Positions 1-64,000 of a stretch of 64,000 nucleotides of DNA are shown here, one piece after another. The number at the start of each line of letters is the position of its first letter. Position 1 is the stretch's first letter. Under the pieces are notes generated by a model. It saw only the letters and a program-made list of their open reading frames with translations, made no database searches and was not told the DNA's origin. The position numbers and the translations under genes were made by a program. This DNA comes from Exiguobacterium sp. s122 (lineage in GTDB: Bacteria; Bacillota; Bacilli; Exiguobacteriales; Exiguobacteriaceae), in contig NZ_JACSMD010000001.1 of NCBI RefSeq assembly GCF_018618475.1, forward strand, positions 310,001 to 374,000, given 5' to 3'.

Positions 1-602
1 AACACGTATCGACCGAGGATTTAACCCATCTCGTCTCGTTCTTTACGGAACATGGCATCGATTTCTATCTCGAATCGAACGACGGTCTGTACGCCGGTGG
101 AAATGCGAAAGCACGGATCGCACAACTGATCGAGGACTTGATGACGAGCAACCCGGAAGCGAGTGCGACGATTGAACGGGGCTTGAAACCGTTCCATGAC
201 GCGATGAAGGAAGGGGTTGACCTCGTCCGTCCGAACGTCAACAAAATCTCGTTTCTCGGTTCATCAATTCCGCTTAATGTCATCCAAAGCGAGTTCGCTT
301 CTCGATTTACCGTCATCCCGAGTACCGTTGCCGTGTTTGGCGCCAACAGCGGCGAGCTGTCCATTCCAGGCATCAACAAGGCGACGGCGATTGCAACGCT
401 GCTTGAACATCTAGGGCTCGAGCGATCGCAGACGTTTGCCTACGGAGACGGGTTGAACGACATCGAGATGCTCGAGTATGTCGAGATCGGTGTCGCGATG
501 GGGAACGCCAAACCCGAGGTGAAACGGGTCGCGGACGACGTGACCGACGCTTGTGAAGCGGACGGGCTCGCCAATAGTTTTGAAAAATACGGACTCATAT
601 AA
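1..602 (+). CDS. Cof-type HAD-family phosphatase, 5' end cut by window
   Basis: The reading frame is open from base 3 to the stop at 600-602, so the true start lies before the window. The visible C-terminal part of about 199 residues carries the late motifs of Cof/YidA-type HAD phosphatases: NKATAI with the conserved Lys near residue 125 of the fragment, then AYGDGLNDIEML, where the Asp pair binds Mg2+, then GVAMGNA. These enzymes hydrolyse sugar phosphates, nucleotides or FMN in the cytoplasm; the exact substrate cannot be read from sequence. The first HAD motif (DxDxT) and part of the cap lie outside the window. A strong hairpin terminator follows directly. Confidence 0.85.
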   Translation, partial: HVSTEDLTHLVSFFTEHGIDFYLESNDGLYAGGNAKARIAQLIEDLMTSNPEASATIERGLKPFHDAMKEGVDLVRPNVNKISFLGSSIPLNVIQSEFASRFTVIPSTVAVFGANSGELSIPGINKATAIATLLEHLGLERSQTFAYGDGLNDIEMLEYVEIGVAMGNAKPEVKRVADDVTDACEADGLANSFEKYGLI

Positions 603-641
603 AAAAGCCAAGGAACCGGTCGTTAGGTTCCTTGGCTTTTT
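602..641. terminator. Bidirectional intrinsic terminator
   Basis: A 16-bp perfect inverted repeat (602-617 with 626-641) around an 8-base loop has A-runs on the left and T-runs on the right, so it can stop transcription from both the HAD gene and the convergent Rrf2 gene. The Rrf2 stop codon at 623-625 lies in the loop. Confidence 0.9.
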
Positions 642-1057
642 GTGGCGACGTCTTGGACGATATCGGCGAGCGTCACATGCTTCAATACTGATTCCATCGC
701 CGATTGGGCGTGAATAAAAATCGGTTCAATCGTCGTTTGGATATGTTGACCGACAGGACATGCCGGATTCGGATTGTCATGGATGCTGAACAACTCGTTC
801 TCCTCGACGACGTTGACGGCTTGATACACATCATATAGTGAGATTTCGGTCAATTCTTTCGTCAGTTTGGCGCCGGCGACGCCGGGTTTCACTTCAATCA
901 AGTCGGCCTTCTTCAACATGGCCATGATTTTACGGATTAAGGCAGGGTTCGTATTAACGCTCCCGGCTAAATAATCAGACGAGGTGACGCCGTCCTTGTT
1001 GAACTCGATTAACGTCAAGATATGAATGCCAACTGCGAAACGGCTACTAATTGACAT
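623..1057 (-). CDS. Rrf2-family transcriptional regulator (YwnA-like)
   Basis: The 144-residue product has the Rrf2 layout: an N-terminal winged helix (residues 1-60, including the RKIMAMLKKADLI recognition region) and a C-terminal dimerisation helix. Unlike IscR or NsrR it lacks the three-cysteine iron-sulfur cluster set; only one Cys is present (ACPVG, about residue 99), so a thiol or ligand switch is possible but unproven. It is divergent from a QorB-like quinone reductase with a shared promoter region holding three copies of one operator-like motif. This suggests a repressor of itself and the reductase, probably answering electrophile or quinone stress (inference from neighbours). The start has an AAGGTGGTGG ribosome site. 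Confidence 0.85.
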   Translation of the reverse strand: MSISSRFAVGIHILTLIEFNKDGVTSSDYLAGSVNTNPALIRKIMAMLKKADLIEVKPGVAGAKLTKELTEISLYDVYQAVNVVEENELFSIHDNPNPACPVGQHIQTTIEPIFIHAQSAMESVLKHVTLADIVQDVATKSQGT

Positions 1058-1106
1058 AAGCCACCACCTTTCTGAACTGTCGTGTAAGCGAATTGGTTAC
1101 ATCTTC

Positions 1107-1134
1107 AGTATAACAGGGAACAAACAATTGACAA
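1107..1134 (-). promoter_or_regulatory. Sigma-A promoter of the Rrf2 gene
   Basis: Read leftwards, TTGTCA (1129-1134) and TATACT (1107-1112) are separated by 16 bp. The -35 overlaps that of the divergent promoter, so RNA polymerase probably cannot occupy both at once. Confidence 0.65.
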
Positions 1135-1156
1135 ACGAAGATGCTGTAACTATGAT
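1128..1156 (+). promoter_or_regulatory. Sigma-A promoter of the QorB-like gene
   Basis: TTGACA (1128-1133), a 17-bp spacer, then TATGAT (1151-1156) is near consensus. The -10 lies inside the second copy of the GTAA-N9-TTAC motif. Confidence 0.8.
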
Positions 1157-1204
1157 GATTACATGTAACTGATTTGATTACAGGTTAAAGGGAGGAAATA
1201 AATC

Positions 1205-2065
1205 ATGAAATATTTAGTCACAGGGGCGACCGGGAAACTCGGTTCGAAGATTGTCGATTTCTTGCTTGAATCCGTACCGGCAAGTGAAGTGGCCGTCAGC
1301 GTCCGCAACCTAGAGAAAGCGTCACTATTGAAAGAAAAAGGCGTCGATGTGCGTCATGGCGACTTTGACAAGCCGGAGACGCTCGAAGCGGCGTTCAAAG
1401 GGGTCGAGCGACTTCTCATCATCTCAGCAGACGGGGACAACGAGACGCGGATTCGTCAACATGCGAACGCGGTCGAAGCCGCAGAGACAGCAGGGGTCAA
1501 GTTCATCGCCTATACGAGTCTCGCGGATGCCCAGCAGAGTCAGAACTTGATGGCACCGCCGCACGTCGAGACGGAAGGCGCCATCGAACGGACGGGAATC
1601 AAGCATGCGTTTCTACGCAACAACTGGTACTTAGAGAACGAACTCGGGAGCATCCAAGGCGTCCTTGCCGGCGCACCTTGGGTGACGGCGGCACGTGATG
1701 GGAAAGTCGGATGGGCGCTCCAACGAGATTATGCGGAAGCGGCGGCAAACGTCCTCATGTCGGATGACTTCGATCAAGAAATCTTCGAACTCTCCGGTCC
1801 GCTCCACACGCAAACCGAGCTTGTCGAGGCGCTCAGCGAAGTCCTTGGGCGAGACGTCGCACTCCAAGAAGTGAGTGCCGAGGCCTACGGTGACATCATG
1901 CGCGGTGCGGGCGTGCCGGAAGGGGCGATCCCCATCGTCGTCGGCATTCAAGACAGCATTCGCAACGGGTCGCTTGAAGTCGAGTCGAACGACTTTGAAT
2001 TGGTGCTCGGGCGGCCGGTGACCCCGCTGAAAGAAGCACTCAAACAGTTAGTTGACACGTTATAA
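1205..2065 (+). CDS. NmrA/QorB-like NAD(P)H:quinone oxidoreductase
   Basis: The 286-residue protein is an atypical short-chain dehydrogenase. The N-terminal TGATGKLGSK (residues 7-16) is the GxxGxxG dinucleotide loop, and LRNNWYLEN (about residues 137-145) is typical of the QorB/YtfG branch. The length equals E. coli QorB. Such proteins reduce quinones with NADPH or sense the NADPH/NADP ratio in the cytoplasm. The start has a GGAGG ribosome site and a near-consensus promoter with operator copies, so it is probably under the divergent Rrf2 regulator. The substrate is not known. Confidence 0.85.
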   Translation: MKYLVTGATGKLGSKIVDFLLESVPASEVAVSVRNLEKASLLKEKGVDVRHGDFDKPETLEAAFKGVERLLIISADGDNETRIRQHANAVEAAETAGVKFIAYTSLADAQQSQNLMAPPHVETEGAIERTGIKHAFLRNNWYLENELGSIQGVLAGAPWVTAARDGKVGWALQRDYAEAAANVLMSDDFDQEIFELSGPLHTQTELVEALSEVLGRDVALQEVSAEAYGDIMRGAGVPEGAIPIVVGIQDSIRNGSLEVESNDFELVLGRPVTPLKEALKQLVDTL

Positions 2066-2101
2066 AAACAAGCCGCGACAGTAAAGTCGCGGCTTGTTTT
2101 T
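2064..2101. terminator. Bidirectional intrinsic terminator
   Basis: A 16-bp inverted repeat (2064-2079 with 2086-2101) around AGTAAA carries A and T runs on its outer sides. It separates the QorB-like gene from the convergent chemoreceptor gene. Confidence 0.9.
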
Positions 2102-3629
2102 ATGTGTTGGCCCGTTGTTCGAGCTGACTCGTCACGACGTCGAGCGTGTTCGCAGTCGAGGCGAGACGGTCCGACATGTGACGCAGTTCTTTTTGGATCG
2201 CGACTTGTTCTTCTGTTGCTGACGCGACGTGCTCGATTTGGTGTTGCAGCTCGCTTGCGGCATATTTCGTCGAGGCGAGACGAGTTTCAAGTGCGCCCAT
2301 TTGAGACGTCACGTGTTGACGGGTCTCTTGGATGGATGTGATTTGTGCATCGATTTCAGAGACATCCTCGGTTAAGCGGGTGAAGACGGCAGTGACATCT
2401 GTCGTGACAGTTTGACAGTTCTCCGTCGCATGTTTGAATAGCTTCGCTGAATCTCGAACGACTGTCGTGTCTTCCATTAATCCGCCGAGTACCCGTGTCA
2501 TCTCAGATGCGTACTCGCGGGATTGAACGGCGAGCTTCCCGACTTCGGCCGCGACGACGGCGAATCCACGACCGGCTTCCCCTGCACGAGCCGCTTCGAT
2601 TGAAGCGTTCAAGGCGAGCATGTTCGTCTGTTCAGAAATGGTTTCGACATGTTGCAAGATGGCTTGAATCTCACTTGAACGGTTCGACATCGTCGTGACG
2701 ACGTCATCAAGTCGCGTCGATTCCTGGATAATCTCTTCGACTTTTGCTTCCATGCGTTGCATGTCGCGATTTCCGGCGATTGCATCCGACGCGATGCGCG
2801 ACGAGGCGTTTGCCGTCTGGGCCATACGCTCTTGAATGAGGGCGGTAAGGGAGCGGATGGCTTGAATCTCATCGGCACCGTGGGTCATCGATGTTTGTTG
2901 CTCGGTCGCATGGGTCACAATCGGGTCGACCGACACAGCGATTTGTTCTCCTGACGTCAGCGATTGACTCGCGGCAGCCTCGAGTTCCACGGCATGTTCT
3001 TTCAATGACGTCACGAGACGGCTCGCGTCTGCGACCGCCTGGTCAAGTAGGCGTCTCGTCTCATCCTCGTTCGCTTTCACGCGGGCAGCCTCGACGTTTC
3101 TGAAATGAATCTGTGCGATGAGCACCGCGCTCAACAAGAGTAAATATACGGCATGGACGAGTAGTAAACTGAACGGATAGTCGCTCGTTCCACAAATGAT
3201 CTCAGGAATGAAGAAGTATCCGACTAAATGTTGAACGGCGAAGATGAGGGTGCTATAGACAATCAAGTCGATTCGGCGCATGAACGACAAGATGGCCAAT
3301 ACGACGAAGATGGAGAAGTGGTACTCGACGAGCCCTTGTCCACCAGCGACGGTCGAGATGCTCGCGAACGTCAACGTCAGCATCATCCAGTATGCGAACG
3401 AGCGATGGTGTTTCTGCTCGCTCACCAACATGAAAACAAAAAATATAATCGGGACGAGGAACAACATCCACGTCGCGGTTGAATAGGGGTAGCCTGTGAC
3501 GCCGTTCCGAAGCACGGTGTACGAATAAGCGAAATCGGTGAAGCGGTGAAGCAGATGAACGGTGACGGACGTCAACACGATGACGAACGTCGTGATCAGC
3601 ATCAAGTGGTTCCGTTTTGTTAGACTCAT
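2100..3629 (-). CDS. Methyl-accepting chemotaxis protein with polytopic sensor domain
   Basis: The 509-residue protein has about six hydrophobic segments in residues 10-172, then a cytoplasmic coiled coil. The hairpin tip [20 protein letters not shown] is the conserved region that binds CheA and CheW. There is no large extracellular domain and no clear HAMP, so the signal is probably sensed in the membrane. [14 protein letters not shown] segment (about residues 96-108) resembles a conserved motif of some membrane-embedded sensors. The gene is divergent from a second receptor. The start has a GAGGAAT ribosome site. Confidence 0.9.
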
Positions 3630-3673
3630 GGCAATTCCTCACATTCTAGTTATAGTTCGTTCGAGCTACGTTA

Positions 3674-3700
3674 TTATCGGACGGAAGTCCTGAATGTTGA
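3674..3700 (-). promoter_or_regulatory. Possible sigma-D promoter for the chemoreceptor
   Basis: Read leftwards, TCAA (3697-3700), 15 bp, then TCCGATAA (3674-3681) resembles the motility sigma factor consensus TAAA-N15-GCCGATAA with two mismatches. It suits a chemotaxis gene but is a match by eye only. Confidence 0.4.
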
Positions 3701-3842
3701 TTGGAATTGCAGGTTCTCAACGAAAAATATAACTTCGAAATGAATGTCCACTTTGAAAATTTAAAGTTAGGTCAACGAGTGTGTAATCTCGCTTCACGTC
3801 TTCGTCCCTTTATACGATACATGGAATAGGAGGGATTAAGAA

Positions 3843-5552
3843 ATGAAAAATTTAAGTATGTCGAAAAAACTGGCCGTCTTGATTGCGGCGTTTATGACGA
3901 CACTCGTCATCGTTGCGGCGATGAGTCATATAATGATTGGCCGCATGGCGGATACAGGGGAAGGGATTTACGAAGAACGGTTAATCCCGATTCGCGCGCT
4001 CGGTCAACTTCGGACAGACAACCGGGCACTCGAAGGCTATCTACTCGAACTCATGTTGACGACCGACGGAAGCCGTAACGAAGAACTTCAGGCAAACATC
4101 GAGGAACGTCGAAATGGCATGATTCAAAACTTGAAGACGTTTAATGATACGTATACGTCACGTGACGCTTCGATTAACCAAGAGATTGAAGATTTAAGCG
4201 CTGAGATTGAAACGTATTTGGCAGGTGTCGACCCTGTCATGCGTCCGGCACTTCGAAACGAGAACGTCGCCGCATATCGTCAGTACGTGAATGACTTGCG
4301 TCCTGTCCGTCTCGCGCTCGTCGAGACAGCGACCGTCGTCATGGACGACATTAATAAAGAAGCGGAAGCAGCAAGTCGGGCGATGCAAGCCGAACGTGAA
4401 CGGACCGTCCTTATATTTTGGGCGATCGTCCTGATTGGTAGCGTGATTGCGATCGGGTTAGGCATTTACATCACACGTCTCATCGTCCGTCCGATTCGCG
4501 AGTTGAACGCGCTCATGAGCCGTTCCGGCGCGGGAGATTTGACCGCGGACAGTTCGTATACGTCTCGTGATGAGGTTGGGACGCTCGCGGCATCCTTCAA
4601 TCAAATGAATGCAAGCTTACGGACATTGATTGGGAACGTCACGTCGACAGCCGGACGTGTCGCCACATCGTCTGACGATTTGAAGACGAATGTCGAAGAG
4701 ACGACGAAGGCGACCGAGATGGTAGCGGTCACGATGGAAGAAATCGCGTCAGGGTCGTTACGTCAATTGTCTAGAGTGAAAGAGTCGAACGGGACGATCA
4801 CCGACTTGACGCGTGGGATTCATCACGTCTCAAACAACGCCCAACAGATGACCGAGCTCTCAGACGGGGCACTTCAAAAAGTTGATACCGGCAACGAACT
4901 GATTGAGACGCTCGAAGCCCAGCTCGAAGCGATGAACGAGAAAGTGAAAGTCCTGCAAGCGGTCATCGGCCAACTTGACGTTCGCTCGCAAGAAATCGGT
5001 GGCATCACGAGCACGATCTCCGGCATCGCCGAGCAGACGAACTTGCTCGCCTTGAACGCCGCCATCGAAGCGGCACGAGCCGGTGACCAAGGTCGTGGCT
5101 TCGCCGTCGTGGCGTCGGAAGTACGGAAACTCGCTGAAGAATCAGCGGTCGCGACGAAACGGATCTCGAGCTTGATCGGCGACACGCAGACGGAGACGAA
5201 ACAAGCGGTCCAGACGATGCACGTCGTCGAAAGTGAGATGGATCATAGCGTCACGAACGTTCAACAAGCGGGTGTGGCGTTCGATGAGATTAAGCGAGCG
5301 ATTGAAGAAGTCGGACAAAAAGTCGAGGAAGTGTCGAGTGCAGTCCAAGAGATGGCAGCCGGTGCGACCGAGATTTTGACGTCGGTGAACGAGATTCAAG
5401 GCATCACCGAGACGACCGCAAGCGAAACCGAGAACACGTCGGCGGCGACAGAAGAACAGATGGCGTCGATGGAAGAAATTACGGCCTCGGCCCAAGAACT
5501 TTCCAACATGGCGGACGAGATGCGCCAGATGACGAAGCGATTCACCGTATAA
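3843..5552 (+). CDS. Methyl-accepting chemotaxis protein with 4HB sensor and HAMP
   Basis: This is a classical 569-residue receptor. A first transmembrane helix (about 10-31) is followed by a four-helix-bundle extracellular sensor (about 32-190), a second transmembrane helix (about 193-213) and a HAMP linker (about 214-266). The long signalling coiled coil has the tip [20 protein letters not shown]. Pairs of E/Q residues in the helices are likely methylation sites. It signals through CheA/CheW to the flagellar motor; the ligand is unknown. It is divergent from the other receptor and ends in a terminator. The start has AGGAGGG upstream. Confidence 0.92.
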
Positions 5553-5553
5553 C

Positions 5554-5586
5554 AAACAGGCAGGTCGGACACCGACCTGCCTGTTT
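5554..5586. terminator. Bidirectional intrinsic terminator
   Basis: A 15-bp perfect stem (5554-5568 with 5572-5586) with a 3-base loop sits between convergent genes. The stop codon of the leftward gene lies at its right edge. Confidence 0.85.
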
Positions 5587-6007
5587 AGCGTGACTCGTAT
5601 GCGGCAATCCATTTTTCAGGCGTCATTTTCGAGACGAGTTCGCCCATCAACTCGTACGGAATATGCTTCACGTTATTGAAACGGATACAACTTTTACCCA
5701 TGTCGAGCTTCGTCGGCACCTCTTCGGCGTAACGGCGTTTGAACCAATCGAGCAACGCTTCGTCCGTGTAGACGCCCATATGATAGACGGCGAGATGCCG
5801 CTTTTGGGCGATGACACTTAAAAACGGGAGCGGTGTGCCTGGTGTCAAGTGATACCCGGACGGATACGTCGACAGGGGGACGACATAATGGACGCCCGTG
5901 CCGTCGGTCGTCTTCTCAAAACCGTCCGGCAGATTCGCGTCGATGACGTCAATCAAGTGGATGAAGGCGTCGAGCCGCTTGTCGTCGACGAGTGTCGCAT
6001 AATCCAT
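5585..6007 (-). CDS. DUF1801-family protein
   Basis: The 140-residue product matches the DUF1801/YdhG-like family: HYVVPLSTYPSGYH followed by PLPFLSVIAQKRHLAVYHMG, and the late DMGKSCIRFNNVKHIPYEL segment. The family has a small alpha-beta fold of unproven function, sometimes linked to iron or frataxin-like roles. I take ATG at 6007 as start because GGAGG lies 9 bases upstream; a TTG one codon earlier is possible. Its ATG overlaps the stop codon of the DUF2200 gene by one base, so the two are translationally coupled. Confidence 0.8.
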   Translation of the reverse strand: MDYATLVDDKRLDAFIHLIDVIDANLPDGFEKTTDGTGVHYVVPLSTYPSGYHLTPGTPLPFLSVIAQKRHLAVYHMGVYTDEALLDWFKRRYAEEVPTKLDMGKSCIRFNNVKHIPYELMGELVSKMTPEKWIAAYESR

Positions 6008-6363
6008 CAAGCGTCACCTCCTCGTAAAATCTTCTCCATCGCCTTGCCTTTTGCGAGTTCATCGACGAGTTTGTCCAAGTAGCGAATCTCGCGCATGAGC
6101 GGCTCTTCGACGTTCTCGACACGGACGCCGCAGACGATGCCTTTGATGAGTGCACGGTCTTCGTTCATGTGTGGGGCGTCGGCGAAGAACGTGTCAAAGT
6201 CGACCTCAGACGCGAGTTGCTGTTCGAGACCGGCTTCGTCATAGCCGGTCAGCCAACGGATGATCGTGTCGACTTCTGCTTTCGTCCGGCCTTTCCGTTC
6301 GGCTTTCGCGATGTAATGCGGATAGACGCTCGAAAAGCTCGTCGTGTAGATGCGGTGTGCCAT
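6007..6363 (-). CDS. DUF2200-family protein
   Basis: The 118-residue product matches DUF2200: it opens [18 protein letters not shown], continues with [22 protein letters not shown], and ends with a helical region. The function of the family is unknown. It is a soluble cytoplasmic protein by composition. It is the first gene of a two-gene unit with the DUF1801 gene. A GAGGGG ribosome site precedes the ATG. Confidence 0.82.
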
Positions 6364-6438
6364 ACACTTCCCCTCGTTTCTTAAATAGATACCTTTATTT
6401 TCTCACATTGTGTGTGAAAAGAAATGATAATAATTTTG

Positions 6439-6466
6439 TTGCAAATGCAATAAAATTTGTTAAACT
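6439..6466 (+). promoter_or_regulatory. Promoter and operator-like palindrome of the MarR gene
   Basis: The palindrome TTGCA-AA-TGCAA (6439-6450) overlaps the likely -35 (TTGCAA, 6439-6444), and TAAACT (6461-6466) follows after 16 bp as -10. A palindrome over the -35 is the usual site for an autoregulating MarR protein; this is inferred. Confidence 0.55.
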
Positions 6467-6507
6467 GAAGATGTAAAGATTCTACATACAATATTCGGGA
6501 GGCTTAC

Positions 6508-6960
6508 ATGAGAGACCATCTACGAGAGATTGGGATGATTGCCCGCGCGCTCGACTCGATAAGCAACATCGAGTTCAAAGAGCTCGAGTTGACGAAAGGA
6601 CAATACTTATATGTCGTCCGAATTTGTGAAGAGCCAGGGGTCATCCAGGAAAAGCTGGCCGAACTGATTAAAGTCGACCGCTCGACGGCAGCACGGGCGA
6701 TTCAAAAGCTTGAGAGAGAGGGGTTCATTCAACGAGTCGACGACCCGCACAATAAGAAAATCAAACGACTGCATCCGACCGAGAAAGGACAAAAAGTCTA
6801 TCCGTTCATCCTTCGCGAGCATAATCATTCAACAGACGTGGCGCTCATGGGTCTCTCCAATCAAGAAGCCGAGCAACTGCTGCGATTGTTGAAGCGGGTG
6901 CGCCGTAACATTGAAGGGGATTGGGAAGCGGTCAAGCGAGGTCACAAACGAGACTATTAA
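6508..6960 (+). CDS. MarR-family transcriptional regulator
   Basis: The 150-residue protein has the MarR winged helix: LAELIKVDRSTAARAIQKLE (about residues 51-70) is the helix-turn-helix and FIQRVDDPHNKKIKRLHPT (about 74-92) the wing with its DxRxxxxxLT-like pattern. Terminal helices would form the dimer. It is followed after 14 bases by paiA with no terminator, so both are probably one transcript. A palindrome over its promoter suggests autoregulation. The ligand is unknown; the paiA neighbour makes a polyamine-related role possible. Confidence 0.88.
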   Translation: MRDHLREIGMIARALDSISNIEFKELELTKGQYLYVVRICEEPGVIQEKLAELIKVDRSTAARAIQKLEREGFIQRVDDPHNKKIKRLHPTEKGQKVYPFILREHNHSTDVALMGLSNQEAEQLLRLLKRVRRNIEGDWEAVKRGHKRDY

Positions 6961-6974
6961 AGGGGGGAAGCCAG

Positions 6975-7493
6975 ATGATTACGATCAAAGCTTGTACACT
7001 GGAAGACGTCGACATGCTCCGAGACATTAGCATCGAGACGTTCACGGAGACGTTCGAGGCTGAGAACGATCCGGCGCACCTAAAGGCGTATCTCGAGCGT
7101 GCGTACAACGTGCCGCAACTTAGAACGGAACTGTCGAATCCCGACTCGAAATTTTTCTTCGCCACGTTGAACGGGGAAGTGGCCGGTTACTTGAAAGTGA
7201 ACGCCAATAACGCCCAGACGGAAGCAATGGGAGAGGAAGCGTTCGAGCTCGAGCGAATTTACGTCCGCCGCACGTTTCAAGGGAGCGGTGTCGGGAAAGC
7301 TCTCTATGAGCAGGCCGTCCAATGTGCGAACGAATGGGAGAAACGTGAGATTTGGCTTGGCGTCTGGGAACATAATGAAAAAGCGCTCACCTTCTATCGG
7401 AAGCAAGGCTTCGTCCAGACGGGAGCGCACACGTTCTATATGGGGGACGACGCACAAGTCGACTTGATTATGGCCAAGCCGCTTCGTCCGTGA
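6975..7493 (+). CDS. paiA: PaiA-like spermidine/spermine N-acetyltransferase
   Basis: The 172-residue GNAT enzyme closely resembles Bacillus PaiA by recall: SIETFTETFEAENDP near the N-terminus, AGYLKVNANNAQTEAMGEEA, the acetyl-CoA loop VRRTFQGSGVGKALYEQA, and a C-terminus with FYRKQGFVQTGAHTFYMGDD. PaiA acetylates polyamines with acetyl-CoA in the cytoplasm, which limits polyamine toxicity. An earlier in-frame start at 6921 would run into the MarR gene. ATG 6975 has AAGGGGGG upstream and is preferred. Its last 26 bases overlap the end of the convergent HAD gene. Confidence 0.9.
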   Translation: MITIKACTLEDVDMLRDISIETFTETFEAENDPAHLKAYLERAYNVPQLRTELSNPDSKFFFATLNGEVAGYLKVNANNAQTEAMGEEAFELERIYVRRTFQGSGVGKALYEQAVQCANEWEKREIWLGVWEHNEKALTFYRKQGFVQTGAHTFYMGDDAQVDLIMAKPLRP

Positions 7494-8154
7494 GCCACTC
7501 GAGCATCCCCTTCAAATCTTCATAGACGGCGTCAGGGGCGAGGTCGAGCGTGTCGAGCGGTTTGCCGTCTCGATTGATCCATGCCGTATGGAACCCGAAG
7601 TTTTTCGCCCCGGCGATGTCCCAGCCGTTTGAGGACAGGAACAATACCTCGTTCCGCTCCAGTCCGCTGTTTTTGAACCAATGCATATACGCGGCCGGTG
7701 CCGGTTTCGCTTGTTTGACACCGTCGACGCTGACGAGTTCATCGAACAGCTCGGTGAAACCCGCGTTCTCGATGAGCGCCGTGAGCATCGCGTCCGTTCC
7801 GTTCGAAAGCACGACGGTCCGTTTCGCGTGGAGTTCGTTCAACACGTCTTTGACCTCCTCGTACGGTGACAACTCGGCATATTTCGCGATCAACACGTCT
7901 TCAGTCTCAGGTGTCCACGTCACATCGGCCGCCGACAAGGCGTAGCGGAGCGCTTCGCGCGTGACGACCGAGAAGTCGGCATAACGACCCATGATGTGAC
8001 GGGTAAAAAAGTAATCGAGCTGTTTCGTCCGCCACGTCTGGCTGATCTGTTCCCCTTTCCCGGGAAATTGTTCCTCACACGCCGTCTTGACGGAATGGAC
8101 GTCGAACAACGTCCCGTACACATCGAACACGAACGCTTGAATTTTCGGTTTCAT
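7468..8154 (-). CDS. Haloacid dehalogenase-like hydrolase, type II
   Basis: The 228-residue protein fits the L-2-haloacid dehalogenase type II branch. FDVYGTLFD (about residues 9-17) holds the nucleophile Asp, VLSNGTDAML has the motif II Ser, KQAKPAP the motif III Lys, and SSNGWDIAGAKNFGFHTAWI the acid loop. Members hydrolyse 2-haloacids, but many act on other small phosphate or halogen substrates, so the reaction is open. It lies on the opposite strand between paiA and paiB and overlaps the paiA 3' end by 26 bases. A GAGGGG ribosome site precedes ATG 8154. Confidence 0.85.
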   Translation of the reverse strand: MKPKIQAFVFDVYGTLFDVHSVKTACEEQFPGKGEQISQTWRTKQLDYFFTRHIMGRYADFSVVTREALRYALSAADVTWTPETEDVLIAKYAELSPYEEVKDVLNELHAKRTVVLSNGTDAMLTALIENAGFTELFDELVSVDGVKQAKPAPAAYMHWFKNSGLERNEVLFLSSNGWDIAGAKNFGFHTAWINRDGKPLDTLDLAPDAVYEDLKGMLEWLTDEAAWP

Positions 8155-8244
8155 AATAACCCCTCCTCAAGTCACATAGCGTCATCTTGTCTTTACCCTA
8201 CTTGACGCGGCTTAGACGGAGGTGAACCAGACAGGAGGAATTCG

Positions 8245-8841
8245 ATGTACGTCCCAAAACAATACGCCGTGAACGACCCGAAAGAAGTTCAAGCCTTTTT
8301 ACAAGCCCATCCGTTCGGCACTGTCATCTCACATGACGGGGAGAAGCCGATCGCGACGCACGTGCCGCTCCGCCTGCATGAGACGGACGGACAGCTTTCG
8401 TTCACAACGCCTATCGCCAAAGCCAACCCGCAGTGGAAGACGATTGAACAGCAGACGGTGCTCGTCATCGTCCAAGGCCCGGACGCCTATGTGTCGGCGT
8501 CGTGGTATGGGCATGAGGACGTGTCGACGTGGAACTATCAGGCAGTCCATCTATATGGGAAAGCGACGATCATGACCGAGGCGGAACTCGAGGACGAGCT
8601 GGCTGGTCTGCTTCGGGACCATGAAGGGGAACGGAAAAACGCCGTCGTCTGGGAAGAGCTATCGGAACCGGTAAAACGTCAGAAATACGGCGTCGTCGGT
8701 TTTCGAATCGACGTCTCAGAAATCGAGGCAGCGTTCAAACTGAGCCAAAATCGAAACGACGAAGATTACGAACGCATCGTCTCTGAACTTGAACAGGAAG
8801 GATGTCCGATGGCGGATGTGATGCGTGCTCATAAAAAATAA
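8245..8841 (+). CDS. paiB: PaiB-like FMN-binding split-barrel regulator
   Basis: The 198-residue protein matches PaiB: it starts MYVPKQYAVNDPKEVQAFL, then HPFGTVIS, ATHVPL and the core SASWYGHEDVSTWNYQAVHLYG. The split-barrel fold binds FMN in relatives. In Bacillus, PaiB is linked to repression of sporulation and protease genes; here that role would have to be something else, since no sporulation genes are seen. It is separated from paiA by a gene on the other strand. GGAGG lies upstream of the ATG. Confidence 0.88.
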   Translation: MYVPKQYAVNDPKEVQAFLQAHPFGTVISHDGEKPIATHVPLRLHETDGQLSFTTPIAKANPQWKTIEQQTVLVIVQGPDAYVSASWYGHEDVSTWNYQAVHLYGKATIMTEAELEDELAGLLRDHEGERKNAVVWEELSEPVKRQKYGVVGFRIDVSEIEAAFKLSQNRNDEDYERIVSELEQEGCPMADVMRAHKK

Positions 8842-8889
8842 CCCTTCTCCCCTCTGCGTGACCTACATGCAGAGGGGAGAAGGGTTATT
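8837..8889. terminator. Long bidirectional terminator
   Basis: A 21-bp perfect inverted repeat (8837-8857 with 8869-8889) includes the paiB stop codon and abuts the stop of the convergent DUF624 gene. Confidence 0.85.
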
Positions 8890-9510
8890 TCATGGCGATT
8901 CGATATCGACATGCCGGCTCGTGATGGTGCGGTCTAACTGATGGAGGTACAACTTCGTCGTTAAAAACACGATGAACGAAAAACCGAACAATAAATAGAG
9001 GGGAGAACGGTATGCGAGCATACCGAATGCCGTGAATAGCAAGAGCGCGACGATTACGATATAGCCGTAGCGCATGATACTGAATAACGCTAATTTTAAA
9101 GCGTCTCTCGTTTTCATTTCATAGTGTGTCAAAATCGGAAACAGGAATAACGAAAGCGCGATGAAAACGAAGCTGATGACGAACAGACCCGTGAAAAGAA
9201 TCGACTGCCCTGAATCGATTTGACGAATGAGGAAGAAGTCCATAAGCAAGACGATTAAGAACAAACTCCAAGCCGCTCCAAGTTTGTAATGGAGCCGCAC
9301 CCCTTCCTTGAAGTAGTGAAAGTACGTGCGGAAGACGCTGTAGTCTTGATTAATGGCCCATTGCCGTGTCACAGCACTCAATGCGTACATGGCTGGAAAC
9401 AACGTGATGACAGGTAAGATGGTTAGTAGAAATACCATATTTAGTTGAACCAGGCTCGTTACAAATTCGAGGGCTTGGAATAGTTTATTGTGTTCATGCT
9501 TTAAGTTCAT
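8890..9510 (-). CDS. DUF624 (YesL-like) membrane protein
   Basis: The 206-residue protein has four to five hydrophobic helices (FLLTILPVITLFPAMYAL, LFLIVLLMDFFLI, GLFVISFVFIALSLFLF and two near the C-terminus), as in the YesL/DUF624 family. Such genes often accompany ABC importers for plant polysaccharides; their role is unknown. ATG 9510 is preferred over GTG 9522 because GGAGG lies 5 bases before it and would fall inside the longer form. It follows araR, and is probably co-transcribed with it, which links it to the arabinan locus. Confidence 0.82.
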   Translation of the reverse strand: MNLKHEHNKLFQALEFVTSLVQLNMVFLLTILPVITLFPAMYALSAVTRQWAINQDYSVFRTYFHYFKEGVRLHYKLGAAWSLFLIVLLMDFFLIRQIDSGQSILFTGLFVISFVFIALSLFLFPILTHYEMKTRDALKLALFSIMRYGYIVIVALLLFTAFGMLAYRSPLYLLFGFSFIVFLTTKLYLHQLDRTITSRHVDIESP

Positions 9511-9535
9511 GAGTACCTCCACGAAAATAAGAGAA

Positions 9536-10660
9536 TCAGCCTAATTTTGATTCCAGACGATTATATGGTGCAGTCGAGTTGCGGACGATTAGTTCGGGTT
9601 CATACGTATGTGAAGGTGGCGTATCTTTTTTCTCCACAGCTGCAATGATCCACTCAGCAGCATCCCGGCCCAAATCCTGCTTCGGATGGATAATAGAAGT
9701 CAATTTCACTTCCGTTGCTACGGCAAGCACGGAATCGTCATATCCAACGAGGGAGACGTCTTGTGGGACAGAGAGGCGCAGATTTCTCAACTGGTCCAAC
9801 ACATTGAGTGCGAGTTGATCGTTATAACATACAATCGCGCTTGGTCTCTCGCCTGTGTTTTCAAACACCCGTTGGATCACGTCGTAAAAAGAAGGCACGA
9901 GTTCTTCTGTCGTATACGTTATAATTAATTCTGGTTCTAAAGGAAGGTTGTATTCCCGGAACGCGCGAATGAAGCCGCGCATCCGATGGACCCCTTGAAG
10001 GTCATCTGTTTTAAATAATCCCATGATACGCTCGTGCCCGAGTTTAATCAGATGTTCTGCAGCTAAGAAGCCGCCCTTCTCGTCATCCATGATTAAGTAA
10101 GGGGGAGTCAGCTGCGAATAGTATTGGTTGATCATTAAATAAGGCGTATGCTGTTGCTCGAGCTCCAAATAATATTTGATATTTGGATTATAGCTACTGC
10201 TCTTGGTCGGCTCGACAATCAAGCCGTCAATTTGGCGATCTAGCATCATTTCTAGACATTGACGTTCCTTCTCGACGTTGTTATCTGTACAAGACAACGT
10301 TAACGTATATCCTTTTGAAGCCAAATGAGATTCAATCCCACGGATAATGGATGGAAAGATATAATCAGACATATAAGTCGTAATAACCCCAATGTTCTTC
10401 CCGTTACTCGACCGTTCAGTCGCTTGAGGAGTGGCGCTCGGAAGAACGGGAGAACAGTATGTGCCTGAGCCCTGTTCTCGATAAAGGTAACCTTCGTTCA
10501 CTAATTCTCCAACAGCTTGACGAATGGTATGGCGGCTAACTCCAAATGATTGAACCAGTTCATTTTCAGAAGGAATTTTTTCACTTGGCCTTACCGTCCC
10601 GTCTTTGATCCATTCAAGAATATGATCTTTGACCATATTGTACTTTGTACGTTGTGCCAT
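9536..10660 (-). CDS. araR: AraR, arabinose-responsive GntR/LacI-type repressor
   Basis: The 374-residue protein joins a GntR winged helix (residues 1-70, SENELVQSFGVSRHTIRQAV and EQGSGTY) to a LacI-like sugar-binding domain (about 85-370, starting NIGVITTYMSDYIFPSIIRG). This fusion is the hallmark of Bacillus AraR, which releases DNA when L-arabinose binds. ATG 10660 fits the family length and has AGGGA upstream; a TTG 12 codons earlier is less likely. The operators found at 10.7-11.0 kb and 17.0-17.3 kb match the AraR consensus. It is divergent from araNPQ. Confidence 0.93.
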   Translation of the reverse strand: MAQRTKYNMVKDHILEWIKDGTVRPSEKIPSENELVQSFGVSRHTIRQAVGELVNEGYLYREQGSGTYCSPVLPSATPQATERSSNGKNIGVITTYMSDYIFPSIIRGIESHLASKGYTLTLSCTDNNVEKERQCLEMMLDRQIDGLIVEPTKSSSYNPNIKYYLELEQQHTPYLMINQYYSQLTPPYLIMDDEKGGFLAAEHLIKLGHERIMGLFKTDDLQGVHRMRGFIRAFREYNLPLEPELIITYTTEELVPSFYDVIQRVFENTGERPSAIVCYNDQLALNVLDQLRNLRLSVPQDVSLVGYDDSVLAVATEVKLTSIIHPKQDLGRDAAEWIIAAVEKKDTPPSHTYEPELIVRNSTAPYNRLESKLG

Positions 10661-10679
10661 CTGGCGTCCCTGCTTTCTC

Positions 10680-10711
10680 TCATGTACGTCCAACAACTCA
10701 TACGTACAAGA
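10680..10711. promoter_or_regulatory. AraR boxes upstream of araR
   Basis: Two boxes centred on TACGTA or TGTACGT lie 16 bp apart centre to centre: 10696-10711 (ACTCATACGTACAAGA) and a weaker one at 10680-10695. They lie in the 5' leader of araR and suggest autoregulation. Confidence 0.5.
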
Positions 10712-10790
10712 TATAATCTTACTTACATATTACCAAACAAATGTACTGTTTACTATGGATATGCATAAAATCAAGTCAACTTTTCGAAAA

Positions 10791-10806
10791 ATATGTACGG
10801 ATGAAA
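10791..10806. promoter_or_regulatory. AraR box (half-site type)
   Basis: ATATGTACGGATGAAA matches the left half of the AraR consensus well. The same 13-mer TGTACGGATGAAA recurs at the araB promoter (17249-17261). The centre lies 43 bp from that of the next box. Confidence 0.5.
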
Positions 10807-10830
10807 TACAAAAATAAGTAAAAAATCAAA

Positions 10831-10859
10831 TTGACATGTACGAACGTGTGTAATAGACT
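10831..10859 (+). promoter_or_regulatory. araN promoter with embedded AraR box
   Basis: TTGACA (10831-10836), 17 bp, then TAGACT (10854-10859). The AraR box ACATGTACGAACGTGT (10834-10849) fills the spacer, so bound repressor would block polymerase. Confidence 0.75.
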
Positions 10860-10869
10860 CAAATTGTAC

Positions 10870-10883
10870 AGAAAACGCTTTCA
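10870..10883 (+). promoter_or_regulatory. cre site (CcpA) of araN operon
   Basis: The bottom strand reads TGAAAGCGTTTTCT, one mismatch from TGWAANCGNTNWCA. It starts about 10 bases after the -10, a roadblock or repression position for CcpA-mediated glucose repression. Confidence 0.7.
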
Positions 10884-10966
10884 TTGTTGTCTTGTCTTAT
10901 TATTTAGCTAATGTTTGTATAGTGTTGTGTGGGCTTCACTATACAGTATTCTTTTTTATTTAACTT

Positions 10967-10984
10967 AACATGTACGTACATGTT
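10967..10984. promoter_or_regulatory. Perfect AraR palindrome in araN leader
   Basis: AACATGTACGTACATGTT is an 18-bp perfect palindrome with the AraR core. It lies about 110 bases downstream of the promoter and 46 bases before the araN start. Its centre is 134 bp from that of the promoter box, which allows looping. Confidence 0.75.
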
Positions 10985-11029
10985 TTTTCATGCTTTACCC
11001 ATGAATATAAAGTGATGGAGGAATTTACA

Positions 11030-12379
11030 ATGAATCGTAAATCGAAAAAAATGTTTGCATTAACGATGTCGGCATTAATGACCACTTCTTTGGCACTCGC
11101 TGGTTGTTCGAGCGATGAGGCAGGCGCTGATGGTAAAGTTGAACTGACGTTTATGTTCCGTGGAAATCCAGAAGAGTTAAAAGCTTATCAAGCAACGGTA
11201 AAACGTTTTGAAGAAGCCAACAAAGACGTGAAAGTAACGATGGTGCAGACGGCACCGGATCAGTACGATACCAAACTCAAATCGGCAATCGCAGGCCGAA
11301 AAATTCCTGACGTTTTCTTCTATAACCCTGCCCAAGTAAAGGCATATGTAAACTCAGGCGTGCTACTCGATATTACAGAGGCGGTTGAAAATTCTGAGGA
11401 CGTCAAGTTAGATGATATTTGGGAGAAGGGTGTCGACAAGTATCGTTTTGATGGTAAGACGCTTGGAGAAGGGGCGATTTATGGGCTCCCAAAAGACTTA
11501 GGTCCGTTTGCACTCGGCTACAACAAGACGATGTTCGAAGAAGCAGGTGTGCCGCTCCCGGATAAAGACAAACCGTACACGTGGGATGAGTTCGTAGACG
11601 TAGCCAAACAATTGACAAAAGATACGAATGGTGACGGAAAGATGGATCAGTACGGTACCGGGTTCAACGTAAACTGGGCTCTTCAGCCGTTCGTTTGGAG
11701 CAACGGGGCGGATTGGATCAACGAAGACGGTACGAAAGTGACGATTGATGATCCGAAGTTCATTGAAGCGTTACAATTTTTCGTCGATCAACAGTTAAAA
11801 CATGGGATCACACCATCAATCGGAGAAACGCAGACTCTCGACACGTACCAGCGGTGGTTGAAAGGGCAACTCGCCTTCTTCCCGGTCGGACCTTGGGATA
11901 TGGCGGCCTTTAAGGAACAACTGAAATTTGAGTATGACTTACTTCCATGGCCAGCTGGTTCGACAGGTAAAGCGTCTGGTTGGGTCGGTTCACTCGGGAT
12001 TGGTGTCGGTTCGACGACGAAACATAAAGAGAAGGCAGCAGAGTTAGCCATGTACTTGTCTGCGGACCAAGAAGGTCAACAAGCGCTCGTAGACGCACAA
12101 GTTCAATTGCCGAACAGTATGGAAATCGCAGAAACTTGGGCGGCAGATACATCCATTCAACCCGAAAATAAACAAGAATTCCTTGATTTAATCAACGACT
12201 ATGGTCGTGGTTTCCCTGCTGAAAAAACATATACAGCAGAATGGTATGATGAGTTCTTCAAAAACATCCAGCCTGTACTCGACGGCAAAACGTCGGTCGA
12301 AGATTACGTGAAGACGGCCCAGCCGAAAATGCAGAAATTGCTCGATGCGGCAATCGAACAAGAGAAGCAGGCGAACTGA
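11030..12379 (+). CDS. araN: AraN, arabino-oligosaccharide-binding lipoprotein
   Basis: The 449-residue family 1 solute-binding protein has a lipoprotein signal peptide (lipobox LAGC, Cys about residue 26). Its mature part has [29 protein letters not shown] near the start and [19 protein letters not shown] further on. By position before araP and araQ it captures alpha-1,5-arabino-oligosaccharides at the membrane surface. ATG 11030 is chosen because GGAGG lies before it and it gives a clean signal peptide; the frame stays open upstream to 10970. The leader holds an AraR palindrome and a cre site. A stable stem-loop follows it. Confidence 0.9.
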
Positions 12380-12426
12380 TCAGAGAGGCGAAACGGGGTG
12401 GCGTGATGCGCCACCCACGTCTCTGA
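12380..12426 (+). other. Intercistronic stem-loop after araN
   Basis: Two nested stems (TCAGAGA 12380-12386 with 12420-12426; GGGTGGCG 12396-12403 with 12409-12416) form a strong hairpin without a T-run. It probably protects the araN message from 3' decay or sets it above the permease genes, as commonly seen after binding-protein genes. Confidence 0.6.
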
Positions 12427-12447
12427 CGTTGAAAGGATGGAAGAACA

Positions 12448-13344
12448 ATGAAGACAAAAACGATTTCGAAGTTATATCGAACAGAACAACGCTACGCTTA
12501 CCTGTTCGTTGCGGCACCGGTCATTGGGTTCTTCCTCTTCGCGTTCGTACCGTTGATGTATTCTGTTTACGGCGCCTTCACGAATTGGAACGGTCTCGGG
12601 CAAATGAAATTTATCGGGTTTGAGAACTTCGTTAATTTGTTCAAAGATGAATATTTTTATAAATCTATGTACAATACGCTGTTTATGATGATTGGAATTC
12701 CGATTGGGATTGTCCTTGCTCTCCTGCTCGCCCTCGCATTGAACCGTGGGATTTTTGGGACGAATACGTTTCGAGTGATTTACTATATTCCCGTCATCTC
12801 GTCAATTGCTGCCGTGTCGATTTTGTGGCAATGGGCGTACAACGGAGATTATGGATTGGTTAACCAGTTTTTGGCCTTGATCGGAATCGATGGGCCGAAC
12901 TGGCTTCAAAACACGGATACCGTCAAACCAGCGCTCATTCTCATGGCGATTTGGAAAGGGCTTGGCTACACGATGCTCCTTTATTTGGCGGCACTTCAAA
13001 GTGTTCCAAAATCATTTTATGAAGCGGCGAAGCTCGATGGCGCCAACGCATGGCAAAGTTTTTTACACATCACGCTCCCGATGGTCAAGCCGGTCACATT
13101 TTTCATTATCGTGACGAACATCATCGGTGGAGCTCAAATTTTTACGGAAATCAACGTAATGACACCAACCGGGGGTCCAGAGTACTCGTCTGCTTCTGCG
13201 GTCTTCTACATTTGGCAAAAATCGTTCGGGAACTTCCAACTCGGTTACGCTTCGGCGATGGCGCTCGTCCTTGGGCTCTTCATTTTCATCGTCACGTTAC
13301 TCCAATTCCGAATGAATGAAAAATCATCATTCGATCTTGATTGA
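12448..13344 (+). CDS. araP: AraP, arabino-oligosaccharide ABC permease
   Basis: The 298-residue MalF-type permease has six predicted membrane helices. The cytoplasmic EAA loop YEAAKLDGANAWQSFLHITL (about residues 191-210) docks the ATPase. It pairs with AraQ to form the membrane channel for the AraN ligand. No ATPase gene is present in the operon; in Bacillus the shared ATPase MsmX serves such systems, which is assumed here. An AAGGATGG ribosome site precedes ATG 12448. Confidence 0.9.
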   Translation: MKTKTISKLYRTEQRYAYLFVAAPVIGFFLFAFVPLMYSVYGAFTNWNGLGQMKFIGFENFVNLFKDEYFYKSMYNTLFMMIGIPIGIVLALLLALALNRGIFGTNTFRVIYYIPVISSIAAVSILWQWAYNGDYGLVNQFLALIGIDGPNWLQNTDTVKPALILMAIWKGLGYTMLLYLAALQSVPKSFYEAAKLDGANAWQSFLHITLPMVKPVTFFIIVTNIIGGAQIFTEINVMTPTGGPEYSSASAVFYIWQKSFGNFQLGYASAMALVLGLFIFIVTLLQFRMNEKSSFDLD

Positions 13345-13374
13345 TCGAATCGTGTTAAGGAAAGGAGAATGACC

Positions 13375-14259
13375 ATGCAATTAGCTCTTTCACGGAAAAA
13401 AGAGAACGTGGAAACGATGTCGATGAAAAAGAAGGACCGGATCACGGATTTCTTCATTTTTATTTTCCTATCTGTCGGAGCGGTCGTGATGATCGCACCG
13501 TTGCTCTGGATGGTGTCGACGTCGCTCAAATCAAAAGAGGATGTGTTCGCACTCCCACCGGTATGGATTCCGACGGATATTTCGTTTAGCAAATATACGG
13601 AAATTTGGAGTATGGGTCCCTTGTTGTCCGGGATATCGAACAGTTTGATTGTCGCATTATCCGTCACGATCGTCGGGACGTTCACATCGAGCTTAGCAGC
13701 GTTCGCGTTCGCAAAGTTGAACTTCAGAGGGAAGAATAAAATATTCCTCCTCTTATTCGCTTCCGTTATGATTCCATACCCGGTACTCATGATTCCTCAG
13801 TTCATGATGTTCTCAAGTATCGGTTGGGTCGACACCTTGTTACCTTTGATCGTTCCAGGATTGTTTGGGAATATCTTTATGATTTTCTTCTTGCGGCAAT
13901 TTTTGAACAGTATTCCCAACTCGATTATCGAGGCGGCGAAGATTGATGGTTGCTCGTACTTCCAAATCTTCTACAAGATTATCTTCCCGCTAATCAAGCC
14001 GGCCGTGGCCGCGCAATTGATTCTTTGGTTCATGGCAATCTGGAACGACTATCTCGGCCCGATTCTATATTTGAACTCGCCGGAGAAACAGACGCTTCAA
14101 CTTGTCATTGCAAACTTTAACGCATCGTATGCAATTCAAAGTGATTATCCGTTAATCATGGCCGCGTCCGTCGTGGCCTTACTCCCGATGTTAATCGTCT
14201 TCATGATCTTCCAAAAACAGATCATCGAATCGATTGCGATTTCTGGTGTGAAGGGCTGA
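13375..14259 (+). CDS. araQ: AraQ, arabino-oligosaccharide ABC permease
   Basis: The 294-residue MalG-type permease has six membrane helices and the EAA loop IEAAKIDGCSYFQIFYKIIF (about residues 185-204). It is the partner of AraP. ATG 13375 is preferred to 13369 because the GGAGA site then lies 7 bases upstream rather than touching the start. A hairpin terminator follows and may partly separate the importer genes from the arabinanase genes. Confidence 0.9.
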   Translation: MQLALSRKKENVETMSMKKKDRITDFFIFIFLSVGAVVMIAPLLWMVSTSLKSKEDVFALPPVWIPTDISFSKYTEIWSMGPLLSGISNSLIVALSVTIVGTFTSSLAAFAFAKLNFRGKNKIFLLLFASVMIPYPVLMIPQFMMFSSIGWVDTLLPLIVPGLFGNIFMIFFLRQFLNSIPNSIIEAAKIDGCSYFQIFYKIIFPLIKPAVAAQLILWFMAIWNDYLGPILYLNSPEKQTLQLVIANFNASYAIQSDYPLIMAASVVALLPMLIVFMIFQKQIIESIAISGVKG

Positions 14260-14274
14260 GGTGTGACGAGACAG

Positions 14275-14306
14275 AGGCACCCGTCTTTTTAGGCGGGTGC
14301 CTTTTT
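14275..14306 (+). terminator. Intra-operon intrinsic terminator after araQ
   Basis: AGGCACCCG (14275-14283) pairs with CGGGTGCCT (14294-14302), followed by a T-run to 14306. No promoter is obvious before the next gene 20 bases on, so it probably lowers rather than stops downstream transcription. Confidence 0.75.
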
Positions 14307-14326
14307 GATGGAGAAAGGAGATTGAA

Positions 14327-15724
14327 ATGAAAAAAATGATGGTCTGGATGGTGTTGCTCGCCGTCGTGGGCGGAGTCTTATTCTGGCAGACGACGAGTGC
14401 TTCCATCGATGAGTCGGCACTTCCGGAAGCGCCGTTTAAGGAGAAAGTAGAAGATGTGATGCCTGAGGTGCTCAACAAAGAGGGCGAGTGGACGACGAAC
14501 TTCACGCATGACGGAGCGATTATGAAAGACGGAGACACGTATTATGTCTTCTCAACGGATTACATGGTAGGGAGTCCACCGACGCCTGGCATACAAATCC
14601 GTAAATCGACGGATCTCGTTCATTGGGAGTTCGTCGGTCGTGTGTTCGATCAAGTGTCTGAAGAGGCGTTCGCCTGGGCCGGCGGAAATACGTTTTGGGC
14701 CCCGGCAATCACCAAAATCGGGAGTCGGTTTCACATGTACTATTCCGTATCAGGGGTCGGGAGCCGGACGTCGTACATCGGGCTAGCGACCGCGTCAATG
14801 ATTGAAGGTCCTTGGAAAGACGAAGGTGCCGTCGTGACGTCGAAAGAAGGGGACGGGGGTGTGGCCAACGCAATCGACCCTCATGTGACGCAAGATGCGA
14901 AAGGCAAATGGTGGATGACGTATGGCTCGTATTTCGGTGGAATTTTTTTAGTAGAGATTGACCCGAACACAGGGAAGCGAGTGGACGAATCATCAGAAGG
15001 GACGTTGCTCGCTAAGCGGAAAGATATGTCGATGGGCATCGAAGGTCCGGAAATTCTATACAACGAGGAGACGGGCTATTATTACTTGATGGTATCGTAC
15101 GGGTGGCTTGAAGATACGTACAACGTCCGGATCGGTCGCTCGAAGTCAATCACGGGGCCGTTCGTCGACTCGCAAGGTCGAGACTTACGGGACGAATCGG
15201 ATGAGTCATTTGATACAGGTATGAAAATCATAGGATCGTATCGTTTTGACGGAGATGACGGGTACGTCGGGACCGGACACTCTGCATTTTTGCAAGACGG
15301 GACTGACACGTTCGTACTTCATCAGGCGCGGCCGAGTGAAGACATTTACTGGTCACAGCTGCATGTCCGAAAAGTGTATTGGACAAAGGACGGTTGGCCG
15401 GCCGTCTCGCCTGAGCGTTACGCCGAGGAAGTGGAAATCGAGGTCGAGGACGCTCACCTTGTCGGAGACTGGGATGTCATCACGTTCCCGCGATTCGACG
15501 ATGGACAGCAAGAATCAAGTACATTGACGTTAACACGAGGCGGACAACTTAAAAACGAGAGCGGCTCGTGGAAGCTAGATGGATCAGGCTTGGAGCTTCA
15601 AGTCGGTCAAGAGACGTATGAGACGCAAGTCGGAGCGGCTTGGGACTGGGAGAAGTGGAAACCGACGATTATCTTCACAGGTCTGAGCGAGGATGGGACC
15701 GCCGTATGGGGCAAAAAACAATAA
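14327..15724 (+). CDS. Exported GH43 endo-arabinanase
   Basis: The 465-residue protein starts with a hydrophobic signal segment (residues 4-24, with possible cleavage after TSA). The GH43 five-bladed propeller has the catalytic base in THDGAI (about residue 62), the pKa Asp in NAIDPHV (about 184) and the acid Glu in IEGPEI (about 239), plus a GTGHS metal-site His. A C-terminal lipocalin-like barrel (about residues 370-465, LVGDWDVITFP) is as in Bacillus Abn2. It would cut alpha-1,5-arabinan outside the cell and feed AraNPQ. The gene follows araQ, and the next gene is a cytoplasmic relative. Confidence 0.88.
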   Translation: MKKMMVWMVLLAVVGGVLFWQTTSASIDESALPEAPFKEKVEDVMPEVLNKEGEWTTNFTHDGAIMKDGDTYYVFSTDYMVGSPPTPGIQIRKSTDLVHWEFVGRVFDQVSEEAFAWAGGNTFWAPAITKIGSRFHMYYSVSGVGSRTSYIGLATASMIEGPWKDEGAVVTSKEGDGGVANAIDPHVTQDAKGKWWMTYGSYFGGIFLVEIDPNTGKRVDESSEGTLLAKRKDMSMGIEGPEILYNEETGYYYLMVSYGWLEDTYNVRIGRSKSITGPFVDSQGRDLRDESDESFDTGMKIIGSYRFDGDDGYVGTGHSAFLQDGTDTFVLHQARPSEDIYWSQLHVRKVYWTKDGWPAVSPERYAEEVEIEVEDAHLVGDWDVITFPRFDDGQQESSTLTLTRGGQLKNESGSWKLDGSGLELQVGQETYETQVGAAWDWEKWKPTIIFTGLSEDGTAVWGKKQ

Positions 15725-15739
15725 AAGGAGAAACAAGAC

Positions 15740-17050
15740 ATGCAAAAACTGAACAGTCCGAGACGAGAAGAACGTTATGTGCTAGAACGATTGACGAACG
15801 AAACGATGTGGGGCACGCACAACGCCCATGACCCGGCATCCATCAAAGTGGGGGATTGGTATTATGTGTTCTCGACGGACGCTGCTCATGGGCACCGAGT
15901 CGACGGGGGGATTCAAGTACGCCGCTCGAAAGATTTGATCCATTGGGAGTACGTCGGTTTGGCGCTTGAGGAACTTCCGGCCGAGGCGGTGGAATGGACT
16001 GGGGCGCCAGGGCTTTGGGCGCCGGAAATCGTGTTCATGGGTGGTCGCTATGTCATGTACTATGCAGCTTCACAATTTGGACAGACGCAATCCTATATCG
16101 GTGTCGCCAGCGCGGACACGATTGAAGGGCCGTGGCAGGATCTCGGGCTCGTCGTGAAGAGTGTGGCCGGGACATCGGGGCCGAACGCGATTGACCCGAA
16201 TATCACGTTCGATGAGCATGGTGAGCCGTGGCTCGTGTACGGCAGTTTTTTCGGTGGGTTATACGTGTTCCCCGTCGACCCCGAGACTGGTAAGAAACGT
16301 TCAGGAAGTGAAGAGACGTTAATCGCGAAACGGCATCAAAGCGTCGAAGGGGCGATTGAGGGTCCATACATCGTATATCGCGAGACGGATCGTCATTATT
16401 ACTTATTCGTTTCTTACGACTCTCTCTTCAAGGATTATCATATTCGTGTGGCCCGATCGATATCCATCACCGGGCCGTATGTCGATTTTGACGGGAACGT
16501 CATGACCGATCTCGAAATGGACCCACAACAAGTCGGCATGAAGGTGTTGGGCGGCTATCGGTTTGAAAACAATGAAGGCTGGGTCGGACCTGGTCATAAT
16601 TCCATTCTTCAAGATGAGGGCGATGATTATATCGTTCACCATGTCAGAGGTGAAACAGATCCGCACTGGCATGAGCTGCACATTCGAAAAATCATTTGGA
16701 CAGAATCGGGTTGGCCACTCGTTTCACCGGAGCGCTATGCTGGGGAAACGGAACGCCCTGTCGAGATGGAGGAGCTCTTCGGCGACTGGGAGTGGATTTA
16801 TATGGATCAAACAAATCATGGCGTCCTGCCGTCGGAAAAGATTCAACTTCAGACAGACGGAACATTTGTGACGGAGGATGGTGGGCGAGGTCGGTATGAG
16901 AAGGTGACGGACACGAGTATCAAGCTACATGGTTCTGTAGGGATGACCTGGTATATGTTACCGGGATGGGACTGGGAAAATTGGCGAGAGACGCTCGTGT
17001 TCGCGGCGCTATCTGATCGGGGTCACGTGTTTATAGGGAAGAAACTATAA
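15740..17050 (+). CDS. Cytoplasmic GH43 arabinanase-like enzyme
   Basis: The 436-residue protein has no signal peptide. Its GH43 residues are in NAHDPASI (about residue 31), NAIDPNI (about 151) and AIEGPYI (about 206), with GPGHNSI for the metal-site His. It has the same C-terminal barrel (LFGDWEWIYM) as the gene before. It probably trims imported arabino-oligosaccharides. It lies 15 bases after the exported enzyme with AAAGGAG upstream, and the two are clearly paralogues with different locations. It is the last gene of the araN transcript; an AraR box overlaps its 3' end. Confidence 0.88.
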   Translation: MQKLNSPRREERYVLERLTNETMWGTHNAHDPASIKVGDWYYVFSTDAAHGHRVDGGIQVRRSKDLIHWEYVGLALEELPAEAVEWTGAPGLWAPEIVFMGGRYVMYYAASQFGQTQSYIGVASADTIEGPWQDLGLVVKSVAGTSGPNAIDPNITFDEHGEPWLVYGSFFGGLYVFPVDPETGKKRSGSEETLIAKRHQSVEGAIEGPYIVYRETDRHYYLFVSYDSLFKDYHIRVARSISITGPYVDFDGNVMTDLEMDPQQVGMKVLGGYRFENNEGWVGPGHNSILQDEGDDYIVHHVRGETDPHWHELHIRKIIWTESGWPLVSPERYAGETERPVEMEELFGDWEWIYMDQTNHGVLPSEKIQLQTDGTFVTEDGGRGRYEKVTDTSIKLHGSVGMTWYMLPGWDWENWRETLVFAALSDRGHVFIGKKL

Positions 17051-17064
17051 ATATACGTACAACT
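17049..17064. promoter_or_regulatory. Upstream AraR box of the araB operon
   Basis: AAATATACGTACAACT shares the TACGTACAA core of the AraR consensus. Its centre is 133 bp from the box next to the araB promoter. Confidence 0.6.
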
Positions 17065-17144
17065 TTTGTCGTTTCTAATAAAAATGGAATGTCACATTTT
17101 TATTAGAAAAAACGTCAAAAATGTAAATAAAGCACGAAAAACAG

Positions 17145-17172
17145 TTGATTAATTTAAAATAGTTGATACAAT
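17145..17172 (+). promoter_or_regulatory. araB operon promoter
   Basis: TTGATT (17145-17150), 16 bp, TACAAT (17167-17172) in an AT-rich stretch. An AraR box begins 9 bases after the -10. Confidence 0.6.
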
Positions 17173-17181
17173 CAAGATGTA

Positions 17182-17197
17182 AGTTATACGTACAACT
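17182..17197. promoter_or_regulatory. AraR box at the araB transcription start
   Basis: AGTTATACGTACAACT is a near-perfect 16-bp palindrome with the AraR core, placed at about +3 to +18. This is a classic repressor position. Confidence 0.72.
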
Positions 17198-17245
17198 TGG
17201 TTGTAACTTTTTGTTTTCTGTATGAAATATCGATTGATTTTAAAT

Positions 17246-17261
17246 AGTTGTACGGATGAAA
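17246..17261. promoter_or_regulatory. AraR half-box in the araB leader
   Basis: AGTTGTACGGATGAAA contains the same 13-mer (TGTACGGATGAAA) as the box at 10791. Its centre is 64 bp after that of the previous box. Confidence 0.45.
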
Positions 17262-17300
17262 AGAAAGGAGTGCCCACACACTTTATTTTTTCATCCTTTA

Positions 17301-17314
17301 TGTAAGCGCATTCT
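17301..17314 (+). promoter_or_regulatory. Possible cre site before araB
   Basis: TGTAAGCGCATTCT has two mismatches to TGWAANCGNTNWCA and lies just before the araB ribosome site. Confidence 0.45.
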
Positions 17315-17329
17315 TTTGGAGGCAGGGTG

Positions 17330-19027
17330 ATGAATATGGCCAACTATACAATCGGCATCGACTATGGGACGCAATCAGGACGTGCCGTTCTCGTTGACGT
17401 CGCGACAGGTCAAGAAGTGGCAATGGCCGTCAAACCATACACACATGGCGTGATGGATGAATATTTACCGGACGGGGTGACCCGTCTCGAACATGATTGG
17501 GCGCTCCAACATCCACAAGACTATTTAGAAGTATTAGAAATCACGATTCCGGCCGTCGTCAAAGAAGCGGGGATCACACCCGACCAAGTCGTCGGGCTCG
17601 GCATCGATTTCACAGCATGCACGATTTTACCGATAGACGAACATTTGACCCCTCTTTGTTTCCTAGAGGAACATCAGCAAAACCCACACAGCTACGTGAA
17701 GCTTTGGAAGCATCACGCTGCGCAAGACGAAGCGGACGAATTGAACCGCATTGCAGCCGAACGGGGCGAAGACTTCTTGAAACGATATGGCGGGAAAATC
17801 TCATCGGAATGGATGATTCCGAAAGTGTGGCAAATCTTGAACGAAGCGCCGGCCATTTACGAAGCGGCGGACCAGATTCTAGAAGCGACCGATTGGGTCA
17901 TCTCCCAGATGACAGGTCGCGTCGTACGGAACAGTTGTACAGCTGGATATAAAGCCATTTGGCATAAACAAGACGGATACCCGTCGAACGAGTTCTTCAA
18001 AGCGCTCGATCCACGACTAGAAAACGTCGTCGAAGAAAAACTATCGCGCGACATTGCGCCGATTGGATCTAAAGCGGGTGAACTGACAGTAGCGTTCGCA
18101 GCGCGGATCGGACTTCTCCCTGGCACGGCTGTGGCGGTCGCAAACGTTGACGCCCACGTGGCGGTCCCTGCCGTCGGTATTGCAGAACCTGGCAAGATGT
18201 TGATGGTCATGGGCACGTCGACATGCCATATCCTGCTTGGGGAAGACGAACAAGTCGTCCCAGGCATGTGCGGTGTCGTTGAAGACGGCGTTATTCCCGG
18301 GTTAATGGGGTACGAAGCCGGACAATCGTGTGTCGGAGACCATTTTGAATGGTTTACCGAGACGTGTGTTCCCGGTCACTATGTTGAAGAGGCAGCCTTG
18401 AAAGGCATCGGGATTCATCAATTGTTGACGGAAAAGGCAGCTCGTCAACGTGTCGGCGAGAGCGGACTCGTCGCCCTCGACTGGTGGAATGGAAACCGAT
18501 CGACGCTCGTCGATACAAATTTAACAGGTGTGTTAATTGGGGCGACGTTGCTGACGAAACCGGAAGACATATACCGAGCCTTGATTGAAGCGACAGCGTA
18601 CGGGACACGGACGATTGTGGAAGCATTCCGACATAGCGGCGTCCCGGTACACGAAGTATATGCGGCCGGTGGAATTGCTGAGAAGAACGCTCTCATGATG
18701 CAAATCTATGCGGACGTTCTGAACATGGAAATCAAAATCTCAGCCTCTTCCCAAACGCCAGCCCTCGGATCAGCGATGTTTGGAGCGGTTGCGGCCGGTG
18801 CAGAGCGAGGCGGTTACGCTACAATCACGGAAGCAGCGGCACAGATGGGGCGCGTCAAAGAAGAGACGTACAAGCCGATTCCAGAAAACGTCGCGACGTA
18901 TGACGCGTTGTTTGCCGAATATACAAAACTTTACGACTACTTCGGTCGCGGTGAAAATGATGTGATGAAGCGCTTGAAAAAAATCAAAGCGGAGGCGTCG
19001 CGCGTGAAGGAGGAACCGGTATGGTGA
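17330..19027 (+). CDS. araB: Ribulokinase
   Basis: The 565-residue FGGY kinase phosphorylates L-ribulose to L-ribulose-5-phosphate with ATP. The N-terminal [16 protein letters not shown] is the phosphate loop; [13 protein letters not shown] and MGTSTCHIL are typical of AraB, and [16 protein letters not shown] closes the C-terminal domain. ATG 17330 is chosen because GGAGG ends 7 bases upstream; GTG 17327 and ATG 17336 are less well placed. It is first in the araB-D-A-abfA transcript, and its last 7 bases overlap araD. Confidence 0.95.
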
Positions 19028-19719
19028 GTCGCGCTTTGAAGGAAGCGGTGCTCGAAGCAAACTTGGCACTTCCGGAGCATGGTCTAGTCACATTCACATG
19101 GGGCAATGTCAGCGGGATCGACCGCGACGCCGGATTGGTCGTAATTAAGCCGAGCGGTGTCCCTTATGACCGGTTGACCGTGGAGGATATGGTCGTTGTC
19201 GATTTAGAGGGCAACATCGTCGAAGGAGAGCTTCGTCCTTCATCAGACACACCGACGCATCTCGCGCTCTATCGGTCTCTCCCTGAAATTGGAGGTATCG
19301 TGCATACCCATTCACCATGGGCGACGAGCTGGGCGCAGGCCAAGCGAGCGATTCCGGCGTTTGGAACGACGCATGCGGATTACTTTTATGGTGAGATTCC
19401 TTGCACACGCGAATTGACGGACGAAGAGATTGAAACGGCATATGAGCTCGAGACCGGACATGTCATTTTAGAAACGCTCGACGAGCTCATGCTCGAGACA
19501 GTCGCCGTACCCGGCGTACTAGTGGCCAACCACGCGCCGTTTTGTTGGGGTAAAAACGCGGACGAGGCCGTCCATAACGCGGTCGTTCTCGAAGAAGTCG
19601 CTAAGATGGGTCTTCATGCCTTGAACTTGAATCCGGGTCTGACACCGATTAAACAGAGCATTTTAGATAAACATTATTTGCGAAAACATGGGGCGAACGC
19701 ATACTACGGCCAAAAATGA
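19021..19719 (+). CDS. araD: L-ribulose-5-phosphate 4-epimerase
   Basis: The 232-residue class II aldolase-family enzyme converts L-ribulose-5-phosphate to D-xylulose-5-phosphate using Zn2+. The metal His pair is in [10 protein letters not shown] (about residues 94-103) and the third His in [11 protein letters not shown] (about 167-177). SGTPYDRL is read as SGVPYDRL here, and [12 protein letters not shown] binds phosphate. The start overlaps the araB stop by 7 bases, with GGAGG inside araB, so the genes are coupled. Its length is as in Bacillus and E. coli. Confidence 0.95.
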
Positions 19720-19752
19720 CCGGTACTTCGCTTCCACATAGGGGGACTTTGG

Positions 19753-21240
19753 ATGTTGACAGCAAAAACATATGAATTTTGGTTCGTGACGGGAAGCCAA
19801 ATGCTTTACGGCGAAGACGTGCTGCGACAAGTGGAAGAGCATTCAAAAGAGATGGTGACCGGTCTTGATGCGACTGGCGTCTTTAGCGACCGAATCGTCT
19901 TTAAGGGCGTCGTCAAAAACGCAGAAGAGATTCGTCAAATGATGCTACAAGCCAATGCGGATGATTCCTGTGCGGGCGTCATCACCTGGATGCACACGTT
20001 CTCACCATCGAAGATGTGGATCAGCGGCATGCGCATCTTGCAAAAGCCGTTGCTCCATTTCGGTACTCAGTTCAACCGAGACATCCCATGGGATGCAATC
20101 GACATGGACTTCATGAACTTGAACCAATCGGCGCACGGGGACCGGGAGCATGGCTTCATCACGAGCCGGATGAACGTCAAACGCAAAGTGCTCGTCGGGC
20201 ACTGGGAAGACGAGACGACGCGCGGCAAGATGGCGAGCTGGATGAAAGTCGCTCATGCGTTAGCCGAAAGCAAAGTGTTAAAAGTGGCACGTTTCGGTGA
20301 CAACATGCGAAACGTCGCCGTGACGGAAGGCGATAAAGTCGAAGCACAGATTCGACTCGGTTGGACAGTGGACGGATATGGGGTTGGCGACCTTGTCGCA
20401 TACATGAATGCTGTGACTGATGCGGACCTCGATACGTTGATGGACGAGTATGCGTTTCGTTACGAGTTGACGAACAAAAGTATGGTTGAAGAGGAGTTTC
20501 TAGCTTCGGTTCGTTATCAAGGCCGGATTGAACTCGGTATGAAAGCCTTTCTCGAGGCCGGTGGCTATACTGCCTTCACGACGACGTTTGAGGACTTACA
20601 TGGCATGAAGCAGTTACCAGGTCTCGCGGTCCAACGCTTGATGGAGCAAGGCTATGGCTTTGCTGGAGAAGGTGACTGGAAGACGGCGGCATTGGTTCGT
20701 CTGATGAAAATCATGGCGAACAACGAGCGGACATCGTTCATGGAAGATTATACGTACCACTTTGAGCCGGGCAACGAGATGGTGCTTGGTGCCCACATGC
20801 TAGAAATTTGTCCGACGATCGCTGTCAATCAACCAAGAATTGAAGTCCACCCGCTCGGTATCGGCGACCGGGAAGCACCGGCCCGTATGGTTTTCGAAGG
20901 GCAGAGCGGCAAAGCGTTGAATGCCAGCATCATCGATCTCGGTCATCGCTTCCGCCTTCTCGTTAACACAGTCGAAGGCATCCAGCCCGAAGAGGCGATG
21001 CCAAACTTACCGGTCGCCCGCGTTCTTTGGAAAACAGAACCTTCGATGGCGCAAGCGGTCGAAAACTGGATTCAAGCCGGTGGGGCACATCACACTTGTT
21101 ATTCGTATGAAGTGACGACCGACCAGCTGCGGGACTTTGCTGAACTGCTTGACGTTGAGATTGCGGTAATCGACGCGAAGACGGAGACGGTTCAATTTAA
21201 CAATGAACTGCGTTGGAACGAACTTTACTATCGACCATAA
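19753..21240 (+). CDS. araA: L-arabinose isomerase
   Basis: The 495-residue enzyme interconverts L-arabinose and L-ribulose with Mn2+. The start EFWFVTGSQMLYGEDVL is diagnostic. The metal and catalytic residues lie in TTTFEDLHGMKQLPGLA (Glu about 306) and EDYTYHFEPGNEMVLGAHML (Glu and His about 332-350). It is the first step of the pathway though third in gene order. GGGGGA precedes the ATG. A small hairpin follows before abfA. Confidence 0.96.
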   Translation: MLTAKTYEFWFVTGSQMLYGEDVLRQVEEHSKEMVTGLDATGVFSDRIVFKGVVKNAEEIRQMMLQANADDSCAGVITWMHTFSPSKMWISGMRILQKPLLHFGTQFNRDIPWDAIDMDFMNLNQSAHGDREHGFITSRMNVKRKVLVGHWEDETTRGKMASWMKVAHALAESKVLKVARFGDNMRNVAVTEGDKVEAQIRLGWTVDGYGVGDLVAYMNAVTDADLDTLMDEYAFRYELTNKSMVEEEFLASVRYQGRIELGMKAFLEAGGYTAFTTTFEDLHGMKQLPGLAVQRLMEQGYGFAGEGDWKTAALVRLMKIMANNERTSFMEDYTYHFEPGNEMVLGAHMLEICPTIAVNQPRIEVHPLGIGDREAPARMVFEGQSGKALNASIIDLGHRFRLLVNTVEGIQPEEAMPNLPVARVLWKTEPSMAQAVENWIQAGGAHHTCYSYEVTTDQLRDFAELLDVEIAVIDAKTETVQFNNELRWNELYYRP

Positions 21241-21244
21241 TCTA

Positions 21245-21266
21245 AAGGGCCACTTCGTTGGCCCTT
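21245..21266 (+). terminator. Weak hairpin between araA and abfA
   Basis: AAGGGCCA (21245-21252) pairs with TGGCCCTT (21259-21266), but only a short T/C stretch follows. It is likely an attenuator or mRNA processing point rather than a full stop. Confidence 0.5.
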
Positions 21267-21284
21267 CTTCATGGAGGAGATACA

Positions 21285-22808
21285 ATGAACAACCAATTGA
21301 TTAAACCGTCACACGTGACGACCGGGACGACACAACTTATCGTCAATGCCGACTTGTCAAAAGGGACAATCAGCAAGCACATTTATGGTCACTTCGCCGA
21401 GCATTTAGGACGTTGTATTTATGAAGGGCTCTGGGTCGGTCCTGATTCACCGATTCCAAACACGGACGGCATTCGCAACGACGTGCTCGACGCTTTGAAG
21501 AAGTTGAATATTCCGGTCCTCCGTTGGCCAGGGGGCTGTTTTGCTGACGAATATCACTGGAAGGACGGAGTCGGTCCGAACGAGAACCGCAAACGGATGG
21601 TCAATACGCACTGGGGCGGAGTGGTCGAAAACAACTATTTCGGGACACACGAATTCATGCGTCTTTGTGAACTGCTCGAGTGTGAACCGTACATCTGCGG
21701 CAACGTCGGAAGCGGGACGGTGCAAGAGATGTCCGAATGGGTGGAATACATGACGTTCGGCGGCGAGTCACCGATGTCGAATTGGCGCCAAGAGAACGGT
21801 CGTACCGAGCCTTGGGAACTTACGTACTTCGGCGTCGGAAATGAGAACTGGGGTTGCGGCGGTAACATGCGCCCCGAATATTATGCGGACCTGTACCGTC
21901 GCTACCAGACTTACGTCCGTAACTACGACGGCAACAAACTGTATAAAATCGCCGGTGGGGCGAACATCGATGATTATAAATGGACAGAGGTTCTCATGCG
22001 GGAATCAGGATCGATGATGGACGGACTCAGCCTTCATTACTACACAATCCCAGGCGACTTCTGGTTAGGCAAAGGATCAGCCCTTGATTTCACGGAGGAC
22101 GAATGGTTCATCACGTTGAAGCGTGCTCTTTATATGGACGAGCTAATCACGAAACACGGTCAAATCATGGACCAGTATGATCCGAAGAAGCGTGTCGGGT
22201 TAATCGTCGACGAGTGGGGCACATGGTTCGATGTGGAGCCGGGAACGAACCCAGGTTTCTTGTATCAACAAAACTCGATTCGCGATGCACTCGTAGCCGC
22301 GATTCATTTCAATATCTTCCATCAGCATAACGACCGCGTCCATATGGCGAACATTGCTCAAATGGTCAACGTGTTGCAAGCGATGATTTTGACAGAAGGA
22401 GACCAGTTTATTCTCACGCCGACATACCACGTATTCGAGATGTACAGCGTCCATCAAGACGCCGAGCGCGTCGAACTCGCTGCGCACACACGCAACTATG
22501 TGGCCAAAGATGAAACGATTCCAGCCGTGAGTGCCACAGCATCGCGTAATACGGAAGGTGTTCTTCATATCAGCTTGTGCCAACTCGACCATGAGCAAGG
22601 CGATACGGTCGAAATTGATTTACGAGGGGTCGGCGCCATCTCTGATGTGTCAGCACGTATGTTGACGGCGGAGCATTTGAACGCGCACAACACGTTCGAA
22701 CAGCCCGATCTCGTCTCTCCGCGTGACCATGAAGTAACGGTCACAGAAGACGGCAAACTCGTCTTCGATATGCCTGCGATGAGTGTCATCACAATCGCGG
22801 TTCGCTAA
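21285..22808 (+). CDS. abfA: GH51 alpha-L-arabinofuranosidase
   Basis: The 507-residue cytoplasmic enzyme releases terminal arabinose from imported arabino-oligosaccharides with retention. The acid/base Glu is in [11 protein letters not shown] (about residue 187) and the nucleophile Glu in VDEWGTW (about 310). The N-terminal [18 protein letters not shown] is typical of GH51. There is no signal peptide. ATG 21285 has GGAGGAG upstream; an earlier in-frame start at 21258 lies before this site. The next gene begins 1 base after its stop. Confidence 0.95.
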
Positions 22809-22809
22809 A

Positions 22810-23049
22810 ATGACGGTGTCGCAAACACGGCGGTGTCGGACATGTCCACCGCAGGAGTTAAGCTATGACTGGTTATTGAGCATCGATACGGAAGTAATGG
22901 AGCAGGTTACGGACTCCGAATATGAGGCACGACTCGCTCATTGTGCCGCTTGTCCGTCTTATCAACAAGACACTTGTTTAAAATGTGGGTGTTTCGTCTC
23001 CTATCGGGCGCGGCTCGCGACGAAGCATTGCCCAGTGAACGTTTGGTAA
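22810..23049 (+). CDS. DUF6171-like small cysteine-rich protein
   Basis: The 79-residue protein holds CRTCPP near the N-terminus and the C-terminal pattern CAACPSYQQDTCLKCGCFVS with a final HCP: eight cysteines in CxxC-type pairs that suggest bound zinc. It resembles the small DUF6171 proteins of Bacilli (by recall), whose function is unknown. It begins one base after the abfA stop without a clear ribosome site, so translation is likely coupled. It lies inside the arabinose operon, between abfA and galM, which suggests regulated expression with sugar use. No catalytic motif is seen. Confidence 0.75.
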   Translation: MTVSQTRRCRTCPPQELSYDWLLSIDTEVMEQVTDSEYEARLAHCAACPSYQQDTCLKCGCFVSYRARLATKHCPVNVW

Positions 23050-23065
23050 AAAAGGAGTAGATGTC

Positions 23066-24070
23066 ATGAAGCGGCAAACAGAAACAGAGATCGAGGAGTC
23101 TACGATCACCCTTGAAAACGATTTGTATCGATTAAACATATTGACTTATGGAGCGACACTACAAGAATTTTCGGTTCAAGACGATGGCTGGAAAAATCTA
23201 ATCTTGTCGTACGACACGACCGAGGCGTACATGCACGATACGTATTATTTAGGCGCGACGATTGGACGGGTCGCCGGACGAATCGACCAAAGTACGTTTG
23301 ACATGGATGGCGTGACTCATCGCTTGCCTGCAAATGAAGGCGTCCATCACCTTCATGGCGGGGAGGGGCTACACCGTCGGATCTGGACGATCGAACAAAA
23401 GACGTCGGAACGAGTAACGCTTCATTACATCAGTCCGGACGGTGAGAACGGATATAGAGGGACACTAGATGTACGTGCTACGTTCGAACTAGTCGACCAA
23501 GGCGTCACAATCACATACGAAGCGACATCTGATGAGGACACAGTGTGCGATTTGACGAATCATACGTATTTCAACTTGAGTGGAGGCGAACGTGACATTT
23601 TGAATCATGAACTCACATTGTCTGCTGATCGCTTCGCTGAGTTGCGAGACGATTTGATTCCGACAGGCCGCTTGATTGAAGTGGATCAGACAGCGTTTGA
23701 CTTCCGGTCAGGTCGCGTCTTAAGAGACGGTCTTGACTCCCTTCATCCACAAAATAAATTGGTCAATGGCTATGACCATCCCTTCGTTTTCACAAACCAA
23801 CGGGAAGCAAAGCTGTATGACCGAGAGTCGCAGCGTGAGTTGACGATCTCGACGACGTCCCCCGCCATCGTCCTCTATTCAGGTAATCAGATGAATGAGA
23901 CGACTGCATTGCGTGAAGGGACATCGAGACGTTACTACGGCGTTTGTCTAGAACCGCAACATCTCCCTGATGCGGTGCACCACGAAACATTCCCGTCGAT
24001 TCGCTTGCAGGCCGGGGATACGTATCGTTGGCGCACGACGTACCACGTCGAGACAGGAGTGAGCCGATGA
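23066..24070 (+). CDS. galM: Aldose 1-epimerase (mutarotase)
   Basis: The 334-residue GalM-family protein interconverts alpha and beta anomers, here probably L-arabinose. Seen are GATIGRVAGRI (about residues 60-70), the acid/base His in EGVHHLHGG (about 92-100) and in LTNHTYFNLSG (about 165-175), and the catalytic Glu in YYGVCLEPQHLPDA (about 291-304). It is in the ara operon with AAAAGGAG before the start. Its last 4 bases overlap araM (ATGA). Confidence 0.9.
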   Translation: MKRQTETEIEESTITLENDLYRLNILTYGATLQEFSVQDDGWKNLILSYDTTEAYMHDTYYLGATIGRVAGRIDQSTFDMDGVTHRLPANEGVHHLHGGEGLHRRIWTIEQKTSERVTLHYISPDGENGYRGTLDVRATFELVDQGVTITYEATSDEDTVCDLTNHTYFNLSGGERDILNHELTLSADRFAELRDDLIPTGRLIEVDQTAFDFRSGRVLRDGLDSLHPQNKLVNGYDHPFVFTNQREAKLYDRESQRELTISTTSPAIVLYSGNQMNETTALREGTSRRYYGVCLEPQHLPDAVHHETFPSIRLQAGDTYRWRTTYHVETGVSR

Positions 24071-25236
24071 ATCTCGAACAGATTAATGAACGCGTGCACG
24101 CATGTGATTGCGGGAACCCCCACCACATAATCACGATTGAGCGCATCGTCGCGTCCGAACATGTCTGGCACGAATTGGCTACGTTCGTCTATGAAAAATC
24201 GTGGAGTCGCCTACTCGTCATCGCCGATTCGAATACCGAGCACGTCGGGTTTCTTCCGCTACGAGAAGCCTTGACGGGGATCGGGATCGATGTGTCGCTC
24301 GTCTCGCTTCAAGCCGATGACCAAGGAGACGTATTGGCGGAGGAACGCGCAATCGTGCAAGTGTTGCTTCATCAAGAAAGCACGGTCGATGCACTCATTG
24401 CGCTAGGAGCCGGCACGATTCATGACGTCACTCGTTTCTGTGCGGCAAAAACAAAAGTGCCGTTTATCTCGGTGCCGACCGCGCCGTCAGTGGACGGGTT
24501 CACGTCCAAAGGGGCACCACTGATTGTGAGAGGCAAAAAAATCACGTATCAGCTCGTTTCCCCGATGGCCGTATTCGTCCCGAGTCAGGTGATTCGAAAG
24601 GCGCCGGACGCATTAATTGCGGCCGGTGTCGGCGATATGCTCGGAAAATATACGTCCTTGTTGGACTGGCAGTTCGGTGCGTATGACGGCGGTGAACCGT
24701 TTTGTCCGGTCGCCGCATCGCTGACGGAACAGGCGCTACAATCGTGTGTCGACGCCTTGCCTGACATCTATAAACGAGACGCGGACGGGCTGGATCAACT
24801 GATGGAGTCGTTATTGTTATCCGGAGTCGCGATGCTCATTTTTGGTCATTCGCATCCAGCTTCCGGAGGCGAACATCACTTGTCCCACTATTGGGAGATG
24901 GATTTCATCGCCAACCATCGTCCGGCCGTCCTGCATGGGACGAAAGTTGCCATCGCTACAATGGAGCTCATCGATTCATATAAAACGACCATACTCAACG
25001 GGCCCGAGATGCCGGACACGCTACAGGCGTGGGCCGAGCAGATGCCGAGGCGTCAAGAACTCGAGTCTATCTTCCGCACGTTACGGGCACCGCTGCGACC
25101 AGAAGAAATCGGGATCTCTTCCCTCTTGTTAGCAAGTAGCAAGAGAGAGGCATACCGTTTGAGAGAACGCCATACATTGTTGAAACATATGAGCTTGAAC
25201 CGAACAGAAACTGAGGTAGGGGAGCGTTTTTTATGA
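24067..25236 (+). CDS. araM: AraM, glycerol-1-phosphate dehydrogenase
   Basis: The 389-residue iron-alcohol-dehydrogenase-fold protein matches Bacillus AraM/EgsA. That enzyme reduces dihydroxyacetone phosphate to sn-glycerol-1-phosphate with NAD(P)H for an archaeal-type ether lipid. Motifs are LGAGTIHDVTRFCA (nucleotide loop), PTAPSVDGFTSKGAP, AGVGDMLGKYTSL (metal Asp) and GHSHPASGGEHHLSHY (metal His residues). As in B. subtilis it lies in the arabinose operon, though its link to arabinose is unclear. ATG 24067 is used; it overlaps the galM stop, and the next gene overlaps its own stop. Confidence 0.9.
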   Translation: MNLEQINERVHACDCGNPHHIITIERIVASEHVWHELATFVYEKSWSRLLVIADSNTEHVGFLPLREALTGIGIDVSLVSLQADDQGDVLAEERAIVQVLLHQESTVDALIALGAGTIHDVTRFCAAKTKVPFISVPTAPSVDGFTSKGAPLIVRGKKITYQLVSPMAVFVPSQVIRKAPDALIAAGVGDMLGKYTSLLDWQFGAYDGGEPFCPVAASLTEQALQSCVDALPDIYKRDADGLDQLMESLLLSGVAMLIFGHSHPASGGEHHLSHYWEMDFIANHRPAVLHGTKVAIATMELIDSYKTTILNGPEMPDTLQAWAEQMPRRQELESIFRTLRAPLRPEEIGISSLLLASSKREAYRLRERHTLLKHMSLNRTETEVGERFL

Positions 25237-26180
25237 AAGAGACGATCACGAATCCGTTAGTGGAACAACGGGCGGACCCATGGATTATGCGCCATACAGA
25301 CGGCTATTATTATTTCACGGCCTCGTTGCCAGACTTCACCGGCATCCCGCTCCGGCGGGCGAAAACAATTGCCGCCTTGACTGAGGCCGAAGAACGGGTC
25401 GTCTGGACTAAGCGCCAGACGGGCATCATGAGCGCGAACATTTGGGCTCCAGAATTACATTACATCCAAGGGAAGTGGTACCTCTATTTTGCGGCCGCAC
25501 GAGAAGATCACGTCTTCGATCACCGGATGTATGTGCTCGAGAACAGCGCGGCAAATCCACTAGAAGGCGAATGGATTGAAAAAGGACAGGTCCGGACTTG
25601 GTGCGAATCGTTCGCGCTTGATGCGACCACGTTCGAGCACGAAGGGCGTCTCTATTACGTGTGGGCCCAAAAAGACCCGGCCATTGCTGGAAACTCGAAC
25701 ATATACATCTCAGAAATGGAAAATCCGTGGACGCTCACGGGGCCCCAAACGATGATCGCGACACCAGAGTATGATTGGGAGAAGATCGGTTTCCTCGTGA
25801 ACGAAGGACCGGCCGTCTTGAAACGGAATGGTCACATCTACATCACGTTCTCGGCAAGTGCGACGGACCATCACTACTGCATGGGCCTCCTGCACGCTGA
25901 GGAGACGAGCGATCTATTGGACGCGGCGAGTTGGACGAAACATCCCGAACCAGTCTTCGAAACGGATGAAGCGGCAAGCCAGTTTGGGCCGGGCCATAAT
26001 AGTTTTACGACGTTAGAAGATGGGACGGACGTGTTAATCTATCATGCCCGCAACTATAAAGAGATTGTAGGGGACCCGCTCTGGGACCCGAACCGACATA
26101 CACGTGTCCAATCGTTCATGTGGAACGAAAACGGGCCTGTATTCGGCCGACCAATACGTGACGAGGAGGCTGTACGATGA
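25233..26180 (+). CDS. GH43 alpha-L-arabinofuranosidase-like enzyme, copy 1
   Basis: The 315-residue single-domain GH43 protein has no signal peptide. The catalytic base is in RADPWIM (about residue 16), the pKa Asp in ALDATTF (about 129) and the acid in NEGPAVL (about 191); FGPGHNSF supplies the metal-site His. The pattern resembles exo-1,5-arabinofuranosidase branches of GH43, so it may remove arabinose from oligosaccharide ends in the cytoplasm. It overlaps araM by 4 bases and its tandem copy by 4 bases. Confidence 0.85.
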   Translation: MKETITNPLVEQRADPWIMRHTDGYYYFTASLPDFTGIPLRRAKTIAALTEAEERVVWTKRQTGIMSANIWAPELHYIQGKWYLYFAAAREDHVFDHRMYVLENSAANPLEGEWIEKGQVRTWCESFALDATTFEHEGRLYYVWAQKDPAIAGNSNIYISEMENPWTLTGPQTMIATPEYDWEKIGFLVNEGPAVLKRNGHIYITFSASATDHHYCMGLLHAEETSDLLDAASWTKHPEPVFETDEAASQFGPGHNSFTTLEDGTDVLIYHARNYKEIVGDPLWDPNRHTRVQSFMWNENGPVFGRPIRDEEAVR

Positions 26181-27121
26181 ACCGAGTAGAAGATCGTCAT
26201 TTAATATTAGAACAGCGTGCCGACCCGTGGGTGTACTTGCATACAGACGGCTATTACTATTTTACGGCGTCGGTGCCCGAGTATGACTTGATTGAGTTAC
26301 GCCGAGCCAAGACGCTCCAAGCACTGCGGACGGCCGAGCCGGTTACCGCATGGGTGAAGCATGAAACAGGTCCAATGAGCGACTTGATTTGGGCGCCCGA
26401 ACTGCACTACATTCACGGCAAGTGGTATCTCTATTTTGCTGCTGCGAAGTCGCGGGAAATCGTCAACGGTTTGTTTGACCACCGTATGTTCGTGTTAGAG
26501 AACGAGTCGACAAATCCGCTTGATGGAGAGTGGGTCGAAAAAGGACAAATTCAGACTGAATGGGACTCGTTCGCACTCGACGCGACCGTGTTTGAGCATC
26601 GTGAGAGCCATTATTTAGTGTGGGCCCAAAAAGATCCCGCCATCGATGGGAACTCAAATTTATACATCGCCGAACTCGAAAATCCATGGACGATCAAATT
26701 ACCGCAAGTCATGCTGACGAAGCCTGAGTTTGATTGGGAGACTCGCGGTTTTCTCGTCAACGAGGGAGCGGCCGTCTTAAAACGAAACGGGCGAATCTTC
26801 ATTACGTACTCTGCGAGTGCGACCGATGAGAACTATTGTATGGGCATGTTGTGCACCTCAGATGACGCGGATGTATTAAATCCGGCATCTTGGTCAAAAT
26901 CGTTCCGGCCGGTATTCCAGACGAATGCCGAAGTGAGTCAATTCGGCCCAGGCCACAACAGTTTTACCGTGAATGAGCAGGGGGAAGATGTCATCGTCTA
27001 TCATGCCCGGACGTATACAGAAATCGAAGGGGATCCACTCTACGACCCAAATCGTCATACACGGGCGCAAACGTTCATGTGGAACGAAAAAGGATATCCG
27101 GAGTTTGGAAAGCCACTTTAA
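26177..27121 (+). CDS. GH43 alpha-L-arabinofuranosidase-like enzyme, copy 2
   Basis: The 314-residue paralogue of the gene before it has the same motifs: RADPWVY (about residue 16), ALDATVF (about 135), NEGAAVL (about 196) and FGPGHNSF. The acid loop is NEGA instead of NEGP, and a short insert (KSREIVNG) follows the first blade. All catalytic residues are kept, so both copies should work, perhaps on different linkages. The ATG overlaps the stop of copy 1. A terminator follows and ends the araB operon. Confidence 0.85.
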   Translation: MNRVEDRHLILEQRADPWVYLHTDGYYYFTASVPEYDLIELRRAKTLQALRTAEPVTAWVKHETGPMSDLIWAPELHYIHGKWYLYFAAAKSREIVNGLFDHRMFVLENESTNPLDGEWVEKGQIQTEWDSFALDATVFEHRESHYLVWAQKDPAIDGNSNLYIAELENPWTIKLPQVMLTKPEFDWETRGFLVNEGAAVLKRNGRIFITYSASATDENYCMGMLCTSDDADVLNPASWSKSFRPVFQTNAEVSQFGPGHNSFTVNEQGEDVIVYHARTYTEIEGDPLYDPNRHTRAQTFMWNEKGYPEFGKPL

Positions 27122-27127
27122 AAAAAG

Positions 27128-27157
27128 AACGCTCACCACGCGTGGGCGTTTATTTTG
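27128..27157 (+). terminator. Intrinsic terminator of the araB operon
   Basis: AACGC (27128-27132) with GCGTT (27146-27150) and inner CAC/GTG pairs form an imperfect stem followed by a T-rich run. Confidence 0.7.
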
Positions 27158-27213
27158 TTATTCGGACATCAGTCAAGTCTCATCGTGCTCTTAAGGTAGA
27201 ATTTAATTTCGCA

Positions 27214-27242
27214 TTGACAACGGTTACGTATCATCCTATACT
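27214..27242 (+). promoter_or_regulatory. Promoter of the siderophore importer
   Basis: TTGACA (27214-27219), 17 bp, TATACT (27237-27242): near-consensus sigma-A. Confidence 0.85.
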
Positions 27243-27248
27243 CATAAA

Positions 27249-27263
27249 TGATAATGATTATCA
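27249..27263. promoter_or_regulatory. Fur box
   Basis: TGATAATGATTATCA is a perfect 7-1-7 Fur box at the expected transcription start, so the operon should be repressed when iron is plentiful. Confidence 0.9.
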
Positions 27264-27311
27264 GTGTCGGTGATAACGCGTCGGCATACTAGAGAAAAAG
27301 GGGATTAAAAC

Positions 27312-28346
27312 GTGAAAAAGCATAAGAAGATGTTACATATGTTCTTGTTCGTCTCGGTGTTCATGCTCGTGCTCGCCGGTTGCGGCTCGAACACAGAAGA
27401 ACCTGCGACAACAGATGAAAATTCAGAGTCAGCAGAAGGTTACCCAATCACGATCAAGCACGCGCTTGGTGAGACGGTTATTGAAGAGAAGCCAGAACGC
27501 GTCGCAACGGTCGGTTGGTCGAACCAAGACGTCGCCCTCGCGTTAGGCGTCGTCCCGGTCGGGTTCTCGGCTGCCAACTACGGTGTTCAAGATGGTAGCG
27601 GCGTGTTGCCATGGACAGCAGAAAAGTTAAAAGAACTCGGTGAAGAAAATCCGAACGTCTACCAGGACACGGATGGTCTCGACTTCGAAGCGATCGCCGA
27701 CTCAGAGCCGGACGTCATCTTGGCGGCCTACTCAGGAATCACGCAAGAAGACTATGACACATTGACACAAATCGCACCGGTCGTCGCGTACCAAGAAACG
27801 CCTTGGGTTTCTTCATGGCAAGACACGGTCCTTTACAACGCGAAGGCAATGGGCATGGAAGCAGAAGGCAAGCAATTGATTGCCGACACAGAACAGCTCA
27901 TCGCGGATAAAGCGGCGGAAGTACCGGACATGGCAGGCAAGAAAGGGGCGTTCGTCGCCTTGAGCCCTGGTGATTTGTCGAAGTTCTACATCTACACGAC
28001 AGGTGACCCACGTGGTGCCTTCATCGAAGAACTCGGCATGGAGTACCCGCAAAACATTAAAGACCAACTCGAAGAAGGTAGCTTCTACCTTGAGCTCAGC
28101 TCAGAGAACGCCGACATCTTGAACGACCTTGACCTCTTCGTCGTCTATGGGAACGAAGAGACGCTCAAAGAACTTCAAGCGGACCCGCTCTACAGCAAAG
28201 TACCGGCCATCGAACGCGGGTCGGTCGTCTTGATCGAAGACAACACGCCGCTTGCGGCAGCCGGCACACCGTCACCACTCTCAATCGAATACACGATCGA
28301 TGAGTACGTGAAACTTGTCTCGGAAGCACTCGAGAAAGTCGAGTGA
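27312..28346 (+). CDS. Iron-siderophore-binding lipoprotein
   Basis: The 344-residue protein has a lipobox (LAGC, Cys 24), an acidic linker and a siderophore-binding fold (FhuD/FepB type). ERVATVGWSNQDVALALGV opens the first lobe and PDVILAAYSGITQEDYDTL the centre. It would hand a ferric siderophore to the two FecCD permeases behind it. The siderophore cannot be named from sequence. The start is GTG with GGGG upstream. A Fur box controls it. Confidence 0.9.
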   Translation: MKKHKKMLHMFLFVSVFMLVLAGCGSNTEEPATTDENSESAEGYPITIKHALGETVIEEKPERVATVGWSNQDVALALGVVPVGFSAANYGVQDGSGVLPWTAEKLKELGEENPNVYQDTDGLDFEAIADSEPDVILAAYSGITQEDYDTLTQIAPVVAYQETPWVSSWQDTVLYNAKAMGMEAEGKQLIADTEQLIADKAAEVPDMAGKKGAFVALSPGDLSKFYIYTTGDPRGAFIEELGMEYPQNIKDQLEEGSFYLELSSENADILNDLDLFVVYGNEETLKELQADPLYSKVPAIERGSVVLIEDNTPLAAAGTPSPLSIEYTIDEYVKLVSEALEKVE

Positions 28347-28350
28347 ACAA

Positions 28351-29370
28351 ATGAATAAGCTGAAGAAGTTGCAAACGCCGAAACGGTTTCCTCTCATCTT
28401 GATGGGGGCGCTCGTCTTGCTCGTCGTCTGCATGCTCGCTTCACTTGCTTTCGGCTCACGGACAGTCGGATGGAATGAACTGCTTGACGGTTTGTTCCGT
28501 CCGGCTGTTCAGTCGTATGAAGCGGACATCATCCGACAGCGGATTGTGCGGACAATCTTTAGTCTCATGTGTGGTGCAGCGCTCGGCGTCTCAGGCGCTT
28601 TGATGCAGTCGGTCACACGAAATCCGATCGCTGATCCGAGTATTCTTGGGGTTAATACAGGGGCGGCGTTGTTCGTCGTCGTCGGAATCGCGTTTTTTAA
28701 TATTTCATCGTCGTCGGACTACATTTGGTTCGCGCTCGTTGGGGCGCTCTTGACGGCCATCTTCGTATTCGGCATCGGGTCACTCGGTCGGGGTGGGGCG
28801 ACACCGCTCAAACTCGTCCTTGCCGGGGCGGCGACGAGTGCGGCTTTGTCGTCGCTCGTCATGGCCATCATGATTCCGCGTTCGAACGTCATGGACCAGT
28901 TCCGTTTCTGGCAAGTCGGCAGCGTCGGCGCCGGCAATATGGATTCGATTATGACGTTCTTGCCGTTCTTTCTCGTTGGACTTGTCATCGCCATTTTTGC
29001 GGCACCATCGTTGAATATTTTAGGGCTTGGGGAAGAACTCGCCAAAGGACTCGGGGTTCGCATCGGCACGCTTAAACTGATCGCCTCGTTCGCCGGTGTG
29101 ATTTTATGTGGGGCGGCGACGGCACTCGCAGGACCGATCGGTTTCATCGGGCTGCTCGCGCCACACTTGATTCGCTTGACGATTGGTCCAGACGAACGGC
29201 TCGTCATCCCGATGTCAGCGCTCGCCGGGGCAATCCTGCTCACATTCGCGGACGTGACGGGACGGCTACTCGGTAGCCCGGGCGAACTTGAAGTCGGGAT
29301 CGTCACGGCCTTTATCGGGGCGCCGATTTTAATCGCGTTGACGATGAAAGTGAAGGTGCGTGACCTATGA
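28351..29370 (+). CDS. FecCD-type siderophore permease 1
   Basis: The 339-residue permease has about nine to ten membrane helices and the BtuC-family marks GAALGVSGALMQSVTRNPIA (about residues 78-97) and GPIGFIGLLAPHLIRL. ATG 28351 lies 4 bases after the lipoprotein stop; a longer frame from 28315 would overlap it. It forms a heterodimer with the next gene product. No ATPase gene follows. Confidence 0.9.
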   Translation: MNKLKKLQTPKRFPLILMGALVLLVVCMLASLAFGSRTVGWNELLDGLFRPAVQSYEADIIRQRIVRTIFSLMCGAALGVSGALMQSVTRNPIADPSILGVNTGAALFVVVGIAFFNISSSSDYIWFALVGALLTAIFVFGIGSLGRGGATPLKLVLAGAATSAALSSLVMAIMIPRSNVMDQFRFWQVGSVGAGNMDSIMTFLPFFLVGLVIAIFAAPSLNILGLGEELAKGLGVRIGTLKLIASFAGVILCGAATALAGPIGFIGLLAPHLIRLTIGPDERLVIPMSALAGAILLTFADVTGRLLGSPGELEVGIVTAFIGAPILIALTMKVKVRDL

Positions 29371-30398
29371 TGACAAAACCATATCAACCGATGATTCAAA
29401 ATAGCAGACGGCGTCGGCAACGAACCGTCGTTGTGACGCTCGTTCTTAGTGTCCTCGCGCTCGCTTTAAGCGTGACGATGCTCATGCTCGGTAACACGAT
29501 TTATCCGGTCGGGGATGTCGTTCGCGTCTTGTTCGGCGCGGACGTGCCAGGGGCATCGTTTGCCGTCAACACGATTCGCCTGCCGCGCATGCTTGCCGGT
29601 GTGTTCGCTGGGATCGCGTTCGGCGTCGCCGGGACCGTGTTCCAGACGATGCTACGTAACCCACTCGCCAACCCGAACGTCATCGGGATCACAACCGGTT
29701 CGAGCGCGGCGGCGGTGTTCGGCATCGTCGTCTTGCAGGCGAGCGATACGTTCGTCTCCATCATCTCGATTATCGGTGGACTGTTGACCGTCCTCGCCAT
29801 CTACTTCTTGTCGAAAGGCGCTGCTTTCTCAATCGGCCGGCTCGTTTTGGTCGGAATCGGGATTCAAGCGATGCTCACGGCCGTCATCAACTATTTGCTC
29901 CTCATCAGTCGTCAAAACGACGTCGGGACGGCGATGCGTTGGTTGAGCGGAAGTTTGAACGGCGCCAAGATGGAGTCGCTGCCGCCGCTCATGATTACGG
30001 TCGCGCTCTGTCTGCCCGTCGTCATTTGGCTCAGTCGTCAGCTCCAGATTTTAGAGCTCGGGGAGATGACGGCAACGTCACTCGGTGTCCGGACGAACCA
30101 GACGCGGGTGCTCCTCATTATCGCCTCGGTGCTCATGCTCGCGCTCGCGACAGCGACGACCGGGCCGATTGCCTTCATCGCCTTTCTCGCGGGACCGATT
30201 GCGAAGCGGCTCGTCGGGGACGGGCGCTCGACGATTATTCCGGCGGGTCTTGTCGGTGTCGTCTTGGTGCTTGCCGCCGATCTGATCGGCCAGTTCGCCT
30301 TCACGGCCCGCTACCCTGTCGGGGTCATCACCGGCATGGTCGGGGCACCGTATTTGATTTTCCTCTTGATTCGGATGAACAAAAAAGGGGAGTTATAA
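29367..30398 (+). CDS. FecCD-type siderophore permease 2
   Basis: The 343-residue partner permease has FAGIAFGVAGTVFQTMLRNP (about residues 77-96) and TGPIAFIAFLAGPIAKRL. Its ATG overlaps the stop of permease 1 by 4 bases; a second ATG directly follows. A terminator comes after. The missing ATPase must be supplied elsewhere, as YusV does for several Bacillus importers. Confidence 0.9.
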   Translation: MMTKPYQPMIQNSRRRRQRTVVVTLVLSVLALALSVTMLMLGNTIYPVGDVVRVLFGADVPGASFAVNTIRLPRMLAGVFAGIAFGVAGTVFQTMLRNPLANPNVIGITTGSSAAAVFGIVVLQASDTFVSIISIIGGLLTVLAIYFLSKGAAFSIGRLVLVGIGIQAMLTAVINYLLLISRQNDVGTAMRWLSGSLNGAKMESLPPLMITVALCLPVVIWLSRQLQILELGEMTATSLGVRTNQTRVLLIIASVLMLALATATTGPIAFIAFLAGPIAKRLVGDGRSTIIPAGLVGVVLVLAADLIGQFAFTARYPVGVITGMVGAPYLIFLLIRMNKKGEL

Positions 30399-30402
30399 GC
30401 TG

Positions 30403-30433
30403 AGAGTCATATCTAAAGATGTGACTCTTTTTT
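30403..30433 (+). terminator. Intrinsic terminator of the siderophore operon
   Basis: AGAGTCA with ATC (30403-30413) pairs with GAT and TGACTCT (30418-30428), followed by a T-run. Confidence 0.8.
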
Positions 30434-30436
30434 ATG

Positions 30437-30450
30437 TGAAAGCGCCATCA
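30437..30450 (+). promoter_or_regulatory. Possible cre site upstream of cdd
   Basis: TGAAAGCGCCATCA has one mismatch to the cre consensus and lies 9 bp before the -35 of the cdd promoter, a position where CcpA may activate. Confidence 0.45.
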
Positions 30451-30458
30451 AAAAGTCG

Positions 30459-30487
30459 TTGACTTTGCTTCGCTCGGGGTGTATGCT
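30459..30487 (+). promoter_or_regulatory. cdd promoter
   Basis: TTGACT (30459-30464), 17 bp, TATGCT (30482-30487). Confidence 0.75.
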
Positions 30488-30561
30488 AAAAATCCTGCCC
30501 AAAAAAAGAGAGGCCGGGAACTGGCATCAGTTCATTTCGAGTCAGAGAGGACCATGATCCC

Positions 30562-30960
30562 ATGAACCAACAACAATTAGTCGAACGCGCCCGCCAAGTG
30601 AAAGAGAACGCCTACTCCCCGTATTCGAACTTCCGTGTCGGAGCGGCACTCCTCATGAAAGACGGAACGGTCATCAACGGTGTCAACGTGGAAAACGTCT
30701 CGTTCGGTGCGACGAACTGTGCCGAGCGTACGGCGATTTATACAGCCATCGCGCAAGGTTATAAAAAAGGTGACTTCGAAGCCGTAGCGGTGTCCGGTGA
30801 CACGGTCGACTTCTTGCCGCCATGCAGTATCTGCCGCCAAGTACTCGTCGAGTTCGGCGACCCGGACTTCAAAGTGTTGATGACGAACGGCGAAGCTGAG
30901 ATTAAAGAAGTGACGCTCGACGAACTCGTCCCGTTCGCGTTCACAGAGCTTGAGATGTAA
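30562..30960 (+). CDS. cdd: Cytidine deaminase
   Basis: The 132-residue enzyme deaminates cytidine and deoxycytidine to uridine forms in pyrimidine salvage. The zinc site is complete: CAERTAI (about residues 53-59, with the catalytic Glu) and PCSICRQVLVEF (about 86-97). The N-terminal YSPYSNFRVGAAL binds substrate. It is a typical tetrameric Bacillus-length Cdd. AGAGGA lies upstream of the ATG. It has its own promoter and terminator. Confidence 0.95.
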   Translation: MNQQQLVERARQVKENAYSPYSNFRVGAALLMKDGTVINGVNVENVSFGATNCAERTAIYTAIAQGYKKGDFEAVAVSGDTVDFLPPCSICRQVLVEFGDPDFKVLMTNGEAEIKEVTLDELVPFAFTELEM

Positions 30961-30962
30961 GT

Positions 30963-30995
30963 AAAAACGCTGAGTCGCGCGACTCAGCGTTTTCT
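30963..30995. terminator. Bidirectional terminator
   Basis: A perfect 30-base palindromic hairpin with A and T tails lies between cdd and the convergent deacetylase gene. Confidence 0.85.
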
Positions 30996-31711
30996 TATTC
31001 ATTTGGTTCCCACGGATTGAAAAAGTTGTAGGGGGGATGCACCCCATCTAACGTCCGGAACTCATAGTCACGTTCTTTCGCATAACGGATAATCGTGTCG
31101 AGCGCTTTTGGTGTCATTGAATGATCGTGCGCCAAGATGATGGAGGCGATATTCATCTCGTAATTCGCCTCGAGCCGGTTGAACACCCGTTGCTCGATCG
31201 GTGCGTTGTTTTTCTTATAGATGTGATCGAGACTGCCGACGTTCCAGTCCCAAATCTCGAAACCGGCCTCGTCCATCGCTTGCCAGTGCGCAGGTGTCAT
31301 GCCTGCGTCACTACCGTAAATCGTGCGGGCCATATTCGTATGGATGCCGGTCACGTCGTAAATGAGTGCTTGCACTTCCTGCATCTGGCGCACGGCCGTC
31401 ATCGGCGACGCATAAAACTCCTCACGCACGTGGGTCATCCCATGCAAGGCGATGAGATGGCCTTCGGCGACAATGCGGTGGAGCAGATGCTCATTCCCCT
31501 TGATGTTCTTCCCGAGGATAAAGAACGTCGCCTTCACTTGATGTTTCTTCAAGACGTCGAGCAATGCTGCCGTCTTCCGATTTGGTCCGTCATCGAGTGT
31601 CAAATAGATGAGGCTCCGGTCGTTATAAGCTTTCGGTTTTGGAATCGCCGCCTGTGTTAGGGAGCTGATTAACAAAAAGATGGATATGAGCAATAAGACG
31701 CGTTTCTTCAT
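30995..31711 (-). CDS. Exported polysaccharide deacetylase (NodB domain)
   Basis: The 238-residue protein has an N-terminal signal segment (RVLLLISIFLLISSLTQA) and a NodB fold: TLDDGPN (motif 1, metal Asp), HGMTHVREEF (motif 2, two metal His), GSDAGMTP and LAHDHSMT. It would remove acetyl groups from peptidoglycan or another cell-wall glycan. I use ATG 31711, with GGGAG 10 bases upstream; a TTG 8 codons earlier is possible. It is monocistronic. Confidence 0.85.
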   Translation of the reverse strand: MKKRVLLLISIFLLISSLTQAAIPKPKAYNDRSLIYLTLDDGPNRKTAALLDVLKKHQVKATFFILGKNIKGNEHLLHRIVAEGHLIALHGMTHVREEFYASPMTAVRQMQEVQALIYDVTGIHTNMARTIYGSDAGMTPAHWQAMDEAGFEIWDWNVGSLDHIYKKNNAPIEQRVFNRLEANYEMNIASIILAHDHSMTPKALDTIIRYAKERDYEFRTLDGVHPPYNFFNPWEPNE

Positions 31712-31812
31712 CCGAACAAAACTCCCTCGAGCCAAAAGTCAGGTGACGTGGTATCGGTGTGAAGGATAGATTACCACATCTCCGATGAAAGGATGAAGAG
31801 AAACATGAATCA

Positions 31813-32310
31813 TCAAGGTATGTCATGTCGTGGTCCTTTATATCGGCTCACGTCGAATTGATAAATCCGTTCTTTATCCTCTGTCGTCAAGTAGACGAAG
31901 TTCAGCTTTTTCAAGAGTGCGATCGACGCCTCGTTTGTCGGAAGACAACCGGCTTTAATCGTCTCAACTCCTTGGTCGGACAAGTGACGAATCAGTCCTG
32001 ATACGACCTCGGACGCGTAGCCTTGGCGTGCGCGGCGGGGTGAAATCGTATAGCCGATCCAGTACGTCGTCCTGTCTTGTTGCACATACAAATCACCAAT
32101 TAATTCATTCGTCTCCTGGTCGATGATGGCGAGTTGCATGCCTTGCGTGATGGCTTGTTCGCCGAGTAAAGCGCGTTCATATGCTTCGTAAGTCAATCCT
32201 TTGAACGATTGGTGCTGCATCCATTCCAAGTCGTTCCGATATGCCATGAACGGTTCGATGTCCTGTTGCGCGAACGGTCGGATGAGGCAGCGGGTCGTCG
32301 TGAATGTCAT
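31813..32310 (-). CDS. GNAT acetyltransferase (RimJ-like)
   Basis: The 165-residue GNAT enzyme starts TTRCLIRPFAQQDIEPFM and has the acetyl-CoA binding region ISPRRARQGYASEVVSGLI (about residues 88-106) and a C-terminal NEASIALLKKLNFVY, as in ribosomal-protein or small-molecule N-acetyltransferases. The substrate is unknown. GGAGGGGG precedes ATG 32310. It is followed by the deacetylase in the same direction about 100 bases later. Confidence 0.85.
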   Translation of the reverse strand: MTFTTTRCLIRPFAQQDIEPFMAYRNDLEWMQHQSFKGLTYEAYERALLGEQAITQGMQLAIIDQETNELIGDLYVQQDRTTYWIGYTISPRRARQGYASEVVSGLIRHLSDQGVETIKAGCLPTNEASIALLKKLNFVYLTTEDKERIYQFDVSRYKGPRHDIP

Positions 32311-32363
32311 GATGAACCCCCTCCTGATTTTCTTTATAATGAGTGAATTGTCATGGACGGCAA

Positions 32364-32401
32364 AAGGACCTGTGAATGAAACGATTCACGGGTCCTTCTT
32401 T
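32364..32401. terminator. Terminator of the GntR gene
   Basis: AAGGACC-TGTGAAT (32364-32377) pairs with GATTCAC-GGGTCCTT (32383-32398). It lies just past the leftward GntR stop codon and upstream of the GNAT gene. Confidence 0.75.
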
Positions 32402-33120
32402 TAATGTCTCCGTCCGGCGCGGATGATGAAGCGGTATTCCTCGCTCTTGAAATACGTCTCGGTGAACTCGAAACGGCTGCCGTCCATAAGGAACGAGTAG
32501 AGCTGGACTTTGAGCACGGGTGTCCGTTCGCTCACCCCGAGCATCTCGGCGATATCTTTTGATGGGAGCACCGGGATGAATTCTTGGACGCTGTCCGCGA
32601 TTTTGAGTCCTTTCACGTCTTCGATATAAGCGTACTTCGACTGCGTCATCACTTCATACGTCAAGTCGGGGAAGAGTTTGAGCGGAAGGTACGTGTCCTC
32701 GACGATGAGCGGCTCGCCGTCGGCGAACCGTTGCCGTCGCACGTAAAAGACGAGGTCACCTTCTTCGAGTTCGAGTGCTTCCCGGACTTTCTCACTCGGT
32801 GGCTGCAAGGTGAACGTGAGCACTTTGTTCGTCACATCTTTCCCTTCACGCCTCATATCTTCGGTAAAACTTTTCAGCTCATACATATTGTGCTCGATCT
32901 TTTCGGACTGGACGTACGTGCCGCTCCCTTGGCGCTTCCACAATAGTCCTTCCTCTTGGAGAAGTTTGACCGCCTGACGGACGGTGACCCGGCTGACGCC
33001 GAACTCTTCGACGAGCTGTGCCTCGGTCGGGATTGCCTCGCCGGGCGCCCACGTGCCGGACTCGATGAACGCACGCATTCGTTGCGCGACTTGCTGATAA
33101 AGCGGTGACTTTGCTTTCAT
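32401..33120 (-). CDS. GntR/UTRA regulator of the maltose PTS genes
   Basis: The 239-residue protein has a GntR winged helix (residues 1-70: TEAQLVEEFGVSRVTVRQAV, KRQGSGTYV) and a C-terminal UTRA ligand domain (about 85-235), as in TreR and related sugar-phosphate sensors. It is divergent from the GH4 phospho-glucosidase and EIICB genes, so the effector is probably a disaccharide phosphate. ATG 33120 has GGAGG upstream and is preferred to an upstream start at 33183 that would lie in the promoter region. Confidence 0.88.
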   Translation of the reverse strand: MKAKSPLYQQVAQRMRAFIESGTWAPGEAIPTEAQLVEEFGVSRVTVRQAVKLLQEEGLLWKRQGSGTYVQSEKIEHNMYELKSFTEDMRREGKDVTNKVLTFTLQPPSEKVREALELEEGDLVFYVRRQRFADGEPLIVEDTYLPLKLFPDLTYEVMTQSKYAYIEDVKGLKIADSVQEFIPVLPSKDIAEMLGVSERTPVLKVQLYSFLMDGSRFEFTETYFKSEEYRFIIRAGRRH

Positions 33121-33191
33121 GGTGGATCCTCCGATGCGACTTGGATTCATACGTTCAGTATACACGAAATAAAACTTTTTCAAAATTAGTG

Positions 33192-33247
33192 TTGACGATT
33201 AAGATAATATGTATTAAATTTGTATTGTAATCAATGAGATATGTATT
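33192..33247 (+). promoter_or_regulatory. malA promoter with three ATWTGTATT repeats
   Basis: TTGACG (33192-33197) with TTAAAT or TAAATT about 16-17 bp later forms the promoter. The 9-mer ATWTGTATT occurs in the same direction at 33207-33215, 33218-33226 and 33239-33247, that is 11 and 21 bp apart. The repeats are likely binding sites for the adjacent GntR/UTRA protein. Confidence 0.55.
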
Positions 33248-33265
33248 TGAAAGGGGAACGCACAC

Positions 33266-34615
33266 ATGAAACAAGGACAACGCCTCGTCGTCGTCGGTGG
33301 CGGCAGCACGTACACGATCGGTATGATCATGAGTTTGATTGAAGAGAAGGCTCACTTCCCACTACGTTCAATCACGTTTTACGATACGGACGGTGACCGC
33401 CAAGAGCGCGTCGCCAAAGCGACTGAGGTCATCTTGCGTGAGCATTATCCAGAGCTCGAGCTGTTCGAATATACGACGGACAAAGAGTACGCCTTCCGCG
33501 ATAAAGATTTCTTCTTCGTCCAAATTCGGACGGGCGGTTTGGAAATGCGCGAAAAAGATGAGCAGATCCCGCTCCGTCACGGCGTGGTTGGACAAGAGAC
33601 GTGTGGACCGGGCGGGATGTCGTATGGGATGCGCTCGATCGGGGACATGATTGATCTCGTCGCCGACATCCGTCAAGGTTCACCGGACGGTTGGATTTTG
33701 AACTATACGAACCCGGCCGCCATCGTCGCCGAGGCGTTGAAGCGTGCCTACCCGAACGATAAAAAGATTTTGAACATCTGTGACATGCCAGCCGCGATCA
33801 TGGTCAGTTACGCGAAGATTCTCGGCAAAGAGATTTGGGACCTCGTGCCAGAGTACTTCGGACTCAACCACTTCGGTTGGTTTACAGGCATTTATGACAA
33901 AGAAGGCAATGAGCTGACAGAAGACATCAAGCGCGCCATCTTGGAGGACGGGTTCATCCCGGAAGACTCGGAGATCGCCAACGATCCGTCTTGGATCAAG
34001 ACGTTCAAACAAGTCGAGAAGATGCTCACCGACTTCCCGGAATACTTGCCGAACACGTATCTCCAGTACTACTTGTATCCGTCGGACATGGCGGAGAAGG
34101 AAGACGTGGAAAACACGCGGGCCCGTCAAGTCATCAACGGCCGCCAACAGCGCGTCTTCTCGATGTGCGATCAAATCATCGCCGACGACTCGCTCGAGAA
34201 CGCGCATCTTGAAGTCGATATTCACGGCTGCTACATGATCCGCGTCGCGGCGTCCCTTGCCTACAACAACGGCGACATCTTCATCGTCATGGTGAAGAAC
34301 GACGGCATCATCGCCAACTTGCCGGACGATGCGATGGTCGAAGTGCCGGCGATGCTGACGAACCGAGGGCCAAAGCCGTTCGCGGTCGGGCACATCCCAC
34401 GCTTCTATAAAGGGATGATTGAAGGACAACTCGCTTACGAACAGCTCGTCGTCGATGCCTACTTCGAGAACAGCTATGAGAAAGCGCTCCAAGCACTGAC
34501 GCTCAACCGGACCGTCGTCGACGCGCCGGTCGCCCGTCAAATCCTTGACGATTTGATCCACGAGAACGAGAACTATTGGCCGGCCCTCAAACAACGGGAG
34601 ACGGTCGCACGCTAA
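33266..34615 (+). CDS. malA: GH4 6-phospho-alpha-glucosidase (MalA-like)
   Basis: The 449-residue GH4 enzyme hydrolyses maltose-6'-phosphate and similar 6-phospho-alpha-glucosides with NAD+ and Mn2+. Seen are GGGSTYTIGM (NAD loop), GVVGQETCGPGGMSYGMRSI, NICDMP (metal Cys, as in the alpha-specific branch) and GLNHFGWFTGI (metal His). It agrees along its length with recalled Bacillus MalA. Its partner EIICB lies downstream. GGGGA precedes the ATG. Confidence 0.92.
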   Translation: MKQGQRLVVVGGGSTYTIGMIMSLIEEKAHFPLRSITFYDTDGDRQERVAKATEVILREHYPELELFEYTTDKEYAFRDKDFFFVQIRTGGLEMREKDEQIPLRHGVVGQETCGPGGMSYGMRSIGDMIDLVADIRQGSPDGWILNYTNPAAIVAEALKRAYPNDKKILNICDMPAAIMVSYAKILGKEIWDLVPEYFGLNHFGWFTGIYDKEGNELTEDIKRAILEDGFIPEDSEIANDPSWIKTFKQVEKMLTDFPEYLPNTYLQYYLYPSDMAEKEDVENTRARQVINGRQQRVFSMCDQIIADDSLENAHLEVDIHGCYMIRVAASLAYNNGDIFIVMVKNDGIIANLPDDAMVEVPAMLTNRGPKPFAVGHIPRFYKGMIEGQLAYEQLVVDAYFENSYEKALQALTLNRTVVDAPVARQILDDLIHENENYWPALKQRETVAR

Positions 34616-34620
34616 AGACG

Positions 34621-34650
34621 AAGGGGATATCTTCCCCTTTGTTCATTTTT
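34621..34650 (+). terminator. Hairpin between malA and malP
   Basis: AAGGGGA (34621-34627) pairs with TTCCCCTT (about 34632-34639) and is followed by a T-rich stretch. It is probably a partial terminator within the operon. Confidence 0.5.
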
Positions 34651-34656
34651 TTGAAT

Positions 34657-34670
34657 TGATAACGCTTACA
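34657..34670 (+). promoter_or_regulatory. cre site before malP
   Basis: TGATAACGCTTACA has one mismatch to the cre consensus and sits just before the malP ribosome site, so CcpA could block elongation into malP. Confidence 0.6.
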
Positions 34671-34687
34671 CATAAGGAGTGAATCAG

Positions 34688-36241
34688 ATGAGTCAATGGT
34701 TCGGTGTGTTTCAAAAGTTCGGGAAGGCGCTTATGGTGCCGGTGGCGCTCTTACCGGCGGCCGGGATTTTGCTCGGTCTCGGGGCGGCGCTGACCGGTCC
34801 GCTCGCCGAGAGTTGGACGTTTCTACAAAACGGGACGATCGAGGCAATCAGTGCCGGGATGCTACAAATCGGGTTAAGCATCTTCGCCAACTTGCCAATC
34901 ATCTTCGCACTCGGCGTCGCGGTCGGTCTGTCCGGTGGATCAGGGATTGCGGCACTCGCCGCCCTCGTCGGCTACGTCATTATGAACACGACAATCTCGA
35001 TCGCGCTCGGAATCACGCCAGCGATGGCGGCCGAGAGCGGAGAGTACGGCATGTTGCTCGGCATCCCGTCACTTGAGACGGGCGTTCTCGGCGGGATCGC
35101 GGTCGGCTTGCTCGCCGTCTGGGTGTACAAGAAGTTCCATACGTTCAATCCGCCCGAGATGCTCGGATTCTTCGCCGGAGATCGCTCGGTCGGGATCGTC
35201 ATGGTCTTCTTCTCGATCATACTCGGCTTTGTCATGATGCTCGTCTGGCCACCGATTCAGTCTGGGCTCACGGCGATGGCGAACGTCATCGCGAGCGACG
35301 CGACGAATCCGGCCTACGTCGGTCTATACGGGATGCTCGAACGGCTGTTGATTCCGACCGGACTGCATCACATTTGGTATGCCCCGTTCTTATGGACATC
35401 ACTCGGGGGTACGGCGACAGTCGGCGGCTCAATCGTGAGCGGGGATCAATATATCTTCCTCGCCCAAATCGCCGAAGGTGTCGACGTCACGGCCGGTCGT
35501 TTCATGGCCGGGAAATTCCCAATCGTCATGTTCGGCCTCCTCGGTGCGGCGTTCGCCATGTACCGTCAGGCAGACCCGGACAAGCGCCCGGTCGTCCGTG
35601 GTCTGTTGCTTGCTGCGGGAGGGACGGCGTTCTTGACCGGGATCACGGAACCGATTGAGTTCACGTTCTTATTCATCGCACCACTCCTTTACGTCGTACA
35701 CAGCGTGTTGACGGGAGTGTCGTTCGCACTCATGTACGCACTAGACGCCCATATCGGTTGGGCCGGCGGTTCGGGATTGATTGACTACGTCTTGGTGAAC
35801 GTGTTGCCAGGGACGCCACGTTGGTGGATGAACCTCGTCGTCGGGGCAGGTTTCTTCCTCGTCTATTACGGCATCTTCACGTTCGCGATTAAAAAATGGA
35901 ACTTGGCGACGCCAGGCCGGGGTGGACAAGAGACGAAACTGTTCACTCGGAAAGACTACAATGACAAGAAAGCAGTAAAGACGTCGATTCAGACGACGGC
36001 GCTCGCCATCCAAGAGGCGCTCGGCGGCCGGGAGAACATCGTCGACATCGACGCGTGCTTCACTCGGCTTCGCGTCGAATTGAAAGACGTGTCAAAAATC
36101 GATGAGGACGAGTTGAAGGCGCTCGGCGCGGCCGGGGTCATTAAGGTGAAAAACAATATTCAAGCCATCTTTGGGGGACGCTCGGACTTGTACAAGAATG
36201 AGTTGCTGAAAATGCATAAAGAGATGGATCAAGCGAATTGA
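34688..36241 (+). CDS. malP: PTS EIICB component, maltose/alpha-glucoside type
   Basis: The 517-residue protein has an EIIC membrane domain of about ten helices (residues 1-410, with ITEPIEFTFLF as the sugar-site motif) and a C-terminal EIIB domain with DACFTRLRV, whose Cys is phosphorylated. There is no EIIA domain, so a separate glucose-type EIIA must supply phosphate. Next to a GH4 phospho-glucosidase it most likely imports maltose as maltose-6'-phosphate; another alpha-glucoside is possible. ATG 34688 gives an 8-base spacing from AAGGAG; GTG 34679 overlaps that site. Confidence 0.88.
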   Translation: MSQWFGVFQKFGKALMVPVALLPAAGILLGLGAALTGPLAESWTFLQNGTIEAISAGMLQIGLSIFANLPIIFALGVAVGLSGGSGIAALAALVGYVIMNTTISIALGITPAMAAESGEYGMLLGIPSLETGVLGGIAVGLLAVWVYKKFHTFNPPEMLGFFAGDRSVGIVMVFFSIILGFVMMLVWPPIQSGLTAMANVIASDATNPAYVGLYGMLERLLIPTGLHHIWYAPFLWTSLGGTATVGGSIVSGDQYIFLAQIAEGVDVTAGRFMAGKFPIVMFGLLGAAFAMYRQADPDKRPVVRGLLLAAGGTAFLTGITEPIEFTFLFIAPLLYVVHSVLTGVSFALMYALDAHIGWAGGSGLIDYVLVNVLPGTPRWWMNLVVGAGFFLVYYGIFTFAIKKWNLATPGRGGQETKLFTRKDYNDKKAVKTSIQTTALAIQEALGGRENIVDIDACFTRLRVELKDVSKIDEDELKALGAAGVIKVKNNIQAIFGGRSDLYKNELLKMHKEMDQAN

Positions 36242-36278
36242 ACAAAGAACCTAACCGGGCCCCGGTTAGGTTCTTTGT
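36242..36278. terminator. Terminator after malP
   Basis: A near-perfect 18-bp stem (36242-36259 with 36260-36278) lies between convergent genes. Confidence 0.8.
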
Positions 36279-36288
36279 GTGAAGTGGG

Positions 36289-36561
36289 TTAATCCGAAAC
36301 GGAAGGGGTACGGCAAAATTGGATGACGTTGATGAGTGTCGATGCGACGAGACCGATGACGAGCGGTACCGTGATGACACCGATGCCTTGTTCGGTGACG
36401 ATCATATTGCCTTTCTCATAATAGCCTTTCAAGTAGAATAGGCCTGAACCGATCGTCTCGTTCAGTTCGAACGTCGAGACGTTAAGGTACACCATGATGG
36501 CGCAGAGTCAGATGACGCTGATGGAGACGAATAGTGTGGAGAATGATAGTTTGTTCATCAT
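36289..36561 (-). pseudogene. Small two-helix membrane protein interrupted by in-frame TGA
   Basis: ATG 36561 has an excellent AGGAG site 7 bases upstream, but codon 18 (36508-36510) is TGA. The frame continues open to 36289, 90 codons in all. Without the stop, residues 7-24 (FSTLFVSISVI, stop, LCAIMVYL) form a first membrane helix and residues about 62-80 (GVITVPLVIGLVASTLINVI) a second. The stop interrupts the first helix. An internal ATG at 36495 gives 68 residues but has no good ribosome site. It is a nonsense mutation, a sequencing error, or readthrough. The function is not recognised. Confidence 0.65.
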
Positions 36562-36738
36562 AATAGCGCTCCTATACTGTTAGACTGAGTAACTCTATAT
36601 TACCATTAAATTACAGTAAGTGTGTGAGCCAATGGATTCATCGTTTGTGAAATAGTAGTTACTATTTTAAATATGACTTGTCCTGATTCGGGTATAATAT
36701 AATATAGATAAAAATTCACTCAAATAGGAGAGATGAAT

Positions 36739-36969
36739 ATGACCGCTATCTCTTTTGAAAAAGCTCGAAACAACTTGAAGCAAGTCCTTAATCAAGTTCA
36801 CGAAAATAGTGAAACAATGACCATCGTCCGAAAAAATGGTCGCAATGCCGTCATCATGCCCGAGCAAGAATACAATCAATTGATGGAGGCGATGTATCTG
36901 TTGCAGAGCCCTAAAAATGCCGAGCGGCTTCTTCAGTCCATTCGTCAGCTTCAACAAAAATCAATCTGA
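36739..36969 (+). CDS. YefM/Phd-family antitoxin without partner toxin
   Basis: The 76-residue protein matches YefM: TAISFEKARNNLKQVLNQV at the N-terminus (DNA-binding and dimer part), VRKNGRNAVIMPEQEYN in the middle and YLLQSPKNAERLLQSI toward the C-terminus (toxin-neutralising part). YefM usually overlaps a yoeB toxin gene, but here a terminator follows at once and the next gene is on the other strand. ATG 36739 is 8 bases from AGGAG; ATG 36733 is too close. It may be a solitary regulator or act on a toxin elsewhere. Confidence 0.85.
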   Translation: MTAISFEKARNNLKQVLNQVHENSETMTIVRKNGRNAVIMPEQEYNQLMEAMYLLQSPKNAERLLQSIRQLQQKSI

Positions 36970-37007
36970 AATGGACTCATACCGGGAAAGGTGTGAGTCC
37001 ATTTTTT
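36969..37007. terminator. Bidirectional terminator
   Basis: AAATGGACTCATACC (36969-36983) pairs with GGTGTGAGTCCATTT (36990-37004), with a T-run and the convergent gene's stop at its right edge. Confidence 0.85.
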
Positions 37008-37896
37008 AACCATACATATCCCATAACTTGTGTGCCTGCTCCCGCATCATCTCCCGCAGTTCAATCGGCTCGACGACCTCGACTTCCGCTCCGGCGGCGA
37101 GTAATTGTCGGGACAAGAACGGAAGCTCGGCTTCTGGCACGTCCCACTCATTCTTCCTATCGATATCGGGTAATACGTCTTCAAGTAGACGGCGGCCGAG
37201 CGGCGTGAGCTCGAGTCGAACGGTCACCCCGATTCGTTCGTCACTTGTCTTGAGGAGCGTCGCCAAATCGTCCGCTTCGAATGTCTCATCGAGTAGACGC
37301 ATCGCTTCAATCCGGTCAATCCGATATTGACGCAGTCCATAATCAGAGAGGCCATACACATACCACTTTAAATCGAGGAGCGCCATCCCGCACGGGGCGA
37401 TCGTGAACGTACGTGATCCTTTCGTTGTTGCGTACGTCAGCTCGATTTTTTGTCTCTGTTCGACCGCCAGAAACACGTCTTTCGTGAACGGGGCGGGTGG
37501 TGCGGTCTTGTTCCCGAGCCAAAGAATGTTCTTCTCGAGCCGAGCAATTTTCGTCTCAAGATCGTGCGGCAATTCGTTCACGTACCAGTCGGACAACGAG
37601 TCGCGTAACTCCCCGAACGGCACGTCCGGAATCTGTTCCATCCATTTGAGCGTCAGGTAGAGTGCGACCGCTTCTTGCTCCCGAAGTTGGAGCGGCGGGA
37701 GCAATCGGTTCGGCAACATCTCATAACCGCCACCCGTGCCGGGGACGCTCCAAATCGGATAGCCGAGTTCTTCAAGCGTCAGCATGTCACGTTGAATCGT
37801 CCGGACCGAGGCGCCGGTCTCTTGGGCGAGTTCGTCCGCCGTGAACCGACGGCCCCGATTCAACAGTCGAATCAACTGCAAATGTCGTTTTTTCAT
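37006..37896 (-). CDS. WYL-domain transcriptional regulator (YafY type)
   Basis: The 296-residue protein has an HTH_11 domain (residues 1-60, FTADELAQETGASVRTIQRD) and a WYL ligand domain (about 135-210, with LDLKWYVYGLSDYGLRQYRI) plus a C-terminal WCX region. Such proteins repress or activate neighbours in response to ligands such as nucleotides. It is divergent from the DHFR-like gene, its likely target. The ribosome site is weak (GGGAATGG). Confidence 0.88.
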   Translation of the reverse strand: MKKRHLQLIRLLNRGRRFTADELAQETGASVRTIQRDMLTLEELGYPIWSVPGTGGGYEMLPNRLLPPLQLREQEAVALYLTLKWMEQIPDVPFGELRDSLSDWYVNELPHDLETKIARLEKNILWLGNKTAPPAPFTKDVFLAVEQRQKIELTYATTKGSRTFTIAPCGMALLDLKWYVYGLSDYGLRQYRIDRIEAMRLLDETFEADDLATLLKTSDERIGVTVRLELTPLGRRLLEDVLPDIDRKNEWDVPEAELPFLSRQLLAAGAEVEVVEPIELREMMREQAHKLWDMYG

Positions 37897-37971
37897 TTAA
37901 TCCATTCCCGTCAAGTTTTGTCGTGTTTATTGATTAAGCTAAATGTATCACGAATTAAGGAGGAATAAATC

Positions 37972-38490
37972 ATGGGAAATGTCGTCTTATATATCGCGAC
38001 AAGTTTAGATGGAAAGATCGCCCGAACGAACGACCAACTCGATTGGTTGTTTGCGGTCGAGGGGGAGGGAGACAACGGCTACGCCGACTTTTTCAAGACG
38101 GTCGGCGCTGTCATCATGGGACGGAAAACGTATGAGGAGGTGCTGGTGCTCGAGCCGAACGGCTATCCGTACAAGGACATCCCGAACTATATTTTGACGC
38201 GGAACCCGGACCGGGAAGCCGAACACGTCACGTTCACCGACGAGCCGATCGACCAGCTCATCGAACGGTTGAAGCAAGACGTCGATGGAGACATTTGGAT
38301 CGTCGGAGGAGGTGAAATCATCAAGGAAGCGATGGCGCACGACTTGATTGACAGCTATGAGATTGCCATCGCCCCGGTCGTGCTAGGGGAAGGCATCCCA
38401 CTCTTCCCAGAAGGCACGAAAGAGACGAAGTTGAGACTGACGAGCCAACGGGCGTCGGGACAGTTCGTCATGGTGACGTATGAGAAGTGA
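37972..38490 (+). CDS. DHFR/RibD-C-fold reductase
   Basis: The 172-residue protein belongs to the RibD C-terminal (YyaP/YwjB-like) family: YIATSLDGKIARTN, GAVIMGRKTYEEVL and DIWIVGGGEIIKEA mark the NADPH-binding DHFR fold. Family members are usually not folate enzymes of the main pathway and their substrate is unknown. GGAGG lies 9 bases before the ATG. It is probably under the divergent WYL regulator. Confidence 0.88.
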   Translation: MGNVVLYIATSLDGKIARTNDQLDWLFAVEGEGDNGYADFFKTVGAVIMGRKTYEEVLVLEPNGYPYKDIPNYILTRNPDREAEHVTFTDEPIDQLIERLKQDVDGDIWIVGGGEIIKEAMAHDLIDSYEIAIAPVVLGEGIPLFPEGTKETKLRLTSQRASGQFVMVTYEK

Positions 38491-38494
38491 ACGA

Positions 38495-38523
38495 AAGACC
38501 AAGTTCATCGCGAACTTGGTCTT
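38495..38523. terminator. Bidirectional terminator
   Basis: AAGACCAAGTTC (38495-38506) pairs with GAACTTGGTCTT (38512-38523) between two convergent genes. Confidence 0.8.
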
Positions 38524-38526
38524 CTC

Positions 38527-40026
38527 TCATACATGCTTCCGTTGAAAATCCGAAATGGCTTCGTATTCTTCCGCCAAGTGACGCGACAAGCGGATGTAAA
38601 TCGGCAACAGCTCTCGGTAAACGGTCGTCGCTTCCATGTTTGGCGCATGCTCATGCGTCACTTGTGGCACGGCCGTGAAGTCATCCACGTCGCCGAACGC
38701 ATACTCGCCGAGCATGACCGCGCCTAAGCACGAACTCTCGTGGCTTTCCGGCACGACGACCGGCGTATCGAAGATGTCGGCCATCATCTGGCGCCATAGG
38801 CTCGACTGGGCAAATCCACCTGTCGCATGAATCCGGTTCGGCGCACCCGTCAATTCATCGAGTGCCAGCATGACCGTATACAAGTTGAAGATGACGCCTT
38901 CGAGCACCGCGCGGATGAAGTGCTCGCGCTTATGATGGATACTCAAACCGAAGAACGAACCGCGTGCGTTCGAGTCCCAAAGCGGGGCCCGTTCACCCAT
39001 CAAGTACGGGTGGAACAACAGCCCGTCCGCCCCCGGTTTCACCGTCTCGGCAATCCGCGTCAACACATCATACGCGTCCATCCCGAGCCGCTTCGCCGTC
39101 TCGACCTCGCTCGCCGCGAACTCGTCACGGAGCCAACGCAGGATGATGCCGCCGTTATTGACCGGTCCGCCGATGACCCAATGCTTGTCCGTCAACGCGT
39201 AACAGAAAATGCGACCTTTCGGGTCCTCGACTGGCTCCCGGACGACCGTGCGGATGGCGCCGCTCGTCCCGATTGTGACGGCGACGACCCCTTGCTCGAA
39301 CGCCCCGACGCCGAGGTTTGAGAGCACCCCATCGCTCGCCCCGATGACGAGCGGGAAGTCCCAGCCGAGCGTTTCGGTGACGTCCGGTGTGAGTGTCAGA
39401 ATCTCTGTCGTCGGCACGAGTTCAGACAGTTGACTCGGCGTCACACCGGCAATGTCGAGTGCTTCCGCTTCCCAGTCGCACGTCTTCAAGTTGAACAGCC
39501 CTGTCGCCGAGGCGATGGAGTGGTCGATGACGAAACGACCGGTCAAGCGATAAAAGACGTACTCTTTAATCGAGACGAATTTGGCTGCCTGATGGAACAC
39601 ATTCGGCTGCTCATGCTTTAACCAACGCAGTTTCGACAGAGGTGCCATCGGGTGGACCGGCGTACCGGTCCGCATATGAATCGCGCTCGCATCAAAATCG
39701 CGTTTGATTTCTTGCGTATACGGGTTCGCCCGACTGTCGGCCCACGTGATGCTCCTTGTGAGTGGACGGCCCGATGCGTCGAGCGCGATTAAGCTATGCA
39801 TCGCCGAACTGAACGACGCGAAGCGGACGGGTCCGTCGGCATGTGCCCGAACGGCCGAAATGGCTTCAAGGACGGCCCCATAGATAACGACCGGGTCTTG
39901 TTCGGCCGTCTCTGTATCTGGGGTGAGGAGCGGGTACAGCACGTTATGGACCGCGAGTTGTTGCTGATTATGGAACAGGACGGCCTTCGTACTCGTCGTC
40001 CCGATATCGACGCCAATGGTGTACAT
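38527..40026 (-). CDS. gntK: Gluconokinase (FGGY family)
   Basis: The 499-residue FGGY kinase makes 6-phosphogluconate from gluconate and ATP. The N-terminal IGVDIGTTSTKAVLF and MHSLIALD, the central GASDGVLSNLGVGA and GTSGAIRTV, and the C-terminal ATGGFAQSSLWRQMMADIF fit Bacillus GntK. ATG 40026 gives the usual N-terminus; ATG 40032 is also possible because AGGA lies 4 bases before it. It is last in a gnd-gntP-gntK unit read leftwards. Confidence 0.92.
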   Translation of the reverse strand: MYTIGVDIGTTSTKAVLFHNQQQLAVHNVLYPLLTPDTETAEQDPVVIYGAVLEAISAVRAHADGPVRFASFSSAMHSLIALDASGRPLTRSITWADSRANPYTQEIKRDFDASAIHMRTGTPVHPMAPLSKLRWLKHEQPNVFHQAAKFVSIKEYVFYRLTGRFVIDHSIASATGLFNLKTCDWEAEALDIAGVTPSQLSELVPTTEILTLTPDVTETLGWDFPLVIGASDGVLSNLGVGAFEQGVVAVTIGTSGAIRTVVREPVEDPKGRIFCYALTDKHWVIGGPVNNGGIILRWLRDEFAASEVETAKRLGMDAYDVLTRIAETVKPGADGLLFHPYLMGERAPLWDSNARGSFFGLSIHHKREHFIRAVLEGVIFNLYTVMLALDELTGAPNRIHATGGFAQSSLWRQMMADIFDTPVVVPESHESSCLGAVMLGEYAFGDVDDFTAVPQVTHEHAPNMEATTVYRELLPIYIRLSRHLAEEYEAISDFQRKHV

Positions 40027-40043
40027 ACACATCACTTCCTAAC

Positions 40044-41387
40044 TTAAAGAATGAATAGGCTAATCAAGAAGACGACCGCAAAGCCCGTCAAACCGATAAT
40101 CGTTTCCATCACGGTCCACGATTTGAGCGTGTCTTTCACGTCGAGACCGAAGTAACGGTTGACGAGCCAGAAGCCCGAGTCGTTCACGTGCGAGAGCACG
40201 GTCGCACCAGAGGCAATTGCGATGACGATGAGGCCGAGCGCGGCCCCCGTGATATTTTGAAGTTCGAGGAGCGGCGTGATGAGTCCTGCCGCCGTGACCA
40301 TCGAGACGGTGGCCGATCCTTGGGCGACACGGACGACCGTCGCGATCAAGAAGGCGAGGACGATCGCCGGCAGCGGTGACCCGGCCATCATCTCACCGAG
40401 CACGTCACCGACGCCTGAATCGATCAACACTTGCTTGAACACGCCACCGGCACCGGTGACGAGGATGATAATCCCGGCCGGTTCGAGCGCTTTCGTCGCG
40501 ATCTCCTGCACTTCGTCACGCGAATAGCCGCGACGTGTGCCGAGGAAGATGAAGGTGAGGAGCGTCGCGATCGTCAAGGCGACGAACGGGTGACCCATGA
40601 ACGTGAGGAACGTCCGGACGGCGTTGCCTTCTTCAAGTAGGACGGCAGATAACGTGTTCGCAAGAATCAAGACGAGCGGAATCGAGATGAGCGAGAGAAT
40701 CATCTTGAAGCTCGGTAGCTCTTTCGACGTGTCGACTTCCTCGAACTCCATATAGTCTGGGATGTTGACGTGAATCTTCTTGGCGATATACTTCCCGAAA
40801 ACCGGTCCCGCTAAAATCATCGACGGGATACCCGCTAAAATCCCGAACAAGATGACCCAGCCGAGCTCGGCGCCAATCAAGTTGGCGACAGCGATCGGAC
40901 CTGGTGTCGGCGGGATGAAGCTGTGTGTGACAGCGAGACCCGCGAGGAGCGGGATACCGTAATAAAGGAGCGATCGGCCCGTCTTTTTGGCGAGGCCATA
41001 AACGATTGGAACGAGAATGATGAATCCGACGTCAAAGAAGACGGGGACGGCGACGATGAAGCCTGTGATGCCGAGCGCCCATTGCGCCTTGTCTTCTCCG
41101 AACTTCCCGACGAGCGTCTGCGCGAGCCGTTCGGCACCACCCGATACTTCGAGCATCTTCCCGAACATGGCCCCGAGACCGACGACGACGGCGACGAAGC
41201 CGAGTGTCCCGCCCATCCCGTTTTGGACGGACGCGATGACGTCACCGAGCGGCATGCCGGCGGCGACCCCGACGAGTAGACTGACGAGTAAGAGCGAGAC
41301 GAACGCGTGGAGCTTCGTTCGCATGACTAAGAATAAGAGCGTGAAGATACCGGCGACGGCAATCAAAATAAGTGTAGAGCCAGACAT
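40044..41387 (-). CDS. gntP: Gluconate permease (GntP family)
   Basis: The 447-residue protein has about 12 membrane helices. Family marks include FTLLFLVMRTKLHAFVSLLL near the start and GSATVSMVTAAGLITPLL and SHVNDSGFWLVNRYFG near the end. It brings in gluconate with protons. ATG 41387 has GGGGGAA upstream; a longer frame from 41450 would run across a cre site. It lies 17 bases before gntK. Confidence 0.92.
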   Translation of the reverse strand: MSGSTLILIAVAGIFTLLFLVMRTKLHAFVSLLLVSLLVGVAAGMPLGDVIASVQNGMGGTLGFVAVVVGLGAMFGKMLEVSGGAERLAQTLVGKFGEDKAQWALGITGFIVAVPVFFDVGFIILVPIVYGLAKKTGRSLLYYGIPLLAGLAVTHSFIPPTPGPIAVANLIGAELGWVILFGILAGIPSMILAGPVFGKYIAKKIHVNIPDYMEFEEVDTSKELPSFKMILSLISIPLVLILANTLSAVLLEEGNAVRTFLTFMGHPFVALTIATLLTFIFLGTRRGYSRDEVQEIATKALEPAGIIILVTGAGGVFKQVLIDSGVGDVLGEMMAGSPLPAIVLAFLIATVVRVAQGSATVSMVTAAGLITPLLELQNITGAALGLIVIAIASGATVLSHVNDSGFWLVNRYFGLDVKDTLKSWTVMETIIGLTGFAVVFLISLFIL

Positions 41388-41412
41388 AAGGTGTTCCCCC
41401 TTTAATGAAATA

Positions 41413-41426
41413 TGTAACCGTTTACA
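41413..41426 (-). promoter_or_regulatory. Perfect cre site between gnd and gntP
   Basis: TGTAACCGTTTACA matches TGWAANCGNTNWCA at every fixed position on both strands. It lies where a secondary promoter may exist (TTGTTA with CATATT, 17 bp, on the minus strand). Confidence 0.75.
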
Positions 41427-41440
41427 GTTTTTAACAAAGG

Positions 41441-41467
41441 AAAAGGCCATCCCCCTGACCTTTTCCT
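41441..41467 (-). terminator. Hairpin between gnd and gntP
   Basis: On the minus strand AGGAAAAGG pairs with CCTTTTCCT, followed by only a few T residues. It is likely a partial terminator or mRNA stabiliser inside the operon. Confidence 0.5.
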
Positions 41468-41471
41468 AACA

Positions 41472-42356
41472 TTATTTTTTCACGACGGCATGGCCGCCGA
41501 ACTCGTTTCGAAGCGCCGCGACGACTTTCCCTGTGAACGTGTCGTCCTCGAGCGAGCGATAGCGCATCATGAGCGAGAGGGCAATGACCGGTGCGGCCGC
41601 TTGCAAATCAAGCGCCGTCTCGACCGTCCATTTTCCTTCGCCGGACGAATGCATGACCCCTTTAATCTCGTCGAGCTTCGCATCTTTTCGGAACGCGTTC
41701 TCCGTCAGCTCCATGAGCCAAGACCGGACGACCGATCCGTGGTTCCAGACGCGGGCGACTTGCTCGTAGTCGTAATCGAACGGGCTTTTCTCTAAGATAT
41801 CGAACCCTTCGGCGATCGCCTGCATCATGCCGTACTCGATGCCGTTATGAATCATCTTCAAGAAGTGACCGCTCCCGGCTGGCCCCGTATACAAGTAGCC
41901 GTTCTCGATCGACAAGTCTTTGAAGAGCGGCTCGATGGTTGGCCAGGCGTCGGCGTCACCGCCGACCATCGTACAAGCCCCGTGTCGCGCTCCTTCTGTG
42001 CCGCCGCTCGTCCCGCAGTCGAAGAACGAGATGCCTTTCTTGCCGAACTGCTCGGCCCGTGCGACCGACAGCTTATAATTCGAGTTACCGCCGTCGATGA
42101 CGATGTCTCCCGGCGACAGCCGTTCGTAAAGTTCCACTATGACGGCCTCGGTGATGTCCCCGGCTGGTACCATCGTCCAGATGACGCGTGGCGTCTCAAG
42201 CGCATCGACGACGTCTTCTAAGGTCGAGACGATCTCGAACGCATCGGTCGCATCGACAGTACCTGCGTCCGTCCCGACGACACGATGGTCGTGGTCGCTC
42301 AAGTTCAATGCCAAGTTGTATCCCATCTTGCCCAATCCAATTAAACCGATTTCCAT
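41472..42356 (-). CDS. 6-phosphogluconate dehydrogenase (short, YqeC/GndA type), copy 1
   Basis: The 294-residue decarboxylating dehydrogenase is of the short form, which is often NAD-linked. IGLIGLGKMGYNLA is the dinucleotide loop, DGGNSNYK and TSGGTEGARHG line the substrate site, and GHFLKMIHNGIEYGMMQ holds the catalytic Lys. It turns 6-phosphogluconate into ribulose-5-phosphate, CO2 and NAD(P)H. As first gene of the gluconate operon it completes the path gluconate, 6-phosphogluconate, pentose phosphate. A paralogue lies at 55.3-56.1 kb. Confidence 0.92.
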   Translation of the reverse strand: MEIGLIGLGKMGYNLALNLSDHDHRVVGTDAGTVDATDAFEIVSTLEDVVDALETPRVIWTMVPAGDITEAVIVELYERLSPGDIVIDGGNSNYKLSVARAEQFGKKGISFFDCGTSGGTEGARHGACTMVGGDADAWPTIEPLFKDLSIENGYLYTGPAGSGHFLKMIHNGIEYGMMQAIAEGFDILEKSPFDYDYEQVARVWNHGSVVRSWLMELTENAFRKDAKLDEIKGVMHSSGEGKWTVETALDLQAAAPVIALSLMMRYRSLEDDTFTGKVVAALRNEFGGHAVVKK

Positions 42357-42368
42357 ATCGTCACCTCT

Positions 42369-42453
42369 AAAATCGAATTTTATTTCATCTCTGTCTCATC
42401 ATATCAAAAATAATTCGAAAAACAACATCAGAAATGAAATTTATTTCGATTTA
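42369..42453. promoter_or_regulatory. Operator pair and promoter of the gluconate operon
   Basis: The leftward promoter is TTGTTT (42420-42425), 16 bp, TATGAT (42398-42403). It is flanked by two inverted copies of one 20-bp element: ATGAAATTTATTTCGATTTA (42434-42453, plus strand) and its relative with three changes (42369-42388, minus strand). The likely binder is the RpiR protein at 45.1 kb (inference). Confidence 0.65.
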
Positions 42454-42460
42454 CAACAAG

Positions 42461-42489
42461 AAGGCTCACCTGAGATTCAGGTGAGCCTT
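42461..42489 (-). terminator. Terminator of the GGDEF/EAL gene
   Basis: AAGGCTCACCTGA (42461-42473) pairs with TCAGGTGAGCCTT (42477-42489), directly past the leftward stop codon. Confidence 0.85.
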
Positions 42490-42492
42490 TTG

Positions 42493-44907
42493 TCAGACAC
42501 TTTTTTTGTATTGATAAAGGAACGTGCCGAGCTCGTCGGCGGGCATCGGTTTGTTATAGTAGTAGCCCTGTGCCTGATTACATGCTTCGGCTTTTAAAAA
42601 GTCGGCTTGCTCTTTCGTCTCCACACCTTCAGCGATGACGTTTAAACCGAGTTCATGCGCCATTCGAATGATGGTCTTGACGAGGGCGGCGTCTTTCACG
42701 TCGCTTTCGATGTTTTTCGTAAAGTGCTGGTCGATTTTCAGCGTATCGATCGGGAAACGTTTCAAATAGCTGAGCGACGAGTAGCCGGTGCCGAAGTCAT
42801 CGATCGAGAGATGGATTCCGAGCGCGACGAGCGCGTCCATCGTCTCGATGGCGCTTTGGGCGCTTTGGATGACCGTCTCGGTCAACTCGAGTTCTAGATA
42901 ATTAGGGGCAAGACCGGACGTTTCGAGTGCCCGGGCGACGACGTCTGGCAAATCTTTTTGAGCGAACTGCAGGGCCGAAATGTTGACGGCGACGCGGAAC
43001 GGTTCAACACCTGCGTCTTGCCATGCCTTGTTTTGACGGCACGCTTCGTTCAAAACGAATTCACCGAGTCGGTGGATACTACCGGTTTCTTCTGCGACGG
43101 GAATGAACTCACCCGGTGAAATCGTACCAAGTTCCGGATGTGCCCAACGTACGAGCGCTTCGACGCCAATCAATTCCTCGGTCGCAAGATTGACTTGCGG
43201 TTGATAGTGGACGGTGAACTCGCCTCGGTTGATGCCTTTTCGGAGCGCCATCGCGAGGCGCGACTTCCGGGCGATGAGTTCGTTCATTTCTTCCGTGAAG
43301 AACTGGAAACCGTTCTTCCCGTCTTCTTTCGCCCGATACATGGCGATATCGGCATTCTTCAACAAGTCGTCGGCGGTACGCCCGTCAGATGGATAGATGC
43401 TGATTCCGACGGACATACTCGTGAATACGTCCTCACCTTCAAGTGTGAACGGCTGGTTGAGCGCGTTCGTGATGTGCTGGGCGCGATGGGCGGCGAGGTT
43501 GCTCCCGGTATTCGGGGACAAGATGATAAATTCGTCCCCACCAAGCCGTGCGAGCGTGTCGGTCTTATTGATCGTCGTCAACAGGCGGTCTGTCACTTGA
43601 CGCAAGAACACGTCACCGAGGGAGTGACCGAAACGGTCGTTGATGACCTTAAAGTTGTCGAGGTCGATATAAAAGAGCGAGAACGTCACCGTCTCCTCAT
43701 GTGATAACAGCGCGTCGAGGCGATCGTTGAACAATCGACGGTTCGGGAGGCCGGTGAGTGGGTCCAAGTAGACGAGGTCGTTGATTCGGGACTCGACTCG
43801 TTTCCGTTCACTGATATCACGAATGATACTGCTGAAAAAGAGTCCTCTTTCCGTCTCCCACGTACCGAGCGACATTTCGAGAGGGAACTCCGAACCATCT
43901 TTTCGTAAGCCGACGAGTTCGATTGTCCGGCCGATGACGTTCGCCTCGCGGGTCGCGTGATACCGTTTCATTCCGGCCTCGTGCGCGTCACGGAAGCGCT
44001 CCGGGATAATCAAGGTGATGGACGATCCGATCACGTCTTGGGCGAGGTGGCCGAATAAATTTTCCGCCCCGTGGTTCCACTCGACGATCTTCCGGTCCGC
44101 ATCGGCGACGATGATGGCATCGTTCGCCGATTCGATGACCGATTGGAACTTCGTCTCCGATTCTTTTGACTGTTGTTCAAGCTGCTTCTCGTTTCGGACC
44201 GAGATGAGCATTAATAAGAAGAGCGTCATGACACTCCCGCCGATCCAATAGGCGAGGAGGGCGCTGTCCATCGAGAACCCAGGTTCCGAGGTCGACTCGA
44301 GCGGGGTGAACTCGGCAGCGGACATGCCGACGTAATGCATGCCGGACACGGCGAGGCCAATCAAGACGGCGCTCGTCAGTTTTCGCCAATGGAAACGCGA
44401 GACATCAGGGAGCGAGAGCAAGAGATACAAGCCGACGAGGGAGGCGACAAACGCAATGACGGCTGATAAGCCCCACATGATGGGGTCATACGTGATGACA
44501 GCGTCCATCTGCATCGCTTCCATCCCGACGTAATGCATCGAGACGATACCGATACTGATGAAGACGGCGCTGATGACGAGGTCACGCAGGCGGGCCGTTT
44601 GTTGGCTGATGACGTAGAACGCGAATCCGGACGAGAGGATAGCCGGAATGATGGAGGCGATGACGATTCCGAGGTGGTACGTCACGGCCGTGTCGAGATG
44701 AAACGCCAGCATCCCGATGAAATGCATCGCCCATATCCCGAGACCGAGGCTGACGGCTCCGGCACTGATCCAACGAATGCGTGAGACATGTGTGGCATAT
44801 TTTAATCGGCTACTGATATCGAGTGCGACGGTAGCGGAGAAAATAGCGACCGCAATCGACAAGAGCACGAGGGGAAGACTATATGTACTGTGTAGGTGGT
44901 GTTCCAT
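42493..44907 (-). CDS. MHYT-PAS-GGDEF-EAL cyclic-di-GMP protein
   Basis: The 804-residue membrane protein has an N-terminal MHYT domain (about 1-240, three MHF/MHYxGM repeats thought to bind a metal and sense gas such as O2, CO or NO). A PAS domain follows (about 250-370, FQSVIESANDAIIVAD), then GGDEF (about 375-540, LARLGGDEFIIL intact) and EAL (about 550-800, GVEALVRW and DDFGTGYSSLSYLKRF intact). It can in principle make and break cyclic-di-GMP. The usual RxxD inhibitory site before GGDEF is not seen. ATG 44907 has AAAGGG upstream. Confidence 0.92.
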   Translation of the reverse strand: MEHHLHSTYSLPLVLLSIAVAIFSATVALDISSRLKYATHVSRIRWISAGAVSLGLGIWAMHFIGMLAFHLDTAVTYHLGIVIASIIPAILSSGFAFYVISQQTARLRDLVISAVFISIGIVSMHYVGMEAMQMDAVITYDPIMWGLSAVIAFVASLVGLYLLLSLPDVSRFHWRKLTSAVLIGLAVSGMHYVGMSAAEFTPLESTSEPGFSMDSALLAYWIGGSVMTLFLLMLISVRNEKQLEQQSKESETKFQSVIESANDAIIVADADRKIVEWNHGAENLFGHLAQDVIGSSITLIIPERFRDAHEAGMKRYHATREANVIGRTIELVGLRKDGSEFPLEMSLGTWETERGLFFSSIIRDISERKRVESRINDLVYLDPLTGLPNRRLFNDRLDALLSHEETVTFSLFYIDLDNFKVINDRFGHSLGDVFLRQVTDRLLTTINKTDTLARLGGDEFIILSPNTGSNLAAHRAQHITNALNQPFTLEGEDVFTSMSVGISIYPSDGRTADDLLKNADIAMYRAKEDGKNGFQFFTEEMNELIARKSRLAMALRKGINRGEFTVHYQPQVNLATEELIGVEALVRWAHPELGTISPGEFIPVAEETGSIHRLGEFVLNEACRQNKAWQDAGVEPFRVAVNISALQFAQKDLPDVVARALETSGLAPNYLELELTETVIQSAQSAIETMDALVALGIHLSIDDFGTGYSSLSYLKRFPIDTLKIDQHFTKNIESDVKDAALVKTIIRMAHELGLNVIAEGVETKEQADFLKAEACNQAQGYYYNKPMPADELGTFLYQYKKSV

Positions 44908-45100
44908 AAAAACCAACCCTTTCTATCCATAAAAATTCAAAAAGTGCTTCCCTAGCGTAGCATAATCGTCTTGACGTTAAAGGAACATTTTAGAAGGAAG
45001 GTCAATTCTTTAGCACACTGAAGGATGGCTTGAAATTGGCACATCCATTGCGGAATTTTTTTCGACACGGTATCGTTAAATCAGAAAGGGGAGACGACTT

Positions 45101-45946
45101 ATGGAGACCACGAACGGCCTCGCCCGTATTCGCGGTGCGTACTCGACTTTGGGGAAGAAAGAACAGCGCATCGCCGACTACATCTTGAAACATCCGGAGA
45201 CGGTCATCCACCACACGATCAACCAACTCGCCGACGACTTGGACGTCGCCGAGTCGACCGTCTTCCGGTTTTGCCAACGAATCGGCTTCAAAGGCTATCA
45301 GGCGCTAAAAATCGCCCTCGCTGCTGACGTCGTCGCGCCGATGCAAGACATCCATGAGGATATCGCACCAGACGACACGCCACTTGAGATCGCCGAGAAG
45401 ATCTTCACGACGAACGTGCGGACGATCGAGGCGACCCGACAAATCCTTGACGAGGAATCGCTCGAGCGTGCCGTCGACTTGTTGCTTTCGGGCCGACGGA
45501 TTGAGTTTTTCGGCAGTGGGGGTTCTGCCGTCATCGCGCTCGACGCCTATCATAAGTTCGTTCGGAGCGGTCTCTTTGTTACGGCAAACCTCGAGGCGCA
45601 TATGCAACTCATGTCGGCGTCTCAGCTTACAAAAGACGACGTCGCCGTCATCATCTCACACTCCGGCGCTTCAAAAGAGACGCTCGACGTTGCGAAGGTG
45701 TTGAGTGGGAACGTACCGGTTATTGCCATTACGAACTACGCCAAATCACCACTCTCGAAGCTTGCTGATGTATCGCTTTACACGGTATCTCAAGAGACGG
45801 AGTTTCGGTCCGAAGCGCTCGCCTCGAGGATTGCCGAGCTAAGCCTGATCGATGCGCTTTACACGATTGTCATGATCCGTCGTGGGGAAGCCGGGCATGA
45901 GGCGCTCCAAAAGATGCGTGAAGCGATTTCGCTCAGACGGATGTAA
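45101..45946 (+). CDS. RpiR/MurR-family regulator, probably of gluconate genes
   Basis: The 281-residue protein has an RpiR helix-turn-helix (residues 1-77, INQLADDLDVAESTVFRFCQ) and a SIS sugar-phosphate domain (about 105-245, EFFGSGGSAVIALDAYHKFV and VIISHSGASKETLDVAKVL). It is separated from the gnd-gntP-gntK operon by one gene, and a likely operator pair lies at that promoter. The effector may be 6-phosphogluconate (inference). GGGGAG precedes the ATG. Confidence 0.88.
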   Translation: METTNGLARIRGAYSTLGKKEQRIADYILKHPETVIHHTINQLADDLDVAESTVFRFCQRIGFKGYQALKIALAADVVAPMQDIHEDIAPDDTPLEIAEKIFTTNVRTIEATRQILDEESLERAVDLLLSGRRIEFFGSGGSAVIALDAYHKFVRSGLFVTANLEAHMQLMSASQLTKDDVAVIISHSGASKETLDVAKVLSGNVPVIAITNYAKSPLSKLADVSLYTVSQETEFRSEALASRIAELSLIDALYTIVMIRRGEAGHEALQKMREAISLRRM

Positions 45947-45948
45947 CG

Positions 45949-45990
45949 AAAAAAACTGTCCCGCTCATCATGAGTGGGACAGTTTTTTTT
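45949..45990. terminator. Bidirectional terminator
   Basis: AAAAACTGTCCC-GCTCA pairs with TGAGT-GGGACAGTTTTT around a TCA loop, with long A and T tails. Confidence 0.9.
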
Positions 45991-45992
45991 GA

Positions 45993-47048
45993 TTAACGGT
46001 TAACCGTGTCGTCACGGCGAGCCGTGCTCGAGCCGACAATGCCGGCAATCGATGTCAAAATCATCGTCAAGATAAGGGCGACAAAGCTCCAAATCGATAC
46101 TTTCGAAGCCGTTTCTGTCGCTTGTTCAGTCTGAACGCGCAATTCTTCAATTTGTGTTTCTAACTGTTGTGATGTTTCTTGAAGTGTCTGTTGCGCATTT
46201 TGGATTTGTTCACTTGCTTGCGTCGTCGCTTGATTCAAGCTGTCGACGATATTCTGAGTCGCTTCTTCTGCCTCGGCTGGCGTCAAATCTGTGTTTTGCG
46301 CGACAGCGTCGGCAATCTCCTGCTCGTCGACCGATTGTTCAATCGTCTCGGCGCGCTCAGTCAACCGATCACCAAGGTCAGCCACGATTTGATCAAAGTT
46401 TTCCGGGTTCGTTAATACTTGTTTTCCTGCTTCAGTGGCGTCTTGGCGAGCTGCGTCGAGCTGGCCTTGCAGGTATTCCGGTTGCAATTCTTCGATATCG
46501 GTATCGCGCAGAATTTCTTCTACGTTGCCTTGAAGTTCCTCCGTGTTGACGTCTGATACATTGTCAGAGATAGCCGTGAAGCCACTCGTGACCGCATCCG
46601 ATGCACCGCTTGCGACCGTGCTGATGCCGCTACCGGCTGCGCTACCGACTGTCCCGAGTACCGACCCGACCGTTTGGAACGTGTTAATCGTCGTGAACGT
46701 GAGGAGTGAGAATAAAAGAATGACGCTTGTCGCCCATGTCAAGAACCCGTGAATGAGTCCGGTCCGTGCCGACGTCACACCGGATACGAAACCAGCTGCG
46801 AATAAGGAAAGAATGAGCGTGAGGATTCCCCAAATGATTAACCCGGTGCCGACCCCATCAAACGGATTATCTGATGTGACATCCGTTACCCCGAATCCGA
46901 TTGCAGAACCGATGAAGCTAAACGTTAAAAGAAGAGCGAAAAACGTGACGACCCCTGCGATGATGGATCCCCAAGAGACGTTTCTTCCTGCTGCGTCCGC
47001 CTCTGGACGCAAGTACTGACTGAACCGTGTGTTTCTTCTGTTTGCCAT
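45993..47048 (-). CDS. Membrane protein with long helical extracytoplasmic region
   Basis: The 351-residue protein has three membrane helices in residues about 25-130 (SIIAGVVTFFALLLTFSFIGSA and IIWGILTLILSLFAAGFVSG among them), a Gly/Ser-rich link and a long Glu/Gln-rich helical stretch (about 170-315, many QTLQETSQQL-like heptads). A last membrane helix (about 320-342) and a charged tail follow. The N-terminal half resembles a widespread family with the SWGxxxAG motif; no function is known. ATG 47048 is used, and 47066 is possible. A sigma-B-like promoter lies upstream, which suggests an envelope stress role. Confidence 0.7.
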   Translation of the reverse strand: MANRRNTRFSQYLRPEADAAGRNVSWGSIIAGVVTFFALLLTFSFIGSAIGFGVTDVTSDNPFDGVGTGLIIWGILTLILSLFAAGFVSGVTSARTGLIHGFLTWATSVILLFSLLTFTTINTFQTVGSVLGTVGSAAGSGISTVASGASDAVTSGFTAISDNVSDVNTEELQGNVEEILRDTDIEELQPEYLQGQLDAARQDATEAGKQVLTNPENFDQIVADLGDRLTERAETIEQSVDEQEIADAVAQNTDLTPAEAEEATQNIVDSLNQATTQASEQIQNAQQTLQETSQQLETQIEELRVQTEQATETASKVSIWSFVALILTMILTSIAGIVGSSTARRDDTVNR

Positions 47049-47106
47049 AATGTTCGTTGTCTCCATTCTCAAAAAAATGTATGACCGCCTCGGCCATGGA
47101 CAGAAT

Positions 47107-47131
47107 TTATCCACGTAAAAAAACTACAAAC
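47107..47131 (-). promoter_or_regulatory. Sigma-B-like promoter for the membrane protein
   Basis: Read leftwards, GTTTGT (47126-47131), 13 bp, GGATAA (47107-47112) resembles GTTTAA-N13-GGGTAT. Confidence 0.5.
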
Positions 47132-47283
47132 CTGTCAAACTGTTTCGAGAAATTTTATTTCACTTCCTAGAACGAAGAAATGGAAAGTGTTGTTTCTATA
47201 GATAAAGAAACGCTGTCATATCAACATTTTTGAAAGTTCGAATCCCAACTATCACAACGAGAAAATAATTTATACATCGAAAT

Positions 47284-47308
47284 GTTTTAAGTTCGCATGA
47301 ACGGGAAT
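47284..47308 (+). promoter_or_regulatory. Sigma-B-type promoter of the amaP-asp23 operon
   Basis: GTTTTA (47284-47289), 13 bp, GGGAAT (47303-47308). It precedes an Asp23 cluster, a known sigma-B target in Staphylococcus. Confidence 0.7.
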
Positions 47309-47391
47309 CACTCCAACTACCGATTGGTAAAATGCGACGATAAATCAAATACGTCGCTCATGCATGATATGAAAAGAAGGGGATTAACGTT

Positions 47392-47934
47392 ATGAATGGA
47401 TTCAATCGAGCCCTCTTGGTCGTAACGGGCGTCATCGGATTATTCGCTGTAGCGATTTTATTGCTCGGCGTGTATGACGTCCCGCAAATTCAAACGTATA
47501 CAGATCAATGGCAAAATCAAGACTGGTATATCTATACGATTCTCGCAATCGGGATATTCCTCGCTGTCATTTTCCTGCTCATGCTCATGACAGGTTTGGC
47601 CGCCAAATCAAAACCGAGACGGTACACGATTCAAACGAACGAAGGCCGGATCACCGTGTCGAAAGACACGATTGAAAAGACGGTTTACGAGTCACTCAAA
47701 CAATTCCAAGGACTGCGCAAGCCGAACGTCAACGTCGATATCGATTCGAAACGTGACGAGGTGCGCGTCCATATCGATTGTGCCGTGTTCAATCGGGAGA
47801 AGCTACCGACACTCGGAAAAGAGATTCAATCGCACGTCAAAGAGCGAATCGAGTCCCTCATGGAAGTGCCTGTGGCCACCGTGTCACTGAATATTCACGA
47901 TACGTTGCTCAAGACGTCCGAGCGGGTCGTATAA
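47392..47934 (+). CDS. amaP: AmaP, alkaline shock membrane-anchor protein
   Basis: The 180-residue protein has two membrane helices (about 6-27 and 46-70) and a C-terminal Asp23-like domain (about 80-175, IQTNEGRITVSKDTIEKTV and RDEVRVHIDCAVF). AmaP anchors Asp23 to the membrane in staphylococci. It is first in a three-gene unit with a DUF2273 gene and asp23. GGGG lies upstream. A sigma-B-type promoter drives the unit. Confidence 0.88.
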   Translation: MNGFNRALLVVTGVIGLFAVAILLLGVYDVPQIQTYTDQWQNQDWYIYTILAIGIFLAVIFLLMLMTGLAAKSKPRRYTIQTNEGRITVSKDTIEKTVYESLKQFQGLRKPNVNVDIDSKRDEVRVHIDCAVFNREKLPTLGKEIQSHVKERIESLMEVPVATVSLNIHDTLLKTSERVV

Positions 47935-47946
47935 GGAGGCTCTGGA

Positions 47947-48153
47947 ATGGATACAAAAACGATGCTCATGCCGTACCGGTTCCGGCTCATCGGAGCGGGT
48001 ATCGGCTTACTCATTGCGGTGCTTTTCCTCACGATCGGTTTCGGTCCGACGCTGTTAATCGTGACGCTTACGCTCCTCGGTTTCTTAATTGGGAAATGGC
48101 GTGACGGGGCACTGCACATGGAAGAGTGGGTCGCGTTCTTCACCCGAAATTAA
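47947..48153 (+). CDS. DUF2273 small membrane protein
   Basis: The 68-residue protein has two hydrophobic helices (about 13-30 and 32-48) and the ending LIGKWRDGALHMEEWVAFF typical of DUF2273. It regularly lies between amaP and asp23 in Firmicutes; its role is unknown but probably structural in the same membrane complex. AAGGAGG lies upstream, 12 bases after amaP. Confidence 0.88.
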   Translation: MDTKTMLMPYRFRLIGAGIGLLIAVLFLTIGFGPTLLIVTLTLLGFLIGKWRDGALHMEEWVAFFTRN

Positions 48154-48203
48154 CGAAGGACACCAATCGGTAAAACTTGAACAGAAAAAAGGAGATTTTT
48201 AAA

Positions 48204-48650
48204 ATGGCAAACGAAAATGTGAATGTAAATGCTAACCGTACAGAAGAGACAGTCCGTCAAAACAAGTTGACGTTTGAGGAGCAAGTCATCAAGAAAATTG
48301 CTGGACTCGCGACGAATGAAGTTCAAGGCATCCTCTCGATGAGTGGTGGCTTCATGAGCGGCCTCACAGACCGTTTCCGCAGCACCGAGGATATCACGAA
48401 AGGAATCGATGCCGAGGTTGGCGAACGTCAAGTCGCACTCGACCTTCGTGTCATCGTCGAGTACAACAAGAATATCCCGAGCGTCTTCAATGAGGCGGTC
48501 ACGAAAATCAAGAAGGCGATGAGCGAGATGACGGGTCTTGAAGTCGTCGAGGTGAACATGCACGTCGAAGACGTCATGACAAAAGCCGAGTTCGACGCGA
48601 AAAGTCGGGCGACGGAAAACGAGACGGAACAGAGTCGAGAACTCGCATAA
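48204..48650 (+). CDS. asp23: Asp23/Gls24 alkaline shock protein
   Basis: The 148-residue soluble protein has the Asp23 domain: FEEQVIKKIAGLATNEVQGILSMSGGF (about residues 24-50), VALDLRVIVEYNKNIPSVF and MTGLEVVEVNMHVEDV. In S. aureus Asp23 is abundant, forms membrane-near filaments through AmaP, and is the classic sigma-B marker. ATG 48204 (GGAG upstream) is preferred to an in-frame ATG at 48177. A terminator follows. Confidence 0.92.
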   Translation: MANENVNVNANRTEETVRQNKLTFEEQVIKKIAGLATNEVQGILSMSGGFMSGLTDRFRSTEDITKGIDAEVGERQVALDLRVIVEYNKNIPSVFNEAVTKIKKAMSEMTGLEVVEVNMHVEDVMTKAEFDAKSRATENETEQSRELA

Positions 48651-48659
48651 TTGCATAAA

Positions 48660-48694
48660 AAAAGCGTCCGCACAGATTAGTGCGGACGCTTTTC
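48660..48694. terminator. Bidirectional terminator
   Basis: AAAAGCGTCCGCAC (48660-48673) pairs with GTGCGGACGCTTTT (48680-48693) between convergent asp23 and the catalase gene. Confidence 0.85.
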
Positions 48695-48695
48695 A

Positions 48696-49574
48696 TCATT
48701 TAGGTTTAATTTGATCGGCTACTTTTTTCACGACTTTCTCGACACCGCTCGGTGCATCCAAGTCGTGGTGGAGGGTCTTGTCTGGAATATCCATGACCGG
48801 CTTTTGGCCTTGTGGAGCCGGGTCGCTCAAATAGACAAAGTCGCCGGCACCGTCTGGCGCGGCACCAGTCGCCCATTTCCCTTGGCTCGACTCGTTGCCT
48901 TCCGACAGATCCCAAAACTCGAGTCCATGCTTCTCAGCTTCTTTTTCATCTTTCGCTGGGAATGTCGCCGGCACGATGACGCCATTTTTCTGCTCGAGCT
49001 CATCGATTGCCGCCATCCATTGGTATTGGTGATAGCGGTCACGGGCGAGCATCTTGCGGAATACTTTCCGTACACCTTCGTCTTTCGTCATATGATAGAG
49101 CCGTGCGACCTGGAGACGTCCTTGCGTTTCGGCATGAAGGTTCGAGCGCATGTCGGCGAGTAAGTTTCCGCTCGCGACGATATACGACCCGTTCCACGGT
49201 ACCCCGTTCGAGTTCGTCGGCAGTCCACCAAGACCACTGACAATCAAGTGTTGCGGATTCATGCCCCCAAGAATCGCTGCCGTCGCTGGGTCTTTTGCCG
49301 CCTCGGCTTGGTCGTCCGGTGACGCGCCGTCCAGCAGTTGCGAGATGAGCGCGCACAACATCTCGACGTGCCCGATTTCCTCGGTCCCGATGTCCATCAA
49401 CATGTCTTTATACTTCTCTTCCCCACGACAGTTGAAGCCTTGGAACAAGTACTGCATCATGACGGTCATTTCCCCGAATTGACCGCCGAGCACTTCTTGA
49501 ATTTGACGTGCCAGTTGCGGATCTGGACGATCGACATTCACTTCGAACTGTAGTTCTTTCTGATGGCGAAACAT
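48696..49574 (-). CDS. Manganese catalase
   Basis: The 292-residue ferritin-like protein destroys hydrogen peroxide with a dimanganese centre. Metal ligands are visible in GGQFGEMTVMMQYLFQ (Glu about 35), IGTEEIGHVEML (Glu 66 and His 69) and further Glu/His residues in the ETQGRLQVARLYHMTKDE region. Its length matches Bacillus YdbD-like catalases, whose gene is sigma-B-linked. GGAGG lies upstream; a sigma-B-like promoter is seen. Confidence 0.92.
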   Translation of the reverse strand: MFRHQKELQFEVNVDRPDPQLARQIQEVLGGQFGEMTVMMQYLFQGFNCRGEEKYKDMLMDIGTEEIGHVEMLCALISQLLDGASPDDQAEAAKDPATAAILGGMNPQHLIVSGLGGLPTNSNGVPWNGSYIVASGNLLADMRSNLHAETQGRLQVARLYHMTKDEGVRKVFRKMLARDRYHQYQWMAAIDELEQKNGVIVPATFPAKDEKEAEKHGLEFWDLSEGNESSQGKWATGAAPDGAGDFVYLSDPAPQGQKPVMDIPDKTLHHDLDAPSGVEKVVKKVADQIKPK

Positions 49575-49625
49575 AGAATTCCTCCTTGTTTTTGAACAAA
49601 TGGTGAATTACACGACAAGTAAGTA

Positions 49626-49650
49626 GTTCCACTATCAAAAAAATCAAAAC
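49626..49650 (-). promoter_or_regulatory. Sigma-B-like promoter of the catalase gene
   Basis: Read leftwards, GTTTTG (49645-49650), 13 bp, TGGAAC (49626-49631). The -10 is a weaker match than in the other copies. Confidence 0.4.
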
Positions 49651-49810
49651 CTTTTTTAAAGAATAAAATTTCCAGATACAGGTAGGGGTATGGTGGATGA
49701 AACAATCTGTTCGTATGTAAATTTCCGTCGAAACAGGGTTACTCCCCTCGAAATGGTGGAATTATAAGACGAGAGTCTAACGGGACCTATAGACGAGAGA
49801 GGAAAAAGCC

Positions 49811-50206
49811 ATGCATAACTTAGAATTTTTAACACCCGACCACTTTGAGACGTTTAAGCGACTCGCAAGGCAGCTCAACGATCCCGGCAAAACGAGTCGG
49901 CAATACTTCGCAGCCCTTTATTTAATTGCCGGGAATCAACAAGTACAGGACATTCTGTTACCGTACATCGAGCTAGAGAAAGGAATCATCCGCACCGGGA
50001 CGATTATTGATGACAATACGTTTGAGAAGGAGGCGCTCACCCTCGTCAAGCTCGTCATCCACCTTTACAACAACAGGGAGTGGGTACTTCCGACGGAGCT
50101 CATCTCACTGTCCGAGCCAGACTACACGCTCGCGATGCAGGCGATCACCCTCTGCCGAGACGAACAATTTGAGGACATTACGATTCCGAAACAAAAGGAG
50201 GCCTGA
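49811..50206 (+). CDS. Hypothetical protein, 131 aa
   Basis: I do not recognise a family with confidence; it may belong to a small domain family of Bacilli such as DUF6075. The protein is acidic and helical with no signal or membrane segment. It opens NLEFLTPDHFETFKRLARQL and has RQYFAALYLIAG and ALTLVKLVIHLYNN helices. GAGAGGAAAA lies upstream of the ATG. It lies in the stress island between catalase and the Rieske oxidoreductase and ends in a terminator. Confidence 0.7.
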   Translation: MHNLEFLTPDHFETFKRLARQLNDPGKTSRQYFAALYLIAGNQQVQDILLPYIELEKGIIRTGTIIDDNTFEKEALTLVKLVIHLYNNREWVLPTELISLSEPDYTLAMQAITLCRDEQFEDITIPKQKEA

Positions 50207-50226
50207 AGCGTGGCCTCCTTTTGTTT
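50189..50226 (+). terminator. Terminator of the 131-aa gene
   Basis: AAACAAAAGGAGGCC (50189-50203) pairs with GGCCTCCTTTTGTTT (50212-50226). The right arm overlaps the -35 of the next sigma-B-type promoter. Confidence 0.85.
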
Positions 50227-50248
50227 CTGATTGGAAGAGGACGGGTAT
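50223..50248 (+). promoter_or_regulatory. Sigma-B-type promoter of the Rieske oxidoreductase
   Basis: GTTTCT (50223-50228), 14 bp, GGGTAT (50243-50248) with a consensus -10. Confidence 0.7.
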
Positions 50249-50300
50249 TTCAACCATGCACTGTATGCAATAAAGGATCTCGCTAAAGGAGGGAACGTTT

Positions 50301-51827
50301 ATGTTAAAAGATTTTCCATCATCGTATTGGCGTGACGTCGCCAAGGATGACCCGACTACATCGGTCCATGAAGACATCTCGACCGAAGTCGCCGTCGTCG
50401 GAGCCGGAATCGTCGGGGTCGTCGCTGCGCTCCAGCTCGCTGAACAAGGAAAGCAAGTCGCCTTAATCGAAGCGGCACGGTTCGGTACCGGTACGACCGG
50501 CTACACGACAGCAAAAGTGTCGGCTCAACACGGAGTCATTTACGCCGAACTCATTAAAACGCTCGGTGAGGAGAAGGCGCGGCTATACTATGACGCCAAT
50601 ATCGAGGCGCTCCAATTCCTCTCTGATCAAGTCGAGTCACTCGGTATCGATTGTGACCTCGAACGGCAACACGCCTATATGTATGCTGACTCGTCAGGAA
50701 GCGCGGCCAAACTGCTCGAGAAGGAAGATGACGCGTACGCGAAGCTCGGGATCAACGGGGGCGATGCGACCGACGAGGTGAACAGTCTTCTGCCCTATCC
50801 GGTGGAAAAGGCGACGGTCATGCGCGATCAGCTCCAGTTCCACCCGGTTAAATACTTACAAGGTCTCATGAAACGGTTTCTTGAGCTTGGGGGGACGTTC
50901 TATGAGATGACACGTGTGACAGGTGTCGAGTACGGGACACCGAACCGGTTGACGACTGAGGCAGGCCACACGGTCACGGCACAAGACGTCGTCGTCGCGA
51001 CCCATTACCCGTTCAATGACTTCAAAGGGCTCTATTTCTCGAAGATGGAAATCGAACGGTCGTACGTCGTCTCGGCTGAAATTCCGAGCGCTCAGTTCCC
51101 GGAAGGCATGTTCATCAGCGTCGATTCACCGAGCCGCTCGCTCCGTCATGTGAAACTCGACAACGGGCAAAAGATGGCGCTCTTTGGTGGAGAGAATCAT
51201 TTAAGTGGACATAAGAAAGAGACGTTCAAATGTTATGAGAACCTGGGGGATTTCGCCCATCGCCATTTCGGGCTCGAGTCGTTCACCCACCATTGGTCGG
51301 CCCAAGATTTGATTACGCTCGACAAAGTGCCGTATATCGGGCGGATGACGAATGATACGCCGCACGTCTTCGTGGCAACCGGTTTTTCGAAGTGGGGGAT
51401 GAGTCAAGGCATTATCGCGGCTCGCGTCATTACGGATCTAATTATGCAACGGACGAATCGATACGAGGATTTGTACGACCCGTCCCGTTCGAAATGGAAA
51501 CTGTCTGACGCGGCCCGGTTCGTGAAGACGAACGCGGACGTCGCGAAAGAATTGATTAAAGGAAAAGTGAAACCGGCTGAGAAATCACTCGATGAGCTCG
51601 GGTTCGACGAAGGGGCGATTGTCGACCACGACGGCGAACATGTCGCCGCTTACCGCGACGTCGACGGCAACGTGACGCTCGTCGGGTCGGCCTGTACGCA
51701 CATGGGCTGTACCGTGAACTGGAACCAGGCGGAAAGGTCGTGGGACTGTCCGTGTCACGGTTCACGCTTCAAACCGAACGGTGAAGTCATCGAAGGTCCG
51801 GCCGTGAAAAACTTGCCAAGTAAATAA
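50301..51827 (+). CDS. FAD-dependent oxidoreductase with C-terminal Rieske domain (YhfW-like)
   Basis: The 508-residue protein has an N-terminal DAO-type FAD domain (VAVVGAGIVGVVAALQLAEQ, about residues 28-47; YTTAKVSAQHG) and a C-terminal Rieske [2Fe-2S] domain. The cluster motifs are CTHMGC and CPCHGS (about 467-490); the two Cys and two His ligands are all present. The layout equals Bacillus YhfW. The electron donor and substrate are unknown. It may serve redox defence in the stress island. GGAGG precedes the ATG. Confidence 0.9.
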   Translation: MLKDFPSSYWRDVAKDDPTTSVHEDISTEVAVVGAGIVGVVAALQLAEQGKQVALIEAARFGTGTTGYTTAKVSAQHGVIYAELIKTLGEEKARLYYDANIEALQFLSDQVESLGIDCDLERQHAYMYADSSGSAAKLLEKEDDAYAKLGINGGDATDEVNSLLPYPVEKATVMRDQLQFHPVKYLQGLMKRFLELGGTFYEMTRVTGVEYGTPNRLTTEAGHTVTAQDVVVATHYPFNDFKGLYFSKMEIERSYVVSAEIPSAQFPEGMFISVDSPSRSLRHVKLDNGQKMALFGGENHLSGHKKETFKCYENLGDFAHRHFGLESFTHHWSAQDLITLDKVPYIGRMTNDTPHVFVATGFSKWGMSQGIIAARVITDLIMQRTNRYEDLYDPSRSKWKLSDAARFVKTNADVAKELIKGKVKPAEKSLDELGFDEGAIVDHDGEHVAAYRDVDGNVTLVGSACTHMGCTVNWNQAERSWDCPCHGSRFKPNGEVIEGPAVKNLPSK

Positions 51828-51833
51828 GGGAAG

Positions 51834-51863
51834 AACGAGGCGTAGCAGACGTCTCGTTTTTTT
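51834..51863 (+). terminator. Intrinsic terminator
   Basis: AACGAGGCGT (51834-51843) pairs with ACGTCTCGTT (51849-51858), followed by a T-run. Confidence 0.8.
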
Positions 51864-52019
51864 GTTACACGTTTGTAAATTAGTGTGAAAAATCAAAGCT
51901 TCAAAGTATTTAGCTAACGAAAGTGCACAAAGTGATAGGCTGAGTATCAATTGTAAATGGGTCGATCAAAAATTTAGAGCACTTAATACTTTACCTCAAT
52001 AAGGCAAGAAAACATTTTT

Positions 52020-52044
52020 GTTTAAGTTCAGTGGACTCGGGAAC
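52020..52044 (+). promoter_or_regulatory. Sigma-B-type promoter of the DUF2512/CotF-like operon
   Basis: GTTTAA (52020-52025), 13 bp, GGGAAC (52039-52044): a consensus -35 and a one-mismatch -10. Confidence 0.75.
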
Positions 52045-52105
52045 ATCTGACTGTACGATACAGAAACATAGCTAGAGAATGCAAAACAGAAAGGAGGGTA
52101 CGAAC

Positions 52106-52501
52106 ATGGAAGTGAATCATGGAAAAACAGTGGGGATCAAAATGTCGGCGTTAATCGTCGTGTTCATTGTCGTTTTGACACTCGGGTTTACCATCCCGTG
52201 GTATCACGCGGCTTGGATTGCCATCGCGATTGGAACAATCGCTTATTTCATCGGGGACATGCTCATTTTACGCAAGTTTGGGAACATCCCGGCAACGATT
52301 GCGGACTTCGGTCTTGTCTTTTTACTCACGTGGTTCTTCTTGTGGCTTTTAGATTTCGATTTGGCCGCAGACTCAAACTTTGCGCTCATGGCGCTCGTGA
52401 CGGCAATTGCGACAGCAGTAGTGGAGTACTTCTTCCATATCTGGTTGTTGAAGCATAAACGAGGAGAAGCGCATGCCGATGCGCGACCGTCTACTCGATG
52501 A
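52106..52501 (+). CDS. DUF2512 membrane protein (YndM-like)
   Basis: The 131-residue protein has four membrane helices (about 11-29, 33-52, 62-83, 90-110) with the family marks IGDMLILRKFGNIPATIADFG and TWFFLWLL. Its function is unknown; Bacillus YndM is sigma-B-linked by recall. ATG 52106 has GGAGGG upstream and is preferred to an in-frame start at 52079. It is first in a three-gene unit. Confidence 0.85.
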   Translation: MEVNHGKTVGIKMSALIVVFIVVLTLGFTIPWYHAAWIAIAIGTIAYFIGDMLILRKFGNIPATIADFGLVFLLTWFFLWLLDFDLAADSNFALMALVTAIATAVVEYFFHIWLLKHKRGEAHADARPSTR

Positions 52502-52517
52502 ATGAAGGAGGATCAAA

Positions 52518-52718
52518 ATGGCAGAGAAAAAACTAGCAATTCACGAGATTTTGGAGATTCATGAGGTATTGACGATGAAGCAAGCGGCGCTCGTAAAGGG
52601 GTACGTTAGCGAACCGCTCATCAAAGATGACCAGCTAAAATCCATCGCGCAAAACCACCTCTCCCACACGGAGAAAGCCATTAAAGAACTGAAAGAATTA
52701 CTACCAGATCGTCAATGA
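52518..52718 (+). CDS. Small CotF/YraD-related helical protein
   Basis: The 66-residue helical protein opens KLAIHEILEIHEVLTMKQAALVKG, like the small spore-coat-like proteins YraD/YraG of Bacillus. Two helices with His and Glu give a ferritin-like half bundle. No other sporulation gene is seen in this window. It lies in a sigma-B-type operon, so a stress role is likelier than a coat role. GGAGG lies upstream. Confidence 0.75.
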   Translation: MAEKKLAIHEILEIHEVLTMKQAALVKGYVSEPLIKDDQLKSIAQNHLSHTEKAIKELKELLPDRQ

Positions 52719-52733
52719 GAAGGAGGTTGTTCT

Positions 52734-53030
52734 ATGGGGATCACAGAGAATTTGAAGCGCGCCAGTAAACAACGAGACGAGCTGATCGCGACAGACTTAC
52801 TCGTCACGGCAAAATCGGTCGTACGGGCCTATGCCGTCGCGGTCACAGAGACGGCCACGCCTGAAGTACGAAAAGTACTCGTCAAACAGTTGAATCAAGC
52901 GATTGAAGACCATGCAGAAATCGCCGAGTATATGATTAAACATGACATGTATATGGCGTACGATATCGAGAAGCAACTGAAGCACGATAAAGAAAAGGTC
53001 GAGAAAGCCGAACAATTGATTAAAGACTGA
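52734..53030 (+). CDS. CotF-domain (YraF/YhcQ-like) protein
   Basis: The 98-residue helical protein has the CotF pattern: DELIATDLLVTAKSVVRAY and ALTETATPEVRKVLVKQL (read AVTETATPEV here), then HAEIAEYMIKHDMYMAYD. It would pair with the smaller protein before it as a four-helix unit. AGGAGG lies upstream. It ends the operon with a terminator. The function is unknown outside spore coats. Confidence 0.8.
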   Translation: MGITENLKRASKQRDELIATDLLVTAKSVVRAYAVAVTETATPEVRKVLVKQLNQAIEDHAEIAEYMIKHDMYMAYDIEKQLKHDKEKVEKAEQLIKD

Positions 53031-53036
53031 GGGAGG

Positions 53037-53063
53037 GCCAGCTGAAAAGCTGGTCTTTTTTTG
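53037..53063 (+). terminator. Intrinsic terminator
   Basis: GGCCAGC (53037-53043) pairs with GCTGGTC (53049-53055), then a T-run. Confidence 0.85.
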
Positions 53064-53117
53064 TTTCAGGAGAAACAGACGCGGAAGATCGGATTAGTGG
53101 AAGACGGATGACTGCGG

Positions 53118-54317
53118 TCATTCGCCTTCTTTTGTAAGCCGAGTAAACATGTTTGCATAAAGTCCCATCCCGATGAGCGCGGACAGCAAGATGAGGGTGA
53201 AGACGACGAACGGAGAGACGAATCCCGAAGCGACCACCGTCACGGGAGCGAGAAACTTGCCAACCGTGTTTTGGAGCGTATCGGCGGCGAGATATTGGCC
53301 ACGCGATGACGCCGGTGCGTATCGACTAATAAAACTTTGGCTGACCGGAGAGCGAATGAGCTCCCCGAACGTGAAGATGGTCGTCACGAGAAACAAAGAC
53401 CAGAGGTTTGACGAGAAAGCAACGAGAAACGTTCCGAAGCCGGCGAGAAACGTTGACAATATAAAGACGCGCCGTTCGTCCCATGCCCGAAACACACGTG
53501 TGACCGGAATGATAAAGACGACGAACAAGAGACCGTTATAAGCGACGAGCCAACCGAACAAGATCGTGTTCGAGACGTCGGACATGGCCGGAGCTTGTTC
53601 AATCAAGTAGACCGGTAAGTATACGTCGAGCTGCATAATCGGGATGAGAGCGAACACACCGGCAATCAAATAGAGCCGAAACAATCGATCGCGTAGAATC
53701 AACCGATATGACTGTACTTGCGTGCGAAATGTCGTCTTCATCGTCTTCCCGGTCGAGGCTGGTTTTGTCTCATGGGAAAGGAACGCGAGTAGCGCACCAT
53801 ACCCGAACAGGACGAAGGCGCAACCGAAGAGGAGCGCTTGACGATGTTCGAAGAAAAGGAACCCGCCGAGAATGGGACCGAGTACGGCGCCGATATTGTT
53901 CGACGCCATAAACGTCGCGAACACATCACGTAACTGTTCCGTCGGCACGAGGTCAGCGACCATGGCCGAGCTGGCCGGTTTATAAATGGCGCCCATAAAG
54001 CCAATCCCGATATACGTAACGTAATCGACGTAAGCGTGCGTCGACAAGGCGAAGACAAGGAATAAGACCGCTTGTGCGAACGTCCCGACGAGCATCACAG
54101 GACGGCGTCCGACCTCGTCCGCAAGCGTTCCGCCGATCAAACTGCCGACTAAGAGGAACAAGGGCGGCACCGCCATGAGCAGCCCGGCCAGCTCGACGCC
54201 AAGGGTTTGAGCGAAATAAACAGTGATGAACGGGAAGTACATCCAAAACAATAAATTGAACAGACCTTCGCCGATTAAACGAACTTTCAGATTGAGGTCC
54301 CATCGATACGATTCCAT
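53118..54317 (-). CDS. MFS efflux-type transporter
   Basis: The 399-residue protein has twelve predicted helices. The MFS loop motif GGTLADEVGRRPVMLVGTFA (about residues 62-81) follows helix 2, and PTEQLRDVFATFMASNNIGA lies after helix 4. It belongs to the drug:proton antiporter branch; the substrate is unknown. AAGGAGA lies before ATG 54317. It is monocistronic and on the strand opposite to the stress operons. Confidence 0.88.
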   Translation of the reverse strand: MESYRWDLNLKVRLIGEGLFNLLFWMYFPFITVYFAQTLGVELAGLLMAVPPLFLLVGSLIGGTLADEVGRRPVMLVGTFAQAVLFLVFALSTHAYVDYVTYIGIGFMGAIYKPASSAMVADLVPTEQLRDVFATFMASNNIGAVLGPILGGFLFFEHRQALLFGCAFVLFGYGALLAFLSHETKPASTGKTMKTTFRTQVQSYRLILRDRLFRLYLIAGVFALIPIMQLDVYLPVYLIEQAPAMSDVSNTILFGWLVAYNGLLFVVFIIPVTRVFRAWDERRVFILSTFLAGFGTFLVAFSSNLWSLFLVTTIFTFGELIRSPVSQSFISRYAPASSRGQYLAADTLQNTVGKFLAPVTVVASGFVSPFVVFTLILLSALIGMGLYANMFTRLTKEGE

Positions 54318-54531
54318 TCGCGTTCTCCTTTCAAGAGTCTGCCTTAACTGTACGAATTCGGCTTGAGAAAGAATAGACTTATGTTGTCGGATTTGCTACG
54401 CTAAGAATAGAAAAAGCGAATAAATAGGCGCTTGTTTGCGCTGTCCCATAAAACGAACATATGTTTGTTAAAAGGTATTCGAACGACTCGTCATCATGGA
54501 GATGGCGGGTCGTTTTTAGCGTGCTCCGACG

Positions 54532-54556
54532 GTTATCCTTTCTTCAGACCGGGAAC
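54532..54556 (+). promoter_or_regulatory. Sigma-B-type promoter of the flavodoxin-fold gene
   Basis: GTTATC (54532-54537), 13 bp, GGGAAC (54551-54556). Confidence 0.6.
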
Positions 54557-54588
54557 ACCTAACTGTTGATTACTTAAGGAGGGATTCG

Positions 54589-55203
54589 ATGAAGGCGTTA
54601 TTTTTAAACTGTTCATTAAAAGGCGGCGACACGACATCGCACACAGAAGGGTTGATGAAAGACATCATCCCGCATTTTGATACGCTCGGGGTCGAGTCGG
54701 AAATCGTCCGCATCGTCGACTACAACGTCGCGTTCGGTGTGACCGAGGATGAAGGGGGCGGGGACGAGTGGCCACAGATCTTCGAGAAAGTGAAGGCAGC
54801 GGACATTCTCATCATTGGGACACCGCTTTGGCTCGGGGAGAAGAGTAGCGTCGCGACCCAAGTTATCGAGCGCTTGTACGGAGGGAGTAGCCTGACGAAC
54901 GACTTAGGGCAGGCCATCTACTACAACAAGGTCGGTGGTGTCGTCGTGACGGGGAACGAGGACGGGGCGAAGCACGCCTGCGCGTCCATCCTATACGGCT
55001 TGTCACATATCGGTTTCACCGTGCCGCCAAACGTCGACACGTACTGGGTCGGGGAGGCCGGTCCGGGCGACTCGTATATCGACGCCGGGCGGGACAATGA
55101 GTTCACGAAGTCGAACGGGAAGACGATGGCGTATAACTTGGTTCACTTCGCCAAGATGTTGAAGCAGACGCCAATCCCGGCCGAAGGCAATACGATGGAG
55201 TAA
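54589..55203 (+). CDS. NADPH-dependent FMN reductase family protein
   Basis: The 204-residue flavodoxin-fold protein starts ALFLNCSLKGGDTTSHTEGL (FMN phosphate loop) and has ADILIIGTPLWLGEKSS and GGVVVTGNEDGAKHACAS for flavin contacts. Such enzymes reduce quinones or flavins. The sigma-B-type promoter suggests redox stress use. GGAGG lies upstream. A long hairpin follows. Confidence 0.88.
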   Translation: MKALFLNCSLKGGDTTSHTEGLMKDIIPHFDTLGVESEIVRIVDYNVAFGVTEDEGGGDEWPQIFEKVKAADILIIGTPLWLGEKSSVATQVIERLYGGSSLTNDLGQAIYYNKVGGVVVTGNEDGAKHACASILYGLSHIGFTVPPNVDTYWVGEAGPGDSYIDAGRDNEFTKSNGKTMAYNLVHFAKMLKQTPIPAEGNTME

Positions 55204-55217
55204 AAAGAGGCACCGAA

Positions 55218-55251
55218 AAACATCCTTCCTCGAAATCGAGGAAGGATGTTT
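55218..55251. terminator. Bidirectional terminator
   Basis: AAACATCCTTCCTCGA (55218-55233) pairs with TCGAGGAAGGATGTTT (55236-55251). Confidence 0.85.
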
Positions 55252-55261
55252 CGCGTCCATC

Positions 55262-56143
55262 TTATTTCTTCTCGACCGCATGCCCGCCGAACTCATTTCT
55301 AAGCGCGGCGACGACCTTGCCGGAGAACGTGTCCTCTTCGAGCGAGCGTTGGCGCATCATGAGAGAGAGGGCGATGACGGGAGCCGGCACACCGTACTCG
55401 AGCGCCGTCTCGACCGTCCATTTCCCTTCACCCGACGAGTGCATGACGCCTTTAATCTCGTCGAGCTTCGCGTCTTTATGGAACGCGCTCTCGGTCAGCT
55501 CCATGAGCCATGAACGAACGACCGACCCGTGGTTCCAGACGCGGGCGACTTGTTCGTGGTCGTAGTCGAACGGGCTCTTCTCGAGAATCTCGAACCCTTC
55601 GGCGATCGCCTGCATCATGCCGTACTCGATGCCGTTGTGGACCATCTTCAGGAAGTGCCCGCTGCCACTCGGGCCAGCGTACAAGTAGCCGCTGTCCGTC
55701 GACACGTCGGAGAAGATCGTCTCGATCTTGCCGAACGCTTCCATGTCACCGCCAATCATCGTGCACGCCCCGTGCCGTGCCCCTTCCATGCCACCGCTCG
55801 TCCCGACGTCGAAGAAGTAGATGAGTTTTTCTTTGAAATGCTCGGCACGTGCGATCGACTGCTTATAGTTCGAGTTCCCGCCATCGATCACGATGTCGCC
55901 TGGCGATAACAGCTGATGCAAATCCGCTAATACGTGATCCGTCACTTCGCCAGCCGGTACCATCACCCAGACGACGCGCGGTGTCTTTAGTCCTTCGACG
56001 ACTTCCTCGAGCGAATCCTTCGTCTCGAACTGGCTCGTCGACACGTTGCCTGGATCGTAGCCGAGGACGCGGTAGCCCGCATCCGTCAAGTTGAGCGCGA
56101 GGTTCAATCCCATCTTTCCTAAACCGATCATTCCGATTTCCAT
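55262..56143 (-). CDS. 6-phosphogluconate dehydrogenase (short type), copy 2
   Basis: The 293-residue paralogue of the enzyme at 41.5 kb keeps the same active-site motifs: GMIGLGKMGLNLA, DGGNSNYK, TSGGMEGARHG and GHFLKMVHNGIEYGMMQ. The C-terminal half is almost identical to copy 1 and the N-terminal half clearly less so. Outside the gluconate operon it likely serves the basal pentose phosphate path. Both starts share the context GGTGACGATATG. No gluconate-type operator is seen upstream. Confidence 0.92.
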   Translation of the reverse strand: MEIGMIGLGKMGLNLALNLTDAGYRVLGYDPGNVSTSQFETKDSLEEVVEGLKTPRVVWVMVPAGEVTDHVLADLHQLLSPGDIVIDGGNSNYKQSIARAEHFKEKLIYFFDVGTSGGMEGARHGACTMIGGDMEAFGKIETIFSDVSTDSGYLYAGPSGSGHFLKMVHNGIEYGMMQAIAEGFEILEKSPFDYDHEQVARVWNHGSVVRSWLMELTESAFHKDAKLDEIKGVMHSSGEGKWTVETALEYGVPAPVIALSLMMRQRSLEEDTFSGKVVAALRNEFGGHAVEKK

Positions 56144-56199
56144 ATCGTCACCCCTTCAAGAATCTATTCTTTAATAGGGTTACCCGAAATGAAGTGGGT

Positions 56200-56412
56200 T
56201 CAAAAGAGTGGGGTCACTTCGTCGATGCGATAGGCGAGAATCGTACTGATCGGAATCTTCCACCCGTCGCTCAGTTCGACAAAGTCGTTCAACGGACTAG
56301 CTGTTTGTAACGTCTCTTTAAACGTGCGTTCAACATCAAAGATTGTACCGCCATAAGCATAAAATGTGACCGTCTGTCCTTCTCTCAAATAACATGTGAC
56401 GACGTAGCGCAT
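56200..56412 (-). CDS. Hypothetical protein, 70 aa
   Basis: I do not recognise this small soluble protein. It opens MRYVVTCYLREGQTVTFYAY and looks like a mixed alpha-beta domain. An AAAAGGAG site lies upstream of ATG 56412, which supports real translation. It is followed leftwards by the second 6-phosphogluconate dehydrogenase gene with a 56-base gap. Confidence 0.65.
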   Translation of the reverse strand: MRYVVTCYLREGQTVTFYAYGGTIFDVERTFKETLQTASPLNDFVELSDGWKIPISTILAYRIDEVTPLF

Positions 56413-56685
56413 GGAGAACTCCTTTTTAATATGTCATTTACATTACAATTTCATTACACTAAAGTTAATTATGACAATAAATAATAATTCTGTCTCATTT
56501 TTTCAAAAGATGAAGTCAATAGTTTGTTCGGAGGTGTGACGATGACGAACAACGGCCTGTCGGATGTGGTCTCTCTTTGCGGGAAACGGGTTACTTAAAC
56601 AAATTGTTGGACCTATAATCCATGACACCTGATTACTCGAACGTCTTTTTTGTGGGATAATAGAAAGAAAAAAGGAGGGCCTTCG

Positions 56686-57543
56686 TTGGTTGACCGCTTG
56701 ATTTTGCTCGCGATCGATGTGCGCCATCGGTTCCGTGACCATCACATAAATGACTATAGCGCCACACTCGCCTTCTTTTGGTTTCTCGCCATCTTTCCGA
56801 CCTTCTTCCTCATCTTTGCGTTCGCTGCATTTTTTAAAATTGAAGACTCTCTCTTAATCGAGCAAATCGAAATACTCGTCCCGGGAGAAACTGTCCGTGA
56901 TTTGTTCGGAATTGTTTATGATGTGAGTGGAAACATCAATGTCGGCCTCGTCTCCTTTGGTGCGCTGATTGTCATCTGGTCGGCAACGAATGGGACGGCC
57001 CGACTCGTCAAACTGACCGTCTTCGCATATGGGGAGACGGAAGCACGCGGCTACTTGCATCGCCGGTTCATCGGATTGATCACGCTTGCCGCCTGGAGTG
57101 TCGGGGCCGTCATCCTCGTCGTATTTCATGTCTTTAGTCAAGAGTTCCTCGAGTTGTTATATCGTGCCGCACCGGCAGTCGAAGAGTTCTCTCGTCTTGC
57201 GACGCTCACCCGCTATACGATTTCGACAATCATTTTAATTATCGCGTTCTCTGCCTTCTATATGATTGCACCGCAACAGCGGGTACGATTTTATGACGCC
57301 TTGCCGGGAGCCGTATTTGCTGTTATTTTGTGGCAACTCATCTCGACCGGATATAGCGTCTATGTCGATCGGTTCACGATGTTCGGGGAGACGTATGGGA
57401 CGATTGGTCTCGTCATCTTGCTTCAAATTTGGTTATATTTAACGGCTGTGACGATGCTGTTAGGTGCGGAAATTAATGCGGCCTGGACATATCATTTTTC
57501 GAAGCAACGAGGGAGAGTAAAGCGGAAAACACATTTCCCATAA
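56686..57543 (+). CDS. YihY/UPF0761 membrane protein
   Basis: The 285-residue protein has six membrane helices. Typical marks are LAFFWFLAIFPTFFLIFAF near the start, the IVIWSATNGTARLVKL stretch, and YGTIGLVILLQIWLYLTAVT with LGAEINAAW near the end. The family was once called ribonuclease BN; its role is unknown, perhaps transport. The start is taken as TTG 56686, with GGAGGG 6 bases upstream; the frame continues upstream to a TTG at 56650 that would include this site. Confidence 0.88.
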   Translation: MVDRLILLAIDVRHRFRDHHINDYSATLAFFWFLAIFPTFFLIFAFAAFFKIEDSLLIEQIEILVPGETVRDLFGIVYDVSGNINVGLVSFGALIVIWSATNGTARLVKLTVFAYGETEARGYLHRRFIGLITLAAWSVGAVILVVFHVFSQEFLELLYRAAPAVEEFSRLATLTRYTISTIILIIAFSAFYMIAPQQRVRFYDALPGAVFAVILWQLISTGYSVYVDRFTMFGETYGTIGLVILLQIWLYLTAVTMLLGAEINAAWTYHFSKQRGRVKRKTHFP

Positions 57544-57647
57544 AAACACACAAAGATATCCTTAGTATTTTTTGGTAAAGTACTATAACATAACACGAGG
57601 AAAGGGAACTCCTTTTGTAAAGAATATTGGAAAGAAGGTGGCTTTCG

Positions 57648-58571
57648 ATGGCGAGACATCGTAAAAAGCGGGGCGGACGTCGCATCTTTTTCATCACACT
57701 TGGCATCCTCGTGCTCTTTTTAGTCGTAGGCGGAGCGATGACGTGGTCGATGTATCGGGATGTGAATGATACCGTCTCGAAAGTGAATCAAAACCTCGAC
57801 GTACGAGAAGAGCGAAGAAACGTGGAAACAATCGAAGACGAAAAGTCCGTTTCGATTCTTCTGCTAGGCATCGACCGCGGTGAAGGCCAACGTGGTCGAA
57901 GTGACTCCATCATCGTCATGACGTTAAACCCGACGACAGACGAAGGGGCGATATTATCGATTCCACGCGATACGAAAACGGAAATCGTCGGATACGGTAC
58001 ACGAGATAAGGTCAACCATGCTTATGCGTTCGGCGGAACAGACATGGCGATGGATACGGTCGAAGCCTTGCTCGACATCCCGATTGATTACGTGGTCGAG
58101 GCAGACATGGAAGCCTTCACGGAAGTTGTCGACACGCTCGGCGGCGTGACCGTGACGAACACGTTTGCGTTCGAACAAGATAATCATACGTTCCCGGTCG
58201 GTGAGCTTGAATTGAACGGGGCGGAGGCACTCGCCTATGCACGTATGCGTTACGAAGACCCGAACGGGGACTTCGGTCGTCAAGAACGACAACGGGCCAT
58301 CGTCGCGGCCATCGTCGAAAAAGGACGGAGCAGCTTCTCGGTCGATACCGTAACACGTCTTCTCGAGGTAGCGGGTGACCATGCGAAAACGAACCTAGAA
58401 TTTAACGAACTTGTTTCCTTATCAACTGACTATATGAAAGCGTTCCGGAACGCGAGCACGTTACGAATTGAAGGGACCGGTGGAAAGGAAAGTAACGGCA
58501 TCTATTACTGGAATCCGGACCCGGCCTCTTTAGCGGGAGTCCAAGATGAATTAAAACGATTGATGGAATGA
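57648..58571 (+). CDS. LytR-CpsA-Psr (LCP) ligase
   Basis: The 307-residue protein has a short basic tail, one membrane helix (about 13-35) and an extracellular LCP domain (about 65-290): LLLGIDRGEGQRGRSDSI, LSIPRDTKTEIVGYG and ALAYARMRYEDPNGDFGRQE with the conserved Asp and Arg residues. LCP enzymes attach teichoic acids or other polymers to peptidoglycan. ATG 57648 follows AGAAGGTGG. A terminator follows. Confidence 0.92.
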   Translation: MARHRKKRGGRRIFFITLGILVLFLVVGGAMTWSMYRDVNDTVSKVNQNLDVREERRNVETIEDEKSVSILLLGIDRGEGQRGRSDSIIVMTLNPTTDEGAILSIPRDTKTEIVGYGTRDKVNHAYAFGGTDMAMDTVEALLDIPIDYVVEADMEAFTEVVDTLGGVTVTNTFAFEQDNHTFPVGELELNGAEALAYARMRYEDPNGDFGRQERQRAIVAAIVEKGRSSFSVDTVTRLLEVAGDHAKTNLEFNELVSLSTDYMKAFRNASTLRIEGTGGKESNGIYYWNPDPASLAGVQDELKRLME

Positions 58572-58596
58572 GTCGCCCTTTAGGCGGCTCTTTTTG
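58570..58596 (+). terminator. Intrinsic terminator of the LCP gene
   Basis: GAGTCGCC (58570-58577) pairs with GGCGGCTC (58583-58590) and is followed by a T-run. It overlaps the stop codon. Confidence 0.8.
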
Positions 58597-58652
58597 CGTT
58601 TAGAAGTGTATAAATGGTGGGACTGATAAGAAGAGAAGACAGGAGGGATTGG

Positions 58653-59843
58653 ATGATTTGGGAACATGTAAAACCGATTGTCGATGAGCTCGTCGATAAT
58701 CACTCCGTAGCGGAGTGGAAACAATTATTCATGAAATGGGATGCTCAGACGTGGCATGACGGTGAAGTACCGACAGAGCGGACAAACGTCCTCATGATCG
58801 ATGCGAACGCCGTCACGACAGACGGGACACCCGACCTTGATGCACTTCATGAGTTGTTAAAAGACCATGTGCAAGCATCAATCAGCGATTTGTATCTCGT
58901 CTCGCTATTCCCATATGCTAAGGAGACGAGCGACACACGTGTCAATCCACGAATTCGTTTGCTCGAGGACCTCGGCCGATTTCACCAAGAGTTTGGACTC
59001 ATGTATGATGTGGAGCCGGACGTCTATAACGAGACACAGTTCGATCTTCTAAAAGAGACGGATTTGTTTATCGAACGGCTCGCTCAAGGCGCAACGGCGC
59101 TTCGTGTCCATGTCCAGTCCTTCCGCGGGATGCCGGAAGAACGGATTCGACTTGTTCTGACCTTATGGCATCGCGTGCTTCATCATTATAAGGCGAACGG
59201 ACAATTGATCCTTGCCTATGAAGGGGATACAAAACAAGTACCCGCTTATTTCGATGTCGCCGATGCGATTTGTCACTTCGATTTCGCCTCGCACGTCCTT
59301 CTCGCATTCGCCCAAGGCGATGCGACACGGTTACGCGATTGGACCGGCTATGATGCACCGCCTGAAGGGAAGACATATTATAACTTTTTATCTAGCCCAG
59401 AGCGTGACCCGTTCGAGAAAAACTTAATTAATCCGTTACCGGAACAAATTCTTGCAGCCCACAGTATCCTGTTGTCGTTACGCGGTATCCCGGCGATTGA
59501 TTATCGAACGCTTCTTGGTGTGACGACACCTGTCGATCGAGATGCGCTCATCCAAGAGGTGAAAACGGACCCGCAACGGTTAAATGTCTTTTCTGGCATC
59601 CTGAGTCAATTAAACGTTAAACGGACGCACCCGGCGCTCTCGCCTTATGCGCGCGAACGAATCGTTTCAGTCGACAACCGGGTGTTTGCCGTCGAGCGAA
59701 CGGACGGGCAAGAGACACTCACGCTCTACACGAACGTCTCGAATGAATCCGTGACGCTCTCTGTTCAGGGTACGAATGTATTCACGGAAGAGCCGGTCGA
59801 GACGATTGAATTAGAACCATATGGCTTTATATGGGTTCACTAA
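58653..59843 (+). CDS. GH13 sucrose-phosphorylase-like protein lacking catalytic residues
   Basis: The 396-residue protein is similar in order to GH13_18 enzymes (sucrose or glucosylglycerate phosphorylase): ISDLYLVSLFPYA, VNPRIRLLEDLGRFHQEFGLMYDV, ERLAQGATALRVHVQSFRG and AAHSILLSLRGIPAIDYRTLLG. The NHVS segment is replaced by PDVYN (122-126), and the domain B region of roughly 100 residues is absent. The nucleophile position (RLDAI in real enzymes) reads RVHVQ (151-155), and the SHDG motif reads SPERD (248-252). A Glu near the acid/base place (E190) remains. It looks like a pseudoenzyme kept by selection, since it is intact over 396 codons. ATG 58653 has GGAGG upstream. Confidence 0.7.
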   Translation: MIWEHVKPIVDELVDNHSVAEWKQLFMKWDAQTWHDGEVPTERTNVLMIDANAVTTDGTPDLDALHELLKDHVQASISDLYLVSLFPYAKETSDTRVNPRIRLLEDLGRFHQEFGLMYDVEPDVYNETQFDLLKETDLFIERLAQGATALRVHVQSFRGMPEERIRLVLTLWHRVLHHYKANGQLILAYEGDTKQVPAYFDVADAICHFDFASHVLLAFAQGDATRLRDWTGYDAPPEGKTYYNFLSSPERDPFEKNLINPLPEQILAAHSILLSLRGIPAIDYRTLLGVTTPVDRDALIQEVKTDPQRLNVFSGILSQLNVKRTHPALSPYARERIVSVDNRVFAVERTDGQETLTLYTNVSNESVTLSVQGTNVFTEEPVETIELEPYGFIWVH

Positions 59844-59846
59844 CAG

Positions 59847-59884
59847 AAACAAGTCCCTGACCTTATGTCGGGGACTTGTTTTAT
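59847..59884. terminator. Bidirectional terminator
   Basis: AAACAAGTCCC (59847-59857) pairs with GGGACTTGTTT (59871-59881). Confidence 0.8.
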
Positions 59885-61053
59885 AGTTCGGTCAAACGAA
59901 CACGCGTCGAGCCGTTCGTCCCAATAAAAAGACGGAGTGAATAATTCTCACTCTCATAGACGACAGCATCTTCCGTTTCAAGCGTAGGTTCGCCAAGCGT
60001 CATAAAATTCTGTTTTGACACACTGGTGTTTGTCCAGTCAATGGCGTGGATTTGTTCGTTTTGAATTGTGAAAAATAAGCCATTATAAAATGCATATGTG
60101 TTTAACGAATCGCGTTCTTCTCCGTACGGGTTACCGATTGTGTCATATAATTCAGTCTCGGCCAATCCTAGAGTTTCACTCAAAGACAAGGCATAGGTTA
60201 AATCGAGATTTGATTTCACCCATGAAAGGAGGTCTTGGTTAGATAAGGTAGCTGCTTTCCATTCGGTTGTCATTGCCGTTTCAGGTGCCCACGCAGTCAT
60301 TTTGCCTAAATCGACTTTGATAAAATTATCTTTTTTGCCAAGAACGGTATAGCGATCACCGATATCCCCGACATATGTAACGCTTGAACTATTTGGTGCA
60401 CTGACTAAATCCGTAGTTTTTGAAGTCACCCACACCGTCTGCTCATTTGATTGATTCGTCTGGTCTGCTACTGGTTCAGGCTCTGGTGGCGCTTTAATAG
60501 GTTTGATCATTTTCGTTTCATTAGATTCAAACAAGGACATGAAAGATGGATAACTAAAATATGCTACTCCGCTCAAAAGCAGAAACGTGGCGACTAAAAA
60601 AAGTAATCCCTTTCGTTGTTTACGAGGTCGAGCCGGTTCAATAAGACGATGATATTGTGCACGTTCTGAAAGAGAAGGCAATTCACGTTCAGGCTTGTAT
60701 CGACGCTTAGATGTTCCTTGTTGAGTAACGGGTAAATGATTATTAAGCTCTGTTGTAGAAATCGGATGTTGCATTTCATGATTCGATAAAATGTCATCGA
60801 TTCGTTCTAGTAATGCTATGTAATAAGAAGAAAACGGACTGTCCGTTCTCATATCTAGTAACCATACTTCAAAAGTATGAACAGTTTGTTTCTTTTTAAA
60901 AATTGAAAAATTTACTTCTCCGGTTAATTCATTATAAGAATCATATAAAGTTTTTGAAGTGGATAAATTTTTTTTAATTAATTCTTGTAAAGCGATTTGT
61001 TTAGAAGTAGGCAACCCAGCAATCAGTTGGCGAATTTTGTCTTGTTCCTGCAA
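59881..61053 (-). CDS. Membrane protein with SH3b-like extracellular domain
   Basis: The 390-residue protein has a charged cytoplasmic part (1-145), one membrane helix (about 147-168, LLFLVATFLLLSGVAYFSY), a Pro/Glu/Gln linker and a bacterial SH3-like domain (about 200-265, VWVTSKTTDLVSAPNSSS and VGDIGDRYTVLGKKDNFIKV). A C-terminal mixed domain has DTIGNPYGEE and IQNEQIHAIDW. I do not know the family. SH3b domains often bind cell wall. Base composition is AT-rich compared with neighbours. The start ATG 61053 is preceded by GGAGG. It is divergent from a tyrosine-phosphatase gene. Confidence 0.7.
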   Translation of the reverse strand: MQEQDKIRQLIAGLPTSKQIALQELIKKNLSTSKTLYDSYNELTGEVNFSIFKKKQTVHTFEVWLLDMRTDSPFSSYYIALLERIDDILSNHEMQHPISTTELNNHLPVTQQGTSKRRYKPERELPSLSERAQYHRLIEPARPRKQRKGLLFLVATFLLLSGVAYFSYPSFMSLFESNETKMIKPIKAPPEPEPVADQTNQSNEQTVWVTSKTTDLVSAPNSSSVTYVGDIGDRYTVLGKKDNFIKVDLGKMTAWAPETAMTTEWKAATLSNQDLLSWVKSNLDLTYALSLSETLGLAETELYDTIGNPYGEERDSLNTYAFYNGLFFTIQNEQIHAIDWTNTSVSKQNFMTLGEPTLETEDAVVYESENYSLRLFIGTNGSTRVRLTEL

Positions 61054-61237
61054 AATTACTTCCTCCTTTTCTAAAGTCGTACCTTTTAAAGTGTATCAGA
61101 CTTTTAATTGTACATGCGCGAAATCGAATAAAACAAACGAGGAAAGTTAATTGCAGAAGCGAATAAGTAATGGATACATGACTATAGCACGAAAAGGTAG
61201 ATAACGGATTCATATTCATTTTAAAGGAGATGTTACG

Positions 61238-62005
61238 TTGATTGATATTCATTGTCATATTCTTCCTTCTGTCGATGACGGTCCTCATATGCTAGAAGAA
61301 TCGCTTCGAATGGGGAAGCTTGCGATGGAAGAAGGGGTAACCTCTATTGTCGCTACGCCCCATGCCTTTCACCCGCAATTCGATTCGAATAATGAATGGA
61401 TTAAACAAAAATATTTAGAAGTCTGTGCAGGTTTTCAAGAAGAAGGAATTCTCATCGATCTTTATTTAGGACAAGAAATACGTGTTTCTGGTGAACTCAC
61501 CACATTACTTCTAAATGCGAAAGCTATGACAATTGCAAATTCACGTTACGTTCTGATTGAATTTCAAAGCGATAGTGTACCTGCTTATGTGAATCAGTTA
61601 TTGTTCAACCTTCAATTAGAAGGATATGTGCCTATTATTGCACATCCGGAACGAAATAAAGAGTTTGCACGAGAGCCCGGTCGCTTATTCGAGTTAGTAA
61701 ACGCGGGTGCTCTTTCGCAAATTACAACAAGTAGCGTGACGGGAGACTTTGGTCGTCATGTTCAAGAGCTTGCGTTAACATTTTTAAGAAACGGATTGAG
61801 TCAACTTATTGCGTCCGATGCTCATAATACCGATTGTCGCTCATTTAACTGGACCCGGACAAAAGAGCAAATTGTTGACGAGTTAGGCGAGTCGATGTGG
61901 GAAATGTATAGAAAAAACGCCAAAGCGATTATTCAAGACGAACCACTTCAATTGCCTAAACCGGTACTTCCGGTAAAAAATTGGAGGGGGAAGTGGAAGA
62001 AGTAG
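61238..62005 (+). CDS. CpsB/YwqE-type PHP tyrosine phosphatase
   Basis: The 255-residue PHP phosphatase has DIHCHILPSVDDGP (residues 2-15), ATPH, a Glu in GQEIR, IAHPERN and ASDAHN: the full set of metal ligands. In relatives it removes phosphate from capsule-linked tyrosine kinases and controls polysaccharide export. No kinase or capsule gene lies nearby in this window. The start is TTG with AAAGGAG upstream. The gene is AT-rich. Confidence 0.88.
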   Translation: MIDIHCHILPSVDDGPHMLEESLRMGKLAMEEGVTSIVATPHAFHPQFDSNNEWIKQKYLEVCAGFQEEGILIDLYLGQEIRVSGELTTLLLNAKAMTIANSRYVLIEFQSDSVPAYVNQLLFNLQLEGYVPIIAHPERNKEFAREPGRLFELVNAGALSQITTSSVTGDFGRHVQELALTFLRNGLSQLIASDAHNTDCRSFNWTRTKEQIVDELGESMWEMYRKNAKAIIQDEPLQLPKPVLPVKNWRGKWKK

Positions 62006-62047
62006 CAGTCTGGTCATTATGAGAATCAATGAAATTTCTCTATTTTT

Positions 62048-62061
62048 TATAAGCGTTTTCA
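62048..62061 (+). promoter_or_regulatory. cre-like site before the ROK gene
   Basis: TATAAGCGTTTTCA has one mismatch to the CcpA consensus, 47 bases before the ROK start. Confidence 0.55.
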
Positions 62062-62107
62062 CAAAAGTGTTACAATAAGAAAAAATAGAGAAATGGGTGG
62101 AACAGTT

Positions 62108-63259
62108 ATGGGGAAGACGACACCACGGAACTCGAAATGGATGCGGACGTATAACCGCTCGCTCATCCTTCGGCTCATCCGGCTCCATCAGCCGGTGTCC
62201 CGGGTCGAGCTCGCCAAAGAGACGAGTTTGACGAAACCGACGATCTCGAACATCGTCAACGAATTGAAAGAAGAAGGACTTATCGTCGAGCGTGAACTCG
62301 GCGTCTCAAGCGGTGGGCGCCGTCCGATTATGCTTGAACTCGCTGCGAGTGACCGTTTCGTCATCGGAATTGACGCCACACAACGAAAACTTCATGGTGT
62401 CTTAACGAACATTCATGGCGAACTATTACATGAGGCGTGGCATGATGAACGGTTTGACACGAACGATGAATTCATTGAGGCGGTTGTCGCCCTCTACATA
62501 ACATTAGCGCGTGCTACAACAGGGGATGTCATTGGGCTCGGGGTCTCGGTACACGGAATGGTCGAGGCACGCGAAGGGGTCGTCTTGTTTGCGCCGCGCT
62601 TCCATTTGCATGACATTCCACTGAAGCGAGAGCTCGAGACAAGGCTCAAACAGAACGTCTTCGTCGAGAACGATGTACGTACGCTCGCGCTCGGGGAGCT
62701 TTATTTTGGAGAAGCGATTGGGATTGATGAATTTTTTTACGTGTATGCGGGCTACGGGATTGGTGGCGCATACGTTCACGGAGGAGAGTTGATTGATGGG
62801 AAACACCATATCGCCGGTGAGATTGGCCATATGCGGATCATGCTGGATGGGCCCATCTGCTCATGTGGCAACCGTGGGTGCTTAGAAGCTGTCGCCGGGG
62901 AACGGGCGCTTCTGAATGAGGCACTTCAGTTGAATGACGAACTCACGCTCGAGACGCTCCGCGACAAGGTGAAGAATGATGTGCAGATTCGTGCTTTATA
63001 TGAGCGGGCTGGGGAATATATCGGCATCGCTACGCTCAACATGATCCATCTGTTAAACCCGAATCGGATTCTCCTTGGCGGGCCGCTCTTTAGTTATGCA
63101 CCACATGTCGTAGAAAACATTCAGGAACGCGTAGCTCAAACCGCACTCACCATTGATGCGAGACAGACTGATATTCGCGTTGTTGCTTGGAACGCCGATC
63201 ACGGCGCACTTGGAGCGGCGGCCCTGATTACAAACCAACTGTTTCGTGAAATCCAATGA
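62108..63259 (+). CDS. ROK-family transcriptional regulator (XylR/NagC-like)
   Basis: The 383-residue protein has a winged helix (residues about 15-75, SRVELAKETSLTKPTISNIV) and a ROK sugar-kinase-like domain with DGPICSCGNRGCLEAV (zinc motif CxCGxxGCLE). Such proteins repress sugar operons until a sugar binds. ATG 62108 has GGGTGGA upstream. A cre-like box lies before it and one after it, and downstream genes begin a sugar-type locus. Confidence 0.88.
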   Translation: MGKTTPRNSKWMRTYNRSLILRLIRLHQPVSRVELAKETSLTKPTISNIVNELKEEGLIVERELGVSSGGRRPIMLELAASDRFVIGIDATQRKLHGVLTNIHGELLHEAWHDERFDTNDEFIEAVVALYITLARATTGDVIGLGVSVHGMVEAREGVVLFAPRFHLHDIPLKRELETRLKQNVFVENDVRTLALGELYFGEAIGIDEFFYVYAGYGIGGAYVHGGELIDGKHHIAGEIGHMRIMLDGPICSCGNRGCLEAVAGERALLNEALQLNDELTLETLRDKVKNDVQIRALYERAGEYIGIATLNMIHLLNPNRILLGGPLFSYAPHVVENIQERVAQTALTIDARQTDIRVVAWNADHGALGAAALITNQLFREIQ

Positions 63260-63269
63260 TTTTTCATGT

Positions 63270-63299
63270 CGTCTTTCTCTCGTGGAAAGACGTTTTTTT
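63270..63299 (+). terminator. Terminator of the ROK gene
   Basis: CGTCTTTC (63270-63277) pairs with GAAAGACG (63285-63292), then a T-run. Confidence 0.85.
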
Positions 63300-63310
63300 A
63301 TTTCTTTTTA

Positions 63311-63324
63311 AGAAAGCGTTTACA
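63311..63324 (+). promoter_or_regulatory. cre site upstream of the sugar locus
   Basis: AGAAAGCGTTTACA matches the cre consensus except its first base. A TTTACA / TATATT promoter (18 bp) can be read over it. Confidence 0.6.
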
Positions 63325-63358
63325 AAAAGAAAAGCGATATGCTATATTGTGATTGTAG

Positions 63359-63383
63359 TTAGATAATAAATTTAATTTACTAA
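63359..63383. promoter_or_regulatory. Inverted repeat, possible ROK operator
   Basis: A 25-bp imperfect palindrome with TTAG at the left end and CTAA at the right end resembles the layout of XylR operators. It sits between the promoter and the next gene. Confidence 0.5.
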
Positions 63384-63425
63384 GTAAGGGGTGACACTCT
63401 CGGGAACACGTCTGGAGGGGTAATG

Positions 63426-63872
63426 ATGCAAAAAGAGACACCATTGAAAGATCAGTTTCACGACATATTCGGCCGTTACGGCGCGACTCGCATCTTCAGT
63501 CGGGACGAATCCATGTTTAGCGAAATGGAAGCGCTAACAGGAGGTGAGACCGATATCGTTATCACACGCTCGCGGCGAGACGGCATCTTCCGGCTCTATG
63601 ACGAGGCGACCCGGGACATTCGCTTGTTCCGCGTATCGAACTTATCACGCGATGCGAAAACAGACGAGCCAGACGGGTTGTTCGAGTTGTTGCTCTGGCG
63701 CTTGAAGGAGCAAGACGCGTTGCCGTTCGGGGCGGACCTCTATGTCGTCGGGCCATACATAGAAGAGCCGAAACTGGATATTGAACTGATTGCTTATACA
63801 TTGACGAGGCTCGGCGACAAGCCGATGCCGGCAACACTCATTCGGGAACTATGCCACCGACTCGTGGCGTGA
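63426..63872 (+). CDS. Hypothetical protein, 148 aa
   Basis: I do not recognise this soluble protein. It opens QKETPLKDQFHDIFGRYGAT and has the stretches GGETDIVITRSRRDGIFRLYDE and PFGADLYVVGPYIEEPKLDI. ATG 63426 gives a 7-base spacing from GGAGG; ATG 63423 is possible. The gene lies after a cre box and an inverted repeat and 24 bases before a lipoprotein gene, so it is probably first in a sugar operon. Confidence 0.65.
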   Translation: MQKETPLKDQFHDIFGRYGATRIFSRDESMFSEMEALTGGETDIVITRSRRDGIFRLYDEATRDIRLFRVSNLSRDAKTDEPDGLFELLLWRLKEQDALPFGADLYVVGPYIEEPKLDIELIAYTLTRLGDKPMPATLIRELCHRLVA

Positions 63873-63896
63873 CTACACATTCAAAGGAGAATGAAC

Positions 63897-64000
63897 ATGA
63901 AGAAATCGACTATCGCACTCGCATCATCTGTACTCGTCCTCTCGTCGCTACTCGCAGCCTGTGGTGACAAAGAACAGGCGGCCGCTACGACAGAAGACGG
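63897..64000 (+). CDS. Lipoprotein, probably ABC solute-binding protein, 3' end cut
   Basis: Only the first 34 codons are in the window. A signal peptide with lipobox LAAC (Cys about 22) is followed by a GDKEQAAATTED linker, the usual start of a solute-binding lipoprotein. AAGGAG lies 7 bases before ATG 63897; an ATG at 63891 is too close to it. Position after a ROK regulator suggests a sugar importer, but the rest is outside the window. Confidence 0.75.
   Translation, partial: MKKSTIALASSVLVLSSLLAACGDKEQAAATTED

Follow-up and report, generated by a model that had tools for sequence, protein, structure and literature searches.

A predicted GH13_18 pseudoenzyme with a rebuilt catalytic face, conserved beside an LCP gene in Exiguobacterium

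Introduction

Precedents for a GH13 protein without the normal catalytic triad (Asp on β4, Glu on β5, and Asp on β7) are known, and 4F2hc, GH13_48, and GH13_45 may serve as analogues of the gene described here. The heavy chain 4F2hc has neither the triad nor domain B (PMC8537225), and proteins with missing or changed catalytic residues have been reported in GH13_48 and GH13_45 (PMC11239784; PMC5347038). Among GH13_18 phosphorylases, TETN at strand 5 and a loop-A Glu are the marks of glucosylglycerate phosphorylase (GGaP), and loss of either catalytic side chain in the sucrose phosphorylase of B. adolescentis (BaSP) removes practically all activity (PMC7178133). The literature searched contains hardly any description of a bacterial alpha-amylase-family pseudoenzyme whose parent has been traced; the searches on bacterial GH13 pseudoenzymes and on Exiguobacterium LCP returned nothing direct.

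The window analyzed here is a 64,000-nucleotide stretch of Exiguobacterium sp. s122 (contig NZ_JACSMD010000001.1, positions 310,001 to 374,000). A sequence-only reading of it had proposed that one gene, located behind an LCP cell-wall ligase gene, encodes a GH13 pseudoenzyme related to sucrose phosphorylase and retained for a non-catalytic role such as sugar sensing or glycan binding.

Gene organization and conservation

The gene and its upstream features were located as follows.

57627..58571, + strand: LCP (TagU-like) glycopolymer transferase gene
58570..58600, + strand: intrinsic terminator of the LCP gene (stem 58570-58590, then a T run)
58598..58622, + strand: conserved intergenic block GTTT...TGGGA, after the terminator; possible promoter
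58641..58647, + strand: ribosome-binding site AGGAGGG
58653..59843 including the stop codon, + strand: GH13_18-derived pseudoenzyme gene, 396 aa, ATG at 58653

The frame is intact over 396 codons and has a strong ribosome-binding site, as had been read from the sequence, and both this site and the start position are kept in nearly all orthologues. An alternative in-frame start lies further 5′ at 58614, and the conserved ribosome site favors the start at 58653. The hairpin and T run of the LCP terminator were also seen in the aligned orthologues. The conserved block could be a promoter. All 19 Exiguobacterium genomes encode a sigma factor of the SigB family, and a GTTTAA-N13-GGGAAT-type promoter, which gives a genus SigB consensus, is conserved 5′ of the rsbV-like gene of the sigB operon in all 19 (L130-L148, near position 571-575). 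The block resembles this promoter, but a SigB promoter is not claimed for the pseudoenzyme gene, as the spacing in the block is 15 rather than 13 and its −10 letters differ from GGGAAT.

One intact orthologue was found in each of the 19 Exiguobacterium genomes, with 53–92% identity, the upper value being that of the E. alkaliphilum orthologue; none is frameshifted. The dN/dS ratio was 0.05–0.10 between near pairs, similar to that of the LCP gene (0.060 for the pseudoenzyme and 0.058 for its LCP neighbor in the comparison with E. alkaliphilum), and 91 of 282 barrel positions are invariant in the family. These results demonstrate that the gene is under strong purifying selection and is not decaying, and the proposal that the pseudoenzyme is retained by selection was borne out.

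No orthologue was detected in 19 genomes of the sister genus, in which the only matches were weak ones of domain C with other amylases. Likewise, when the shortened form was looked for among about 400 Bacilli genomes and about 400 from the phylum, nothing but full-length enzymes or weak domain-C matches appeared outside Exiguobacterium, and thus no wider family was found in these samples. A virus collection searched with the pseudoenzyme family contained no relative. Two observations on GH13_18-type genes were made on viral contigs. On the virus-like contig IMGVR_UViG_3300031601_001281, a full-length GH13_18 gene resembling sucrose phosphorylase (L110:2492-3898) lies next to a primase/helicase-like gene. 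The prophage-like contig IMGVR_UViG_2869154154_000001 has one half of a glucosylglycerate-phosphorylase-type gene at each end (L111, L119), the N-terminal half at one and the C-terminal half at the other, a layout that would fit insertion of the prophage within that gene.

Homology to GH13_18 and the parent clade

When the single protein was used as the query, neither Pfam nor NCBIfam gave a significant family, with only sub-threshold domain-C matches in Pfam, and a phmmer search of PDB sequences gave no solid match. The single sequence is too divergent for Pfam or NCBIfam to give it a name. When a profile of the 19 orthologues was aligned with 15 GH13_18 enzymes by hhalign, the two families were co-linear over 381 columns (probability 100%; E value, 5.8e-50), a similarity well outside what chance would give. 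The intact GH13_18 protein of genome G009 also matched the pseudoenzyme piecewise, with 43% identity over the last 149 aa. The in-order alignment with GH13_18 phosphorylases was therefore right in substance.

In the phylogenetic tree, all pseudoenzymes formed one clade (100/100), indicating a single origin; its stem is long, at 2.75 changes per site, and evolution after it was slow. This clade was nested in a sub-clade of four GGaP-type enzymes with support of 100/99. The exact sister was unsettled: the G009 enzyme (L040) was placed there with support of 74/81, and the alternative was not rejected (p-AU 0.38). The parent-clade enzymes carry TETN at strand 5 plus the loop-A Glu. E255 of the pseudoenzyme aligns with E376 of L040 in 19/19 orthologues, and N257 matches the loop-A Asn of the parent clade; both alignments adjoin a deletion. 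As judged from the tree and the motif, the parent is the GGaP clade of GH13_18 and not sucrose phosphorylase itself, so that the proposed GH13_18 origin stands and the nearest relatives differ from those proposed.

Parent-clade enzymes in genomes G009, G389, and G391 adjoin a GH38 mannosidase, a PTS of the fructose type (EIIABC), and a protein read from its sequence as glycerate kinase. In G009, this operon with its full-length GGaP-type homologue lies 6.5 kb downstream of the pseudoenzyme gene. An origin by tandem duplication with the G009 enzyme is not strongly supported by the tree, and the downstream operon may have arrived later. G009 is the only one of the 19 Exiguobacterium genomes that retains a full-length GGaP-type enzyme, and the pseudoenzyme therefore cannot generally partner an active paralogue. 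Genome G014 encodes a separate sucrose phosphorylase.

Loss of the catalytic machinery

The triad of GH13 enzymes is replaced in the same way in all 19 orthologues.

59103..59111, + strand: Arg151-Val152-His153; Arg of RxD kept, nucleophile Asp replaced by His (RVHVQ)
59214..59222, + strand: Ala188-x-Glu190; acid/base Glu replaced by Ala, with Glu or Asp at position 190 in 19/19
59400..59426, + strand: E250-R-D-P-F-E-K-N-L258; stabilizer Asp replaced by Glu (SPERD), loop of about 40 residues deleted, E255 and N257 corresponding to the loop-A Glu and Asn

The GGaP strand-5 motif (T/S)ETN is absent, with A-x-E/D in its place (TETN to LAYE). In the joint alignment with the enzymes, about 62–70 residues of domain B, which lies between β3 and α3, are deleted in all orthologues together with the NH(V/L)S segment, and a further deletion of about 40 residues follows strand 7. 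The losses of the nucleophile and transition-state Asp residues, of NHVS, and of most of domain B had been recognized from the sequence; the loss of the acid/base Glu, the rewritten SDDGF loop, and the deleted R-x-I-N-R loop had been missed. The glucose-binding residues of BaSP were taken from PMC7178133, and all of them are gone in the pseudoenzyme except Arg190, which corresponds to Arg151. By GH13 sequence criteria, the protein is a pseudoenzyme.

With the glucose subsite dismantled, sugar binding by the ancestral mode is unlikely, and since only Arg151 is left of this subsite, any sugar binding would use a new pocket. The suggested role in sugar sensing or glycan binding is not supported by these findings.

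Structure model and rebuilt catalytic face

The AlphaFold2 model (pLDDT 76.1, pTM 0.77) predicted a (β/α)8 barrel of eight strands followed by domain C. Six of the nine rows of the input alignment were GH13_18 sequences, and the model, from which the strand tips were derived, therefore favors the fold of the parent; confidence was low around the new loop that follows strand 7. An earlier run with three near-identical rows (pLDDT 43.5) was set aside. The best structural matches were GH13 enzymes with Z scores of about 27–32, and the matches included sucrose-6F-phosphate phosphorylase (6s9v; Z, 29.6), glucosylglycerol phosphorylase (9j25; Z, 28.8), and human CD98hc (7df1; Z, 27.9). Together with the hhalign result, these matches place the protein in GH13, with the barrel and β-sandwich domain C.

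58800..58802, + strand: Asp50, predicted tip of barrel strand 1; Tyr in all enzymes
59271..59294, + strand: C207-H208-F209-D210..S213-H214, new invariant motif after strand 6; YQF.LPP in enzymes
59499..59510, + strand: D283-Y-R-T286, new invariant motif at the predicted tip of strand 8; Y-x-H-S in enzymes
59652..59840, + strand: domain C, β sandwich, about residues 334-396; best-conserved part relative to enzymes

Twenty-nine positions are fixed in both families with different letters (type II), and 12 of these would lie at the C-terminal, catalytic-face strand tips of the model (Fisher p = 8e-6, with alignment columns treated as independent). Positions shared by both families are enriched at the opposite face of the barrel (p = 0.009). 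Residues of the catalytic face have thus been preferentially replaced by other invariant residues; this face was rebuilt and not left to drift. The loss of the catalytic machinery and the retention of new fixed residues at the old active site argue for a repurposed enzyme rather than a decaying gene. N-terminal residues W22, K28, W29, W34, H35, and D36 are invariant only in the pseudoenzyme family. No signal peptide or membrane segment was apparent when the sequence was inspected by eye.

Genomic neighborhood

The LCP gene lies directly upstream of the pseudoenzyme gene in 19/19 genomes, in agreement with the position noted for this window; the terminator at 58570-58590 stands between the two genes. 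Another gene of the neighborhood is found further downstream.

61238..62005, + strand: CpsB/CapC-type PHP phosphatase gene

A frequent order in the genus is gnd, LCP2, yihY, LCP, pseudoenzyme, a small membrane protein and/or galE, an SH3-like protein, Wzz, BY-kinase, CpsB, galU, and CapD, and this neighborhood is, by its predicted gene content, a surface-polysaccharide region. In one clade (L093, L122, L123), cpsB starts 6 bp after the pseudoenzyme gene. Immediately beyond the pseudoenzyme gene, similarity of the window to E. alkaliphilum drops to about 55%, compared with 92% before. This break just 3′ of the gene indicates that it is part of the stable LCP block and not of the variable exopolysaccharide block, and the LCP terminator and the sequence break after the gene weaken a functional link to its neighbors.

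Further observations were made in the window. The region 59881-62005 (SH3-like protein and CpsB) is about 55% identical to E. alkaliphilum versus 92–96% for the preceding genes and looks like a replaced exopolysaccharide block; Wzz and BY-kinase are absent after the pseudoenzyme gene, and the GC content is down to 0.39. Positions 59881-61053 encode a 390-aa, apparently membrane-anchored and fast-evolving protein without a Pfam family, whose gene neighbors the polysaccharide genes across most of the genus. Two short 6-phosphogluconate-dehydrogenase-like genes are located at 41472-42356 and 55262-56143 (294 and 293 aa), one of which adjoins gluconate-kinase-like and permease-like genes.

Discussion

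The pseudoenzyme is co-linear with GGaP, with which it shares the barrel, domain C, the loop-A Glu and Asn, and the nearest clade of the tree, but it is shorter (396 versus about 550 aa) and lacks the triad, (T/S)ETN, NH(V/L)S, domain B, and the phosphate and glucose loops. The sucrose phosphorylases BaSP and AmedSP have the same fold and GH13_18 subfamily but are remoter than GGaP, and all of their catalytic and nearly all of their substrate residues are missing from the pseudoenzyme.

We consider it probable that the protein is located in the cytosol and derives from a GGaP-type GH13_18 enzyme, that it is catalytically dead, and that selection fixed it for a role other than phosphorolysis, with its ligand pocket rebuilt. 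In the ancestor of the genus, a glucosylglycerate-phosphorylase-type gene would have been duplicated or transferred; the copy would then have shed domain B and the substrate loops and gone through one phase of fast change, and selection for a new job would have fixed it afterwards. The rebuilt face (D50, S84, H153, E/D190, C207, H208, D210, E250, D252, D283, and R285) may form the ligand pocket, and the protein may act without phosphorolysis, binding a ligand or serving in regulation, near the genes for cell-surface polymers (LCP and exopolysaccharide).

A rebuilt pocket could instead be a new active site for a different reaction, perhaps with a metal held by His and Asp or with E190 and E250 as a new acid/base, although we regard this as unlikely. 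Neither the nucleophile nor the acid/base position holds an Asp or Glu, as the sequence-only reading would expect, but the stabilizer position holds an invariant Glu and the conserved E/D190 lies two residues past the acid/base position, which leaves room for wholly different catalysis. The invariant polar residues D50, H153, H208, D210, E250, D252, D283, and R285, with E/D190, stand at or just after the strand tips, and no known metal-site motif was identified among them. BmaN1 (GH13_45) has activity although its triad is aberrant (PMC5347038). The BmaN1-type amylases resemble the pseudoenzyme as bacterial GH13 proteins with a regular replacement of catalytic residues, but they act on starch and retain the acid/base Glu, which the pseudoenzyme family does not. 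If true, a new active or metal-binding site would mean chemistry not known for the GH13 barrel, in a protein present throughout one bacterial genus.

Somewhat less likely still is a pure protein scaffold comparable to 4F2hc/CD98hc, in which a partner, for example an envelope protein or one of the CpsB type, would dock onto the mouth of the barrel and the Trp-rich N-terminal helix. The non-enzymatic heavy chains 4F2hc and rBAT have the GH13 barrel and domain C, and 4F2hc shares with the pseudoenzyme the absence of both triad and domain B (PMC8537225); the CD98hc match, the family-specific N-terminal segment, and the 6-bp distance to cpsB are consistent with such a role. However, 4F2hc and rBAT are animal, extracellular, membrane-anchored transporter subunits from another GH13 branch and of independent origin, whereas the pseudoenzyme shows no apparent leader or membrane segment expected of an SLC7 transporter subunit and is not a 4F2hc orthologue. 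The close linkage to cpsB is also confined to one clade.

It is very improbable that the protein is still a GH13-type phosphorylase or hydrolase with an unusual triad: Glu250 is a conservative change of the stabilizer and E255 and N257 survive in loop A, but the nucleophile is His, the acid/base is Ala, the glucose- and phosphate-binding loops are deleted, and the BaSP results cited above argue against activity. A decaying pseudogene left open by chance, which the large deletions and the long stem branch might suggest, has a negligible probability and is refuted by the 19 intact orthologues, their low dN/dS, and the invariant barrel positions.

For the catalytically dead derivative favored here, the parent clade, the loss of the triad, and the fixation of replacement residues can be read from sequences, and the purpose of a dead glycosidase barrel is therefore directly testable. 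For annotation, the label "sucrose phosphorylase" would be wrong for this gene, and giving it no name hides a protein conserved throughout the genus. Exiguobacterium is an easily grown genus in which to ask what a dead barrel is kept for.
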